Source of the DNA: a virus | Length of the DNA: 50,586 nt | IMG/VR virus record: IMGVR_UViG_3300025785_001206 | Location: 1 to 50,586 of that record | Reading direction: 5' to 3' (one strand) | Part shown: positions 1 through 50,586 of the stretch, piece by piece | How positions within the stretch are numbered: the first letter of the stretch is position 1 | How the letters are laid out: every line of letters begins with the position of its first letter | Translations under genes and position numbers: made by a program | The notes under the pieces: generated by a model | Database searches by the model: none | What the model was told of the DNA's origin: nothing | Seen by the model: the letters and a program-made list of their open reading frames with translations, nothing else

Positions 1-3000
1 GAACCATCTAAACCTGCTTCACCTGCTAAATTCAAATACCAAGTACCGAAACCATTACAGTTTGCACCATCGCAATGACCCATTTGTAAATTACCTTGTA
101 ATAAACCTGTTCCTGGATCATATGATGTTACAACCCAAGTGGCATATATGTTAGTATTTCCTTGATATATTGTTATAAATGTCTGTCCTGCTGTATATGA
201 TAAACCTGTTCCAACACTTGAACCGAAAGTTGGTTGAGTTACAGTAATAGAAGCAAAAAATGTGCTTGAATATGAAGATGATGTACCGCTTGAACCACTA
301 GTCCCTGAAGAACCCGATGTACCACTTGTTCCGTCTGAACCACTTGTTCCTGAAGTTCCGCTTGTACCTGCTTGAGCGATTAAATCCCAAGATATTAATG
401 AATCAGGCGTTTCATTTTGATTATCGGCGTTTGCAACATACGAACTACCATTGTAATTTACAACATCGTATCTTGCATAATATAAACCATAACTAAACGC
501 ACCTCTTAATGTAAATCCACTACCTGAAGTACCGTCACTACCTGAAGTACCGTCACTACCTGATGAACCTGAAGAACCACTAGATCCTGAAGTTCCGTCG
601 CTACCACTTGAGCCACTTGTACCGCTTGAACCACTTGTACCATCACTTCCGCTTGTTCCACTTGAACCTGAACTTCCGCTTGTTCCTGCTGAACCACTAG
701 TACCTGAAGAACCGCTACTACCGCTTGAACCACTAGTTCCTGAACTACCAGAAGAACCCGATGAACCGCTACTACCGCTTGTACCTGAAGTTCCGTCACT
801 TCCACTAGTACCTGAAGTACCATCAGTTCCGTCTACTCCTGAAATACCTGAAGAACCACTAGTACCATCGCTACCACTTGTTCCTGAAGATCCATCACTA
901 CCTGAAGTACCATCACTACCTGATGTACCACTTGAACCATTACTTCCACTAGTTCCTGATGTTCCACTTGTTCCGTCTGATCCTGAACTACCCGATGTTC
1001 CTGATGAACCACTAGTTCCTGAAGAACCTGAGCTACCACTTGAACCTGATGTTCCACTTGTTCCTGACGATCCATTACTACCTGAAGTACCGCTAGTTCC
1101 ATCAGAACCATTTGTACCTGAAGTACCGTCTGTTCCATCAATACCCGATATACCTGAAGAACCACTTGTTCCTGAAGAGCCGTCACTACCTGATGTACCA
1201 CTAGTACCATCACTTCCTGAAGAACCCGAAGAACCTGAACTACCAGAAGAACCTGATGTTCCTGAACTTCCTGATGTACCATCACTACCGCTTGAACCAC
1301 TTGTACCTGAAGAACCAGATGAACCACTTGAACCACTTGTACCTGAAGAACCAGATGAACCACTAGTTCCATCGCTTCCTGATGTACCACTAGTTCCATC
1401 AGAACCACTTGTTCCTGAAGTACCATCACTACCACTTGTACCTGAAGTACCATCACTACCACTTGTACCTGAAGTACCATCTGAACCACTAGTACCACTA
1501 GTACCATCACTACCTGATGTACCCGAAGAACCTGAATAACCAACGGCACCATCTAATCCAACTGACCAATCTGAATAACTTCCCGAACCAATTCCTCTTT
1601 CGATTGAAGCCACAATTGTATTGGAACCTGAATAATATGTAACAATTTTTGCTATCATATAATTGTTAGCATCGTGTGCGACAATTATATCTTGAGCTGT
1701 TGTGTATGCTAAATTTGTATCATTTACAACAAAAGTAAGTGTATCACCACTTATATTTGATATTGTTAAATTTGACGAGGATGTTGTTGTGTATATACTA
1801 CCACTTGAACCACTTGTGCCTGATGTACCATCACTACCACTTGTGCCTGAAGTTCCATCTGAACCGCTTGTTCCATCACTACCACTAGTTCCGCTTGTTC
1901 CATCACTACCTGATGTGCCACTTGTTCCATCACTACCGCTTGTTCCTGATGTTCCAGAGCTTCCTGAAGAACCTGAAGTTCCACTTGAACCACTAGTACC
2001 ATCACTACCTGAACTACCTGAAGTTCCTGAAGAACCACTCGTTCCTGAAGATCCGCTTGTACCAGAAGAACCTGATGTACCCGAAGTCCCGTCACTACCA
2101 CTTGTACCTGAAGAACCATTAGAACCACTTGAACCTGAAGTACCACTTGAACCTGAAGTACCGCTAGTACCGCTTGTTCCGTCGCTACCCGATGTTCCGC
2201 TTGTACCATCACTACCTGATGTACCATCCGAACCACTAGTGCCGCTTGTACCATCAGAACCAGACGTACCCGAAGTACCATCTGTACCATCTACGCCTGA
2301 AATACCTGATGAACCACTTGTTCCATCACTACCTGATGTTCCGTCACTACCACTAGTACCACTAGTTCCGTCAGAACCACTAGTTCCATCAGAACCACTA
2401 GTTCCACTTGAACCATCACTTCCTGATGTACCATCCGAACCACTAGTACCGCTTGAACCATCGCTTCCTGATGTACCATTCGAACCACTTGTTCCGCTTG
2501 AACCATCAGAACCAGAAGTACCTGAAGTACCGTCACTTCCTGATGTGCCATCCGAACCACTTGTTCCGCTTGAACCATCAGATCCGCTAGTACCACTTGT
2601 TCCATCACTACCTGAAGAACCAGATGTTCCTGAACTTCCTGATGAACCTGAGCTACCTGAAGTCCCACTTGAACCACTTGTACCAGATGTACCATTCATA
2701 CCCGATGTTCCTGAACTTCCTGAAGTTCCGTTTGTACCATCCGTACCACTTGTACCATCAGTTCCAGAAGAACCTGATGTTCCATCTGTTCCAGATAAAC
2801 CTGAAGTACCCGAAGTTCCATCAATACCACTTGAACCTGAAGAACCGCTACTACCGCTTGTTCCTGAAGAACCCGCTGAACCTGAGGTTCCTATACTTGA
2901 TAACCAAGTAGAACCATCATAACGATATACGTTATTATCATTTGTATTGTAATATAATGAACCCGTATATTCTCCAACTGGTTCACTTGAATATAAAGGA

Positions 3001-3659
3001 AGTTTTAAATATTTATCCGCATCAATATTTCCTATTACTTGAGACGCTGAAACATAACCAGTAGCAGTTAAATTACCGTTGATATTTTGGTCACCATTGA
3101 ATGTATTTCCTGTTCTCAAATCGGCAAAAACTAAAAAACTATTTTGATCGTAAATTGTTTTACCAGTTGGAATGTATAAATTACCATCACCCCAGAAGTC
3201 CCATTCTAAAAAAGAACCACTATCAGGACCAAATCCATATAAACCTACACCAACATTAGTTTGGTTAACCCAAACATATGTATTGTGATTATAATCAAGT
3301 CCTAACCAAGGATACGAACCACTAGCACTATTCGCGTGTAAATAAAAACCACCATCAATGTCTAATTTACCTAATTCGATACCATCATCATCTCCAAAAA
3401 AAAGACTATTCGATAGATGTAATGCACCACTAATATGACCATCACCAATTAAATTAATACTACCACTTATTGAAAGCGATCCAGTATTATATGTGTTAGT
3501 TGTAATTATTTCTTCAATTGATGGTGCAATTGAACCTGACTTAGCAAAATAAAGCTTACCGTCAGTGGTGTTTATTGATAATTCACCTAATTGTAATTGG
3601 TCGTTAGTAGGGATTTTACCCGCTACCGAACTTCTACGAAGTTTAATAATTTGAGCCAT
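1..3659 (-). CDS. Collagen-like tail fibre protein (3' end beyond window)
   Basis: The frame is open from the ATG at 3659 to the left edge (about 1219 codons), so the C-terminus is missing. Residues 1-40 (MAQIIKLRRSSVAGKIPT, then LGELSINTTDGKLYF) resemble the N-terminal attachment motif of many phage fibres; residues 40-255 look like beta-rich shaft. From about residue 256 the chain is Gly-X-Y triplets (GTS, GSS, GTD, no proline). They are interrupted by a folded module at about 620-708 ([19 protein letters not shown] ... GAVG), a CBM5/12-like module at about 1042-1098 (GFTLRGAFSYG ... YNGSSYVAN), and a divergent copy of the first module near the edge. These modules recur in the fibre genes at 12080 and 18872. 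Likely role: receptor or surface binding on the virion. A terminator for the preceding gene and a 60-nt leader with two hairpins lie upstream. Fibre call is firm; receptor unknown. Confidence 0.85.
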   Translation of the reverse strand, partial: MAQIIKLRRSSVAGKIPTNDQLQLGELSINTTDGKLYFAKSGSIAPSIEEIITTNTYNTGSLSISGSINLIGDGHISGALHLSNSLFFGDDDGIELGKLDIDGGFYLHANSASGSYPWLGLDYNHNTYVWVNQTNVGVGLYGFGPDSGSFLEWDFWGDGNLYIPTGKTIYDQNSFLVFADLRTGNTFNGDQNINGNLTATGYVSASQVIGNIDADKYLKLPLYSSEPVGEYTGSLYYNTNDNNVYRYDGSTWLSSIGTSGSAGSSGTSGSSGSSGSSGIDGTSGTSGLSGTDGTSGSSGTDGTSGTDGTNGTSGSSGTSGMNGTSGTSGSSGTSGSSGSSGSSGTSGSSGSDGTSGTSGSDGSSGTSGSDGTSGSDGTSGTSGSDGSSGTSGSNGTSGSDGSSGTSGSDGTSGSDGSSGTSGSDGTSGSDGTSGTSGSDGTSGSDGTSGSSGISGVDGTDGTSGTSGSDGTSGTSGSDGTSGSDGTSGTSGSDGTSGTSGTSGSSGTSGSSGSNGSSGTSGSDGTSGTSGSSGTSGSSGTSGSSGTSGSSGSDGTSGSSGTSGSSGSSGTSGTSGSDGTSGTSGSDGTSGTSGSDGTSGSDGTSGTSGSDGTSGTSGSSGSIYTTTSSSNLTISNISGDTLTFVVNDTNLAYTTAQDIIVAHDANNYMIAKIVTYYSGSNTIVASIERGIGSGSYSDWSVGLDGAVGYSGSSGTSGSDGTSGTSGSDGTSGTSGSDGTSGTSGSDGTSGTSGSDGTSGTSGSDGTSGSSGSSGTSGSSGSSGSSGTSGSSGSDGTSGSSGTSGSSGSSGSSGSSGSDGTSGTSGSDGSSGTSGSSGISGIDGTDGTSGTNGSDGTSGTSGSNGSSGTSGTSGSSGSSGSSGTSGSSGTSGSSGSDGTSGTSGTSGSNGSSGTSGSDGTSGSDGSSGTSGSDGTSGSSGISGVDGTDGTSGTSGSDGTSGTSGSSGSSGSSGSSGTSGSSGSSGSSGTSGSAGTSGSSGSSGTSGSDGTSGSSGTSGSSGSDGTSGSSGSSGSSGSDGTSGSDGTSGSGFTLRGAFSYGLYYARYDVVNYNGSSYVANADNQNETPDSLISWDLIAQAGTSGTSGTSGSDGTSGTSGSSGTSGSSGTSSSYSSTFFASITVTQPTFGSSVGTGLSYTAGQTFITIYQGNTNIYATWVVTSYDPGTGLLQGNLQMGHCDGANCNGFGTWYLNLAGEAGLDG
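280..2894 (-). repeat. Gly-X-Y (GTSG-type) coding repeat arrays
   Basis: Nine-base-periodic coding repeats for Gly-Thr-Ser, Gly-Ser-Ser and Gly-Thr-Asp triplets in the fibre gene ending off the left edge, interrupted at about 1535-1800 and 365-530 by non-repetitive modules. Synonymous codons (GGT/GGA, TCA/AGT, ACA/ACT) are mixed, so the DNA repeat is much less perfect than the protein repeat. Confidence 0.9.
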
Positions 3660-3679
3660 ATGTATGGTTTCCTTTGTTT

Positions 3680-3715
3680 GTGATATGTATCACGGTTAAT
3701 AACCTATGTAGGTTA
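3680..3715 (-). promoter_or_regulatory. Two leader hairpins with identical ACAT loops
   Basis: In the leader of the fibre gene starting at 3659 there are two perfect inverted repeats. 3700-3715 has 6-bp arms (TAACCT/AGGTTA) and 3680-3693 has 5-bp arms (GTGAT/ATCAC). Both enclose the tetranucleotide ACAT on the minus strand. They lie between the promoter-like motif at 3720-3726 and the start codon, so they would be transcribed. Function unknown; they could be a translational operator or a chance pair in AT-rich DNA. Confidence 0.4.
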
Positions 3716-3719
3716 CCTA

Positions 3720-3726
3720 ATAAATA
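3720..3726 (-). promoter_or_regulatory. Late-promoter-like motif TATTTAT
   Basis: Minus-strand TATTTAT, 60 nt before the fibre start at 3659. It shares its core with the boxes in front of most structural genes here, but its spacing is the longest. Confidence 0.4.
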
Positions 3727-3741
3727 GTTTTATTAAATAAA

Positions 3742-3768
3742 AAAGGAAGTTTTTTTAGAACTTCCTTT
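3742..3768 (-). terminator. Rho-independent terminator
   Basis: A perfect 10-bp stem (3742-3751 with 3759-3768) with a 7-nt loop is followed on the minus strand by a T-rich tract (TTTATTT). It directly follows the stop codon of the 76-residue gene at 3777 and separates it from the fibre gene at 3659. Confidence 0.85.
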
Positions 3769-3776
3769 GTGTTATT

Positions 3777-4007
3777 TTAATTTAATTCGATGATGTGATG
3801 AATAAAAGGTTTTTTTGGGAGATAATTGTCCTCAGCATTCATATTATTAGCAACTACTCTCTGTGTTTTAATGTTAATATATGTATTTGGATTTGATAAT
3901 GCTTTTATCTGTGCAATAGTGGGATTATCTAATTCTTGGTGTTGAATTTCTTCTTTAACTTTAATATTATTTTTGTTTATAACAGTTAATTTTACTTTAT
4001 AATTCAT
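3777..4007 (-). CDS. Small hypothetical protein (76 aa)
   Basis: I do not recognise this protein. It is 76 residues, lysine- and asparagine-rich, with a probable N-terminal beta hairpin (MNYKVKLTVINKNNIKVKEE), a short helix around TIAQIKAL, and a charged C-terminal half ending HHIIELN. There is no signal peptide or membrane segment. A TATTTATC box lies 16 nt before the ATG, and a terminator follows the stop, so it may be a monocistronic late gene. It sits between a pirin and the collagen fibre, so a virion or fibre-related role is possible but only by position. Confidence 0.6.
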   Translation of the reverse strand: MNYKVKLTVINKNNIKVKEEIQHQELDNPTIAQIKALSNPNTYINIKTQRVVANNMNAEDNYLPKKPFIHHIIELN

Positions 4008-4023
4008 TTTAAATGTGTTTATG

Positions 4024-4030
4024 ATAAATA
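4024..4030 (-). promoter_or_regulatory. Late-promoter-like motif TATTTAT
   Basis: Minus-strand TATTTAT, 16 nt before the ATG at 4007 and immediately before the stop codon of the pirin gene. Confidence 0.45.
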
Positions 4031-4708
4031 TTAGACTAAATCAAATAAAATAATTTCTGTTTCTGTATCAGGAAAAATTTGAATTTTTTCTTCTTGTGTA
4101 AAACTCAATCCATCGCCTTCGATTAATGGTATATTATTAACATTTGATGTTCCTGATATAACATAGAGATAATAATTGCGATTAGAATTCAAATCAAATG
4201 TAAAATTTTCATTAAAAATTCCTGATAGAAATTTTGTATCTTGTTTGATTGATAATTTGGAAGTAATATCACAAAATTGATTAAGTTTATCTTCTCTTGT
4301 GAATTGATACCATTCGTGTATGGGTTCTGTATCGAAAACATTTGGTCTAATCCATAATTGTAAATATCTATTTGGATTTTCAGACGCATTTCCTTCTGTA
4401 TGTTTAATTCCTGAACCTGTGCTCATTCTTTGAACCGCTCCTGCAGGAATATCTAACGTATTTCCGTGGCTATCTGTGTGTCTACAAACACCTTCAACAA
4501 CATAACCGAATATTTCCATATTTTTATGTTCGTGAATTGGTACATGTCCACCAGGTTGAACTCTGTCATCATTAATAGTCTGTAAATGACTAAAATTCAT
4601 ATAACGTGCATCATAATAAGATGGAAAACTAAACGTTCTATATGAATTTATCCAACTTGCCCTTGGATTCCCTCGAGTATTTGCTGGTCTATGTATTATC
4701 ATAAACAA
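4031..4708 (-). CDS. Pirin family protein (cupin)
   Basis: At 225 residues this is close to the usual length of bacterial pirins. The N-terminal cupin carries the family signature in order: RGNPRASWINSYRTFSFPSY, INDDRVQPGGHVPIHEHKNM, EIFGYVVEGVCRHTDSHGN, VQRMSTGSGIKHTEGN, YLQLWI. The metal-binding set (His-X-His, a later His and a Glu) appears intact in HEHKNMEI and KHTEGN, so a bound metal is likely. Known pirins act as quercetinase-like dioxygenases or redox-sensing regulators; the role in a phage is unknown. The gene lies 5 nt after the fibre-family gene ending at 4714, inside the adhesin region, and is probably co-transcribed with it. Translation could begin at Met1 (4708) or Met3 (4702). 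The family call is firm, the function is not. Confidence 0.85.
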   Translation of the reverse strand: MFMIIHRPANTRGNPRASWINSYRTFSFPSYYDARYMNFSHLQTINDDRVQPGGHVPIHEHKNMEIFGYVVEGVCRHTDSHGNTLDIPAGAVQRMSTGSGIKHTEGNASENPNRYLQLWIRPNVFDTEPIHEWYQFTREDKLNQFCDITSKLSIKQDTKFLSGIFNENFTFDLNSNRNYYLYVISGTSNVNNIPLIEGDGLSFTQEEKIQIFPDTETEIILFDLV

Positions 4709-4713
4709 TCAGA

Positions 4714-5979
4714 TTAACACCAATAGTTATCGTTAGATTCTATAACAGGGAAATATGGAGTGAATGTTGCAGGGAAATTGAAAGTGCCCATCAAACTTGG
4801 ATTTGTTGGATCAGTGCCGTAGGTTTGATTTGTCATCCAATCATTATGACTTAAATCAATCGGGCTCATATATATCTCATCCCCGTCATATTTTAATCTC
4901 ACTTTACCTGTGGACACTGTACTACCTGCTCCCCAAGTAACATTAAAAATATAAGAAATACCAATTGAAAGTCCTAAAGAATCATATGAATTTATTACTT
5001 GTGTCGTTAAACCACTTGTTATTTGATAATACATATATGCATCACCAATACTATTAGTAGAATTATTTGTAAATCCTGATGTACCATTTGGAGTCATAGC
5101 ATTGTAACCTACATATGTTATATCAGATGGATTTAAGGTAAATGATAATGCTACACCTATTTTTAAAAACTCAGAACTATTAGGAGTACCTGTACCATCC
5201 CAACCTGTAAAAGATGTATTAGATGATTCAAATAAAGTTAAATCATTAGCTCCAGTAGCATCCGCTATGTCCCAAGCTATACCTAAGTGATTGAGACTAG
5301 CACCATTTGCTTCAAAAGTATCGGGTAAGAAATTAAATGTTATGAAATTTGAATTTTGTCTAAATGTGATTTGACCGGTATTACCAATTGCTTGTTGTAA
5401 ATAAGTACCTTTTTCAGTACCCGTTGAATCGAACTCATTGACATATATTGCACCTTGTGTTAAAATTAAATTTGGGTCAGATAAACCTGAATCATTTGAA
5501 CCTTGGGTATTTGGGAATGTAATACTTCCTGAATCCCAAGCCGGTGAATATCCTAAAGAATCCACATATAATACCCATTCACCTGTTACTCCTGTTGTAC
5601 TTCCATAAGATGTCCAACAACCATTATTCGCTAACCAAGTTTGTGCATCGGTTACAGTAGAACCATAACTACCTGAAGACATCCAATTAACTAAATTTAA
5701 AAAAGTAGCGTCAGTTAAATCTGTTGATTGATAAAAACCAACTGATGCTGATGTTGGTGTAACTCCTACTGGTACAGGTTCGTTGTTACCTGGAACAGGA
5801 AATGCTACAATGTAATTATTGGTTTGGTCTGGACTCATCCACCATTGAACATCACCATAATTTTGTGAATAATCAATTGATGGGTCAGTTCCAACTGCCA
5901 AATTTCCAATTTGTGTTGTATCGGAAATAGGTGAACCTGGATTAGATGCTATTGGGGTTGTTATATATGATACTGACAT
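4714..5979 (-). CDS. Virion adhesin, shared N-terminal domain family, variant C-terminus (421 aa)
   Basis: Residues 1-127 form the N-terminal domain shared with the genes at 6164, 6576 and 10617: PISDTTQIGNLAVG, YSQNYGDVQWW, a P-x-G-V-x-P segment, FYQSTDLTDATFL, and NNGCWTSY. This domain probably attaches the protein to a common site on the particle. Unlike its larger relatives there is no Pro-Thr linker; residues 128-421 are beta-rich and aromatic (WVLYVDSLGYSPAW, GQITFRQNSNFITFNF, GISYIFNVTWGAG), and I cannot assign them to a family. The protein ends in NDNYWC. A TATTTAT box lies 13 nt upstream and an A-rich stretch precedes the ATG, as in Bacteroidota genes. A receptor-binding role is inferred from context. 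Confidence 0.7.
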   Translation of the reverse strand: MSVSYITTPIASNPGSPISDTTQIGNLAVGTDPSIDYSQNYGDVQWWMSPDQTNNYIVAFPVPGNNEPVPVGVTPTSASVGFYQSTDLTDATFLNLVNWMSSGSYGSTVTDAQTWLANNGCWTSYGSTTGVTGEWVLYVDSLGYSPAWDSGSITFPNTQGSNDSGLSDPNLILTQGAIYVNEFDSTGTEKGTYLQQAIGNTGQITFRQNSNFITFNFLPDTFEANGASLNHLGIAWDIADATGANDLTLFESSNTSFTGWDGTGTPNSSEFLKIGVALSFTLNPSDITYVGYNAMTPNGTSGFTNNSTNSIGDAYMYYQITSGLTTQVINSYDSLGLSIGISYIFNVTWGAGSTVSTGKVRLKYDGDEIYMSPIDLSHNDWMTNQTYGTDPTNPSLMGTFNFPATFTPYFPVIESNDNYWC

Positions 5980-5992
5980 TTTTTCTTTTTAA

Positions 5993-5999
5993 ATAAATA
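5993..5999 (-). promoter_or_regulatory. Late-promoter-like motif TATTTAT
   Basis: Minus-strand TATTTAT, 13 nt before the ATG at 5979. Confidence 0.45.
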
Positions 6000-6002
6000 G
6001 TT

Positions 6003-6146
6003 TTATTGAACATATAAATCATACTCCAAGCCATTTGTTGAAGATATAATTTGATTGTCATCTGTTCCGATAGCTAAATTACCATCTTGTTGTGTTCCTG
6101 AGATTGAACCACCTGTATTATATGCAAATGCTCTTGTTATTGCCAT
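6003..6146 (-). CDS. Truncated paralogue of the fibre N-terminal domain (47 aa)
   Basis: This 47-residue frame starts [18 protein letters not shown] and continues QQDGNLAIGTDD. It closely matches the first 30 residues of the 1331-residue fibre protein ([20 protein letters not shown], then NLAIG) but then diverges and stops at TAA (6003-6005), losing the YGGVKWW part of the domain. A TATAAAT/ATTTATA box lies about 11 nt before its ATG, like its neighbours, so it may still be expressed. It could be the decayed start of a sixth fibre gene or a genuine mini-protein. It is easily missed because it is short. Confidence 0.55.
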   Translation of the reverse strand: MAITRAFAYNTGGSISGTQQDGNLAIGTDDNQIISSTNGLEYDLYVQ

Positions 6147-6157
6147 TTTAATTTTTT

Positions 6158-6164
6158 TATAAAT
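6158..6164 (-). promoter_or_regulatory. Late-promoter-like motif ATTTATA
   Basis: Minus-strand ATTTATA about 11 nt before the ATG at 6146; it overlaps the stop codon of the gene at 6164. Confidence 0.4.
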
Positions 6165-6547
6165 TACGAATTATATGATGTCCAATATCCATTGTTATTT
6201 AACCAAGTAACAGCAGAATTCGCATCAACAAAAGTTTGATCGAAAACTGTATTAACCAAACTCACCATTGATGGGTCCGACAAAGTTGTAGAACGTTTGA
6301 ATTTTACAGATGCCGATGGAGGAAAAACACCCCCTGGTGTAGGTTGACTATTTAATGTATCTACAATTGCGATAACATAACCAGTAGATTCATCAGGACC
6401 TTCCCACCAAGTTACTCCACCATAATTTTGTGAATAATCAATTGATGGATCTGTTTGATAAGATAAAAGACCGATGTTTCCCGCATCACCTATTGGGTCT
6501 CCTGTGTTATTGTAAGCAAATGCTCTTGTTGTGTATACTCTTGACAT
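6164..6547 (-). CDS. Solo N-terminal domain of the fibre family (127 aa)
   Basis: The whole 127-residue protein is the shared N-terminal domain: TTRAFAYNNTGDPIGDAGN, DYSQNYGGVTWWEGPDES, GYVIA, a P-x-G-G-V-x-P segment, FKRSTTLSDPSM, and ending NNNGYWTSYNS, the exact point at which relatives continue into Pro-Thr linkers. It could be a capping or spacer subunit occupying the same attachment site, or the remnant of a fibre that lost its C-terminal part. It lies 28 nt downstream of the 1331-residue fibre gene, with the ATTTATA-type box overlapping that gene's stop codon. No lectin or enzyme domain is present. Confidence 0.7.
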   Translation of the reverse strand: MSRVYTTRAFAYNNTGDPIGDAGNIGLLSYQTDPSIDYSQNYGGVTWWEGPDESTGYVIAIVDTLNSQPTPGGVFPPSASVKFKRSTTLSDPSMVSLVNTVFDQTFVDANSAVTWLNNNGYWTSYNS

Positions 6548-6575
6548 TTTTTTTGTTTTTTAATTTTTTTTTATT

Positions 6576-9500
6576 TTATAAATCAAAGTTTCCTGTTGAT
6601 GTATCGACTGTTAAATAATCAGTACCATTGAAATTTAAGCTACCAACTCCATAATATGATGGGAATGGTGAATCCGAATCGTAGGTTACACTATTATTAT
6701 TTGTTATTGTATTTGCATATGTTGAAGAATCTACAAATGGATTACTACTTGATACTCCTAATAATAATTTAGTTTGAGAATATGCTGTCAATGGTGCTGT
6801 TGGAACTGTAAGTGATGGGCCGCGATAAACAACTCCATCTGTCCATCTGAAGTTTGTAATTTTACCTTCTATCAAACTATCAGGACTACCTCCATTTATT
6901 TCTCCACCGATTACTAACGGAGGAACAGTTCCTGCTAAACTTGGTTGAATATTATCATTAAATACCGTTGTTCCTGTTAGAACACCATCGATGTAAAAAT
7001 TAACAGTTCCACTATCTCTTACAATACAATAGTGATGCCAACTTGTAGTATCAATATTTAAACCTGTTATTGTTATTTGAGGACTGCTTTCTGACCACCA
7101 ATACATTGTATTACCATAACCACCCTCAATTGAAACTCCATTCATATAACTTACACCATCGGTAATACTATATGGTCTTGGATGTATTGTTGGCATATTC
7201 CAACTATTTGATTTCATAAACCATTCGATTGTGAAATCTAAACCTAAAGGAGGTGTTGGTGCTGTTTGATAGAACAATACATTTATTGGATCTGTATAAT
7301 TCAAAATACTTGAAATAGATTGTACTTGGACAATATCATTTGTGCCTGTATCAAAATGGAAAAATAAATAAGTTGAATTATTAGGTGCAGCAACTACTTG
7401 GAAAGCCGATGATGAACCTGAGTACATCACTTGATTACCATCTTGAACTAATGTTACTGTTCCACCTGTAGTTATTAAATCATTAAATTGTGATGAATAA
7501 TCATTTCCACTACTATCACGTTGATTTATGTAAATATTTAATCCATCACCTATACTATAATTAGGATTATATGTCGATATCGAATCATTTGAATGAGTGA
7601 ATATTATATTTCCATTATTTTCTGGTAGGACCGTACTAAAATTTGGAATAGAACCTGACATCACATAGAAGAACCATTGGTCCATAGGAGGAGTTGTCGG
7701 TGTTGGAGTAGGGGTTAATGTGTTCGTTGGTGTATTTGTTGGTGTAACAGTTAATGTTGGTGTAACAGAAGCTGTTATACTAGGTGTTGGTGTAAGTGTA
7801 CTAGTTGGTGTAACACTTGGTGTTGGTGTTTCAGTATTTGTTGGAGTTGGAGTTGGAGAAACCGGTGCAGTATATTTTGCAGCCAATGCCTGAACTCTAT
7901 TATTCATTATGGTATTACCATTGGTTGTTGCCGACCAAGTATTACCATCTGTTGATGTAGCTAGTTGATTTGTTCCTATACCACCTGCAACCCATTTGGT
8001 ACCAGTCCACGTTGCACAATATGCTTGAAATGAAAATATTGTATTTCCGTTTGTTGCACCTGACCAAGTAATACCATCAGACGAATATGCTAATGAGTTT
8101 GTACCCTGTCCGGCAGCAATCCATTGTGAACCGTTATAAGAAATACCGTAACCTGTACCCGTAATTATACTATTACCACTTGTTGATCCTGTCCAAGTTA
8201 CACCATCTGTTGAATATGCAATTCTATTTATACCTGTACCAACCGCTACCCACTTATTACCACCCCAAGCAACATTGTAACATGATCCTGAGAATATTGT
8301 CCAACTATTAGTTGCACCTGACCAAGTAATACCATCATCAGAATATGCTATTGTATTTGTATTTCCACCACCTTTCTGAGCGGTTGCAACCCATCTACTT
8401 CCGTTGTATGCAACACCTAATGGTGCACTTCCAAGCACACTCGAATTTGTTGCACCTGACCAAGTAATACCATCATATGAATATGCAATTTTAGCTGAAC
8501 CTGATGAAATACCAACCGCTACCCATTTTCCACCTCCATATGCGATACCTCTAACATTAGTTGTAAATGTTGTTGAACCATTTGTTGCACCTGACCAATT
8601 ATATCCATCATAGGAATATGCTAAAGTATTTGAACTTATCTGTCCACCTGCCACAAACATATTTCCATCTGTTGCAACAGCATATGCTGGTTGCGTAAAA
8701 AATGTATTACCATTTGATGATGCTGACCACGTATTTCCATTATCATATGAGTAACCCAAAGCATTAACTCCACCTGCTGCCACTACCACATTTGTTGGGA
8801 ATGGAGTTGGTGTTGGAGTTTGTGTTGGTGTAGGTGTATTGGATGTTGTAATTGTTGGTGTTAACGTTGGCGTTACACTTGTTGTAGGTGTATTTGTTGG
8901 CGTTAAACTTATTGTTGGTGTATTTGTAGGTGTATTTGTAGGTGTCGGCGTAGGTGTTACTGATGTAGGCGTAGGTGTTGGTGTTACGTTTGATACACCA
9001 TTGAATGTAAGTGAGATAGTTGATCCTGATACAAATCTTGTTGATGCCGCTTGTATCATTTGTGCTGAACGAGTAACATTAAGGTAGAAAAACTGACCAT
9101 TTACTTGGTATTCACTTGAAATTCCTGAATATATTGCAACACTACTTCCTTGAGTTATTGTAAGTGTACCACCACTTGTTTGTAAATTTTGAAATTGTGT
9201 CAAATAACTTGTTCCTGCACTATCATTGTTATTGAAATATAATAATAATGTACCACCTGTATAATTTGGACTATAAGTTCCCAAACCTCCAACTGTATTA
9301 ATAAATGTCGCATTACCATTAGCTGCTGGAGCTGTCATCACGGTTTGATTATCAGGTGAATAGAAGAACCAACCTGGTCCGTTATATCCAACTGTTGGTG
9401 TAGGTGTTGGTGTAGCTGACGATGGAGATGGACTTGGTGTTGGTGAAGGTGCTCCTATGATTACATTGAATGAAAATGCATTTGCTCCACTTCCCCAAGT

Positions 9501-10571
9501 ATATGTATATGTTCCATTTGTGAAGCCCATACCTGATAATGTCTGACTACCAAATGTTTGAGTGCTTGAAATATTTGTTCCTGATGTATAACCAACAGGT
9601 ACTATTAAGTTATATGGCGGAGCCATATTAAAAACAACTCCAAATACGTCACCACTAGTTGATGTTGATGTTGATGAACCACCACCTGCTCCGAAGCTTG
9701 TTGGATTTGTTGTAAACCCACTATATTCATCGAAATTAACACCAGTTGTACCCATCAAATATGTTGCCGTGCTAACACCTATTCCGCCTCCACCATAAGG
9801 TCCTGCGTTTGATTGTACAAGAGTTAGACCATTGATATTCAATGAACCTGATGCGGTCATAACAACATCAGGACCAACTTGACTAATAGTAACACTGAAT
9901 GCTGCTGAATTTGTTGTTGTTGTTGGAGTTGGTGTAACTCCTGCTTGTGATGTTGTTGGTGTTGGCGTAGTTGTATTTGTTGGTGTAGCCGTATTTGTTG
10001 GTGTAGCTGTAGCCGTATTTGTTGGTGTTAAAGTTGGTGTTGCAGTATGTGTAGGAGTGGCTGTTTGAGTTAATCCAACTGATAAACTTGGTGTTGGTGT
10101 TGGTGTTCTTGTTACCGTACTTGTAGGTGTAGCTGTAGGTGTTGTAGCTATTGTTGGTGTTGGTGTAGGGGTAACTGGTGTACCACTATATGAGGTCCAA
10201 AGACCATTATTTGTTAACCAAGTAAGAGCAGTTGGGACATCTGTAAATGTAGATTGTCCTATTGAAGGAGGAAAATGATTTATTAAATATAAAAATGAGG
10301 CGTCAGTTAAAAATTCCGATCTATAAAATCCAACATATGCGGTTGAAGGCGTAACACCAACTGGTGTTGTTTCATCATTACCAGGATATGGTGCTGCAAT
10401 TACGTAACCTAATGTTTCATCAGGACCTTCCCACCATTTTACACCACCATAATCTTGTGAATAATCGATAGTATTATCGTTACCTATTGCTAAGTTTCCA
10501 AGTTGTTGTGTATTTGAAATTGTGGAACCTGTATTATATGCGAACGCTCTTGTTATTGGACTCAAACTCAT
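6576..10571 (-). CDS. Large multidomain adhesin: Asp-box propeller and LamG domains (1331 aa)
   Basis: The domains in order are: shared N-terminal domain (1-133); Pro-Thr linker (134-217); a domain like those common in PEP-CTERM exported proteins (about 218-375, ending [20 protein letters not shown]); linker; domain B copy 1 (about 393-525, [12 protein letters not shown] ... TYSPNYTGG); linker (526-595); a propeller with seven Asp-box-like strands (595-905, for example [22 protein letters not shown]); linker; domain B copy 2 (about 965-1105, [11 protein letters not shown]); and a LamG/ConA-like domain (1110-1331, [19 protein letters not shown]). It ends just after [20 protein letters not shown], which is normally the first strand of a LamG domain. 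Likely function is multivalent glycan or surface binding by the virion. No catalytic sialidase residues were identified, so an enzyme activity is not claimed. Confidence 0.85.
6578..6584 (-). promoter_or_regulatory. Late-promoter-like motif (gATTTAT variant)
   Basis: Minus-strand GATTTATAA, about 30 nt before the ATG at 6547, overlapping the stop codon of the 1331-residue gene. Poly-A-rich sequence separates it from the start. Confidence 0.3.
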
Positions 10572-10587
10572 TTTTAAATTTATTTAC

Positions 10588-10595
10588 TATAAATA
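10588..10595 (-). promoter_or_regulatory. Late-promoter-like motif TATTTATA
   Basis: Perfect TATTTATA on the minus strand, 16 nt before the ATG at 10571. Confidence 0.5.
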
Positions 10596-10616
10596 TTATG
10601 AGTTTATTAATATATT

Positions 10617-12014
10617 CTATGTGAATGTTAATTTCCAAGAAATTAATTCTTGATTATCATTCGAACCACCTGTACCAGCACCAAATCCGATATAATATAA
10701 ACCACTATCAAAAGTGAAACTTGAATATGTGAAAGCAGCTGAACCTGGTTTGCTATTTGTTGTTGAAATATATAATTTAGCTTGTGAAGCTGCATTATCG
10801 TAATCTAACCAATAATATAATGTTTGTCTCCAACTTGTGCCGTAGTTTTGATCACCTTGAGATGTGTTATTTTTAAACCAAGTAACATTATTAACAGTAT
10901 AAGTCGTAAAACTCAAAGCATTAGGAACTGTAGATGAATTTATTCTACTAACACCACCACCTGATAATCCTGTTGTGTTATTAGTTGGAGTCCATTGTAA
11001 ACAAAAACCATCGGCACCTGTACCTCCACCAATATAAAATGACCATTGAACAGAGAAATTTCTATTATATTTAGTCACATTCGATCTATAAACATTTCCA
11101 ACTTGTGCATTGGTATTTGTTGTTAGATAAATTATGTTTGATGATGTAGTTGCATTACCAACTAAAGATAAACCTGAAGTTGATGAAAAGTCAGTATAGT
11201 TAAAACCATCAATATTTGGTGTTTTTGTAGGTGTTAATGTTGGAGTCGGAGTTAATGTTGGAGTCGGAGTTAATGTTTTTGTTGGTGTAATACTTGGTGT
11301 TGGTGTTAATGTATTTGTTGGTGTTATACTTGGTGTAGGTGTCAAACTTCCTGTTGGTGTAATACTTGGTGTTTGTGTTGAGCTCGGTGTTACAGTATTT
11401 GTTGGTGTTTGAGTAACAGTAATCGTTGGCGTAATAGAAGGAGTTAGTGTTGGTGTTACACTTGGCGTATTTGTTGGTGTACGAGTTAACGTCACACTTG
11501 GAGTTGGTGTTTGTGTTGAACTTGGTGTTATTGTAGGAGTTAACGTTGGTGTTACACTTGGTGTAATTGTAGGAGTTATTGTTGGTGTAACACTTGGTGT
11601 AGGTGTTTGTGTTGGTGTCGCACTTGGCGGTGGACTATAACTTGTCCAATAACCATTAGTGTATAACCAATTAACTGCATCATTAGTTGATAAGAATGGG
11701 GTTAAACCGTTTCTTGTTGGTAATGAATTACACGTATATAAAAAAGTACTATCAGTTAAATCTGTTGATTGGTAAAATCTGAACCATTCATAAACACCAC
11801 TAATTGGTGTCGGTTCAGTTTGCCCTGTTAATGGCATCGCAATTACATATCCCAAATTTTCATCAGGTCCTTCCCACCATTTTACGCCACCATAATCTAA
11901 ATCATATCTTGTTGAACCCGTGAACCCGATTGCAATATTACCAACTTGTAAAGTTCCACTAATTGGTGGGCCAGGGTTGTGTGCAAAAGGTCTTGAAGTA
12001 CTTGAAATCGCCAT
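10617..12014 (-). CDS. Virion adhesin with L-type lectin domain (465 aa)
   Basis: Residues 1-127 are the shared N-terminal domain ([59 protein letters not shown]). A 140-residue Pro-Thr-rich linker ([13 protein letters not shown] type) follows. The C-terminal 200 residues read as a bacterial L-type (legume-like) lectin: FNYTDFSSTSGLSLVGNA, NRNFSVQWSFYIGG, GADGFCLQWTP, TGLSGGGVSR, LYYWLDYDNAASQAKLYIST and GLYYIGFGAGTG. Such domains bind sugars, so this is a strong candidate receptor-binding protein. A TATTTATA box ends only 5 nt before the ATG, and the gene is separated from the giant collagen gene by a terminator, so it appears to start a new transcript. Confidence 0.85.
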   Translation of the reverse strand: MAISSTSRPFAHNPGPPISGTLQVGNIAIGFTGSTRYDLDYGGVKWWEGPDENLGYVIAMPLTGQTEPTPISGVYEWFRFYQSTDLTDSTFLYTCNSLPTRNGLTPFLSTNDAVNWLYTNGYWTSYSPPPSATPTQTPTPSVTPTITPTITPSVTPTLTPTITPSSTQTPTPSVTLTRTPTNTPSVTPTLTPSITPTITVTQTPTNTVTPSSTQTPSITPTGSLTPTPSITPTNTLTPTPSITPTKTLTPTPTLTPTPTLTPTKTPNIDGFNYTDFSSTSGLSLVGNATTSSNIIYLTTNTNAQVGNVYRSNVTKYNRNFSVQWSFYIGGGTGADGFCLQWTPTNNTTGLSGGGVSRINSSTVPNALSFTTYTVNNVTWFKNNTSQGDQNYGTSWRQTLYYWLDYDNAASQAKLYISTTNSKPGSAAFTYSSFTFDSGLYYIGFGAGTGGSNDNQELISWKLTFT

Positions 12015-12019
12015 ATAAC

Positions 12020-12027
12020 TATAAATA
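12020..12027 (-). promoter_or_regulatory. Late-promoter-like motif TATTTATA
   Basis: Perfect TATTTATA on the minus strand, only 5 nt before the ATG at 12014 and directly after a terminator. If it is a -10 element, the mRNA would be nearly leaderless. Confidence 0.55.
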
Positions 12028-12033
12028 CAAAAA

Positions 12034-12060
12034 AAAAGGAGATTTATTAGATCTCCTTTT
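12034..12060 (-). terminator. Rho-independent terminator
   Basis: A perfect 10-bp stem (12034-12043 with 12051-12060) with a 7-nt loop is followed on the minus strand by a long T run. It ends the 2251-residue collagen-like gene at 12080. Its design (AAGGA-type arm, 7-nt loop) is like that of the terminator at 3742. Confidence 0.9.
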
Positions 12061-12079
12061 ATATTTTTTTAATCAATTT

Positions 12080-15000
12080 TTAGTATGTACCGCCATCAAT
12101 TATGTTAGAAAATACTAATGTTCCATCACTGTCCGCGTAACCTAAAACACTATCTAATGATAATGAACCTGTTGGTAATGGTGTAAAAGCAACTTGACTA
12201 CCTGAGTTAAGTAACATCACTTGAGATGAAACATTTCCATAATCAACACCAGTTGTGTCTGTTAAAGTCAAATTACCATCAATATTCAAAGAACCCGATA
12301 TTGTAAGTTCGTTTGTTGTTGTCCAACCTGATGTTGTAGGGTTATATTCAAATAATGAATCTCCTGAGGTCCCTGATGTTCCATCTGAACCACTGGTTCC
12401 TGAAGTACCATCCGTACCTGAAATACCACTAGTACCATCTGTTCCACTTGTTCCTGATGTACCATCTGTTCCACTTGTTCCTGATGTACCATCTGTTCCT
12501 GATGTTCCACTTGTGCCGTCAGTTCCAGATGTTCCACTTGAACCATCTGTACCGTCTACGCCTGAAATACCCGAAGTTCCAGAAGTTCCATCTGTTCCAC
12601 TCGTACCCGAAGAACCGTCAGTACCACTTGTACCCGAAGAACCGTCAGTACCTGACATACCATCAATTCCACTTGTTCCCGAAGTACCGTCTGTTCCACT
12701 AGTGCCTGATGTACCATCCGTACCATCAACTCCTGATATACCTGAAGAACCTGATGTTCCTGAAGTACCATCACTTCCACTTGTTCCGCTACTACCATTA
12801 CTTCCACTACTACCACTCGTTCCCGAACTACCGTCAATTCCTGAACTACCACTTGTACCATCAGTACCCGATGTTCCACTTGAACCATCTGTTCCTGAAG
12901 TACCGTCTGTGCCACTCGTACCAGACGTTCCGTCTGTACCGCTTGTACCGTCGGTTCCACTTGTACCAGAAGAACCATCACTACCTGAAGTGCCACTTGT
13001 ACCGTCGGTTCCACTTGTACCAGAAGAACCATCCGTTCCTGAAGTTCCATCAGTTCCACTTGTACCTGAAGTACCGTCACTTCCTGAAGTACCGCTTGTT
13101 CCATCTATACCTGATGTACCACTAGTTCCGTCTGTTCCTGAAGTACCGCTTGTTCCGTTGAATCCAACTGCTCCATCTAAATTGATTGACCAGTTGCTAT
13201 ATGTACCTGTTCCTTGACCTCCCTCAATCACTGCCGCTAAGAAAATACCTGTAGCAGGGTCATAACTATCAACTCTTGCAATCATATAATTGTTAATATC
13301 ATATGCTATTATAATATCTTGAGCTGTTGTATAAGCTAACCCCAATCCAGCAGTGAAAGTAATCGTATCACCGGAAACTGTATCTAAAGTTAATGTTGTT
13401 GTTGATGTTGTAGAATATTTGTCACCATTAAGTCCTGATGTACCACTTGTGCCACTAGTACCATCAGATCCACTTGTACCTGAAGTACCGTCTGTTCCAC
13501 TTGTACCTGAAGTACCATCACTACCTGAAGTACCACTAGTACCATCTGTTCCTGAAGTTCCGTCTGAACCTGATGTACCTGATGTTCCATCACTACCTGA
13601 AGTTCCACTAGTACCATCTGTACCTGAAGTGCCACTTGTACCATCCGTACCACTTGTTCCTGATGTGCCATCTGTACCGCTTGTCCCATCTATACCTGAT
13701 GTACCACTAGTTCCGTCTGTTCCTGAAGTACCGCTTGTACCTGAAGATCCGTCAGTACCACTAACACCTGATATACCTGAAGAACCACTTGTTCCTGAAG
13801 TTCCATCAATACCTGAAGTACCGTCACTACCTGATGTACCACTTGAGCCATCAGTTCCACTTGTACCCGATGTACCATCAATACCACTTGTTCCACTAGT
13901 TCCGTCAGTGCCACTTGTGCCTGAAGTACCATCAATACCTGATGTACCGTCTGTTCCGCTTGTGCCTGAAGTACCATCTATTCCTGAAGTACCACTAGTA
14001 CCATCCGTACCACTTGTTCCTGATGTACCATCCGTACCGCTAGTTCCTGAAGTACCATCAGTACCTGATGTACCACTTGTACCATCAGTTCCATTAATTC
14101 CTGATATACCTGAAGTACCACTTGTACCATCGGTTCCACTTGTACCTGAAGTACCGTCTATACCTGATGTTCCACTACTACCGTCTGTACCACTTGTTCC
14201 ATCTGTACCACTAGTACCACTTGAACCATCAGTACCACTAGTACCATCGGTTCCACTTGTACCTGAAGTACCGTCCATACCTGATGTACCTGAAGTGCCA
14301 TCTGTTCCGCTAGTTCCTGATGTACCATCTGTACCATCAACACCTGAGATACCCGAAGATCCTGAGGTACCATCTATACCTGATGTTCCACTAGTTCCGT
14401 CTGTGCCTGATGTTCCACTAGTACCATCTGTTCCTGAAGTACCATCAACACCTGATGTTCCACTAGTTCCGTCAATACCACTTGTACCTGAAGTACCATC
14501 TGTTCCACTAGTACCGCTTGAACCGTCTGTTCCACTTGTACCATCAGTACCTGATGTACCACTAGTACCATCCGTTCCTGAAGTACCATCCGTACCACTT
14601 GTACCTGAAGTACCATCTGTTCCTGAAGTACCATTAGTGCCCGCTTGAGCTATTAAATTCCAGTTACCACCCGGAGGTGCTGAATTCGTATTTAAAACAT
14701 TTGCAACGTATGAGCTACCATCATAATCAACAACATCATTTAAGTAATATGTTGTGAGTGAATCCCAAGTTCCTCTTGATGTAAAACCAAGACCACTTGT
14801 ACCTGATGTACCGTCAGTTCCTGAAGTACCATCCGTACCACTTGTTCCATCAGTACCACTAGTACCACTTGTACCATCAGTTCCGCTTGTTCCATCGATA
14901 CCAGAAGTTCCGCTTGAACCATCAGTTCCACTAGTTCCAGACGTTCCATCGACACCTGATGTGCCGCTTGTTCCATCCATACCTGAGGTACCTGAAGTAC

Positions 15001-18000
15001 CGTCAGTTCCACTAGTTCCACTTGAACCATCTGTTCCACTAACTCCCGATATACCTGAAGAACCACTTGTTCCTGATGTACCATCCACACCACTAGTTCC
15101 GCTTGTACCATCGACACCGCTCGTACCAGAAGAACCATCAGTTCCGCTTGTACCATCCGTGCCACTAGTACCTGAAGTACCATCTGTGCCTGAAGTTCCG
15201 TCGGTTCCACTTGTACCTGAAGTTCCGTCAGTTCCTGAAGTACCATCTGTACCTGAAGTGCCACTTGTTCCGTCAATACCTGAAGTACCAGAAGAACCGT
15301 TTACACCCGAAATACCTGATGAACCACTTGTACCATCCGTACCACTCGTTCCTGATGTACCATCTATACCTGAAGTACCGCTAGTACCGTCAATACCTGA
15401 TGTGCCACTAGTACCATCTGTTCCTGAGGTCCCTGATGTACCATCTATACCTGAAGTACCTGAACTACCATCCGTACCACTTGTACCAGATGATCCGTCC
15501 GTACCACTTGTTCCTGATGTACCGTCTGTACCACTAACACCTGAAGTACCGCTTGAACCATCGGTTCCGCTTGTACCACTCGTTCCATCGACACCACTAG
15601 TACCACTTGTACCGTCCACACCGCTTGTACCGCTTGTTCCATCGACACCTGAAGTGCCAGATGTTCCACTTGTACCTGAAGAACCAGTACCGCCCGATGC
15701 CCCACCTAAATTAACTGTCCAAGTTGAGTATGTACCACTACCTTGAATAGAAGTAACATTTACACTCATACTACCCGTAGAGTTATCATAAGTTATAACC
15801 GAACCTATCATATAATCACTAACATCATAAGCAATTAAAACTTCTTGAGCTAATGTATATGCTAAATTAGTGCCTACTTGTAAATTTTGAACACCTAATC
15901 CTATTGTTAAGGTTGATAGAGATGATGTTTCATATCTATCACCTGAATAACCACTTGTTCCCGATGTACCACTTGAACCATCAATCCCTGCAATACCTGA
16001 TAAACCCGAAGAACCTGATGTGCCATCACTTCCTGAAGTGCCTGAAGTACCGTCGGTTCCTGAAGTACCGCTTGAGCCGTCTGTTCCTGATGTTCCACTT
16101 GTTCCATCAGTTCCTGAAGTACCGCTAGTTCCATCTGTACCACTCGTTCCTGATGTGCCACTTGTACCATCTGTACCACTTGTACCACTCGTACCATCTA
16201 TTCCTGAAGTCCCACTTGTTCCGTCAATACCTGAAGTACCCGAAGTACCATCTGTTCCTGATGTACCGCTTGAGCCGTCAGTTCCACTTGTTCCAGACGT
16301 TCCATCTGTTCCTGAAGTACCATCAGTTCCTGATGTACCATCCGTACCACTCGTTCCTGATGTACCATCAATACCACTAGTCCCTGATGTACCATCTATA
16401 CCTGAAGTGCCACTTGAACCATCGGTTCCACTTGTTCCTGAACTACCGTCAGTACCACTTGTACCTGAAGAACCATCAGTTCCTGATGTACCATCCGTAC
16501 CACTTGTACCTGATGTACCATCTATACCTGATGTGCCTGAAGTACCGTTACTTCCACTAGTTCCTGAAGAGCCATCAATACCTGACGTACCTGAAGTACC
16601 GTCGGTTCCATCAACACCTGAAATACCTGAGCTTCCACTTGTACCATCTGTTCCTGAACTTCCTGAAGTACCGTCTGTTCCACTAGTGCCTGAAGTTCCA
16701 TCCATACCTGAACTTCCACTCGTACCTGAAGTACCATTTTGACCAGAACTTCCTGATGTTCCACTTGTTCCATCTGAACCACTAGTACCGCTTGTTCCAT
16801 CAGTTCCACTAATTCCTGATGTACCACTTGTACCGTTTCTACCTGAAGTTCCTGAAGAGCCACTTGTACCATCAATACCACTTGTACCTGAAGAACCGTC
16901 TGTTCCACTTGTTCCATCAATACCTGAAGTACCGCTTGAACCATTTACGCCTGATATACCTGATGAACCACTTGTACCTGAAGTACCATCTATACCTGAA
17001 GTGCCACTAGATCCGTCAGTACCTGAAGTACCCGATGTACCATTTGTTCCATCAATACCTGAGGTACCTGAAGTACCATCTATTCCACTTGTTCCTGATG
17101 ACCCGTCTGTTCCGCTTGTACCCGATGTACCATCTGTTCCACTAGTACCGCTTGAGCCATCAGTACCGCTTACTCCTGAAATACCTGAAGTACCACTAGT
17201 ACCATCTGTACCATCAATACCACTTGTACCTGAAGAGCCGTCTGTACCTGAAGTACCAGACGTTCCGTCTATACCTGAAGTACCTGAAGAACCATCAGTT
17301 CCTGATGTTCCTGAAGTTCCGTCTGTTCCACTTATACCTGAAGTACCATCTGTACCTGATGTACCAGATGTTCCGTCTATACCTGAAGTACCACTTGTTC
17401 CGTCAATACCTGATGTTCCGCTTGTTCCTGAAGTACCATCAACACCACTAGTACCTGATGTACCACTTGTACCAGAAATACCATCAGTTCCACTTGTACC
17501 CGATGTTCCACTTGTACCATCCATTCCACTTGTTCCTGATGTACCATCAGTTCCGCTAGTACCATCGGTTCCACTAGTTCCTGAAGTACCGTCTATACCA
17601 GATGTACCACTTGTTCCTGAAGAACCTGTAACACCAACTGCACCATCTAAATTTACTGTCCAAGTATTGAATGTTCCACTACCATAATTTTTATCAACAT
17701 TAACATTAATTTCACCTGTACCACTATTATATGAGTTAACTTTTGCAACCATATAATTAATCGAATCATGTGCAATAACAATTTCTTGAGCAATTGTATA
17801 TGCTAAACCTGTACCAATTGTAAAATCTAAAGTTGTTCCAATTGATGATATTGTTAAGTTATTTGAAGATGTTGTTGAATATTTGTCACCATTAGCACCA
17901 CTAGTCCCTGATGTACCGCTTGTTCCGTCCACACCTGAAGTACCTGAAGTACCATCCGTTCCTGATTGACCGTCTGTTCCACTTGTTCCTGCACTTCCTG

Positions 18001-18835
18001 AAGAACCAGATGTTCCTGAAGAACCTGAACTGCCTGAAGAGCCTGATGTACCAGATGAACCGCTAGAACCCGATGTACCTGAAGAACCGTTTGAACCTGA
18101 GCTACCTGAAGTACCTGATGTTCCACTTGTTCCTGATGTTCCGCTTGTACCTGAAGTACCACTAGAACTTGAACCGCCACCGCTTGTAAATCCTGTTAGA
18201 GGTTGTGTACCACCTGTGGCATTATATAAAGTTAAAGTTCCTGAACCTGAATCGTATGTAGCACCTGTTACAGCAATATTGTTTGGATCGTGAAATACTC
18301 TCCAATTCGCATTACTTCTTGTTGTTCCACTTACACCCTCAATTGTTGATCCTGTCCACGCAGAAATTAATGCGTGACCTGATGTTTTCTCAGCACCACC
18401 AACTCTATCATAAACATAGTAACCTATTGATCCATTTGCAACAATACAACCATCAGCATTTGCGTTGTTATATAAAGTATCGTAATTGTCTATTGAAAAT
18501 TGATAAACAGTGTTTGATTGATACACATAAACCAACATTCCCAATCTTCTTCTACCTGTAGAAATATTATCACTGTTAAGTAATAATTTATCAGTAAGAG
18601 TCGCAACGGGTCTTATATATAAATTTACAGGAATTGTGTTTCCTGAATTTTGTATTTGTCCTGTTGCTCCAAAAGTTGAAAAGTTTAAATCGTTTAACGA
18701 CCAAACTTCCATATATCCACCAATCCCATAGGTACTGAAATTAGTACCATAAAATTGACTAAGACTTGTTGGTGATGAAGGTCCTACAACGGCTAATGAA
18801 GTGTTAAGTGGATTAGTGTATTGAAATGTACTCAT
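12080..18835 (-). CDS. Giant collagen-like fibre protein (2251 aa)
   Basis: Residues 1-220 are a non-repetitive N-terminal domain ([20 protein letters not shown] ..., [22 protein letters not shown]) that probably docks to the virion. From about 220 to 2158 the protein is almost entirely Gly-X-Y with [12 protein letters not shown] and GVD triplets and no proline. The array is interrupted by three copies of a module of about 90 residues (about 312-403, 963-1050, 1803-1892; DKYSTTS ..., LAYT-AQ, YM, NL-GA-G) and one CBM5/12-like module (1346-1400; [20 protein letters not shown]). The C-terminal 90 residues ([19 protein letters not shown] ...) are beta-rich and could nucleate trimerisation. A continuous collagen-type triple helix of this length would be several hundred nanometres long, which is inference. 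A TATTTATA box lies 17 nt upstream and a terminator follows. Confidence 0.9.
12362..18175 (-). repeat. Very long Gly-X-Y coding repeat array
   Basis: About 5.8 kb of nine-base-periodic repeats (Gly-Thr-Ser, Gly-Thr-Asp, Gly-Ser-Ser, Gly-Ile-Asp) with four non-repetitive interruptions at roughly 13160-13427, 14635-14800, 15685-15948 and 17628-17900. Recurring signposts of the form SSGISGV(D/N/S)G occur at irregular spacing. Synonymous codon mixing breaks up exact DNA repeats. The same region gives long stop-free antisense frames, which are artefacts of composition. Confidence 0.9.
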
Positions 18836-18852
18836 TTAATTTTTTTGTTTTT

Positions 18853-18860
18853 TATAAATA
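18853..18860 (-). promoter_or_regulatory. Late-promoter-like motif TATTTATA
   Basis: Perfect TATTTATA on the minus strand, 17 nt before the ATG at 18835, lying between two collagen-like genes. Confidence 0.5.
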
Positions 18861-18871
18861 TCATTTTTGTT

Positions 18872-21800
18872 TTATGAATTTGCCTTGAAGAAGAAATTAT
18901 TTGGATTCGGAGTACCTGGATCACCAGTTACCCATCCTGCTCCTGCTCCTGCAACTGTATACATTCTATAATGTCCGTGAGGCCAGTTAGGACCTGTGTA
19001 ATTAAGGTCAATTACATCAAGTGTATAATCCACACCTGTCGCTGTTAATGAATTAGGTGCTCCTAAATAATTTATTCCGAATTGAGTATATACTGTGTTG
19101 TTAGTTAATGAAAGTGGTACAAGAAAAACAAATTGTACCGCACCTTTAACTGTTCCCGCTGGAACTTCTGTTGTTTCCACCATATATGCATTTATTGGAT
19201 TACCAAAAGCATCTGTACCTCCACTTGATTGTGGAACAGTTTGTTTTATAACAGGAGTTACATTTGTTGTACCTGTTACAAATCCCGGCCAATCCATCCA
19301 TATTAATAAGTCAGTAGCGTTATATCCTGCACCACCTGATGCTGTGAATCCATACCAACCATTAACTGAATTTGCGTACATATATGAACCTATATCAGTA
19401 TTGTTAGGGCCTGTGAATAATGAATCATCACCTGATTCCATAAACAATAATGCTTTACCAACTGAAGCTGTTGCTGTAGGAGTAACAGTTGGAGTTGGCG
19501 TCAAAGTTGGTGTAACACTCACTGTAACTGTTGGTGTTACTGTAGGTGTAGGAGTTGTTGTATGTGTTGGTGTAACACTTGGAGTTATACTTGGTGTAAC
19601 CGTAATTGTTGGTGTTACTGTTGGAGTAACAGTATGTGTAGGTGTTACACTAGGGGTTGGTGTAACTGTTACTGCAGGGGTTGATGTTGGAGTTGGAGTT
19701 GGGGTTGGAGAAGGGCAATATGCACCTAATGCAACTCTTTGCCAACTATTTGGTCCAACACAAACATAGATGTAACTTGAATCCCAACAAATTTCTCCTG
19801 TTGAACAAGGATCATCACACAATGGTGATTTCTGACTTGCTTTTAATAAACCTACTAAATTTAGAACTTGACCATCAAAAGTTAAATTATTATTAACATT
19901 AACCGTATTACCTGAACCTGAATAAGTTAAAACACCATTAGTTGTGTTTCCTGATAAATTCAAACTTCCTGATGTTCCTGAAGAACCGTCGCTTCCTGAT
20001 GTTCCGCTTGTTCCATTACTACCAGATAAACCAGATGTTCCACTTGAACCTGAAGTACCTGATGAACCTGTTTGCCCATCTGTACCACTTGTTCCCGAAG
20101 AACCTGATTGTCCACTCATTCCTGAACTACCTGATGAACCAGATGAACCTGAACTTCCTGATGAACCTGATGAACCAGTTCCACCTGATGTTCCGCTTGT
20201 TCCTGAGGAACCATTCACACCTGAAATACCTGAAGAACCACTTGTTCCTGAAGTACCATCAACCCCACTAGAGCCTGATGTTCCACTATCACCACTTGTA
20301 CCTGAAGTACCTGTTGCTGATAATAAATTCCAGTTACCACCTGGAGGTGCTGAGTTTGTATTTAATGTGTTTGCCACATATGAACTTCCTTGATAGTCAA
20401 CAACATCGAATGCGTTATATGTTGCACTTGAATTCCAAGTACCTCTCAATGTAAATCCTTGACCACTAGTACCACTTGTTCCTGATGAACCTGTACCACC
20501 CGATGTTCCACTTGTTCCTGAAGTACCTGTAGCTCCTGATGAACCCGATGTTCCTGAAGAACCACTTGTTCCATTACCAGATGAACCAGACGAACCCGAA
20601 CTACCTGATGAACCTGAGGTACCATTAAGACCACTCGTTCCGCTTGTACCATTTACACCTGATGAACCACTTGTTCCCGATGAACCTGTGTTACCACTAG
20701 ATCCAGATGAACCTGAACTTCCTGATGTACCATTACCTGAAGAACCACTAGACCCTGAGGATCCAGATGAGCCATTTGTGCCTGAAGTACCATTTGTACC
20801 ATCTCTACCTGAAGATCCTGATGTACCTGAAGTACCGTTGAAACCAACTGCACCATTCAAGTTGATAGACCAATTGGTATATGTTCCTGAACCTGATACA
20901 TAAGTTATAGTTGCCGTAAATATACCTGTTACTGGATTATATGTGTTGATTGTTGCAACCATATAATCACTAATTGAATAAGCTACAAGGATTGCTTGAG
21001 CTGTTGTATATGCTAAATTTTTTCCTGCTGTAAATGTAATTGAACCACCAATTGAACCTATAGTAATTGAAGTAGTTGATGTTGTTGAATATCTATCTCC
21101 GTTTGCACCTGATGTACCCGAAGTACCTGATGAACCGTCACAACCACTTGTTCCTGAACTACCATTTGAACCTGATGTCCCTGAACTACCATTTTGTCCT
21201 GATGTTCCGCTTGTACCACTTGTACCACTTGTACCTGCGGTACCTGTTGAACCCATTTGACCTGAAGTTCCTGATGATCCACTTGTTCCGCTCGTACCTG
21301 ATGTGCCGCTTGAACCATTGCTACCAGATGTTCCTGAAGAACCATTACTACCTGAAGTACCAGATGTTCCTGATGTACCGCTAGTTCCCGAAGTACCATT
21401 ACTTCCTGAACTTCCTGAAGAACCGCTAGTGCCTGAAGTACCGTGAGAACCTGAAGTTCCCGATGTACCGTTTTGTCCAGACGTTCCACTTGTTCCTGAA
21501 GTACCATTACCTGAAGTACCTGATGTTCCTGTGCTACCACTTGTTCCACTAGTACCTGAAGTACCTGATGTTCCTGTGCTACCACTTGTTCCACTAGTAC
21601 CAGTACTACCGCTTGTTCCACTTGTACCCGATGTACCGTGTGAACCACTTGTACCAGAAGTTCCGCTAGTTCCTGAAGTACCACTTGTACCTGTGCTTCC
21701 TGATGTGCCACTTGTTCCACTAGTTCCTGTTGAACCTGACGAACCTGAAGTACCAGATGAACCTGAAGTACCTGAACTACCAGAAGAACCACTAGTTCCA

Positions 21801-22177
21801 CTTGTACCTGATGTACCACTTGTACCACTAGTTCCTGATGAACCACTTGTACCAGATGTTCCACTTGATCCTGAGCTTCCTGAAGAACCACTTGTACCAG
21901 AAGTACCCGATGTTCCACTAGACCCCGAACTACCAGATGAACCACTTATACCAGATGTTCCGCTTGTACCTGAAGTACCTGATGAACCACTAGTACCTGA
22001 AGTACCTGTTCCGCCTGTTATTGCTTCGACAATTTGATATAAACTTTGCCCTGAAAGTATTACATCATCTGCGTATATTGTATTAATAGGAGTACCTGTA
22101 CTACCTAAATCAATTGTTACACCAGAAGGTATATTAAGGGTGTCAATCTGTGTCCAATTTATCTGTTGATGGGCCAT
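18872..22177 (-). CDS. Collagen-like fibre protein with Pro-Thr linker (1101 aa)
   Basis: The N-terminal 54 residues (MAHQQINWTQIDTLNIPSGV ... GQSLYQIVEAITGG) resemble fibre attachment sequences. Collagen-like GTS/GSS triplets run from 55 to about 738, broken by the 90-residue LAYTTAQ module (about 358-446) and a CBM5/12-like module (about 571-622, FTLRGTWNSSATYNAFDVVD). A cysteine-containing beta segment follows (SPLCDDPCSTGEICWDSS), then a TPTPT linker (about 830-905) and a unique C-terminal domain (about 905-1101, LLFMESGDDSLFTGPNN ..., LLIWMDWPGFVTGT, GHYRMYTVAGAGAGW). It combines both linker styles used by the fibres in this region. The C-terminal domain is the likely receptor-binding tip, but I cannot name its family. 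It lies downstream of a terminator with its own promoter-like box. Confidence 0.87.
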   Translation of the reverse strand: MAHQQINWTQIDTLNIPSGVTIDLGSTGTPINTIYADDVILSGQSLYQIVEAITGGTGTSGTSGSSGTSGTSGTSGISGSSGSSGSSGTSGTSGTSGSSGSSGSSGTSGTSGSSGTSGTSGTSGTSGTSGSSGSSGTSGSSGTSGSSGSTGTSGTSGTSGSTGTSGTSGTSGTSGTSGSHGTSGTSGTSGSTGTSGTSGSTGTSGTSGTSGTSGSTGTSGTSGNGTSGTSGTSGQNGTSGTSGSHGTSGTSGSSGSSGSNGTSGTSGTSGTSGTSGSNGSSGTSGSNGSSGTSGTSGTSGSSGTSGQMGSTGTAGTSGTSGTSGTSGQNGSSGTSGSNGSSGTSGCDGSSGTSGTSGANGDRYSTTSTTSITIGSIGGSITFTAGKNLAYTTAQAILVAYSISDYMVATINTYNPVTGIFTATITYVSGSGTYTNWSINLNGAVGFNGTSGTSGSSGRDGTNGTSGTNGSSGSSGSSGSSGNGTSGSSGSSGSSGNTGSSGTSGSSGVNGTSGTSGLNGTSGSSGSSGSSGSSGNGTSGSSGTSGSSGATGTSGTSGTSGGTGSSGTSGTSGQGFTLRGTWNSSATYNAFDVVDYQGSSYVANTLNTNSAPPGGNWNLLSATGTSGTSGDSGTSGSSGVDGTSGTSGSSGISGVNGSSGTSGTSGGTGSSGSSGSSGSSGSSGSSGMSGQSGSSGTSGTDGQTGSSGTSGSSGTSGLSGSNGTSGTSGSDGSSGTSGSLNLSGNTTNGVLTYSGSGNTVNVNNNLTFDGQVLNLVGLLKASQKSPLCDDPCSTGEICWDSSYIYVCVGPNSWQRVALGAYCPSPTPTPTPTSTPAVTVTPTPSVTPTHTVTPTVTPTITVTPSITPSVTPTHTTTPTPTVTPTVTVSVTPTLTPTPTVTPTATASVGKALLFMESGDDSLFTGPNNTDIGSYMYANSVNGWYGFTASGGAGYNATDLLIWMDWPGFVTGTTNVTPVIKQTVPQSSGGTDAFGNPINAYMVETTEVPAGTVKGAVQFVFLVPLSLTNNTVYTQFGINYLGAPNSLTATGVDYTLDVIDLNYTGPNWPHGHYRMYTVAGAGAGWVTGDPGTPNPNNFFFKANS
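19966..22015 (-). repeat. Gly-X-Y coding repeat arrays
   Basis: Nine-base-periodic Gly-Thr-Ser and Gly-Ser-Ser coding repeats, interrupted at about 20838-21105 and 20310-20465 by folded modules. This array is richer in GSS and GNG triplets and poorer in GTD than the giant array next door. Confidence 0.88.
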
Positions 22178-22198
22178 GTAAAAGTTAAGTCTTTTACA
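22177..22198 (-). promoter_or_regulatory. Hairpin spanning the start codon of the 1101-aa fibre gene
   Basis: Perfect 8-bp inverted repeat (TGTAAAAG / CTTTTACA on either strand) at 22177-22184 and 22191-22198 with a 6-nt loop. The arm nearest the gene includes the A of the ATG. It overlaps the TATTTAT box at 22198-22204. It could damp translation or be a chance repeat. Confidence 0.35.
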
Positions 22199-22204
22199 TA
22201 AATA
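22198..22204 (-). promoter_or_regulatory. Late-promoter-like motif TATTTAT
   Basis: Minus-strand TATTTAT, 20 nt before the ATG at 22177 and downstream of the terminator at 22227-22254. Confidence 0.45.
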
Positions 22205-22226
22205 CTTTTATTATTAAATGATGCAC

Positions 22227-22254
22227 AAAAAAAGGGGACAAATCCCCTTTTTTT
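22227..22254 (-). terminator. Strong rho-independent terminator
   Basis: 12-bp stem (22227-22238 with 22243-22254) with a GGGG/CCCC core flanked by A/T runs and a 4-nt loop. T runs lie on both sides, so it may act in both directions. It overlaps the stop codon of the glutaredoxin gene and ends the NusG-AAA-glutaredoxin operon. Confidence 0.9.
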
Positions 22255-22528
22255 ATTTTTCGATATATTTTTCAACTATTTGTATGGCCTCATCTTCATT
22301 TTTGTGATCTCTACCAGGAACAAAAACCATTCCTTCATCACTATCATCTTGAGTTATATAGAGTGTAGGTAGTAAATTATAACCCGTTTGTTCAACAACT
22401 TGATTCCAAATATTTTGATTATTTGATATTTCAATTTCATTGAATGAATAAGATAATGAATTAAGTCTTTTTTTCAAACTATTGCAATGATCACATCCAT
22501 TCAATGTGAATATTATTAACTTGTTCAT
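22253..22528 (-). CDS. Glutaredoxin-like protein (91 aa)
   Basis: A thioredoxin-fold protein of typical glutaredoxin length. It starts MNKLIIFTLNGCDHC, giving a CxxC redox pair at Cys12 and Cys15, and has the cis-proline segment NLLPTLYIT. The C-terminal helix is EDEAIQIVEKYIEK. Phage glutaredoxins commonly reduce ribonucleotide reductase or other disulfides in the cytoplasm; no reductase gene is in this window, so the partner is unknown. Its start codon overlaps the stop codon of the AAA+ ATPase gene by one base, so the two are translationally coupled. The terminator follows immediately. Confidence 0.85.
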   Translation of the reverse strand: MNKLIIFTLNGCDHCNSLKKRLNSLSYSFNEIEISNNQNIWNQVVEQTGYNLLPTLYITQDDSDEGMVFVPGRDHKNEDEAIQIVEKYIEK

Positions 22529-23604
22529 TAATTTTTAAATCCTATTTTACTTTCTTTGTTTATTGACCTAATTTCTTCTACGTCTATATTGTAAATATCA
22601 GCTAAAGACATTGATTTTGTAACTTCGTGGTCTTTACCTAAATGCTTTAATAATTTATTAGTTTCTTCAACGGTTAAATTTTCAAATTTATGTTCAGCAA
22701 TTAATCGACCTTTACGAAGTAATGCTTGGTCGATTTTTTCTCTTTTCATATTGAAGGTAGCAATAATTTGAATGTTCAAACAATCGCCTAATATGCCATC
22801 AGTTAAATTAAGAATATTAGAAACACCTGCAGCAGAACCATTACCTTCTCTATCTGAAATTACCCTTTCTCCATCTTCAATAATTAAAATAGTATTCTTA
22901 TGGTCCATTAGAAATGGTATTATTGAAGGTTCAGATAACATTTCAGCCATTGATGGAGGAATAAATAAAATTTCTTTATCGTGTACTAAACCAGATAAGT
23001 ACTTAATATATGAAGTTTTACCAGTACCAGGGTCTCCGTGTAAAAGAATTATCCCTTTATCGTTTGGTTTATTTAATCTCTTAATGATAACATCGTGAAT
23101 TTTTTTGAATGATGCTCCGTAATTCAACTCCAAATCCATTTCAGGTATCGATAAGTCATATTCTTCAACATCTAAATGACCCATATCACTTTTCACTAAA
23201 TTGATGTTACTTTTCTTTTTCTTTCTTTCATATTTTTTTATCTCATCCAAATTTAATTGTTTAGATAACTCACCATTACTCAAACTATAAATTATTTCAA
23301 TTCTAAATAAATTTTCAGTTTTATTTTTATCACTACTACCTGATTTTCTTATTAATATTTGTTTTTCTTTATTGATGAACAAAGATTGGTTAGTTGATTC
23401 GTGTTTTCTTCCCTGAGAAAATATAAAACATTCTTCTACAAAACCATCTTCTTTGAAAAAATCAATTATAGTTTCATCATAATCTTGTTGGGTAACTCTT
23501 TTGGAAGGGATTAAATCAAATATGTGAACAAAAAACTGTTCTGAAGGTATTTCACTTCCATATACTGTGTCATATAAAGGATATGTATCGGGTAATTTTC
23601 TCAT
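22528..23604 (-). CDS. AAA+ ATPase (358 aa)
   Basis: The N-terminal 165 residues are a poorly conserved domain with a lysine-rich stretch near residue 125-132. The ATPase core follows: Walker A GDPGTGKTS (190-198), Walker B ILIIED (239-244), sensor 1 ATFN (N285), and arginines LRKGR (297 and 300) in the arginine-finger region. The arrangement resembles BCS1/FtsH-type classical AAA proteins, and such single-ring ATPases are common in large phages. The substrate is unknown; remodelling of a protein complex in the cytoplasm is the general expectation. It is co-transcribed with the NusG paralogue upstream and glutaredoxin downstream. No late-type box precedes it, which fits early or middle expression. 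Confidence 0.85.
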   Translation of the reverse strand: MRKLPDTYPLYDTVYGSEIPSEQFFVHIFDLIPSKRVTQQDYDETIIDFFKEDGFVEECFIFSQGRKHESTNQSLFINKEKQILIRKSGSSDKNKTENLFRIEIIYSLSNGELSKQLNLDEIKKYERKKKKSNINLVKSDMGHLDVEEYDLSIPEMDLELNYGASFKKIHDVIIKRLNKPNDKGIILLHGDPGTGKTSYIKYLSGLVHDKEILFIPPSMAEMLSEPSIIPFLMDHKNTILIIEDGERVISDREGNGSAAGVSNILNLTDGILGDCLNIQIIATFNMKREKIDQALLRKGRLIAEHKFENLTVEETNKLLKHLGKDHEVTKSMSLADIYNIDVEEIRSINKESKIGFKN

Positions 23605-23620
23605 TTTTATAATTTTTTAA

Positions 23621-23959
23621 TTAATTTAAACAAATCATCCCAAAATTCGGGAACTCAACAAATATACCATTTTTTACGAACAAATCGTGAGTCTCTTTTT
23701 TCTCAGGTTTAATAAATTCACTATCAGGTTTTTGTGCAATATGAATAGCTTGAACCGTTCTTTTTAATAATTCAAATTGATCTTGATTCAACATAGGGTC
23801 GCCATTGTCATCAAAATTTTTTTGCGCAATTTCGGTCATATGTTCATAAAACAATTGTTCATTTGAATCTTTTAAAAAATATTCCGATGCTTCTTCGTTT
23901 TTTTTAAAATAATCTTTAACATTTTGAATATAAATCAATACTTCTGGTGATAATTTCAT
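23621..23959 (-). CDS. Hypothetical protein (112 aa)
   Basis: Not recognised. It is 112 residues and mostly helical by composition (MKLSPEVLIYIQNVKDYFKK, then HMTEIAQKNF), with a DNGDPMLNQDQFELL segment that looks superficially like a loop-helix but is not a clear EF-hand. It ends with a hydrophobic segment GIFVEFPNFGMICLN. There is no signal peptide. It starts directly after the stop of the NusG paralogue (adjacent bases 23959/23960) and precedes the AAA+ ATPase, so it is part of that operon and may be a partner of one of them. Confidence 0.7.
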   Translation of the reverse strand: MKLSPEVLIYIQNVKDYFKKNEEASEYFLKDSNEQLFYEHMTEIAQKNFDDNGDPMLNQDQFELLKRTVQAIHIAQKPDSEFIKPEKKETHDLFVKNGIFVEFPNFGMICLN

Positions 23960-24484
23960 TTATATTTTGTCGATTTGATTCAAAGTTAACGAAACAGGTG
24001 TATTTCTACCAAATATTTTTATTTCAACATTCACTTTTTCTCCTAAAATTTCAGTGACAGTACCTTCAAAACCTTTAAATGGTCCGTCATTAACCATAAC
24101 TTTTTCTCCTGAATTGAATTTCAATTTTTTAGAATCTATATGTTCTTCCAATAATTCATCTTTTAATATTCTTTGAATATCCGTTGAACTCATTAATAAT
24201 GGTATTTTAATACCCATCATAGACATTATGTTTGGAATCATAGATATCTCTTTCAACTCATCTTCATTCAAAGAATCATAGGCCTCAAAATAAAGATAAC
24301 CGCTATAAATTACTTTTTCTCTTAATACTTTCTTATTTTTTACTAAAACCAAATTTTTTTCAGTTGGACAAACAAATCTATTCACTTTTTTTATTCGACC
24401 TGCTTCAATTTCTTTATTAAATTGTTCACTAAGTGACCTTTCTTTACCTGGCATCACTTTAACAATATACCATTTTGTTGACAT
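23960..24484 (-). CDS. nusG: NusG-like transcription elongation factor
   Basis: At 174 residues this has the two-domain NusG layout. The NGN domain (about 4-110) contains KWYIVKVMPGKE, RFVCPTEKNLVLVKNKKVLR and VIYSGYLYFEA; the C-terminal KOW domain (about 120-174) contains SGEKVMVNDGPFKGFEGTVT, VNVEIKIFGR and VSLTLNQIDKI. NusG-type proteins bind the RNA polymerase clamp and modulate pausing and termination. A phage-borne copy most likely retunes host polymerase on phage templates, possibly for the very long fibre genes; this is inference. It heads the operon NusG, 112-aa protein, AAA+, glutaredoxin, and diverges from the plus-strand gene pair at 24572. Confidence 0.88.
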   Translation of the reverse strand: MSTKWYIVKVMPGKERSLSEQFNKEIEAGRIKKVNRFVCPTEKNLVLVKNKKVLREKVIYSGYLYFEAYDSLNEDELKEISMIPNIMSMMGIKIPLLMSSTDIQRILKDELLEEHIDSKKLKFNSGEKVMVNDGPFKGFEGTVTEILGEKVNVEIKIFGRNTPVSLTLNQIDKI

Positions 24485-24571
24485 AACTTTGTTTTAAACG
24501 TATTTTTTTATATATTAGTAATAATATAAACAAATTATACACAAAAACAAATTAAAAGTATATATTTTATT
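24485..24571. promoter_or_regulatory. Divergent intergenic region
   Basis: This 87-bp, extremely AT-rich spacer separates the minus-strand NusG operon from the plus-strand gene pair, so it must hold promoters for both directions unless transcripts read through from the right. I see no convincing TTTG / TAnnTTTG Bacteroidota promoter at correct spacing and no ATTTATA late box close to either start. Confidence 0.4.
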
Positions 24572-24730
24572 ATGGCGTGCTCAAATTGTAAAAAGAAAAC
24601 TAATGAAGAAAGAAAAGAAAGAATAATGAAACAAACTGAAGGGTTAACAAAAACCGCATTCATTGTTTTTATTGTTTGGTCTTTACTTGGTATTTATGGG
24701 TTGATTTCATTAATTCGTTTATTCATATGA
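24572..24730 (+). CDS. Small CxxC membrane protein (52 aa)
   Basis: A 52-residue plus-strand frame begins MACSNCKKKTNEERKERIMK, with a Cys-X-X-Cys pair (Cys3, Cys6), a charged cytoplasmic segment, and one strong C-terminal membrane helix (TAFIVFIVWSLLGIYGLISL). The ATG follows an A/T-rich stretch. Its TGA stop overlaps the ATG of the next gene (ATGA), a hallmark of translational coupling, which supports both being real. Such short metal-ribbon/membrane proteins could be inner-membrane effectors, but function is unknown. It is one of only two plus-strand genes in the window. Confidence 0.7.
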   Translation: MACSNCKKKTNEERKERIMKQTEGLTKTAFIVFIVWSLLGIYGLISLIRLFI

Positions 24731-25365
24731 AAAACGGTAAGTATTTTATAGTGCTTTTCTGTAACAAAAAAAGAGTAAAAATGTTGCATAAAAGTTTTAG
24801 AAGAACTACAATATATGAATATTGGAGGGAATTTAGAACTCAGAAAAAACCTGTTTATGTTAGAAATATAGGCGGTCGAAAGAAAGAAGAATTATATTAC
24901 GAATTAGCATTGATATTTCCAAATACAAGGTGGTCTACAAATGTTTATGTAAAAGACAGTCTTGGGAGAAATATTGAGGCAAAATTGGATAATGATAAGT
25001 TCAGAATTAAGGAAATGATCCCTTATTGGGAGGAAGAGACTATATATGATTTTGAAACAAAAAAAAGAATTCGTTACCACGAATTAATTGATAAAATATT
25101 ACCAATTCAAGAAATCGCCCAAATTTTCACTTTGAACAATAAGTTATTTGTTCAAGTTGAAGAAAATATAAAAGTTTATGGTAATAGAAATCTATCAGAT
25201 ACCGATAGATTATTTAATTTAGTCAAAGATGATTTAATCAAAAGAAAACGCGGTAATTTTTTATTTGTTCGAGATATTACCACACACCAAAGAAAAATAC
25301 TTTACGATTTACTTGTAGCAAAAGGATTTAAAAGAAGAGAACTTTTTAGACATTATTCGTATTAA
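24727..25365 (+). CDS. Conserved hypothetical protein, plus strand (212 aa)
   Basis: The start is taken at 24727 (MKNGKYFIVLFCNKKRVKML) rather than an upstream in-frame ATG at 24676, because 24727 forms an ATGA overlap with the preceding gene and the upstream extension lies wholly inside that gene in another frame. The product is basic, with IFPNTRWSTNVYVKDSLGRN, a mid-section MIPYWEEETIYDFETKKRIR, YHELIDKILPIQEIAQIFTL and a basic C-terminus (FKRRELFRHYSY). I do not recognise a named family. High Lys/Arg content would suit nucleic-acid binding, but no motif shows it. It meets the minus-strand gene at 25346 tail to tail with a 20-nt overlap. Confidence 0.75.
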   Translation: MKNGKYFIVLFCNKKRVKMLHKSFRRTTIYEYWREFRTQKKPVYVRNIGGRKKEELYYELALIFPNTRWSTNVYVKDSLGRNIEAKLDNDKFRIKEMIPYWEEETIYDFETKKRIRYHELIDKILPIQEIAQIFTLNNKLFVQVEENIKVYGNRNLSDTDRLFNLVKDDLIKRKRGNFLFVRDITTHQRKILYDLLVAKGFKRRELFRHYSY

Positions 25366-25582
25366 AAATAATATCTATCATTCCAATTGTAATTGAAAAA
25401 CTGTTTTCAGGCTTATCCATTTTAATTCCTCTTTTATTTTGAATATACTCAAAAATATTATCGAACTCCATTTGGGATAATTCGAAAATTAATGTTTGAG
25501 ATTTTGAATTAAAATTAATTTTTTCAACAAGATCTGAAATAATTGCAAGTTGGTTTAATATATCACCTTTTTTTTCTGTCAT
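25346..25582 (-). CDS. Hypothetical protein (78 aa)
   Basis: Not recognised. 78 residues, begins MTEKKGDILNQLAIISDLVE, with alternating hydrophobic residues (QTLIFELSQMEFDNIFEYIQ) suggesting a small alpha/beta fold; no membrane segment. Its start overlaps the end of the 65-residue gene by 20 nt, and its end overlaps the end of the plus-strand gene, so it is the last gene of the long leftward operon that starts near 34954. Confidence 0.6.
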   Translation of the reverse strand: MTEKKGDILNQLAIISDLVEKINFNSKSQTLIFELSQMEFDNIFEYIQNKRGIKMDKPENSFSITIGMIDIIFNTNNV

Positions 25583-25760
25583 AACCTAAAATCTTAAATA
25601 TTTTATCTATTGTTGATGTCTTTTCTTTTTTAAATATTTGAGACTTATCTATTTGTTTTATTTCATCAATCATCCGATTCTTGTGCTTCTGTATCTCCTT
25701 CTGGTCCTTCTGTATCTCCTTGTCCAACCACTCCAACCCCTGTTGTATCTTCTTGTCCAT
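25563..25760 (-). CDS. Small basic coiled-coil protein (65 aa)
   Basis: 65 residues, strongly helical and charged: MDKKIQQGLEWLDKEIQKDQ then KEIQKHKNRMIDEIKQIDKS, followed by a basic tail STIDKIFKILGYDRKKR. Small proteins of this pattern (LEWL-KEI-KD-KE) are frequent in large phages, but I cannot name a function. The first 95 nt overlap the 3' end of the upstream gene in a different frame, which is unusual; the coherent amphipathic pattern argues that this frame is real. Confidence 0.6.
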   Translation of the reverse strand: MDKKIQQGLEWLDKEIQKDQKEIQKHKNRMIDEIKQIDKSQIFKKEKTSTIDKIFKILGYDRKKR

Positions 25761-26121
25761 ATTCTTCTAATAAATTTAAATCTTTTAATTTATCAAGTGA
25801 CTCCTTTTTAAATAGTTGTTGTAACTCTTTTACTTTCTGTTGAAATAATTTTTGTTTCTCTTCTTCTTCCTTATTAGTATTGATAATCTCTAAGGCACAC
25901 GCAAATACAATATCATAACCTCCTTGTGTTGCTTGTGAAATCAAAGATACTAATGTATATTTTTCATTTTTATCTTGTTCTTTAACCTGAATACTTGTAT
26001 AAGGTTTAACAATCTCAATATAAGCCCAATTCAGAGGTACTCTGATGTCTAAACTTACATTGTTTTGTATTTCTCTTAGAGAGTGAAAATGAGGTCTTAA
26101 TGCTCTTATATTGTCAAACAC
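25666..26121 (-). CDS. Hypothetical protein with acidic C-terminus (151 aa, GTG start)
   Basis: Begins at a GTG (26119-26121), FDNIRALRPHFHSLREIQNN, then a beta-rich core (VSLDIRVPLNWAYIEIVKPY, KYTLVSLISQATQGGYDIVF), a helical lysine/glutamate segment and a Gly/Asp/Glu-rich tail (GQGDTEGPEGDTEAQESDD). No ATG is available near the start, and GTG lies 4 nt after the stop of the 58-residue membrane gene, which supports it. The acidic tail is typical of phage assembly or scaffold-associated proteins, but no family is recognised. Confidence 0.65.
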   Translation of the reverse strand: MFDNIRALRPHFHSLREIQNNVSLDIRVPLNWAYIEIVKPYTSIQVKEQDKNEKYTLVSLISQATQGGYDIVFACALEIINTNKEEEEKQKLFQQKVKELQQLFKKESLDKLKDLNLLEEYGQEDTTGVGVVGQGDTEGPEGDTEAQESDD

Positions 26122-26125
26122 GTTA

Positions 26126-26302
26126 TTAAATTAAAAAATATGTGATTATGTAGGCTGTAGACAAATAAGCAAAAACTTGTTCTGCCTTTGATAACGCCAA
26201 TGGTGTGGGTTCTTCCTGAAACAATCTTAAAATGAATTGAAAGCTTAACATAAATGAATATAAAATACTCAATATGAATAAAAATAGTTTAATTTCCCGC
26301 AT
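26126..26302 (-). CDS. Small two-segment membrane protein (58 aa)
   Basis: Start ATG at 26302 and stop TAA at 26126-26128 give MREIKLFLFILSILYSFMLS followed by FQFILRLFQEEPTPLALSKA and EQVFAYLSTAYIITYFLI. Two hydrophobic stretches (about 5-27 and 44-58) are separated by a polar loop. The first 14 nt overlap the end of the histone-H1-like gene and the next gene starts 4 nt after its stop, so it fills an otherwise empty gap of about 170 nt in the operon. Function is unknown; a holin-like or membrane-docking role cannot be judged. Confidence 0.55.
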   Translation of the reverse strand: MREIKLFLFILSILYSFMLSFQFILRLFQEEPTPLALSKAEQVFAYLSTAYIITYFLI

Positions 26303-26477
26303 CTTGTTTCTTGATTTCGTTTAAAATTTCTTTACGGTAGATTCCTATTAAAGTTTTTATTTCTTGTGCGTGTTTTCTGGCTCTTATCGATGCACTTCGG
26401 TTACCTTTTACGTATACTTTCTGAGTATCTACCGACATCTTTTCAACCAGCTCTTTTATTTTGGATAATGTTTCCAT
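26289..26477 (-). CDS. Histone H1-like (Hc1 family) protein (62 aa)
   Basis: A 62-residue helical basic protein: METLSKIKELVEKMSVDTQK, VYVKGNRSASIRARKHAQEI, KTLIGIYRKEILNEIKKQ. The pattern (helix, YVKGN-(S/A)-x-x-x-R-x-RKHxQE, helix) matches small histone-H1-like proteins of Bacteroidota and the chlamydial Hc1 N-terminal region, as I recall them. Such proteins bind DNA and may compact it or act on the nucleoid. In a phage it might help condense phage or host DNA. Its start follows an AT-rich leader; the next gene overlaps its 3' end by 14 nt. Confidence 0.7.
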   Translation of the reverse strand: METLSKIKELVEKMSVDTQKVYVKGNRSASIRARKHAQEIKTLIGIYRKEILNEIKKQDAGN

Positions 26478-26516
26478 AATTAATTTCGGTTTTTGATATT
26501 AATATACGGAATTTTT

Positions 26517-26972
26517 TCATTTTTTCAAGTTTTGTTCAAACAATTTATACACTTCTGTTAATAAATCAAGTTCAGACCTTGTTTTTTTATGATTGAAGTT
26601 GAAAAGTTTGGTAAAGTAATCTTTAATTAAATCTTGTTTATCCTCAATCTTCACAAAATAATAAGCTTCTCTGAAGAAGTTCCAAAAATAACTCTGTAAA
26701 TTTCCTCTTTCTTTGAAATAGATTTTTTCTTTTGAAAAGCTTTCGATTGTTTTATCCCAACACCATAAAAAATGACCCATCTGATCCTCTTCGTAAATCA
26801 TTACATCGGGGCCCAAATAGGTATTTTCTAATAACTCATAAAGGGATATTATAAAATCAAAAAAAAGCTCGGTTTTTTCGTGTGTTATGTTATAAGCTTT
26901 ATACCAAATATCAATCTGATGCTTATAATTTTCCGAGGATATAAACTCTAAATAATTTTCTGTATTTTCCAT
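26517..26972 (-). CDS. Hypothetical protein (151 aa)
   Basis: Not recognised. 151 residues, rich in aromatic amino acids and helices (KHQIDIWYKAYNITHEKTEL, FFDFIISLYELLENTYLGPD, GHFLWCWDKTIESFSKEKIY, YFWNFFREAYYFV). The layout looks like a compact alpha-helical cytoplasmic protein. There is no cysteine motif or membrane segment. About 40 nt of AT-rich DNA separates it from the H1-like gene downstream. Confidence 0.65.
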   Translation of the reverse strand: MENTENYLEFISSENYKHQIDIWYKAYNITHEKTELFFDFIISLYELLENTYLGPDVMIYEEDQMGHFLWCWDKTIESFSKEKIYFKERGNLQSYFWNFFREAYYFVKIEDKQDLIKDYFTKLFNFNHKKTRSELDLLTEVYKLFEQNLKK

Positions 26973-27020
26973 AATTCTTCTATACTATAATATAAAGACA
27001 AATTTATGGAAAAAAAAGAA

Positions 27021-28565
27021 TTATTGAGTTTTTTTATTGTAAGAAGCGATATTTTTCATTTTATTCATTTCTTCTAATAAAATATTTGAAAAATTAACTT
27101 TTGACTCATTAACAGGAACCGCTTCTTTAGGGTAAAGAACTCTTTTTTTCTTATCTTCCTCTCTATCTTTCATTTGTTTTTCTATCTTCTTTCCTGTTTC
27201 AGGAGTTGGGATACTTGAACCAGATTTTTCTTTAGCTTCTTTGCCTTTGTCAGCACCATTAGATGGTTTAATAGATGGTTTTTCTGTTGTAGGTGCGTTA
27301 CCCATTTTAGCATCACCATCAATTGACATTTTTAATCTGTCTTTGAATTGTTTAGACGGTTCGATATCGTAAGTTAAATTAAGAGGATTCGCTTTGTTTT
27401 TTGCAACTTCTTCATCTTGTTCTTCACTATTTGTTCTTGCGATTTTTTTCTCTTTTTCACCGACTTGATGTGGAAATTCAGGATTATCATTACCTTCAAA
27501 AGAAAGATAATCTTTCATTTTTTTCTCAGTATCTTTAATATGATCGTCGTTTTCTTTTTTACTTGCTTTCTTAGATTTGTCAGTGATTGTAATACCCGGT
27601 ACACCTGGTAATGATTCTTTTACTATTCTCTTAATTAATTCAACCATTTCAGTTTCAGTCAAACGAATTGTTCTCTTCTTTGATTCACTCATTGGTTGTT
27701 GCTCAGTTGGTGTATAATAAGCATCATTATCTTTAGCGTGCTCATCCATCATTTTACCACATTCTGTGCATTGCATATTTTCATCCAACGGTCCATAGCA
27801 CTCATCACAAACCATTTCATCAACAGGTTGTTTTTCAGTTGGTTGATATAAATCACCGTCGTGGTCTTTATCGTGTTCATCCATCATTTTACCACATTCC
27901 ATACACTCACCGCTTTCCATTAATTCACCACCACATTCATCACAAACGTGTTGTCCTTCTTCCATATGCATACCATCTGTTACTTGGTTAGCTCCACCTG
28001 CAGCATCTTCTTCCCACATTTGTCCACCACATTCCATACATTCATCATTTTCATTTAAACGACCACCACATTCATTACAGATTTTTGCATTGAACTCTTG
28101 TGGGTCATTTTCGTTAACTTCTTTTTTACCACGAAGAATTGCAAAATCTTGTGCATCAATATGACCATTATGATTTGCGTCCAATTTTTTTTGTCCGCCT
28201 TTTAACATTTCTTCCATTGATTTTGTGTTTTCCATATTTTCTAATTTTTCTCCCATAGAATCCAATTCATCTAACATATGGTCCTCTGACTTATATGATT
28301 TTTTTTCGATGATAAATTGTTTACCAGGATATTTTTTCTTTAATAGATCGATGTGTTCTCTTACTTCTTCTTCGGATTTACAAGTCGCAACTGGTTCACC
28401 ATCACACATAATGTGGTAAACTTCGTGTTTATTTTCAGTATCATTTTCGTTTACTGAAGGGTTTCCACCGTTACAAGATTCACAATCATATTCTTTTAAT
28501 ATGTTATTTTTAATCTTTTTTGTCACGGTTTCTTCGATTATCTTGTTTAATTCGCTAACTTTCAT
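27021..28565 (-). CDS. Acidic protein with EF-hand/dockerin-like motif and three zinc ribbons (514 aa)
   Basis: The N-terminus is MKVSELNKIIEETVTKKIKN. A single EF-hand/dockerin-like loop lies near residues 127-147 (LDANHNGHIDAQDFAILRGK). Three zinc-ribbon repeats follow between about 160 and 285, each of form C-x2-CGG/YG-x8-C-x2-CG (ICNECGGRLNENDECMECGG, VCDECGGELMESGECMECGK, VCDECYGPLDENMQCTECGK), then a segment RTIRLTETEMVELIKRIVKE found as a short helix in several phage virion proteins. The C-terminal 190 residues are highly charged and probably disordered. A TATTTATA box stops 3 nt before the ATG, placing it with the late genes. An internal virion, scaffold or assembly role is a guess from composition and promoter class. 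Confidence 0.75.
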   Translation of the reverse strand: MKVSELNKIIEETVTKKIKNNILKEYDCESCNGGNPSVNENDTENKHEVYHIMCDGEPVATCKSEEEVREHIDLLKKKYPGKQFIIEKKSYKSEDHMLDELDSMGEKLENMENTKSMEEMLKGGQKKLDANHNGHIDAQDFAILRGKKEVNENDPQEFNAKICNECGGRLNENDECMECGGQMWEEDAAGGANQVTDGMHMEEGQHVCDECGGELMESGECMECGKMMDEHDKDHDGDLYQPTEKQPVDEMVCDECYGPLDENMQCTECGKMMDEHAKDNDAYYTPTEQQPMSESKKRTIRLTETEMVELIKRIVKESLPGVPGITITDKSKKASKKENDDHIKDTEKKMKDYLSFEGNDNPEFPHQVGEKEKKIARTNSEEQDEEVAKNKANPLNLTYDIEPSKQFKDRLKMSIDGDAKMGNAPTTEKPSIKPSNGADKGKEAKEKSGSSIPTPETGKKIEKQMKDREEDKKKRVLYPKEAVPVNESKVNFSNILLEEMNKMKNIASYNKKTQ

Positions 28566-29132
28566 TTATATAAATATCTGTTTAATTTCATTTAATACAA
28601 TTTTTTGAACGTCTTTGTAAGGTACATTCAATTTCTGAGCCACTTCAGAAATGGCATTATTCAACTCATCGTAATTTTCGTGAATGAACTCAAGAGCATT
28701 GATGTCTCCCTTATTACAATAAGGGAATTTTTTGCACTTATCTTTTGGTTTAACATAAACTCCTCCTGGACCTCCAAATTTTGGCCATTTCTTATCTTTA
28801 ACTGCTCTACCTTTATAGATACTATCAGGACCATCAATTTTTAAAGGGTTCTTACGTCCTTTTGGTGATGTACCAAAAGCAGGTACTGTGTATGCTCCTG
28901 AAGAACTTGCACCAGTTGCTTCATCTGCTTGTATCTTCTTCTCTTCGAAATTGTTAACTTTTTTAATTCCTTTTCTTTCACCACCAAAAGCAGAATTACC
29001 ATTATAAGCTCCTGCAGAAGATGCTCCCATCATTTCATCAACTTCTTTTTCTTTATCCATTTGACGGTCTATGTTACATATACATTTAGACATCGGTCTA
29101 TCACATCCATCACAATATTTTTTGTTTTCCAT
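28566..29132 (-). CDS. Virion-associated-like protein with GASSAGAY repeats (188 aa)
   Basis: Begins with a putative zinc-binding segment (YCDGCDRPMSKCICN). Two copies of a short motif follow, DEMMGASSAGAYNGNSAFGG and DEATGASSSGAYTVPAFGTS, each about 20 residues. Motifs of this kind occur in proteins of many large phages, where they may be attachment or processing sites, but their role is not known to me. The C-terminal half has CKKFPYCNKG and a helical tail (NYDELNNAISEVAQKLNVPY). It is directly abutted to the 514-residue gene downstream, whose promoter-like box overlaps its last codons. Confidence 0.65.
   Translation of the reverse strand: MENKKYCDGCDRPMSKCICNIDRQMDKEKEVDEMMGASSAGAYNGNSAFGGERKGIKKVNNFEEKKIQADEATGASSSGAYTVPAFGTSPKGRKNPLKIDGPDSIYKGRAVKDKKWPKFGGPGGVYVKPKDKCKKFPYCNKGDINALEFIHENYDELNNAISEVAQKLNVPYKDVQKIVLNEIKQIFI
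28569..28576 (-). promoter_or_regulatory. Late-promoter-like motif TATTTATA
   Basis: Perfect TATTTATA on the minus strand, 3 nt before the ATG at 28565, overlapping the end of the upstream reading frame. Confidence 0.5.
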
Positions 29133-29133
29133 A

Positions 29134-29367
29134 TTATCTTACACTTTTTAATGCTGATTCCCAAGATGACTTTCTTTGCCATAATGTTTTAAATAATTCT
29201 ACAACAACCTTAGTAGATAAATCAACAATCTTTTCGTCTATTTTTTTTGTCCCCAACTCATCCTGAATCATTTTTACAACAAGTTTAGTTGCGTTGGTTG
29301 AACTCATAAAACGTTCAATTTCTTTCTCTACTATTCTTTCAATTTCTTTTTTATCTTGTTCTGTCAT
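29134..29367 (-). CDS. Small helical protein (77 aa)
   Basis: Not recognised. 77 residues, almost entirely helical (MTEQDKKEIERIVEKEIERF, then KLVVKMIQDELGTKKIDEKI, VDLSTKVVVELFKTLWQRKS). It lies 5 nt downstream of the 192-residue gene and 1 nt upstream of the next gene, so it is part of a tightly packed operon. It may be a small virion or scaffold component by context only. Confidence 0.6.
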   Translation of the reverse strand: MTEQDKKEIERIVEKEIERFMSSTNATKLVVKMIQDELGTKKIDEKIVDLSTKVVVELFKTLWQRKSSWESALKSVR

Positions 29368-29372
29368 ATCCC

Positions 29373-29951
29373 TTAAATCATTGCTTTTCTTTTATTCAAC
29401 AAATCTTCCATCGCAGTTTTGAATGTTCCTGTATTGAATTTCAATAAGTTAGTGATAGCTTCCATTACATTATTATCCACAGCCAACATATTTGCATTCA
29501 TATAAAATCCTTCATCTTTCCCTGCAATAAGTGTGAAAATTACGTTATTGTCTCCTTCAAATGGAATTTTACCATCTAATCTTATTTGATCTGGTGTAAT
29601 AGTAAATCCTGGATCGTAATCAGCTAATTGTGAAACTTGGCTTGAAAAATTGTCAATTAATTGTGAGATTGCATTTTGTTGAGCATCATCTAAATCTTTA
29701 CCATTTTCATAATGTACATCGACATCATTAATATTAGTAACGTCGTCTGCTCTTTTTTCACTTGCAACGGTTTCCTTATTTGAACCGAATTCAACAGGTT
29801 GTTGAGCTGCATTTGAGCCTGCATTATTTGGTGGCGAATCAAACTGTCCAGCTTCTTCTTTTATTATTTTATTTGTTGCTACTTTAGATTCGTTAAGATT
29901 TCTAATAGTATTCAACATTTTTTTAGTCTGATCGTAATTGTTCATTTTCAT
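29373..29951 (-). CDS. Hypothetical protein (192 aa)
   Basis: No family recognised. The N-terminus is helical (NYDQTKKMLNTIRNLNESKV), followed by a low-complexity polar stretch (GQFDSPPNNAGSNAAQQPVE), a helix (DAQQNAISQLIDNFSSQVSQ) and a beta-rich C-terminal half (PGFTITPDQIRLDGKIPFEG, NVIFTLIAGKDEGFYMNANM). Overlaps the end of the amidase-like gene by 29 nt. A TATTTATA box at 30000-30007 lies inside that upstream gene, 48 nt before this start. A head or assembly role is possible by operon context, not by sequence. Confidence 0.6.
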   Translation of the reverse strand: MKMNNYDQTKKMLNTIRNLNESKVATNKIIKEEAGQFDSPPNNAGSNAAQQPVEFGSNKETVASEKRADDVTNINDVDVHYENGKDLDDAQQNAISQLIDNFSSQVSQLADYDPGFTITPDQIRLDGKIPFEGDNNVIFTLIAGKDEGFYMNANMLAVDNNVMEAITNLLKFNTGTFKTAMEDLLNKRKAMI

Positions 29952-30552
29952 TTGTATTATTGAAAAAAACCCTAAAATTGAAAGAAGGGTTTATATCTGT
30001 ATAAATACTTGAAAAATTCGATTTACATACAATTCCTTTGAAATTAGAAGCATTTTCAAGATATCCTTGTGATGGTGGGGTTTGTTTGATTATATTATGT
30101 TTGTCACATAAAAAATTACATAGCTGAGATAAAGAATTTAATTGTCCTTCATTGTACTTATCCCAAAAATGGTGATTTCTCCAATTTTTGACATACGGTT
30201 CAGCTCGATAAGGATCGTCTATCCAATTGTATAAAACACCTGTAATGGTATTTTTGGTCAGCCATCCTAAATTTTCTATGGCTATTTTAATCATTTTTTT
30301 ATCTACATCAGGTTTATCAAATGTATTTGAACTATAGTTTGTGTCAAATAATTGATATACGTTTCCCAATTTTGTAACAATGAAATGAGGTATATCATTG
30401 TACTTACCGTTTTTACGATGTTTTATTTTATTGATAAAATCATCAGCTCTTCTTTGTGTATCATATAGAAATATCTGATTTTTAACCGTTTTCTTCTTAA
30501 CGATGTTCAATTTAGTTTTATCTAATATTTCTACGTCTTGTATTGTTAACAT
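29923..30552 (-). CDS. Amidase-like (PGRP/T7 lysozyme fold) protein with degenerate zinc site
   Basis: The order of elements resembles N-acetylmuramoyl-L-alanine amidases: a first strand IFLYDTQRRADDFINKIKHR, then DIPHFIVTKLGNVYQLFDTN, MIKIAIENLGWL, NEGQLNSLSQLCNFLCDKHN and FKGIVCKSNF ... INPSFNF. In active enzymes the first strand carries a zinc-binding His (HHT); here it reads YDT, and the His-Ala-Gly-type segment is also missing. One conserved His (IPHFIV) and a Cys (GIVCKS) remain. It may therefore be an inactive, structural or peptidoglycan-binding derivative, or a divergent enzyme. It overlaps the upstream frame by 35 nt. Confidence 0.55.
   Translation of the reverse strand: MLTIQDVEILDKTKLNIVKKKTVKNQIFLYDTQRRADDFINKIKHRKNGKYNDIPHFIVTKLGNVYQLFDTNYSSNTFDKPDVDKKMIKIAIENLGWLTKNTITGVLYNWIDDPYRAEPYVKNWRNHHFWDKYNEGQLNSLSQLCNFLCDKHNIIKQTPPSQGYLENASNFKGIVCKSNFSSIYTDINPSFNFRVFFNNTNENEQLRSD
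30000..30007 (-). promoter_or_regulatory. Late-promoter-like motif TATTTATA (intragenic)
   Basis: Perfect TATTTATA on the minus strand inside the amidase-like gene, 48 nt before the ATG at 29951. It might drive the downstream gene, or be chance. Confidence 0.25.
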
Positions 30553-30802
30553 TTCTTGATGCTACTCTTTTTTCTATGTGTAATGGTGGTTGCACGGGTT
30601 CATCTTCAGTAGTTGGTATTATAACTTGGTTATTTTCCAAATCATAAACCACTGAATTAGGATTTGTTTCATCCTTCTCGACGTGTATTTCAACAGGTTG
30701 GGATGGAGTTGGTTCCGGTGTATCGTAAATAATCCTTGGTTTTCCGTATTTGTAATATAACGGAAGGTTTATTGCATTATAAGGTGAAATTGTTGAACCC
30801 AA
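30518..30802 (-). CDS. -1 frame extension of the membrane coiled-coil protein (94 aa from TTG)
   Basis: This frame has no ATG at all; the only near start is a TTG at 30802. However, it is open upstream to 30850 and reaches back through the A10 tract at 30830-30839. A -1 shift there joins it in frame to the 481-residue protein (through EKKKSLEEPPTPTLGS). The product is proline- and acid-rich (PEPTPSQPVEIHVEKDETNP) with a basic end (RNVNNTRRRNIR), continuing the acidic cytoplasmic tail of the upstream protein. Either programmed frameshifting or a homopolymer error in the assembly would explain it. An independent TTG-started gene is the less likely option. Confidence 0.55.
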   Translation of the reverse strand: MGSTISPYNAINLPLYYKYGKPRIIYDTPEPTPSQPVEIHVEKDETNPNSVVYDLENNQVIIPTTEDEPVQPPLHIEKRVASRNVNNTRRRNIR

Positions 30803-30822
30803 TGTTGGAGTTGGGGGTTCTT

Positions 30823-32268
30823 CTAAAGATTTTTTTTTTCGTTGTCCTCTTCAGGTACAACGTCTAATGTCGTTGGTTCGTTACTAAATGTTTCCGTTTC
30901 AACATCGTTTAAAACTTGTAACATATCATCGGGAAGTTGCCCTTCTTCAAATGTTAATTCAGGTTCATTGTCTACTGATTCATCAATTGGAATGATTAAT
31001 TCTTCGTTTTCTTGGTAAATATTTTCAATATTTGTTTCAATAGTAGAAAAATTTTGTTCTTCTTCATCTATTGATGGTTCAATAGTAGAAACTTCTTCAT
31101 CAATCATCGGATTATCAAATGGTTCATCATATAAACCCATATCCTGATTATTTTGTATCATTTCACCAATCGGGTCTCTATATGTTTCTTTAATAACTTT
31201 ATAATCGTTATCAAGTCCACCTTTTTCTCTTGGTCCACTATTTGCTAGTGCACCTGTCGGTTCATCTTCAGGAAGTACAGGACCGTGTAATGCTTCTCTT
31301 TGAGCCTCATATTTTTGCATTCTTTCCCAAACTTCATCGGGAAGATTTGACCAAGGTTTTTGATTCACTTCTTCTTCATACTTCTTAGCACCTTCTTTCA
31401 ATGCTTCGTTTGGTTCGACTGGTGTTTTAGAAAATATATATTTTTCTAAAATTTCTAAATCATTTTTACTTAGAATAAGTGGAACTTCATCTGTATCAAT
31501 AGTATCTTTAATTGGTTTATTTTCATTTCCAGTTGGTTTACCATCCAATACCAATTGATTGAATGCAATTACTAAAGCAATTGCCAATGGATCGAAAACA
31601 ATTACTATTAATATTATGAAAAATTTAACTACGGAATTCAACGGTACGTTAAAAGCTTGCGCAACAAATCTGAATCCTCCAACTTCTTTTTCCAAGTTAA
31701 TATTATTATTTTTAATTTCGTTGATATGGCCATTATAAACAACATTTGAATCTTGTAACGAACTTATTTTATCTGATATAAGTTTTGTTTGTTTATCACG
31801 ATTATCGATAGATTTTAATAAACGATTGTTAACTTTATTATCTAATAATTTACCTTGGTTTTGTTGTAAATTAGTTAATTGTGTTATTAAGTTAGTAATT
31901 TGAGAAGTGTTGGAAGTAATTTTATTATTCCAAACATCAATTTCTCTTTGTACTTGTTCTAATTTAATATTTTGTTGTTGGAAAGCATTTGATAGGTAAC
32001 CAAATATACCTGCAGACGTAATTGTCATTAGGATAACGACAGAAATTGTTAGGTACCATTTATTAATACCTTGTATCTCAGACCATTTTTGTTTGAGGTA
32101 TGTTGCGGTAACTAATTTAGCAAATTCTAAAGAACCAGCCATAACCATAACGGCAATTGCTGCTCCGCTAAATAATACCGCTAAACCTGTTACTGAAAAA
32201 TATGCTGCGCTACCAGCAATCATAAAAGCAGCAATAGCTATCAAATATTTTAACCAATCATTTCTCAT
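30823..32268 (-). CDS. Membrane protein with coiled coil and acidic cytoplasmic tail (481 aa)
   Basis: Membrane helices lie near residues 6-24 (YLIAIAAFMIAGSAAYFSV), 27-48 (GLAVLFSGAAIAVMVMAG), 72-92 (YLTISVVILMTITSAGIFGY) and about 215-238 (VVKFFIILIVIVFDPLAIAL). Between the third and fourth is a long coiled coil (about 95-205; LEQVQREIDVWNNKITSNTS and on). The rest is an acidic, probably disordered tail with conserved-looking NLPDEVWERMQKYEAQRE. Coil-containing membrane proteins of this kind are seen in large phages of unknown role; superinfection exclusion or membrane-associated assembly are possibilities. A TATTTATA box ends 4 nt before the ATG. The stop lies just after an A10 slippery run. 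Confidence 0.8.
   Translation of the reverse strand: MRNDWLKYLIAIAAFMIAGSAAYFSVTGLAVLFSGAAIAVMVMAGSLEFAKLVTATYLKQKWSEIQGINKWYLTISVVILMTITSAGIFGYLSNAFQQQNIKLEQVQREIDVWNNKITSNTSQITNLITQLTNLQQNQGKLLDNKVNNRLLKSIDNRDKQTKLISDKISSLQDSNVVYNGHINEIKNNNINLEKEVGGFRFVAQAFNVPLNSVVKFFIILIVIVFDPLAIALVIAFNQLVLDGKPTGNENKPIKDTIDTDEVPLILSKNDLEILEKYIFSKTPVEPNEALKEGAKKYEEEVNQKPWSNLPDEVWERMQKYEAQREALHGPVLPEDEPTGALANSGPREKGGLDNDYKVIKETYRDPIGEMIQNNQDMGLYDEPFDNPMIDEEVSTIEPSIDEEEQNFSTIETNIENIYQENEELIIPIDESVDNEPELTFEEGQLPDDMLQVLNDVETETFSNEPTTLDVVPEEDNEKKNL
30830..30839 (-). other. A10 slippery tract, candidate -1 frameshift site
   Basis: On the coding strand the sequence is GAAAAAAAAAAT: ten A residues four codons before the zero-frame TAG at 30823-30825. 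It contains A-AAA-AAA, a known efficient -1 slippery heptamer in bacteria. The -1 frame is open for a further 100 or so codons. I see no obvious stable stem-loop at the right distance downstream. Confidence 0.5.
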
Positions 32269-32271
32269 GTA

Positions 32272-33087
32272 TTATAAATATTTTAATAACTCATAACTCT
32301 CATTTCTGAGTTTTTTTATTGCTTTATCTCTCAATTGTCTAATTCTTTCTTTAGTACAACCAAACTCTTCACCCAAATCTTCTAAATTAGACTCGATACC
32401 ATTCAAACCATAATATTTTTCAATAATCACTTTTTCTCTTTCATCAAGGTTTGCTAATAATTGAGAAACTTTCTTTTTTATTTCTTCAGGAGAATTAATA
32501 ATGTCTTCAGGAGTTTCGCAATTGTTGTTAGGTATGATATCAATTAATTGATCACCATCCTCATTAATATCGTTATATAAACCAACACAATATGGATATG
32601 AGCTATTTTCACTTTCGTTAGCTAATAGACCTGAAATCAACAAATAATTTTCGTCATTTAGTTCATCCTTCCTTTGTTTTTGTGCATCTTGAATAATATT
32701 CGATGGGAGCCTGATAGTTCTTGAATTATCATTCAAAGAAGAAAATATTGTTTGTCTAACCCAATGAACTGCATATGAAATAAATTTAACTCCACTAGTA
32801 GGGTCGAATCTTTCAGCTGCTTTAATCAAACCTAAATTACCTTCCGAAATCACATCTAACAAATCCATACCTTGGTTTTGATACATTTTAGCAACAGAAA
32901 TAACAAACCTTAAATTACCTAAGATTAATTCATTATGTAATTTTTGTTTGGTTTCTTTGTCTAAATTCTTATTTGTTAAAATTTCAAAAATTTCTTCTTG
33001 TCTTTCGTGAGAGATTACAGGAATTTTGCGAATATCTTTTACATATTGTGCAATTTCCTCTGCGTTTAAAATTGTTGATTTTTTCAT
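32272..33087 (-). CDS. Sigma-70 family RNA polymerase sigma factor
   Basis: The start is placed at 33087 (MKKSTILNAEEIAQYVKDIR) because the frame upstream to 33138 is an unconserved 17-residue extension. Region 1.2-like sequence is followed by region 2 (NLRFVISVAKMYQNQGMDLL, SEGNLGLIKAAERF, FISYAVHWVRQTIFSSL), RTIRLPSNI (region 3.0) and region 4 with its helix-turn-helix (REKVIIEKYYGLNG, LGEEFGCTKERIRQLRDKAI). At 271 residues it is close in size to bacterial primary-like sigmas of Bacteroidota without region 1.1, with an acidic insertion between regions 3 and 4. It probably redirects host RNA polymerase to phage promoters, perhaps the TATTTATA boxes seen here. It sits 4 nt before the next gene's promoter-like box. 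Confidence 0.88.
   Translation of the reverse strand: MKKSTILNAEEIAQYVKDIRKIPVISHERQEEIFEILTNKNLDKETKQKLHNELILGNLRFVISVAKMYQNQGMDLLDVISEGNLGLIKAAERFDPTSGVKFISYAVHWVRQTIFSSLNDNSRTIRLPSNIIQDAQKQRKDELNDENYLLISGLLANESENSSYPYCVGLYNDINEDGDQLIDIIPNNNCETPEDIINSPEEIKKKVSQLLANLDEREKVIIEKYYGLNGIESNLEDLGEEFGCTKERIRQLRDKAIKKLRNESYELLKYL
32273..32280 (-). promoter_or_regulatory. Late-promoter-like motif TATTTATA
   Basis: Perfect TATTTATA on the minus strand, 4 nt before the ATG at 32268 and overlapping the last codons of the sigma factor gene. Confidence 0.5.
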
Positions 33088-33134
33088 TGGTAGTATGTGC
33101 GGTTGGTTTGTGTTATAAAAATACTGAAAAAAAA

Positions 33135-33575
33135 TCAATTTTCAAAATTATCTAAGAAGTTTTTTTCTTCGGGAGTTAAACTTTCTACCCCCATTTTTTC
33201 TATCTTATCCAATAGTTGATCCAAATCCATTGATTCAGGTTTATGAAAATCCAATAACATCATTGTACTTTCCGAAAAAGGTTTGAATATAAAATCTTTA
33301 ACATCTTTGGGAAGATGTGCTATGACAATGCTGTCTCTTTCAAATATGAAATAAAACTTAATATTTTCATTTCTTAATGCCTCATTCAATTCATCTGATA
33401 GAGTTACATCATCTAAATCTGAATCAAATATTATAATAATATTGTTATTGTTGGTCTCAATAACATACTTCAATGAGTTTATTGTTGGATTCATACCGAA
33501 AACTTCGGTGCAAAAAAATTCAACATCTTCGTGATCATCGAAGTCTGCAAATAAAAACAAAATAAAAGTCTTCAT
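33135..33575 (-). CDS. Hypothetical protein with rhomboid-tail-like C-terminus (146 aa)
   Basis: The first 105 residues look like a small alpha/beta domain (MKTFILFLFADFDDHEDVEF, NNIIIIFDSDLDDVTLSDEL, IKFYFIFERDSIVIAHLP). The C-terminal 30 residues (MDLDQLLDKIEKMGVESLTP then EEKNFLDNFEN) match the short helical motif I recall from the C-termini of Bacteroidota rhomboid proteases and related proteins (LD-LLDKI-x-K-x-G-x-x-SLT-x-EK-x-FL). That motif's function is not known to me. The gene abuts the anchored protein upstream with no gap, and the sigma factor follows. Confidence 0.65.
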   Translation of the reverse strand: MKTFILFLFADFDDHEDVEFFCTEVFGMNPTINSLKYVIETNNNNIIIIFDSDLDDVTLSDELNEALRNENIKFYFIFERDSIVIAHLPKDVKDFIFKPFSESTMMLLDFHKPESMDLDQLLDKIEKMGVESLTPEEKNFLDNFEN

Positions 33576-34235
33576 TTATTTATGTAATTGTATCTTCCAA
33601 TAAATGCCACCATTAATGTATGGGGACAATGTACCTGTCGTTCCGTTTGAGCCATTAACACTATTAGATATACCTAATCCTACTTGATATATTTTATCAG
33701 TTTTTGTTTTAACTAATAAGCCTGTTCCTAAGTTAGCTACAACATCCTTTTTGTTGAACCCACCATTGAATCCCCAAAAAACTTGTGTTTTTGGTAATTC
33801 TTTAACGATTGTAAGCTCTTTAATTGTGATTTTGTTAACGTTACTTTTCCAAGTTCTTGATAAAATATTGTTCTTTTGAATAGTATCCGTTACTGTAACA
33901 TAACCTAAAGAATCTTTTAATTTCAAGGTATCTTTATAGACATTTTTGGCGAAGAAATCTTTTAGAATTGATAGAGTGTCAATTGGTTTATCTGTGGGAA
34001 TAGGGACATAAATTGTGGTATCGTGGTATATATCTTTACCTTTTTTAGTTACGGTTTGAGTTACCGGAACGTATTGAGTATCAATGGTATGTTTAAGTAA
34101 TTCATACTTTTTACCATCAATCTTTATTGTTTCACCTTGTTGAGTCTTTTTATGTCCACAAAACTGAAACACCACAACCCCAATAAGTATTAAAACCGCG
34201 ATAGTTTTTATATCTAATTTAAATAAATTCTTCAT
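33576..34235 (-). CDS. Membrane-anchored protein with beta-rich C-terminus (219 aa)
   Basis: A basic N-terminus (MKNLFKLDIKT) leads into one membrane helix (IAVLILIGVVVFQFCG) and then a polar extracytoplasmic region: IDGKKYELLKHTIDTQYVPV, DIYHDTTIYVPIPTDKP, DFFAKNVYKDTLKLKDSLGY. The C-terminal 70 residues alternate as beta hairpins (FWGFNGGFNKKDVVANLGTG, YQVGLGISNSVNG, SPYINGGIYWKI) in the style of small outer-membrane barrels or DUF3575-like domains. It might span the periplasm, so a role in lysis or entry is conceivable, but no spanin signature is clear. A TATTTATA box lies 12 nt upstream. Confidence 0.65.
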   Translation of the reverse strand: MKNLFKLDIKTIAVLILIGVVVFQFCGHKKTQQGETIKIDGKKYELLKHTIDTQYVPVTQTVTKKGKDIYHDTTIYVPIPTDKPIDTLSILKDFFAKNVYKDTLKLKDSLGYVTVTDTIQKNNILSRTWKSNVNKITIKELTIVKELPKTQVFWGFNGGFNKKDVVANLGTGLLVKTKTDKIYQVGLGISNSVNGSNGTTGTLSPYINGGIYWKIQLHK

Positions 34236-34247
34236 ATTGTCTTTTTT

Positions 34248-34255
34248 TATAAATA
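34248..34255 (-). promoter_or_regulatory. Late-promoter-like motif TATTTATA
   Basis: Perfect TATTTATA on the minus strand, 12 nt before the ATG at 34235, in the gap after the ClpP-like gene. Confidence 0.5.
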
Positions 34256-34282
34256 TGAAGAATTTATCTTTATTCCCTATGA

Positions 34283-34954
34283 TTACTTTTTCTTAACAAT
34301 CTCGTCGATAATACCATAAGTTAATGCATCGTTAGCGTCTAACCATAAATCACGACTAGCATCGGCTTTAACTTGTTCAGGGTCTTTACCGCAGTAACCC
34401 CCTAAAAGATCGAATAGAATATTATTGACTTTTTCCCATTCTTTGAAAGTTATTCTTGCATCTTGGATATTACCACCTGCACCACCTGAGGATTGGTGTA
34501 ACATCGTTGTAGAGAACCTTAAAGCTCCTCTTTTACCTTTGGTACCTGCTCCAAGTAAAACTGACCCCATAGAAGCAGCCATCCCCGTATTAATGGTTCT
34601 AATATCGGAACTAATATACTCCATAACGTCTACCATCGATAAACCTGATTTTACAGACCCACCAGGACTATCAATATGCATTGTGATGTCATTATTGTCG
34701 ATACTATCCAAAAACATTAATTGAGCTTGAGTAACAACTGACATGTTATCGTTTACTTCACCGGCCACCCAAATGATACGTTCCATCATCAAACGTGAGA
34801 AAACATCCATCTGCGTAACATTCAATTGTCTCTCTTCAAGAACATATGGTGTTAAACTGTTAGATACTTTTTGATTATAATAATGTAAGTTCATTGAACT
34901 TATACCGCGGTCTTTAGCGTATAGACCAAAACTTTTCAATTCTGATGGGTTCAT
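34283..34954 (-). CDS. clpP: ClpP-like serine protease
   Basis: At 223 residues this is the typical ClpP length. It contains MHIDSPGGSVKSGLSMVDVM, the nucleophile segment TGMAASMGSVLLGAG (Ser128), the catalytic His in TTMLHQSSGG (His153), and the catalytic Asp in ASRDLWLDANDALTYGIIDE (Asp202), so the triad is complete. The substitution QSSGGAGG for the usual QPxGGxxG is mild. In phages such proteins may serve as prohead/maturation proteases or work with host or phage Clp ATPases; no ClpX/ClpA gene is in this window. It begins the long leftward operon after SbcC, with no ATTTATA box directly upstream. Confidence 0.85.
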   Translation of the reverse strand: MNPSELKSFGLYAKDRGISSMNLHYYNQKVSNSLTPYVLEERQLNVTQMDVFSRLMMERIIWVAGEVNDNMSVVTQAQLMFLDSIDNNDITMHIDSPGGSVKSGLSMVDVMEYISSDIRTINTGMAASMGSVLLGAGTKGKRGALRFSTTMLHQSSGGAGGNIQDARITFKEWEKVNNILFDLLGGYCGKDPEQVKADASRDLWLDANDALTYGIIDEIVKKK

Positions 34955-35001
34955 AATTTGTGTTTTTATATGAGGAACAAAGATATGTAACTAAATTTAA
35001 A

Positions 35002-37341
35002 TTAAGAAATTTTTGTTGTAATAAAATCTATCGAAGAAATATTATCCTCTTTTTTTATCATTATAAGATTATCAGACCAGTTACGTATTAAAGGATTATG
35101 TGATATGACAAAAATGTGTTCAAAATAATTTTTAATTTTCTTAAAGAACTCACCAACCAACTCAAGATTTTCATCGGCAACTTTACCAAATACTTCATCC
35201 ATAACCACTATATTAGGTTTAGGTAATGATGAAATTTTTGTTAGTACACTTCTAATCGCTAATGATGCTATTGTTCTTTCATAACCTGATCCTGAATTCA
35301 ATGGTTTAACGATTCTTGATTCAGTATCAATCATTATAAATTCAACTTCATTTTTATCATTGATATTCATCTCTAAAATAAAATAACAACTATCAATCAA
35401 AAGTCTATACAACTCCTCATTCAATAATGGAATCATATTTTTCAAAATAACTTTAGAGATACCATTCTTACCATAGATTGTTAAATAAACTTTGAATACG
35501 TTTGATAACTCTTCTTCAGCTTTAATTTTTTTAATTAAATCCTCATTAGTGGCTATCTTATTGGTCATAAGACTAATGTTACTTCTATGTCGCTCTATAT
35601 TTGTATTGTTTTGTTTTATATCAGCATTAGCTGTTTCAATTTGTGTCCTAATCCTAATAACGTCAGCATCTATCTTTTGATTTTCTTCAAGTTTCTTTTT
35701 ATTATTTTCATAATTATTTAAACGCGTTTGTTTACCATTAATATCTAATTGTTTTTGACCAACCTCTAATTCATATCGCGCTTTTATAAGTTTATTTCTT
35801 TCATATGTTTCATATTCAGATTTCAGATTAATAAAAGCAGTTAAAGCTTTGTTTTTTTCTGTGATGTTTTTATTCAATTCATCTACTTGAGCTTGTAAAT
35901 CTTTAATTTGATTTTTAATAGCTTCAATTTCATCAGAATGGTCAACCTCATCTAAAGACCTATTACAAGTTGGACAAATAGATCCAGTTTCTAATTGAGT
36001 AATTAATTTTTGATTTTTTGAAATATCATTTTGAATAATTCTCAAATCCGATTTCAAATTATTGATTGTTGAATTCAATTCTTGATGTGTATCTTCATCA
36101 TAAAACTCCGATGGTTCCGTAACATTTACATTATCAGCCAAGGCTTGGCTTTTCTTTTGTTCGGTTTTTAAAGTGTCTATCTCTCTTTGTAATAAAGTTG
36201 GATTTGTATTTATTAGATTTTTATCAATGTCGTTGTTTCTTGAACTAAGAATTAAATCTTTTTCGTTTTCTAATCTCTCTAATCTGGCTTCAGCATCAGT
36301 CAATGCTGTAGTTAAAATTTCAATTTGAGTTGTTGAGTTATCAATGCTTTGTGCAAAACTATCATTATCAATTCCAAGTTGAGTAAGGTTATATGTGTTT
36401 GAAACTAATTTCCTATTCCAATCATTGAATATTTCTTTTGCGCGTTCTTCTTTAATTTTGAGACTCTCCAATCCTAAAAATTTAGTTAAGATTTGTCCAC
36501 GAGCAGTTGGTTTAGATTCGATTAATTCTTCTAAATTATAACCAGTAGTTAAAATGGTTGATAAAAAATCTTCTTCAGTACCGATAGCTGATTCAATAAA
36601 AGTTTCAGTTTCTCTTCTTTGTTCACCAGTTAAATTTTCTACTGTACCGTCTTCTTTTATTTTGGAGAATTCTAATTTTGTAGTAACATTATGTTCACCC
36701 AATTTAGTTTTCTTTCTTATAGATTTTCTTTCTATAATATAGTCGTGTCCGTCAATATTAACTTCACCTCTTACTTTAACTTCATCAACATCCGTGAATT
36801 TATTAAAAATTTCAGCGTTTGTTTTTGTTTTAGTAGTGGTATTGAAAAATAAAAACATTAATAAATCAACTGATGAGGTAGATTTACCACCAAAGTTTTT
36901 AGGTGTAGATTCTATTACAGTAATGCCATCAAGACTTGTAAAATCAATAACATTATTATTACCAAATGATAAAAAATTGGAGAATTCAATTTTCTTAATA
37001 AACCATTTATTATATCTAATTTTATTTTCATTTAATTTATCTATTTCTGAATTAACTCGGTTATCTAATCTATCAACCAATTCCCATTTAATATTAATAT
37101 TATTTTCTTTGATGAAGTCCTTCATCAATGTTTTTTGGTATTGACTATCTAAAATATTATCAGTGGCTTCTAACGAATTTAACTTTGTATTCTTGATATT
37201 GGTTAAAACCTTAGTAACTATCTGTACGTTCTTAGCGTTATATTTTTGTTGGAAATATGTCTTAACTCTTCTAATTTTCTCCGAGGTGAAGTTCTCCGGC
37301 ACATCTTCCCAAGTCACTTTTATCGATGGATTTTTTGACAT
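35002..37341 (-). CDS. sbcC: SbcC/Rad50-like recombination nuclease subunit (T4 gp46-type)
   Basis: 779 residues. The ATPase N-half includes IEFSNFLSFGNNNVIDFTSL and a Walker A region STPKNFGGKSTSS, with a Q-loop region LSTILTTGYNLEELIESKPT. Two coiled-coil arms flank a zinc hook CPTC (within GSICPTCNRSLDEVD). The C-half has the ABC signature GSGYERTIASLAIRS and Walker B NIVVMDEVFGKVADEN, ending with the H-loop FVISHN. It should pair with the SbcD subunit at 39846 to process DNA ends during recombination-dependent replication. Compared with T4 gp46 it carries about 115 extra N-terminal residues before the ATPase domain. Its start overlaps the methyltransferase gene by 71 nt. Confidence 0.92.
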   Translation of the reverse strand: MSKNPSIKVTWEDVPENFTSEKIRRVKTYFQQKYNAKNVQIVTKVLTNIKNTKLNSLEATDNILDSQYQKTLMKDFIKENNINIKWELVDRLDNRVNSEIDKLNENKIRYNKWFIKKIEFSNFLSFGNNNVIDFTSLDGITVIESTPKNFGGKSTSSVDLLMFLFFNTTTKTKTNAEIFNKFTDVDEVKVRGEVNIDGHDYIIERKSIRKKTKLGEHNVTTKLEFSKIKEDGTVENLTGEQRRETETFIESAIGTEEDFLSTILTTGYNLEELIESKPTARGQILTKFLGLESLKIKEERAKEIFNDWNRKLVSNTYNLTQLGIDNDSFAQSIDNSTTQIEILTTALTDAEARLERLENEKDLILSSRNNDIDKNLINTNPTLLQREIDTLKTEQKKSQALADNVNVTEPSEFYDEDTHQELNSTINNLKSDLRIIQNDISKNQKLITQLETGSICPTCNRSLDEVDHSDEIEAIKNQIKDLQAQVDELNKNITEKNKALTAFINLKSEYETYERNKLIKARYELEVGQKQLDINGKQTRLNNYENNKKKLEENQKIDADVIRIRTQIETANADIKQNNTNIERHRSNISLMTNKIATNEDLIKKIKAEEELSNVFKVYLTIYGKNGISKVILKNMIPLLNEELYRLLIDSCYFILEMNINDKNEVEFIMIDTESRIVKPLNSGSGYERTIASLAIRSVLTKISSLPKPNIVVMDEVFGKVADENLELVGEFFKKIKNYFEHIFVISHNPLIRNWSDNLIMIKKEDNISSIDFITTKIS

Positions 37342-38206
37342 TTTTTTCTTTTTTTTGTTTTCTTTTATTTTTTTCAGCTTCTCTTTCAGCTCTTTCTTTT
37401 TCTTTCTCTTGTTTTAGTCTACGTTTGTTTTCTTCAATTTCAGACTTTGTTTCTTCCAACTGAATTCTATGATTAAAGTATTCAATTTGCTGTAAAGATA
37501 GTTCAGATCCAATATATTTCAAATTTCTATTTATACAAGATAAGGCCGTTGTACCTGTTCCCATAAATGGGTCATAGACAACTGAATTGTCTTTTGCGTA
37601 AATACCCAAAAGTTTATCACATAATTCAGTAGAATAAGTGGCTTTATTGTATGGATTACTACCATCATTGTTTTTTGCAACTATAAAGTTATCGATTATT
37701 TCATAATAATTCTGACCAGTTGATGATACCGATGCGACATCTTTATTAGCTTCGAATGTTAAAATTTCGTCTTTCCTACAAATTACATAAATAAATTCAA
37801 ATATTCTGTTAAGTCTATTATAAGATGCAGGATGAGGTATTGCGTGATTTTTTTTCCAAATAATTGTATCAGCAATAGTGAACGGAGTATTCTTCAAAAT
37901 TTCACAAACAATTGAATAGGGTAGGGCAGGATTTTCAATAGAATAAGAAAAATTATATAAAATAACCCCATTACTTTTCAATATTTCATCGAATGAATTA
38001 AAAACGTCTACAGTCCAATTAAGATAGGTTTCTTCATCTTGCCAATCGTTATAGGAATCGTATCTAGGTTGTTTATCAGCATAACCACCTTTCCTTTTAG
38101 TCATATTGTAAGGTGGAGATGTTAAAACAATATCAATAGATTTTTTATCTATTTTAGTTTTCATAGTCACCAAACAATCCTCATTATGTATTATGTTAAT
38201 ATCCAT
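37271..38206 (-). CDS. DNA methyltransferase (N6-adenine or N4-cytosine, beta-type), R-M partner
   Basis: The catalytic motif IV TSPPYN is at residues 29-34, and the AdoMet-binding motif I DPFMGTGTT is at 212-220, the order expected for beta-class amino-methyltransferases. Recognition residues probably lie between. After residue 250 comes an unusual 60-residue Lys/Glu-rich helical tail (EENKRRLKQEKEKERAEREA and on) ending RCAGELHLGEN, which overlaps the start of sbcC in another frame. The gene starts at the stop codon of the HNH endonuclease gene (TAATG). It probably protects phage DNA from its partner endonuclease and possibly from host restriction. Confidence 0.88.
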   Translation of the reverse strand: MDINIIHNEDCLVTMKTKIDKKSIDIVLTSPPYNMTKRKGGYADKQPRYDSYNDWQDEETYLNWTVDVFNSFDEILKSNGVILYNFSYSIENPALPYSIVCEILKNTPFTIADTIIWKKNHAIPHPASYNRLNRIFEFIYVICRKDEILTFEANKDVASVSSTGQNYYEIIDNFIVAKNNDGSNPYNKATYSTELCDKLLGIYAKDNSVVYDPFMGTGTTALSCINRNLKYIGSELSLQQIEYFNHRIQLEETKSEIEENKRRLKQEKEKERAEREAEKNKRKQKKEKNVKKSIDKSDLGRCAGELHLGEN

Positions 38207-39159
38207 TAATTCTGATTTAATATTAGTCTTGATTTAAAATCAAGTAAGTCAAACCAATAACATCCAACACATCCTATAGCATCATTATATTCAAGATTTC
38301 CACTTGTTAAAGATATACCATATCCTAAAAAAGATGCATCGTATCTTATACAATTTTCTTTACATCTTTTACAAGAATTTCTTTTAATTTTATTACATTT
38401 ATTACATAACGGTTGAAAATCTGATAAATTTTGAGTTATTGAGTTTAAAACTTCTTTGTCATCATATCTACCGTTTTTGTGATCGACCTCAATTTTAGTT
38501 CTTGTATTGCAATGTGCACATCTTTGTTTTGAAATTATTTTTTTTATATCATCACGTATATATCTATTTTTATGTTCATAATCAAAATTGAAACCATTGA
38601 ATTTATACGCAATTGTTAAACCATTCTCTCCGAGCCAAGTTTCAATTTTAAAAATAGCTTCAGCATCTCTTTTCCAACCTACTCCGTTATTCGGTTTCAA
38701 TTTATCATCTTTAGCATCAAAAATATCAAAAAAAGTTTTCTCAGAAAAACCAAATTCATCAACGGGTGAATATTTTAGGATTCTTGCAATTTTACTTTTA
38801 GGCTTAAGTTTTCTTAATTTTTCTCTGAAATAAAATAATAATTCTTGCTCTTCTTCCTTGATTTCTTTTGCAACTTCTAAAACTATTTTTTCATCACATT
38901 TATATTTTGTTTTTAAATCCTCAATTACTTTCCTCCATTCTGTGGCAGAATTTTCGGTAGTTTTAAAAAAAAATTTATGTTTTTGTGATGAAATTTTTAA
39001 ATCTATCTGAATCGCATTTCTTCTTTCTTCAATCGAAGAAGGTATGACTGGTTCAAATAATTTAGAATCGCTGAAATAAAAATCTTTTACTACCTGATAT
39101 AATAAATCATTAGTGTTGTTATAATAAAATATTTTTTTACCTATCCTATAAGATCTCAT
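38206..39159 (-). CDS. HNH endonuclease, probable type II restriction enzyme
   Basis: 317 residues. The C-terminal third holds a zinc-stabilised HNH (beta-beta-alpha-metal) nuclease: CAHC (214-217), IEVDHKNGRYDD with the catalytic DH at 226-227, and FQPLCNKCNKIKR (249-260), then a second cysteine cluster SCKRCKENC and CVGC. The spacing and the DHKN-x-x-Y-x-D-x-x-VLN...DFQ-LC-CN pattern are what I recall from HNH type II restriction enzymes rather than homing endonucleases. The N-terminal 200 residues are unique and may recognise DNA. It is coupled by TAATG overlaps to both the upstream membrane gene and the downstream methyltransferase, making a likely complete R-M pair. Confidence 0.75.
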   Translation of the reverse strand: MRSYRIGKKIFYYNNTNDLLYQVVKDFYFSDSKLFEPVIPSSIEERRNAIQIDLKISSQKHKFFFKTTENSATEWRKVIEDLKTKYKCDEKIVLEVAKEIKEEEQELLFYFREKLRKLKPKSKIARILKYSPVDEFGFSEKTFFDIFDAKDDKLKPNNGVGWKRDAEAIFKIETWLGENGLTIAYKFNGFNFDYEHKNRYIRDDIKKIISKQRCAHCNTRTKIEVDHKNGRYDDKEVLNSITQNLSDFQPLCNKCNKIKRNSCKRCKENCIRYDASFLGYGISLTSGNLEYNDAIGCVGCYWFDLLDFKSRLILNQN

Positions 39160-39470
39160 TATTTTATTCTATTTTCTTCAAAAAATTCAACAATCGAATT
39201 GATTGCCCAAACAACACCTGCAGTAAACATACCGTCAGAAAATATACCAATGTATTTATTAACACCAAATATAGGTGCAACTAAACCTCCGAAAAGAATC
39301 GACATAAAAAATCCTACCCAAGTTGGTGTACACAACATACAACTAATTAAATCACCAAAAAATTTTGATTTTGTTTTAATCCAAGCTCTTTGATTTTCGA
39401 AGATTGATCCATAAACAATTATGGTTGACATTCCGTATGCAACGAATGCCCACAAGACAAGATATATCAT
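39159..39470 (-). CDS. Small integral membrane protein (103 aa)
   Basis: Three hydrophobic segments: MIYLVLWAFVAYGMSTIIVY (1-20), WVGFFMSILFGGLVAPIFG (about 51-69) and GMFTAGVVWAINSIVEFF (about 80-98). A Cys-X-X-Cys pair precedes the second (CMLCTPTWVGFF). The pattern resembles the DUF1360-type small membrane proteins with a C-x2-C-x4-G motif, but that is only a resemblance. Its stop overlaps the start of the HNH endonuclease gene (TAATG). It may be unrelated to restriction and simply belong to the operon. Confidence 0.7.
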   Translation of the reverse strand: MIYLVLWAFVAYGMSTIIVYGSIFENQRAWIKTKSKFFGDLISCMLCTPTWVGFFMSILFGGLVAPIFGVNKYIGIFSDGMFTAGVVWAINSIVEFFEENRIK

Positions 39471-39499
39471 ATTAACGTTTTTTTAAAATATACGAAAAA

Positions 39500-39880
39500 T
39501 TATTCGTCATACAAAGAACTGAGGTTACTATTTTTCATAAACGTACCTTTTTTTTGTGCATCAAAGGCGGTAAGGATTTTATCCATATCTTCTTTTAACT
39601 TATCATATTCCTCCTTAAGTTTGAGATATTCTGTATTATCTGTATTGTTGATAATTACTTCTTTGATAATCTCAACAGGTATTTCTTTTATCACTTCCTT
39701 TTCGACTATAACTTCATTAGTTTTACCTGAAGCAAATGACGGGGATTCACCATATTTTAGATACGCAAAGCCTCTGTTAAATGTTTCCTTAGCTAATTTA
39801 TCAATGTCAGTGATATTATTCAATTCACAATACAAAGAGAATTCATCATCCAAGATTAAGGTGTATTTCTTTTTCATCAA
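39500..39880 (-). CDS. Hypothetical coiled-coil protein (126 aa)
   Basis: The N-terminal half (YTLILDDEFSLYCELNNITD, KLAKETFNRGFAYLKYGESP) looks like a small ribbon-helix segment, followed by a valine/isoleucine repeat (VIVEKEVIKEIPVEIIKEVI) and a charged coiled coil (YLKLKEEYDKLKEDMDKILT). The start may be Met1 or Met2. It overlaps the end of sbcD by 35 nt. It could be a regulator or an accessory protein of the nuclease, with no direct evidence. Confidence 0.65.
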   Translation of the reverse strand: MMKKKYTLILDDEFSLYCELNNITDIDKLAKETFNRGFAYLKYGESPSFASGKTNEVIVEKEVIKEIPVEIIKEVIINNTDNTEYLKLKEEYDKLKEDMDKILTAFDAQKKGTFMKNSNLSSLYDE

Positions 39881-40652
39881 TAATATCGTTAATATCTTTT
39901 ATCGAGAAATGTAAAAATGGTTCATCATTTTCTAAATCTCTAAATGTGTAATTATTTTCTACCACGTCGAAAATACCATAACCGTGATGATTCAATGTCT
40001 CACCGAAGTTTTGTTGTATGAGTGAACCTATCATAATACCTTTACCCCCACTTGGTAAAGTAAATGTTTGTCTTTTATGAATATCACCGCACAATAATAA
40101 ATCTAAATCGACAAAATTTAATTGATCATACGCATCTTCGAATTGGAATCCCATATCGGTTGATAACCCTTGAATAGGACCGTGAAACAAACCTACCGTT
40201 AATTTAGTCTCATTCTTTTTGAATTCAGGTCGTGCGTTATGTTGATATAAAGAATAAACAATCCATTGAATGTTATCGTCTACATATTCACCACTATCTT
40301 TATAATATTGTATGTTATCGTTATTCAATAGTTCTGTTATAGGACTGATACTATCTAATCTCTGTGTATTGTTTTCTAAAAAATCGTGATTACCAGGTAT
40401 GATAACTACCTTACCAATATTTTTCACCAACTCATTTATAAACCAAGAAGTTAACATCAACTGTTCATTAGATATGTTAATTTTTTGGTGAGCTATATCT
40501 CCTGCAATTACAACTCTAATGTCCTCATAATTGAAATCTTGAGTTTCTTCCTTCAATTCAAGGATTAATTTTTCGAACTGCTTTTTGTATAAATCGTGCA
40601 TTTGAATTGTACGAATATGTAAATCAGCAATATGTATTATTTTTTTTACCAT
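39846..40652 (-). CDS. sbcD: SbcD/Mre11-like nuclease subunit (T4 gp47-type)
   Basis: 268 residues, a calcineurin-type metallophosphoesterase with the phosphoesterase motifs in order: IADLHIR, VVIAGDIAHQ, VVIIPGNHDFLEN, LFHGPIQG and LLCGDIHKRQTF. All the expected Asp/His/Asn metal ligands are present. It lacks most of the C-terminal capping region of T4 gp47 and is therefore compact. With SbcC (35002) it forms the end-processing nuclease used for phage recombination and replication. Unlike the usual arrangement, the two subunit genes are separated by four genes including the R-M pair. It overlaps the PD-(D/E)XK gene upstream by 7 nt. Confidence 0.9.
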   Translation of the reverse strand: MVKKIIHIADLHIRTIQMHDLYKKQFEKLILELKEETQDFNYEDIRVVIAGDIAHQKINISNEQLMLTSWFINELVKNIGKVVIIPGNHDFLENNTQRLDSISPITELLNNDNIQYYKDSGEYVDDNIQWIVYSLYQHNARPEFKKNETKLTVGLFHGPIQGLSTDMGFQFEDAYDQLNFVDLDLLLCGDIHKRQTFTLPSGGKGIMIGSLIQQNFGETLNHHGYGIFDVVENNYTFRDLENDEPFLHFSIKDINDIIDEKEIHLNLG

Positions 40653-41506
40653 CTGTTGATGTATTTTGATAAATCTATTGTAAAAATATTATTTATAATA
40701 GGTTGAGGTACTTTGTATTCAACAAATGTACCATCTTCCTTTAATAAAACAATAACCCCTCCTAAAAACTTTTTATCTTCAAATTGTGTACCTTCTAACA
40801 TTTTCTTCATTAATCTAGCATAAAGAGGAATTTGTAAATAATAATGCCCTAATGCATTATCGTGGTAGTTGTTAAATGGCGGATATAATTTACCTGTATA
40901 ATGATGTACTTCAAAATTTTTAGGTTGATTTGATTTCCAATCGGTAATTACAAATCCAAAATCAGTTTTTTCTTTATTCATCATCAACCATCCTTTATCA
41001 GGTTGGCCAGTGTATTGTTCTAACGGGTCACCTAATACAATTTCAGTATCTAAAAGGATTGCTCCTCGTTCTTCCATTAAATCTATAAAGTTTTTTCCTG
41101 CTGCAATCATTTGATTACTTTTTCTTTCTTGTTCTTCATTAATAGTAAAAATTGGTTTTCTAACTTCTTTATACCCACCATTTCTTGCTATCAAATCATA
41201 TTCCAATTCGAAGTGAACTCTGCTACCCATATTAGTAGATAGTTCACCGGCTTTTTTCCATTCAGCAAGTAGTTGTGCTTGTCCTTCAGGATCTCCTTTG
41301 GACATTCTTAATGCCATACCTTCGGAATCAAAAGGTTTGTGGAATTTTTTTACGATTTTAGATACAGATGGAAAATTTGTTTTTACTTTACCATCGATAT
41401 CTTTCATAAAGTAAATGTGTTTCTCTTCCACAAATTTCAATTGTAATTCTTGTCTTCTTTTTTCTAATAAATCATTAATTTCTAATGCAATGTCTTTTAA
41501 ATTCAT
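40646..41506 (-). CDS. PD-(D/E)XK family nuclease (RecB/Cas4-like)
   Basis: 286 residues. The nuclease core shows GSRVHFELEYDL (motif I helix), LLDTEIVLGD, YTGQPDKGWL (the PD motif), FVITDWKSNQ (the (D/E)XK-type motif) and HYYLQIPLYARLM (QxxxY), matching RecB-like/AddB-like exonuclease domains. It would act on single-stranded or double-stranded DNA ends during recombination or host-DNA breakdown. The N-terminal 90 residues form a separate helical region (FPSVSKIVKKFHKPFDSEGM). It lies between a 133-residue unknown gene and sbcD in the replication/recombination operon, without any late-type box. Confidence 0.82.
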   Translation of the reverse strand: MNLKDIALEINDLLEKRRQELQLKFVEEKHIYFMKDIDGKVKTNFPSVSKIVKKFHKPFDSEGMALRMSKGDPEGQAQLLAEWKKAGELSTNMGSRVHFELEYDLIARNGGYKEVRKPIFTINEEQERKSNQMIAAGKNFIDLMEERGAILLDTEIVLGDPLEQYTGQPDKGWLMMNKEKTDFGFVITDWKSNQPKNFEVHHYTGKLYPPFNNYHDNALGHYYLQIPLYARLMKKMLEGTQFEDKKFLGGVIVLLKEDGTFVEYKVPQPIINNIFTIDLSKYINRW

Positions 41507-41522
41507 TTTTTTATATTTTATA

Positions 41523-41924
41523 TTACCAACTTATTTCCCAATCTTTAAAATCTGCAGCAAGACAGTCTATCTTATAATCTTTTCTACCTCCAACAACTTC
41601 TTGAATTTTATTTTTTGCAGTATTACGAATACCATTTATTCCGTGAGTTAATGCTAACATACTCGGTCCTGCGGCGCCACTTCTAACATTTGTTTCATTA
41701 TACCATATGTGTGCATTCATTTGAGCTAAAACCACAACAGCTCTTAAAACATCTGCAGTAATAATACCGTTTTGTTCATCTAATATTACTTGAATATCGT
41801 GAACAATGTCAGCAATCTCTTGTGCATACTCAGTTTTATGTTCTGGTATTTTAACTTCTTTTAATTGTGTTATCGATAATCTATCGATTAATTCTGATAA
41901 CGTGGGTAGATATTTTCTTTCCAT
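41523..41924 (-). CDS. Hypothetical replication-operon protein (133 aa)
   Basis: Not assigned to a family. It begins MERKYLPTLSELIDRLSITQ and is helical throughout, with an internal segment (IHDIQVILDEQ-like; ITADVLRAVVVLAQMNAHIW) and a glycine-rich loop (RSGAAGPSMLALTHGINGIR). The LP-T-L-x-EL-IDRLSI opening resembles sequences seen in other phage and nucleotide-metabolism proteins, but I cannot name it. Its ATG overlaps the stop codon of the primase gene (TAATG), so it is translationally coupled to the primase. Confidence 0.7.
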   Translation of the reverse strand: MERKYLPTLSELIDRLSITQLKEVKIPEHKTEYAQEIADIVHDIQVILDEQNGIITADVLRAVVVLAQMNAHIWYNETNVRSGAAGPSMLALTHGINGIRNTAKNKIQEVVGGRKDYKIDCLAADFKDWEISW

Positions 41925-42865
41925 TAGTCTAATTGTTTTAATTCGTAATCTTTTATATTTCCTTGCAAATCTGCTATGTCCTTATCTCCTTCTAATTTTA
42001 TAATCCAAACTTTATTCATTAATTTACCACAATTTAATTTGTGATATAATCTTTCAGCGTCACCCCAAGCATCGGGGTCTAATACTATCACTATCTTAAA
42101 GGCTTTCTCATATAATTTAGTGTATAAATGATCACTCATATACTTACCTAACATTGGTATTGAGTTCTTTATAAAAATACTATCGAAGGCTCCTTCAACT
42201 ATGTAGATTGTATCAGTCCAATTAATATGATACTCATTAAAAATTATGATTTCTTTTTGAGCTTCAGGATTTTTATATTTTCTTTTTGGTTTTGATAAAT
42301 ATGATCTAGCAATAAAGTAATTCAAATTATTATATTCATCATAAGATGGTATTATAATTCTAAATGCATATTCTCCATCATAACAAAATCCGATATTAAA
42401 TTTTATTAACATCTCTTCTGTTATATTTCTTTTTTTGATGTAAGCGTATGCTTGTCTATATTGTGGAGTTAATTTTAAACCACTACTGGCGTTTTTGAAA
42501 GCAATAAATTCTTTAGGTAATTTGACAGGTTTATAGATTCTTTTTGGGGCATCCTCATTATATTCAGGTCTTAATAACAAAAACTTTTTAAGTTGTTTTG
42601 TATTACCATATTTTTTAATTAATTTATAAATTGAACCGTGAGTTTCGTGAGTTTCTGCACAACTCCAACATTTATAAACACCTGATTTATAATTAATTTC
42701 TAAATTTCCTTTACCGTCACCTTCATCTAAACCTTTTATTTCGTGACTACATACTGGGCAATCAAAACTCACCTGACTTTTATAGTCACTGTGATTTCTA
42801 TAATCACCAAAAATATCTTCTAAAATTTCGAAAATTGGTGTATAATCGTTTACTTCAATTGCCAT
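41924..42865 (-). CDS. DNA primase (DnaG-type, zinc ribbon plus TOPRIM)
   Basis: The start is taken at 42865 (MAIEVNDYTPIFEILEDIFG), because the longer frame to 42937 would run through a transcription terminator and adds a non-conserved hydrophobic leader. Of the 313 residues, an N-terminal zinc ribbon uses Cys36/Cys39 (FDCPVCSH) and Cys66/Cys69 (YKCWSCAE). The TOPRIM catalytic core includes YIVEGAFDSIF (Glu224) and VIVLDPDAWGDAERLY (Asp263, Asp265). It synthesises RNA primers for lagging-strand replication, like T4 gp61. No helicase gene is in this window. The gene is the first of the leftward replication/recombination operon after the terminator at 42903. Confidence 0.88.
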   Translation of the reverse strand: MAIEVNDYTPIFEILEDIFGDYRNHSDYKSQVSFDCPVCSHEIKGLDEGDGKGNLEINYKSGVYKCWSCAETHETHGSIYKLIKKYGNTKQLKKFLLLRPEYNEDAPKRIYKPVKLPKEFIAFKNASSGLKLTPQYRQAYAYIKKRNITEEMLIKFNIGFCYDGEYAFRIIIPSYDEYNNLNYFIARSYLSKPKRKYKNPEAQKEIIIFNEYHINWTDTIYIVEGAFDSIFIKNSIPMLGKYMSDHLYTKLYEKAFKIVIVLDPDAWGDAERLYHKLNCGKLMNKVWIIKLEGDKDIADLQGNIKDYELKQLD

Positions 42866-42902
42866 AACGAATAATATACATAAAAAAATTGATAAAAAAA
42901 AA

Positions 42903-42926
42903 TCCCTCGGACACCACTCCGAGGGA
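42903..42926 (-). terminator. Rho-independent terminator
   Basis: 8-bp stem (42903-42910 with 42919-42926; CCCTCGG/CCGAGGG core) with an 8-nt loop followed on the minus strand by a run of nine T. It ends the RuvC-like gene at 43003. The stem is GC-rich compared with the surroundings. Confidence 0.9.
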
Positions 42927-42937
42927 ACACCAACCAA

Positions 42938-42955
42938 ACCTGTATTTCTACAGGT
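42938..42955 (-). ncRNA. Hairpin with GAAA tetraloop upstream of terminator
   Basis: 7-bp stem (ACCTGTA/TACAGGT) closed by a GAAA (GNRA) tetraloop on the minus strand, 11 nt before the terminator stem. Together they could form a short structured RNA of about 70 nt or a protected 3' end. I cannot assign it to a known RNA family, so this is a structural observation only. Confidence 0.35.
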
Positions 42956-43002
42956 CCCGTCCTAATTTTAAATATATTATAAAATCCGTTAAATGTGAAA
43001 TA

Positions 43003-43623
43003 TTAATTGCCGGATTTTTTTTCTGCTTTACTCATATTAATATGTCCGATAACACAAGTAACTGCATCAGCCATATCGAAGTTTTCTTTTTTTAGATTGC
43101 CCGTTTTACCGTATAACCATTTGATATCGGGGCAAACTACATTAACGTGGTCCCAAATAACTTGTTTTTTGTCAATATCTTTTGGATAACCTCCAAATAA
43201 AACATTACGACCTTTATCATTTGGTCCAACTAAATCAGGAAATGCAAATTTTCTTGCATTATAAGTTGAAATGAATGTTGGTAAAATACCTAAAACATCA
43301 TAACAATTCTTGAGAATCAATGTATTATATCTTAATAAAGTTTGTACTGTATAAACATTATTAGAATTGATTAAGGGTTCCTCGATCACAATTCTAACAA
43401 TTCCCATTTCCTTATAATTTTCCAAGTGTTTTTTAAAAGCATCTGCTTTTTTTAACAATTCTTCGATTTTATCTTCAGGTTGTGGTTTGATTTTTGGAGA
43501 AAAATGTGTCAATTCTAATAAATCTGAACCATTTAAATCAAATAAAGCAAAACCAATTGTTTTGGTACTAATATCTAAACCAAGAATTTTTGGTTTATTT
43601 TTAAATTTTACATCTATTTTCAT
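43003..43623 (-). CDS. RuvC-like Holliday junction resolvase
   Basis: 206 residues with the RNase-H-fold acidic residues of RuvC: LGLDISTKTIGFALFDL (Asp17), VRIVIEEPLIN (Glu81/Glu82) and ENFDMADAVTCVIGH (Asp183 and Asp187). The family resolves four-way junctions and may help trim branched DNA before packaging in phages. The insertion around residues 125-180 (FAFPDLVGPNDKGRNVLFGG and on) is longer than in E. coli RuvC. It is followed by the hairpin and terminator pair. It lies after the 714-residue structural gene, with no late-type motif, and may be transcribed on its own. Confidence 0.82.
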   Translation of the reverse strand: MKIDVKFKNKPKILGLDISTKTIGFALFDLNGSDLLELTHFSPKIKPQPEDKIEELLKKADAFKKHLENYKEMGIVRIVIEEPLINSNNVYTVQTLLRYNTLILKNCYDVLGILPTFISTYNARKFAFPDLVGPNDKGRNVLFGGYPKDIDKKQVIWDHVNVVCPDIKWLYGKTGNLKKENFDMADAVTCVIGHINMSKAEKKSGN

Positions 43624-43665
43624 ATACTGTAAAAGTTAAATAATTTTGGATTAAATGTAAAGAGT

Positions 43666-45810
43666 TTAAAAATCTAATTTTACCGCAAATACTTGAGTAC
43701 CATTTCTTTGGATTGGTACCGAGGTTTTAGCGACAACAAGGGGCTCATAATTGTTATCCAATAAAGCAACGTCTGTAATAACCAATTGGTCACCCACTTC
43801 GTATGTTGGATTATTTGATGTTTTAAATTGTGTAGAAGGTAAATTAACTAAAAAATTAAATTCTTCGATATCCGTAGCTCTAACCAATTTAACACTACCA
43901 GGGAAAGGTTGTTCATCTCCAAACTCGGGTTCTTGTCCATAAGTTGTTCCTGAAACAGGTACTGGTCCCATATATGTAACTAAATCGAATAATTCTCCAC
44001 TTTCGTAATCAATTAAATTTATTACATATGTTTTATTTACTATATCTGATTGTGCAATTAATCTTCCTGTATGACATTCACAAATATATGGTGTGAAATT
44101 CATAGCAATCCAAGCATCGTGACTTGGTAATGAACCATCTGTTAATTGTGCTAAAATATAAAATCTATCCGCGTGATATCCTGTTTTATAATTTGCAAAA
44201 TTATCAACTAAATGAGCAAATTCAGATGCACTGAATGTTACACCAACATTATATGGAATGGTTGATTGTGTTCCGTTTGGATTACATATGAAAGAATTAG
44301 TTGCAGAAATACTACCATAATAATTACAAGGTAATCCATTCAATTGAGTAGGATTGGTTGTATCTGTTCCGTTGAAAAGCATATATGTAACCCATAAAGT
44401 TTGACCTGTACTTCCATCTAATAAAGATTGTTCGGGTGGTAAATTACTATTAATCAAACTTAATTGAGGGGCAGGTAATGTATATTTTCTATTAGATTTA
44501 TAATCTAAAACCGCCACAAGTTCTTGGTCATCAAAAACTATAATTTTATTACCAGGAAATACTTTACCTACATTAATACCTTGTTCATCTATCAAATATC
44601 TATATTGTTGACTATGATAAGGATTTTTAGTTGAATTAATATAATAATCAGTTTCTCCCATAAAAAATCTTGCACCAATTGTCGTACCTGTATTTCTATG
44701 ATATAAAATAAACGGAATATAAACTTCAAAATATTCAGCATCACTTATAGGACTTCCGCTGACGCTAATTAATGAATCATTTGTTGATGTATCATAACTT
44801 ATATAATCATCATATTTGAAAAATCTTTCGGGGTCATTTACAATATCACCTAATTCAGAATAATGAATAATCGCAATAGTTCTTTGTTGTTCGGGTGTCA
44901 CATTTATAGTGTTACCCATAGTATCTACATATGATGTTGGGTTTGATAATGTTCCACCTGTGAAATCATTGAAAGTTTGTCCGCTTGTAGATGTATAACC
45001 CAAAAGTTCTTTTGTTGAAACAAATACGTTACTTGTAAATCCTGTTAAATTTTGGTCTAACTCATTTACATCATAACCAATTGGTTTGTCACCCCAAACA
45101 ATATTCATCGTCCAAGGATCGTGTTGTGCTAAATTATCAGGTAATTGCGGATTGCAATTGTCTCCACAATTAACATTTGAAAACTCAATATTTGATGTGT
45201 TTGCAATAACTTCTACTGTACCTGTTAATCCTGTTAAATTTGGTAACTGTCTATCCAAAGTAAGAGTGTTACCGTTAATACTCATAATTCTATAAACTAA
45301 ACTATTTGAAGTTGCACCTGAATAAACTTCATTATCAAATTCATTAAATGCTATTGTAATATAATCTGTAATGTTATATGAACTTCCAGTCAATACAGTT
45401 AAAGAAGTTGTTCCACTTATACTTGTAATTGATATTTGTTGAGTTAATGTTTCAATTGTTGAACCAGTTGCTTGATAATTCGAAACAAAGCCAGCAGGAC
45501 CCATTAAATTTCTAATTGGTGTTGTTGTTGGATGTGGATTTAAAACAGGAACACCAAATGTTGTTGTTCCACTAATATCTAAACTATATGGATATTTGAC
45601 ACCACTTTCGTGATCTACCGATGACAATACTCTTTGAGATGGTGTGCCTAAAATACCAGTAAATCCTGAAAAAGGATCAGTGTAATCATACTCAGAATCT
45701 CCGACTTGGAAATAACTGATTTTGAAATCTCCTTTAGCAATCGCATTTCTACCTCTTTTGGTGATTCTTGCTGATAAATATTCTCCATCATTAGGACTTA
45801 AAAAACTCAT
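43666..45810 (-). CDS. Phage structural protein (baseplate or tail-associated, 714 aa)
   Basis: The N-terminus MSFLSPNDGEYLSARITKRG then RNAIAKGDFKISYFQVGDSE resembles the opening of structural proteins in T4-like and other large phages (ARxTxxGRxAIAxGxxxxxxFxxGDxE), where it precedes a long beta-rich region. The remaining 670 residues are beta-rich, with SSVDHESGVKYPYSLDISGT, DPWTMNIVWGDKPIGYDVNE and FEVYIPFILYHRNTGTTIGA. Cysteine clusters are present (NCGDNCNPQL; CECHTGR). The C-terminus (EVGDQLVITDVALLDNNYEP) is also beta. It has a perfect TATTTATA box 4 nt before the ATG, a late-gene signal. A baseplate or tail-tube neighbour of fibres is the likely place; not specifically assigned. Confidence 0.7.
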   Translation of the reverse strand: MSFLSPNDGEYLSARITKRGRNAIAKGDFKISYFQVGDSEYDYTDPFSGFTGILGTPSQRVLSSVDHESGVKYPYSLDISGTTTFGVPVLNPHPTTTPIRNLMGPAGFVSNYQATGSTIETLTQQISITSISGTTSLTVLTGSSYNITDYITIAFNEFDNEVYSGATSNSLVYRIMSINGNTLTLDRQLPNLTGLTGTVEVIANTSNIEFSNVNCGDNCNPQLPDNLAQHDPWTMNIVWGDKPIGYDVNELDQNLTGFTSNVFVSTKELLGYTSTSGQTFNDFTGGTLSNPTSYVDTMGNTINVTPEQQRTIAIIHYSELGDIVNDPERFFKYDDYISYDTSTNDSLISVSGSPISDAEYFEVYIPFILYHRNTGTTIGARFFMGETDYYINSTKNPYHSQQYRYLIDEQGINVGKVFPGNKIIVFDDQELVAVLDYKSNRKYTLPAPQLSLINSNLPPEQSLLDGSTGQTLWVTYMLFNGTDTTNPTQLNGLPCNYYGSISATNSFICNPNGTQSTIPYNVGVTFSASEFAHLVDNFANYKTGYHADRFYILAQLTDGSLPSHDAWIAMNFTPYICECHTGRLIAQSDIVNKTYVINLIDYESGELFDLVTYMGPVPVSGTTYGQEPEFGDEQPFPGSVKLVRATDIEEFNFLVNLPSTQFKTSNNPTYEVGDQLVITDVALLDNNYEPLVVAKTSVPIQRNGTQVFAVKLDF

Positions 45811-45814
45811 ATCT

Positions 45815-45822
45815 TATAAATA
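45815..45822 (-). promoter_or_regulatory. Late-promoter-like motif TATTTATA
   Basis: Perfect TATTTATA on the minus strand, 4 nt before the ATG at 45810. Confidence 0.55.
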
Positions 45823-45836
45823 TTAACTTTTAATTT

Positions 45837-46805
45837 TTAAACTATATTTCCACCACAAGATCCGAAAAGTGAAAAATTACCTCCCGAATCAAATGTTCCA
45901 TAATTACCATCCTCACCAATCCAAAATGTAGAATTATCTCCGTCAATTACTGCAGGTGGATTGCTACCTACACTATAATATGGATTGAATCCATCATTCA
46001 AAACATTATTATCATTAACAGTTGTTATAATTAAAAAACCATTTTGAACAAAATATTGATGAGCTCCGTATGTATAACCTGTTGCTTCATTGAAGAAATG
46101 ACATACTTGTTCTGATGTTCCAGTATAAACTGCAAATTCATATGAAACAGGGCAACCATTAACTGTGTTACATCTCACGGTATTATCACCATAATATATA
46201 AATGAAGTCCAACCATAACTTAAATCACATAAATAATATGTTGTCCCAATCTGTAAATTAAATTGGGATAATGTATTATAAGTTGTACCCGGATAATCAG
46301 TAAAAACTGCACCTGCTCCTATACTATTCGTTGTTGATTGAAATTCCCAAACTCCTTGTGAACCTCCTATACTAATACCTCCAATACTACAATCTGAAGG
46401 ACCTGAAGGTGCTGATGTTCTAATTATACCAAAATATGGTGCTTTAGGCGTTGCTGTTGGTGTGGATGTTAATGTAGGTGTTGGTGTTTGGGTAGTTACA
46501 TTTGTTGGTGTTACTGATGGTGTAGGCGTTAAAGTTGGTGTGTTAGTTGGTGTACTTGTTGGAGTGACTGTAGGTGTTGGTAAATTTTGTATTGTAAAAT
46601 ATCTAAAAATATTACAGGCGCCTGTTGATTGTACTTTTATACTGAAAGAATTATCAGGAGCATTCACTCCATAACCATTTATTAAATCATTAAGTGAAAT
46701 TCCCGTTTCAAAAGGTGTTGTAAATCCATCAACATCAGAATATAAATTAAAGGGTCCTAACGCACCTGTTGTTGTTGTTAATGTTATAGTTATTGGTAAT
46801 GACAT
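45837..46805 (-). CDS. Small fibre-like protein with Pro-Thr linker (322 aa)
   Basis: The N-terminal 73 residues (MSLPITITLTTTTGALGPFN, LYSDVDGFTTPFETGIS) are paralogous to those of the next gene upstream (47641). A Pro-Thr linker (TPTVTPTSTPTNTPT type, about 75-120) leads to a unique C-terminal domain of 200 residues (FGIIRTSAPSGPSDCSIGGI, TYYLCDLSYGWTSFIYYGDN, NTVNGCPVSYEFAVYTGTSE) with several cysteines. It is likely a virion-surface decoration or fibre component; the C-terminal family is not recognised. The sequence before its ATG has only a weak variant (ATATTTAA) of the late box. Confidence 0.7.
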   Translation of the reverse strand: MSLPITITLTTTTGALGPFNLYSDVDGFTTPFETGISLNDLINGYGVNAPDNSFSIKVQSTGACNIFRYFTIQNLPTPTVTPTSTPTNTPTLTPTPSVTPTNVTTQTPTPTLTSTPTATPKAPYFGIIRTSAPSGPSDCSIGGISIGGSQGVWEFQSTTNSIGAGAVFTDYPGTTYNTLSQFNLQIGTTYYLCDLSYGWTSFIYYGDNTVRCNTVNGCPVSYEFAVYTGTSEQVCHFFNEATGYTYGAHQYFVQNGFLIITTVNDNNVLNDGFNPYYSVGSNPPAVIDGDNSTFWIGEDGNYGTFDSGGNFSLFGSCGGNIV

Positions 46806-46819
46806 AATTTATTTAAATA

Positions 46820-47641
46820 TTAAGCAAAACATTGTGGAATAGTATTGGTTCCGTATCCATTTATTGTTATTTCGAGATAATATCCATTACAAGCAGAATC
46901 ATAATTTCCTCTTTCATTCAAATACGATGTATATGATATTGAGCCAGATGAATGTCCTGCATATACTGTAACGGCATTGTCTTGGTAGTAATCACTATCA
47001 CCAGGATAGTCAATATGTTCTTGGTAATGATAATTTATGTTTATGTTCACATCTATCGGTGTAATAAATAAATTACCAAATTGATCATATAATGTTACAG
47101 TAGTTAAATTGATTATATCTGTTGAACCTGGACAACTACTACTATCCTCACTATGATAATACGCATCTGTAAATGTGGCACAAAATAAATAAGGTTCTGT
47201 TGGTGTTGAAGTTGGTGTAGGTGTGGTAGTCGGTGTTTGAGTTGGTGTAGGTGTAAATGTATATGTTGGTGTAATTGTAGGAGTTGGGGTAGGGGTTAAA
47301 GTATTTCCATACATAACATTACCATCAAAATAACATACCAATGTAGGTGTTACTGTAGGTGTTATTGTTGGAGTAGGTGTATTTGTAGGTGTTTGAGTTG
47401 GTGTTGGTGTTGGGAATATTATATCATAATGATTACCACAACATTGACTTTCAGAAACAACTCTTACTGTTGTTGTTCCATTAGGTACATTATTAGTACT
47501 GAAACCATATATTAATGTATTCGAGGTTATACCTGTTTCAAATGCATTTGTATATCCATCTGTATCAGAATATAAATTGAATGGGCCTGTGTCTGAACCA
47601 AAACCTGTACTTGGGAATGTTATTGTTACTGAAATCGACAT
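46820..47641 (-). CDS. Small fibre-like protein with Pro-Thr linkers (273 aa)
   Basis: The N-terminal domain (MSISVTITFPSTGFGSDTGP, FNLYSDTDGYTNAFETGI) is paralogous to the 322-residue neighbour. Two Pro-Thr linkers (about 75-95 and 115-150) flank a short cysteine-containing segment (LVCYFDGNVMYGN). The C-terminal domain (about 150-273; FCATFTDAYYHSEDSSSCPG, VNININYHYQEHIDYPGDSD, YYLEITINGYGTNTI) is beta-rich and cysteine-containing, and I cannot name it. It ends 14 nt before the next gene. A TATTTAT box lies 6 nt before the ATG. The two neighbours probably arose by duplication with exchange of C-terminal domains. Confidence 0.7.
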   Translation of the reverse strand: MSISVTITFPSTGFGSDTGPFNLYSDTDGYTNAFETGITSNTLIYGFSTNNVPNGTTTVRVVSESQCCGNHYDIIFPTPTPTQTPTNTPTPTITPTVTPTLVCYFDGNVMYGNTLTPTPTPTITPTYTFTPTPTQTPTTTPTPTSTPTEPYLFCATFTDAYYHSEDSSSCPGSTDIINLTTVTLYDQFGNLFITPIDVNININYHYQEHIDYPGDSDYYQDNAVTVYAGHSSGSISYTSYLNERGNYDSACNGYYLEITINGYGTNTIPQCFA

Positions 47642-47647
47642 ATGTTA

Positions 47648-47654
47648 ATAAATA
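47648..47654 (-). promoter_or_regulatory. Late-promoter-like motif TATTTAT
   Basis: Minus-strand TATTTAT, 6 nt before the ATG at 47641, in the AT-rich gap after the SprB-repeat gene. Confidence 0.45.
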
Positions 47655-47719
47655 CCTCTTCCAAGAAATATTTAAAATCAATTTAAACAAAAAAACAATT
47701 ATTATAAAGAGTTAAACGA

Positions 47720-49978
47720 TTATGAGCAAACACCAGTGGCAGTAAATTTACCCACACCATTGATGGTACCTACAGTTCCATTATCATCTACATAATAATA
47801 TCCAAATCCATTATATGGTGTACCATCGGAATAATAGTAAGTTATTCCATTACCAAGATTTGAATCACCTCCAGCACCTGGATATATTGTAACTACATTT
47901 GTTAATGTATAAGCATACATACAAGCATTTGCTTGAGTTCCGCCATAATTCACTAAGAATCCTGTCCCTACTCCTTGTAAATCCATTACTGAACTTGTTG
48001 TTGTACAACCATTTGTATCTGTAACAACAACATAATAATTGAATGGTCCCAAACTTGTAAATGAACCTGTACTATTACTAGTGATAAGTGTACCACCGCT
48101 ATTGATATATGGAGACGATGTGTCTTCATATAATGAATATGTATATGGACTTGTTCCGCCAGCTGCGGTTGCTGTTATCGATCCATTGTTACCTGATGTT
48201 GCATTTGTAAATGTTGTTGATACAGACAAAGCTGCACTTGGTTGACTTACCGTTCTTGAATATGTCGTAGGAGAACATCCACTATCATCTTCAATATAAA
48301 TTGTATAAGTGTTAGGTGATAAACTACTAAATAAATGTGGTACCGAATAATATGTTGAACCATTGATTGATGTTTGATATCCTGTACCCGAACCGCCTGA
48401 TGGTGTATAAACTTGTATAGTACCATTTGAACCGCCATAACAAGAAACATTTGATACCGCTATCGATGCTGTTACTTGTGTTGTGTTAAGTGTTACAGAT
48501 GATGATGTTGCAACAGTTCCATTAGAATCCTTTACTTTTACTAAGTATGTTCCGTTAGATAATCCATTGAATGTTGCTGAAGATTGATATGAACCATAAC
48601 TAGAACCACCATTCGAACTAATCGCATAAGTATAAATTCCTGTTCCCCCTGTACCTGATGCTGTTAAATTTCCATCACTATTACCATAACAACTTGGATT
48701 AGTTGAAAAAGTTATAGAAACATTTAATGTAGGTAATGTATGTGATGGTGTTGGGGTTAATGTTACAGTTGGTGTAGGTGTTAAAGTTGGTGTTACAGTT
48801 GGTGTTGGTGTTAAAGTAGGTGTTTTTGATGGTGTGACGGTTGGTGTTGAAGTATATGTTACAGTTGGTGTTGCTGTATAAGTTGGTGTTATACTCGGTG
48901 TAATTGTAACTGAAGGTGTAGGTGTTTGTGTTGGGCTTAATGTAGGTGTAGGTGTGGGTAATGTTGGTATTGGATTACCGCAATAAATTGTTGCAACACA
49001 TCTAGCAGTACAAGTATCATAATATAAATTATAACCAGCAGGACAACTATATCCATAACCAACAATATCACTAACATCTACGTAAGTTCCTACTCTAGAA
49101 GATGAAGTGAACTGAACATTTAATTGACTATATAGAGTTGCACCTGTCAATTGTGATAAAGTATTATTATATATTTCAACACCAAAACCCGCAATTGAAT
49201 CAATATTATAACCTTGAACTGATAGTGTTGCTGTTGGTGTATCAAATACAACAGGATATACGTGCCAATAATTAAATTGTTCAGTTGATCCTGATGTTGA
49301 TTGTAATGTTGTATCTATTAATTTTGTTCCATTGACACTTATTTTAAAATCATTATCAGCCGAAACTCCGACATAATAAGTTGTACCCACAGTTAAACCA
49401 GTTATACATTGAACAAACCCAATAAAAGTACCTGTTGGATTATCAGTAGCACCTGTGGAAGGTCCTGGCCAAACCGCACATCTATTCATTGGGCCATCAG
49501 AAGTGTTTGTATAAGGATTTGACCAAAGTGTACCTACATACGTTCCACCAAAAGATGGGGTTGTAAAACCTGCTAAATAAGTGCCTGTTCCATCTATATT
49601 AAAAGATGTAAAAAATTTGGTGCCAGCTTTACTGTAAACGTTATTAGTTCTGCCCGATAATGAAACCAATGTTGTTGGTGGTTGTGCTGGCATTGATATT
49701 GTTGTATATGAAGCGGTACCATCCAAAGTACCAATCCAAGTATAACCTGTTGGGCACGCAGTAAAATCCTGTTTAGAAACTAATTCATTTGAAATTTTAG
49801 CAGATAAATGAGCATTTGTAGGATCAATAGCAACATACCCCAACGCACGAGATTTTGTTAACTCTTTGTTGGTTGTTTGAATTGTTTTCAACGAACTAAA
49901 ATATCCTGCGGTAACCGCTTGACTTAATGTTGTATCACTAACAATTTCATTACTTGTTAATCCTGTCCAAAATGCCAT
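47720..49978 (-). CDS. Virion adhesin with Pro-Thr linker and SprB-like repeats (752 aa)
   Basis: Residues 1-330 are a beta-rich N-terminal region ([60 protein letters not shown]) with a cysteine-containing end ([20 protein letters not shown]). A Pro-Thr linker spans about 331-414. Three repeats follow, each about 85 residues with Cys-x-GxSxG ... GGTxxYxY ... SNGTYxVxVxDSNG: [38 protein letters not shown], and a third beginning [20 protein letters not shown]. They resemble SprB repeats of the Flavobacterium gliding adhesin. The final 60 residues are unique ([20 protein letters not shown]). It may mimic or bind host surface material. It overlaps the upstream gene by 29 nt. Confidence 0.78.
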
Positions 49979-50586
49979 ACAAATTTTCTATTTTTGATTC
50001 CAATTCTTTTATCTTCTGTTCTAATTGTTGTATTTTCAAAGTGTGTACATCACTATAATTAACAGTTAATGGCATATCACCTACAACTAAATCACTACAA
50101 AGCTCTTTTACTTCTTGAGCAGAATAACCATATCTTACTTGTTTATCACCTCTCATTGTAAATTGAATTACGTTTAATGATGATAAATCAATGTTTGGAT
50201 TTCTTAAAATTATATTTTTTACTCTTATATCTGATGTTTCATAATAAGCTGTAGCATAAACACTACCCGTAACACTCAAATTTGTTCCATCAAATGTCAA
50301 ATTACTGTTAACTAAACCACTTGCTGTTGCATTTACATATGTAATGATGCCATTGTTGGTTGTTCCTGCTAAAGTTAAAAAACCACTTGTACCAGAAGAA
50401 CCATTTGCACCATTAGCTCCACTTGTTCCAGAAGAACCATTTGCACCATTAGCTCCACTTGTTCCAGAAGAACCATTTGCACCATTAGCTCCACTTGTTC
50501 CAGAAGAACCATTTGCACCATTAGTACCACTTGTTCCAGAAGAACCATTTGCACCATTAGTACCACTTGTTCCAGAAGAACCATTA
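49950..50586 (-). CDS. Collagen-like fibre with endosialidase-type chaperone domain (5' end beyond window)
   Basis: The reading frame is open to the right edge, so the N-terminus is missing. It begins in the window with a proline-free collagen-like repeat ([12 protein letters not shown] type), then a short beta segment ([38 protein letters not shown]), then the intramolecular chaperone of the peptidase S74 family: [50 protein letters not shown] and a C-terminal coiled coil ([20 protein letters not shown]). Such domains help fibre trimers fold and are then usually self-cleaved after a Ser at their start, here plausibly the Ser of TSDIR. It overlaps the next gene by 29 nt. Confidence 0.82.
50383..50586 (-). 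repeat. 36-bp near-identical tandem repeat (about 5.7 copies)
   Basis: Starts of the repeated CCACTTGT (plus strand) fall at 50383, 50419, 50455, 50491, 50527 and 50563, exactly 36 bp apart, each unit encoding 12 residues (Gly-Thr-Ser-Gly-Ala/Thr-Asn-Gly-Ala-Asn-Gly-Ser-Ser). Copies differ at only a few positions, far more uniform than the other collagen-like arrays, which suggests recent expansion. It continues past the right edge. Confidence 0.9.

What the first reader, a model, noticed from the sequence alone, without database searches (positions are those of the whole stretch)
37271..39159. Apparent type II restriction-modification pair lodged between the two subunits of the phage recombination nuclease
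The HNH protein (CAHC at 214-217, catalytic DH at 226-227, FQPLCNKCN) is coupled by TAATG to a beta-type methyltransferase (TSPPYN, DPFMGTGTT). The pair sits inside an otherwise core replication operon, between sbcD (39846) and sbcC (35002), which are usually neighbours. A complete R-M pair in a lytic-type phage is unusual: it could degrade host or competitor phage DNA while protecting its own, or secure its own retention. The methyltransferase also has an odd 60-residue Lys/Glu tail overlapping sbcC by 71 nt, as if the cassette had been inserted with a fused end.
Basis: partly seen in the sequence, partly recalled or inferred. Interest (0 to 1): 0.78.

Follow-up and report, generated by a model that had tools for sequence, protein, structure and literature searches.

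The report
Swappable restriction-modification slot in phages
This uncultured virus of bacteria carries a gene pair that almost certainly makes a DNA-cutting enzyme and its matching protective enzyme; it sits in a slot beside a DNA-recombination gene where related viruses carry many different versions of such pairs, as if exchanging weapons that tell their own DNA from anyone else's.

Summary
In detail: a 317-aa HNH nuclease gene and a 311-aa beta-class DNA methyltransferase gene, coupled by TAATG, lie upstream of sbcC (71-nt overlap). The nuclease belongs to Pfam ICEA (E 1.6e-26), the family of the H. pylori restriction enzyme IceA1. In 27 further viral loci with this nuclease, an adjacent methyltransferase was recognised in 24 and an NPPF-motif gene in the other 3. 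So this is very probably a type II restriction-modification (R-M) pair.

The surroundings matter more. In related uncultivated phages the slot between a DUF1360-like gene and sbcC is a cassette site. 15 of 39 lineages carry a nuclease+methyltransferase cassette at or beside it, of about 11 kinds (EcoRI-like among them); others hold one gene or nothing. Phages 88-94% identical in the flanks carry unrelated cassettes with exact borders. In a more distant lineage similar cassettes, one with true EcoRI and M.EcoRI, sit just after sbcC, and two phages with 99% identical flanks differ by the cassette's presence.

Likely function (inferred): cut unmodified host or rival-phage DNA while methylation protects the phage, perhaps feeding ends to the SbcCD-like exonuclease. 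CATG, the IceA1 site, is depleted 28-fold in this genome; this is suggestive only.

The parts
38206..39159 (-). HNH endonuclease of the ICEA (IceA1/NlaIII-type) family, 317 aa; conserved core about residues 124-310, invariant D226 H227 N256 K259 R260 C263 C266 C297 C300; extra N-terminal region of about 120 aa
   Evidence: Pfam PF05315 E 1.6e-26, above the curated cut-off; alignments with 16 relatives; local HMM; AlphaFold2 model with a weak HNH-like C-terminal domain
37271..38206 (-). Beta-class N4-cytosine/N6-adenine DNA methyltransferase, 311 aa (motif IV TSPPYN, motif I DPFMGTGTT), with a 60-aa Lys/Glu tail that runs into sbcC
   Evidence: Pfam PF01555 E 1.7e-32; PADLOC MTase_II 8e-32; 55-66% identical relatives
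39159..39470 (-). DUF1360-like membrane protein gene: upstream border of the cassette slot (its stop codon overlaps the HNH start)
   Evidence: Pfam 3.5e-4, just under its cut-off; conserved next to the slot in relatives; junction sequence
35002..37341 (-). sbcC-like (T4 gp46-like) subunit gene: downstream border of the slot; intact
   Evidence: PHROG 77 E 5.2e-52; full-length relatives
39846..40652 (-). sbcD-like (T4 gp47-like) nuclease subunit gene upstream of the slot
   Evidence: PHROG 100 E 1e-23; used as anchor for 80 relatives
39500..39880 (-). Coiled-coil protein gene between sbcD and the DUF1360-like gene; a second cassette position in some relatives lies just after it
   Evidence: L009, L029

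Best explanation
The two genes are a phage-borne type II R-M pair: an ICEA-family HNH restriction endonuclease and a beta-class methyltransferase. They occupy a cassette slot next to sbcC in a replication/recombination operon, where this phage group repeatedly exchanges R-M modules. Most likely working (inferred): progeny DNA is methylated before packaging, so the injected genome is already protected. The restriction enzyme then cuts unmodified DNA in the infected cell (the host chromosome and any co-infecting phage with a different cassette), and the co-expressed SbcCD-like exonuclease degrades the ends. Exchange changes the specificity and so who is compatible with whom. Shown here: gene identities, conserved catalytic residues, pairing, the slot and the swaps. 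Inferred: activity, common target, timing, and the role of SbcCD.
For: Family: ICEA E 1.6e-26 and N6_N4_Mtase 1.7e-32. The paper PMC2816704 states that iceA1 is a functional isoschizomer of NlaIII. Pairing: of 10 bacterial loci, 6 have the HNH gene directly beside a beta-class methyltransferase, 1 beside a D12 and 1 beside a C5 methyltransferase; in 27 further viral loci, 24 have a recognised methyltransferase next door and 3 an NPPF-motif ORF. Same pair in 8 other phages in two orders. Slot: empty (gaps of 11-47 bp), one gene, or diverse R-M cassettes between the same borders; nucleases recognised as EcoRI 6.4e-7 and REase_II 4e-9, 1e-23, 7.5e-11, methyltransferases of D12, N6_N4 and Eco57I types. 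Swap: L013 and L015 are 88% and 94% identical up to the exact borders with unrelated cassettes between. Presence/absence: L277 and L270, 99% identical flanks. True EcoRI 5e-131 + M.EcoRI 6e-118 after sbcC in L283. dN/dS of 8 nuclease pairs 0.04-0.50, most under 0.2. Precedent: chloroviruses package restriction enzymes held responsible for host DNA degradation (PMC7019647); marseillevirus R-M can cut rival viruses' DNA (PMC7253447).
Against: No activity data. Methyltransferase and nuclease have not been shown to share a target. The nearest HNH relatives are only about 40% identical and this exact pair is seen at this slot only in the window. CATG depletion also occurs in relatives without the pair in their known sequence (L084, L042). 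About 45 phage relatives of the methyltransferase lack an HNH partner, so the methyltransferase has value alone. The link with SbcCD is positional only.
Confidence: 0.78

Rival explanations
1. Counter-defence only: the methyltransferase protects phage DNA from a host restriction system of the same specificity, and the HNH partner is a hitch-hiker, weak or inactive.
For: Most phage relatives of this methyltransferase stand alone. CATG avoidance in the clade averages O/E 0.51 even without the pair, as if hosts restrict CATG.
Against: Catalytic and metal-site residues of the HNH protein are intact and invariant. Nuclease genes of sister cassettes are under purifying selection. Viral ICEA nucleases keep a methyltransferase next to them.
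Confidence: 0.12
2. Homing-type selfish cassette: the HNH enzyme cuts the empty slot in rival phages and copies itself there; the methyltransferase is passenger or guard.
For: HNH nucleases of phages are often homing enzymes (general knowledge); the slot is exchanged precisely between relatives.
Against: ICEA is an R-M family, and only weak sub-threshold hits to phage HNH families were found. The slot is filled by many unrelated nuclease families, each with its own methyltransferase. The same pair sits elsewhere in other phages. No intron is seen.
Confidence: 0.05
3. Retention (addiction) system: loss of the pair by recombination in mixed infections leaves progeny open to cleavage, so the cassette selects for itself without other benefit.
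For: R-M pairs are known as selfish modules (general knowledge); frequent gain, loss and replacement at the slot.
Against: Frequent replacement and empty slots argue against tight addiction; a lytic genome does not segregate like a plasmid.
Confidence: 0.1

Closest known systems
IceA1/HpyI (H. pylori) and NlaIII R-M systems, Pfam ICEA
   Same: HNH nuclease of the same Pfam family beside a DNA methyltransferase
   Different: Here phage-borne, with an extra N-terminal region and a beta-class TSPPYN methyltransferase; target sequence unknown
Chlorovirus R-M systems (PBCV-1 CviAI GATC, CviAII CATG)
   Same: Virus-encoded adjacent restriction enzyme and methyltransferase; restriction enzymes thought to degrade host DNA (PMC7019647, PMC7248222)
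   Different: Algal host and eukaryotic virus; no exchange slot beside a recombination nuclease reported there; whether CviAII is an ICEA protein was not tested here
R-M pair of T4-like cyanophages (S-CAM3, S-H9-2, S-RIM32)
   Same: Overlapping restriction-enzyme and methylase genes in a T4-like phage; in S-CAM3 inside the replication region
   Different: Small nuclease annotated as type II restriction enzyme, not found by the ICEA search; lies between regA and DNA polymerase, or beside psbA, not at sbcC
Marseillevirus GATC R-M system
   Same: Viral R-M pair able to cut DNA of related viruses without it (PMC7253447)
   Different: Eukaryotic giant virus; host DNA reported not degraded
T4 host-DNA degradation (endonucleases II and IV with own-DNA modification)
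   Same: Phage nucleases that cut only unmodified DNA (PMC2993671)
   Different: T4 uses glucosylated hydroxymethylcytosine; here sequence-specific methylation and changeable cassettes

Membership tests
Type II restriction-modification system | Endonuclease gene adjacent to a DNA methyltransferase gene | tested here: met
   TAATG-coupled genes; pairing recurs in relatives
Type II restriction-modification system | Both catalytic sites intact | tested here: met
   HNH residues invariant; TSPPYN and DPFMGTGTT conserved
Type II restriction-modification system | Nuclease and methyltransferase act on the same sequence; methylation blocks cleavage | not testable with these tools
   needs enzyme assays or methylome data
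ICEA (IceA1/NlaIII) endonuclease family, PF05315 | Score above the curated family cut-off over most of the model | tested here: met
   93.6 bits against 24, model positions 3-199 of 218; 95.7 bits in the genome search
ICEA (IceA1/NlaIII) endonuclease family, PF05315 | Cleavage at CATG (known for IceA1/NlaIII) | tested here: inconclusive
   CATG depleted 28-fold in the window but also in some relatives without the pair
Beta-class N4/N6 DNA methyltransferases (PF01555) | Motif IV (S/D-PPY) N-terminal to motif I (FxGxG) | tested here: met
   TSPPY at 29-33, DPFMGTG at 212-218
HNH homing endonucleases | Significant match to homing/intron endonuclease families, no methyltransferase partner | tested here: not met
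   best PHROG hits E 0.086 or worse; methyltransferase partner next to nearly all relatives

The most novel reading that the evidence does not exclude
A whole group of large phages keeps a dedicated exchange locus beside sbcC for restriction-modification modules of interchangeable specificity. These modules form a lineage-wide self/non-self code: the restriction enzyme starts destruction of unmodified host and rival DNA, the co-transcribed SbcCD-like complex finishes it, and swapping the module resets compatibility between sister phages.
Probability: 0.4. Interest if true: 0.82.

Novelty: new variant of a known kind. Interest (0 to 1): 0.66.

Why it matters
R-M systems are mostly studied as bacterial defence. 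A phage lineage that repeatedly trades complete R-M modules at one precise site inside its core recombination operon suggests that such phages use restriction as a routine weapon or self-recognition mark. It gives natural experiments (near-identical phages with different or no cassette) for testing what viral R-M is for, an open question that has mainly been argued for algal and amoebal viruses. It is also a source of new restriction enzymes, since several of the cassette nucleases match no known family.

Tried and rejected
Homing-endonuclease reading: no significant family support and methyltransferase partners next to nearly all relatives. Close-relative scans with the single HNH protein found nothing in IMG/VR or the phage collection; relatives appeared only with alignments or next to methyltransferase relatives. 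Solved-structure sequence search for the HNH protein gave only chance hits. Foldseek gave no significant match; VIA-align's HNH-type matches (Cas5-HNH, Cap5, EcoKMcrA; Z 4.8-5.8) are middling and prove little. CATG as target: strongly depleted here, but also in L084 and L042 without an ICEA gene in their contigs, and not in most phages with DPPY-type ICEA pairs; kept as a lead only. Host: no Shine-Dalgarno in 25 of 26 genes fits Bacteroidota, but Bacteroidota-type promoter motifs are not enriched in the window; left open. The 14 control genomes hold no ICEA member, so IceA1 itself could not be fetched for residue comparison. Literature searches found no report of such a slot, but the library lacks most subscription journals.

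Full report
OBSERVATION. The window is a whole IMG/VR virus record of 50,586 bases, classed as linear and possibly a fragment. On the minus strand the order is sbcD-like gene (40652..39846), coiled-coil gene (39880..39500), DUF1360-like membrane gene (39470..39159), HNH gene (39159..38206), methyltransferase gene (38206..37271) and sbcC-like gene (37341..35002). Both the DUF1360/HNH and the HNH/methyltransferase junctions are TAATG overlaps, and the methyltransferase overlaps sbcC by 71 nt. The pattern scan shows no terminator-like site on this strand from about 42,900 down to the end of sbcC, so one transcript is likely, though not shown.

THE NUCLEASE. It matches Pfam ICEA at 1.6e-26, far above the cut-off. 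In 17 aligned members the catalytic D226-H227, N256, K259-R260 and two Cys pairs (263/266, 297/300) are invariant. A paper held in the library states that iceA1 is a functional isoschizomer of NlaIII in H. pylori (PMC2816704). An AlphaFold2 model (mean pLDDT 78) gives a weakly HNH-like C-terminal domain and a middle region with weak winged-helix-like matches; these matches are not strong. The first 120 residues or so are absent from most relatives.

THE METHYLTRANSFERASE. It is a beta-class enzyme (motif IV before motif I; PF01555 1.7e-32). SPPY is commonly linked with N4-cytosine methylation, but N6-adenine cannot be excluded (general knowledge). Phage relatives at 55-66% identity end near residue 249. 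The window's Lys/Glu tail is encoded by the A-rich run before the sbcC start codon and 23 codons inside sbcC, as expected if a stop codon was lost at the cassette's end (inference).

PAIRING. A genome-collection scan found 10 bacterial ICEA relatives. Six lie directly next to a beta-class methyltransferase, one next to a D12 methyltransferase, one next to a C5 methyltransferase, one next to another HNH gene, and one has no methyltransferase on its short contig. In viral contigs, a wider scan gave 30 loci. Of the 27 inspected anew, 24 have a recognisable methyltransferase next door and three an NPPF-motif ORF, one kind of these with a weak sub-threshold Eco57I-methylase match. Several of these are repeat fetches or near-copies, so the number of independent cases is smaller. 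Eight phage loci besides the window pair it with the same SPPY methyltransferase family, in both gene orders. About 45 other relatives of the methyltransferase have no ICEA partner.

THE SLOT. Anchoring on sbcD gave 80 relatives. The gap between the DUF1360-like gene and sbcC ranges from about 10 bp to 3.8 kb. After grouping sbcD at 95% nucleotide identity, 15 of 39 lineages (window included) carry a nuclease+methyltransferase cassette at this position or, in L009 and L029, just before the DUF1360-like gene; six are empty and the rest hold mostly a single gene. The cassettes are of about 11 kinds. Nucleases recognised by profile: EcoRI family (L012 group, 6.4e-7), REase_II models (L034 4e-9; L017 1.3e-23; L031 7.5e-11), ICEA (window), and weakly L077 (0.0012). 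Methyltransferases are D12, N6_N4, Eco57I-type or, for L077, unrecognised by Pfam. In the remaining kinds (L015, L021, L009, and the 201- and 266-aa genes of L030 and L040) the upstream gene is only inferred to be a nuclease from its place beside a methyltransferase. L030 carries two cassettes in tandem.

EXCHANGE. L013 (EcoRI-like cassette) and L015 (different cassette) are 88% identical up to the DUF1360 stop codon and 94% identical from the sbcC start; the DNA between is unrelated. L010 has similar flanks and carries a solitary HNH gene instead. On an sbcD tree of 40 representatives, slot content needs 21 changes, close to the shuffled mean of 22.1, so it hardly follows descent at this depth. 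In a more distant lineage (sbcC about 46% identical) R-M cassettes sit directly after sbcC. They include relatives of the cassettes above, a true EcoRI (5e-131) with EcoRI methylase (6e-118) in L283, and 813-818-aa single proteins, one of them with an Eco57I-methylase match. L277 and L270 are 99% identical over 10.6 kb of flanks and differ by a 1.6-kb nuclease+methyltransferase insertion; no long direct repeats mark its ends.

SELECTION. Pairwise dN/dS (Nei-Gojobori) of nuclease genes is 0.04-0.50 and of their methyltransferases 0.01-0.22. Synonymous sites are near saturation in several pairs, so the values are rough, but both genes appear to be kept functional.

TARGET. CATG is the most depleted 4-mer of the window: 6 seen, 170 expected. 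The mean O/E in clade relatives is 0.51, z -4.0. CATG is the site of IceA1/NlaIII. But L084 (0 of 41) and L042 (3 of 23) are also depleted with no ICEA gene in their contigs, and phages with DPPY-type or other ICEA pairs vary from 0.06 to 1.08. This supports CATG as first candidate but does not establish it.

MECHANISM. Precedents are chloroviruses, where packaged restriction enzymes are held responsible for early host DNA breakdown (PMC7019647), and marseilleviruses, where the R-M system can cut DNA of rivals but the host DNA is not degraded (PMC7253447). T4-type phages cut unmodified DNA with endonucleases II and IV and protect their own DNA by base modification (PMC2993671); T4 gp46-gp47 is the related recombination nuclease. 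I infer that the cassette replaces that modification-based discrimination with sequence-specific methylation, and that its place beside the SbcCD-like genes gives joint timing and end processing. Role of the pair: host DNA attack, rival exclusion, or both; not separated here.

NOVELTY. R-M pairs in viruses and in T4-like phages are known. A precise, recurrently refilled R-M exchange slot beside sbcC in a group of uncultivated phages, some on contigs over 300 kb, was not found in the literature searched, which is incomplete. I rate it a new variant of a known kind.

Noticed in passing
window, whole (six CATG at 4543, 8281, 17767, 22175, 32266, 34742): CATG is depleted 28-fold (6 against 170 expected), by far the lowest 4-mer; GTAC is enriched 1.67-fold.
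   Followed up: partly
L035:10696-11271 and 32 other loci: A solitary protein of about 170-240 aa occupies the same slot, or the position just before the DUF1360-like gene, in many relatives; invariant D, E-x-E and K residues and weak fold matches to PD-(D/E)XK enzymes suggest a nuclease without a methyltransferase.
   Followed up: partly
L283:5068-6746: A full-length EcoRI (E 5e-131) with EcoRI methylase (6e-118) directly after sbcC in a phage contig.
   Followed up: partly
L266:7367-9823, L278, L272: Single 813-818-aa proteins at the R-M position after sbcC (Eco57I-methylase match in L266, with about 350 residues before it), possibly fused restriction-methyltransferase enzymes.
   Followed up: no
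L244-L285: GATC is almost absent in this distant lineage (81 against 1375 expected, pooled, with near-copies).
   Followed up: no
window:38206-39159, residues 1-120: N-terminal region of the HNH protein missing in most relatives, mostly helical in the model; function unknown.
   Followed up: no
window:42903-42926 (-): Strong terminator-like hairpin (TCCCTCGGAGTGGTGTCCGAGGGA + T run) inside the 5' end of the listed primase-like ORF; its true start is probably further downstream, and the recombination operon may begin here.
   Followed up: no
L091:2152-5453: Priestia megaterium megaplasmid carries an ICEA relative 1.4 kb from a C5-type methyltransferase; neither is in the held gene table.
   Followed up: no
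L089:3965-6942: Fusobacterium phage phiKSUM has four methyltransferase genes in a row; the first is 50% identical to the window's.
   Followed up: no
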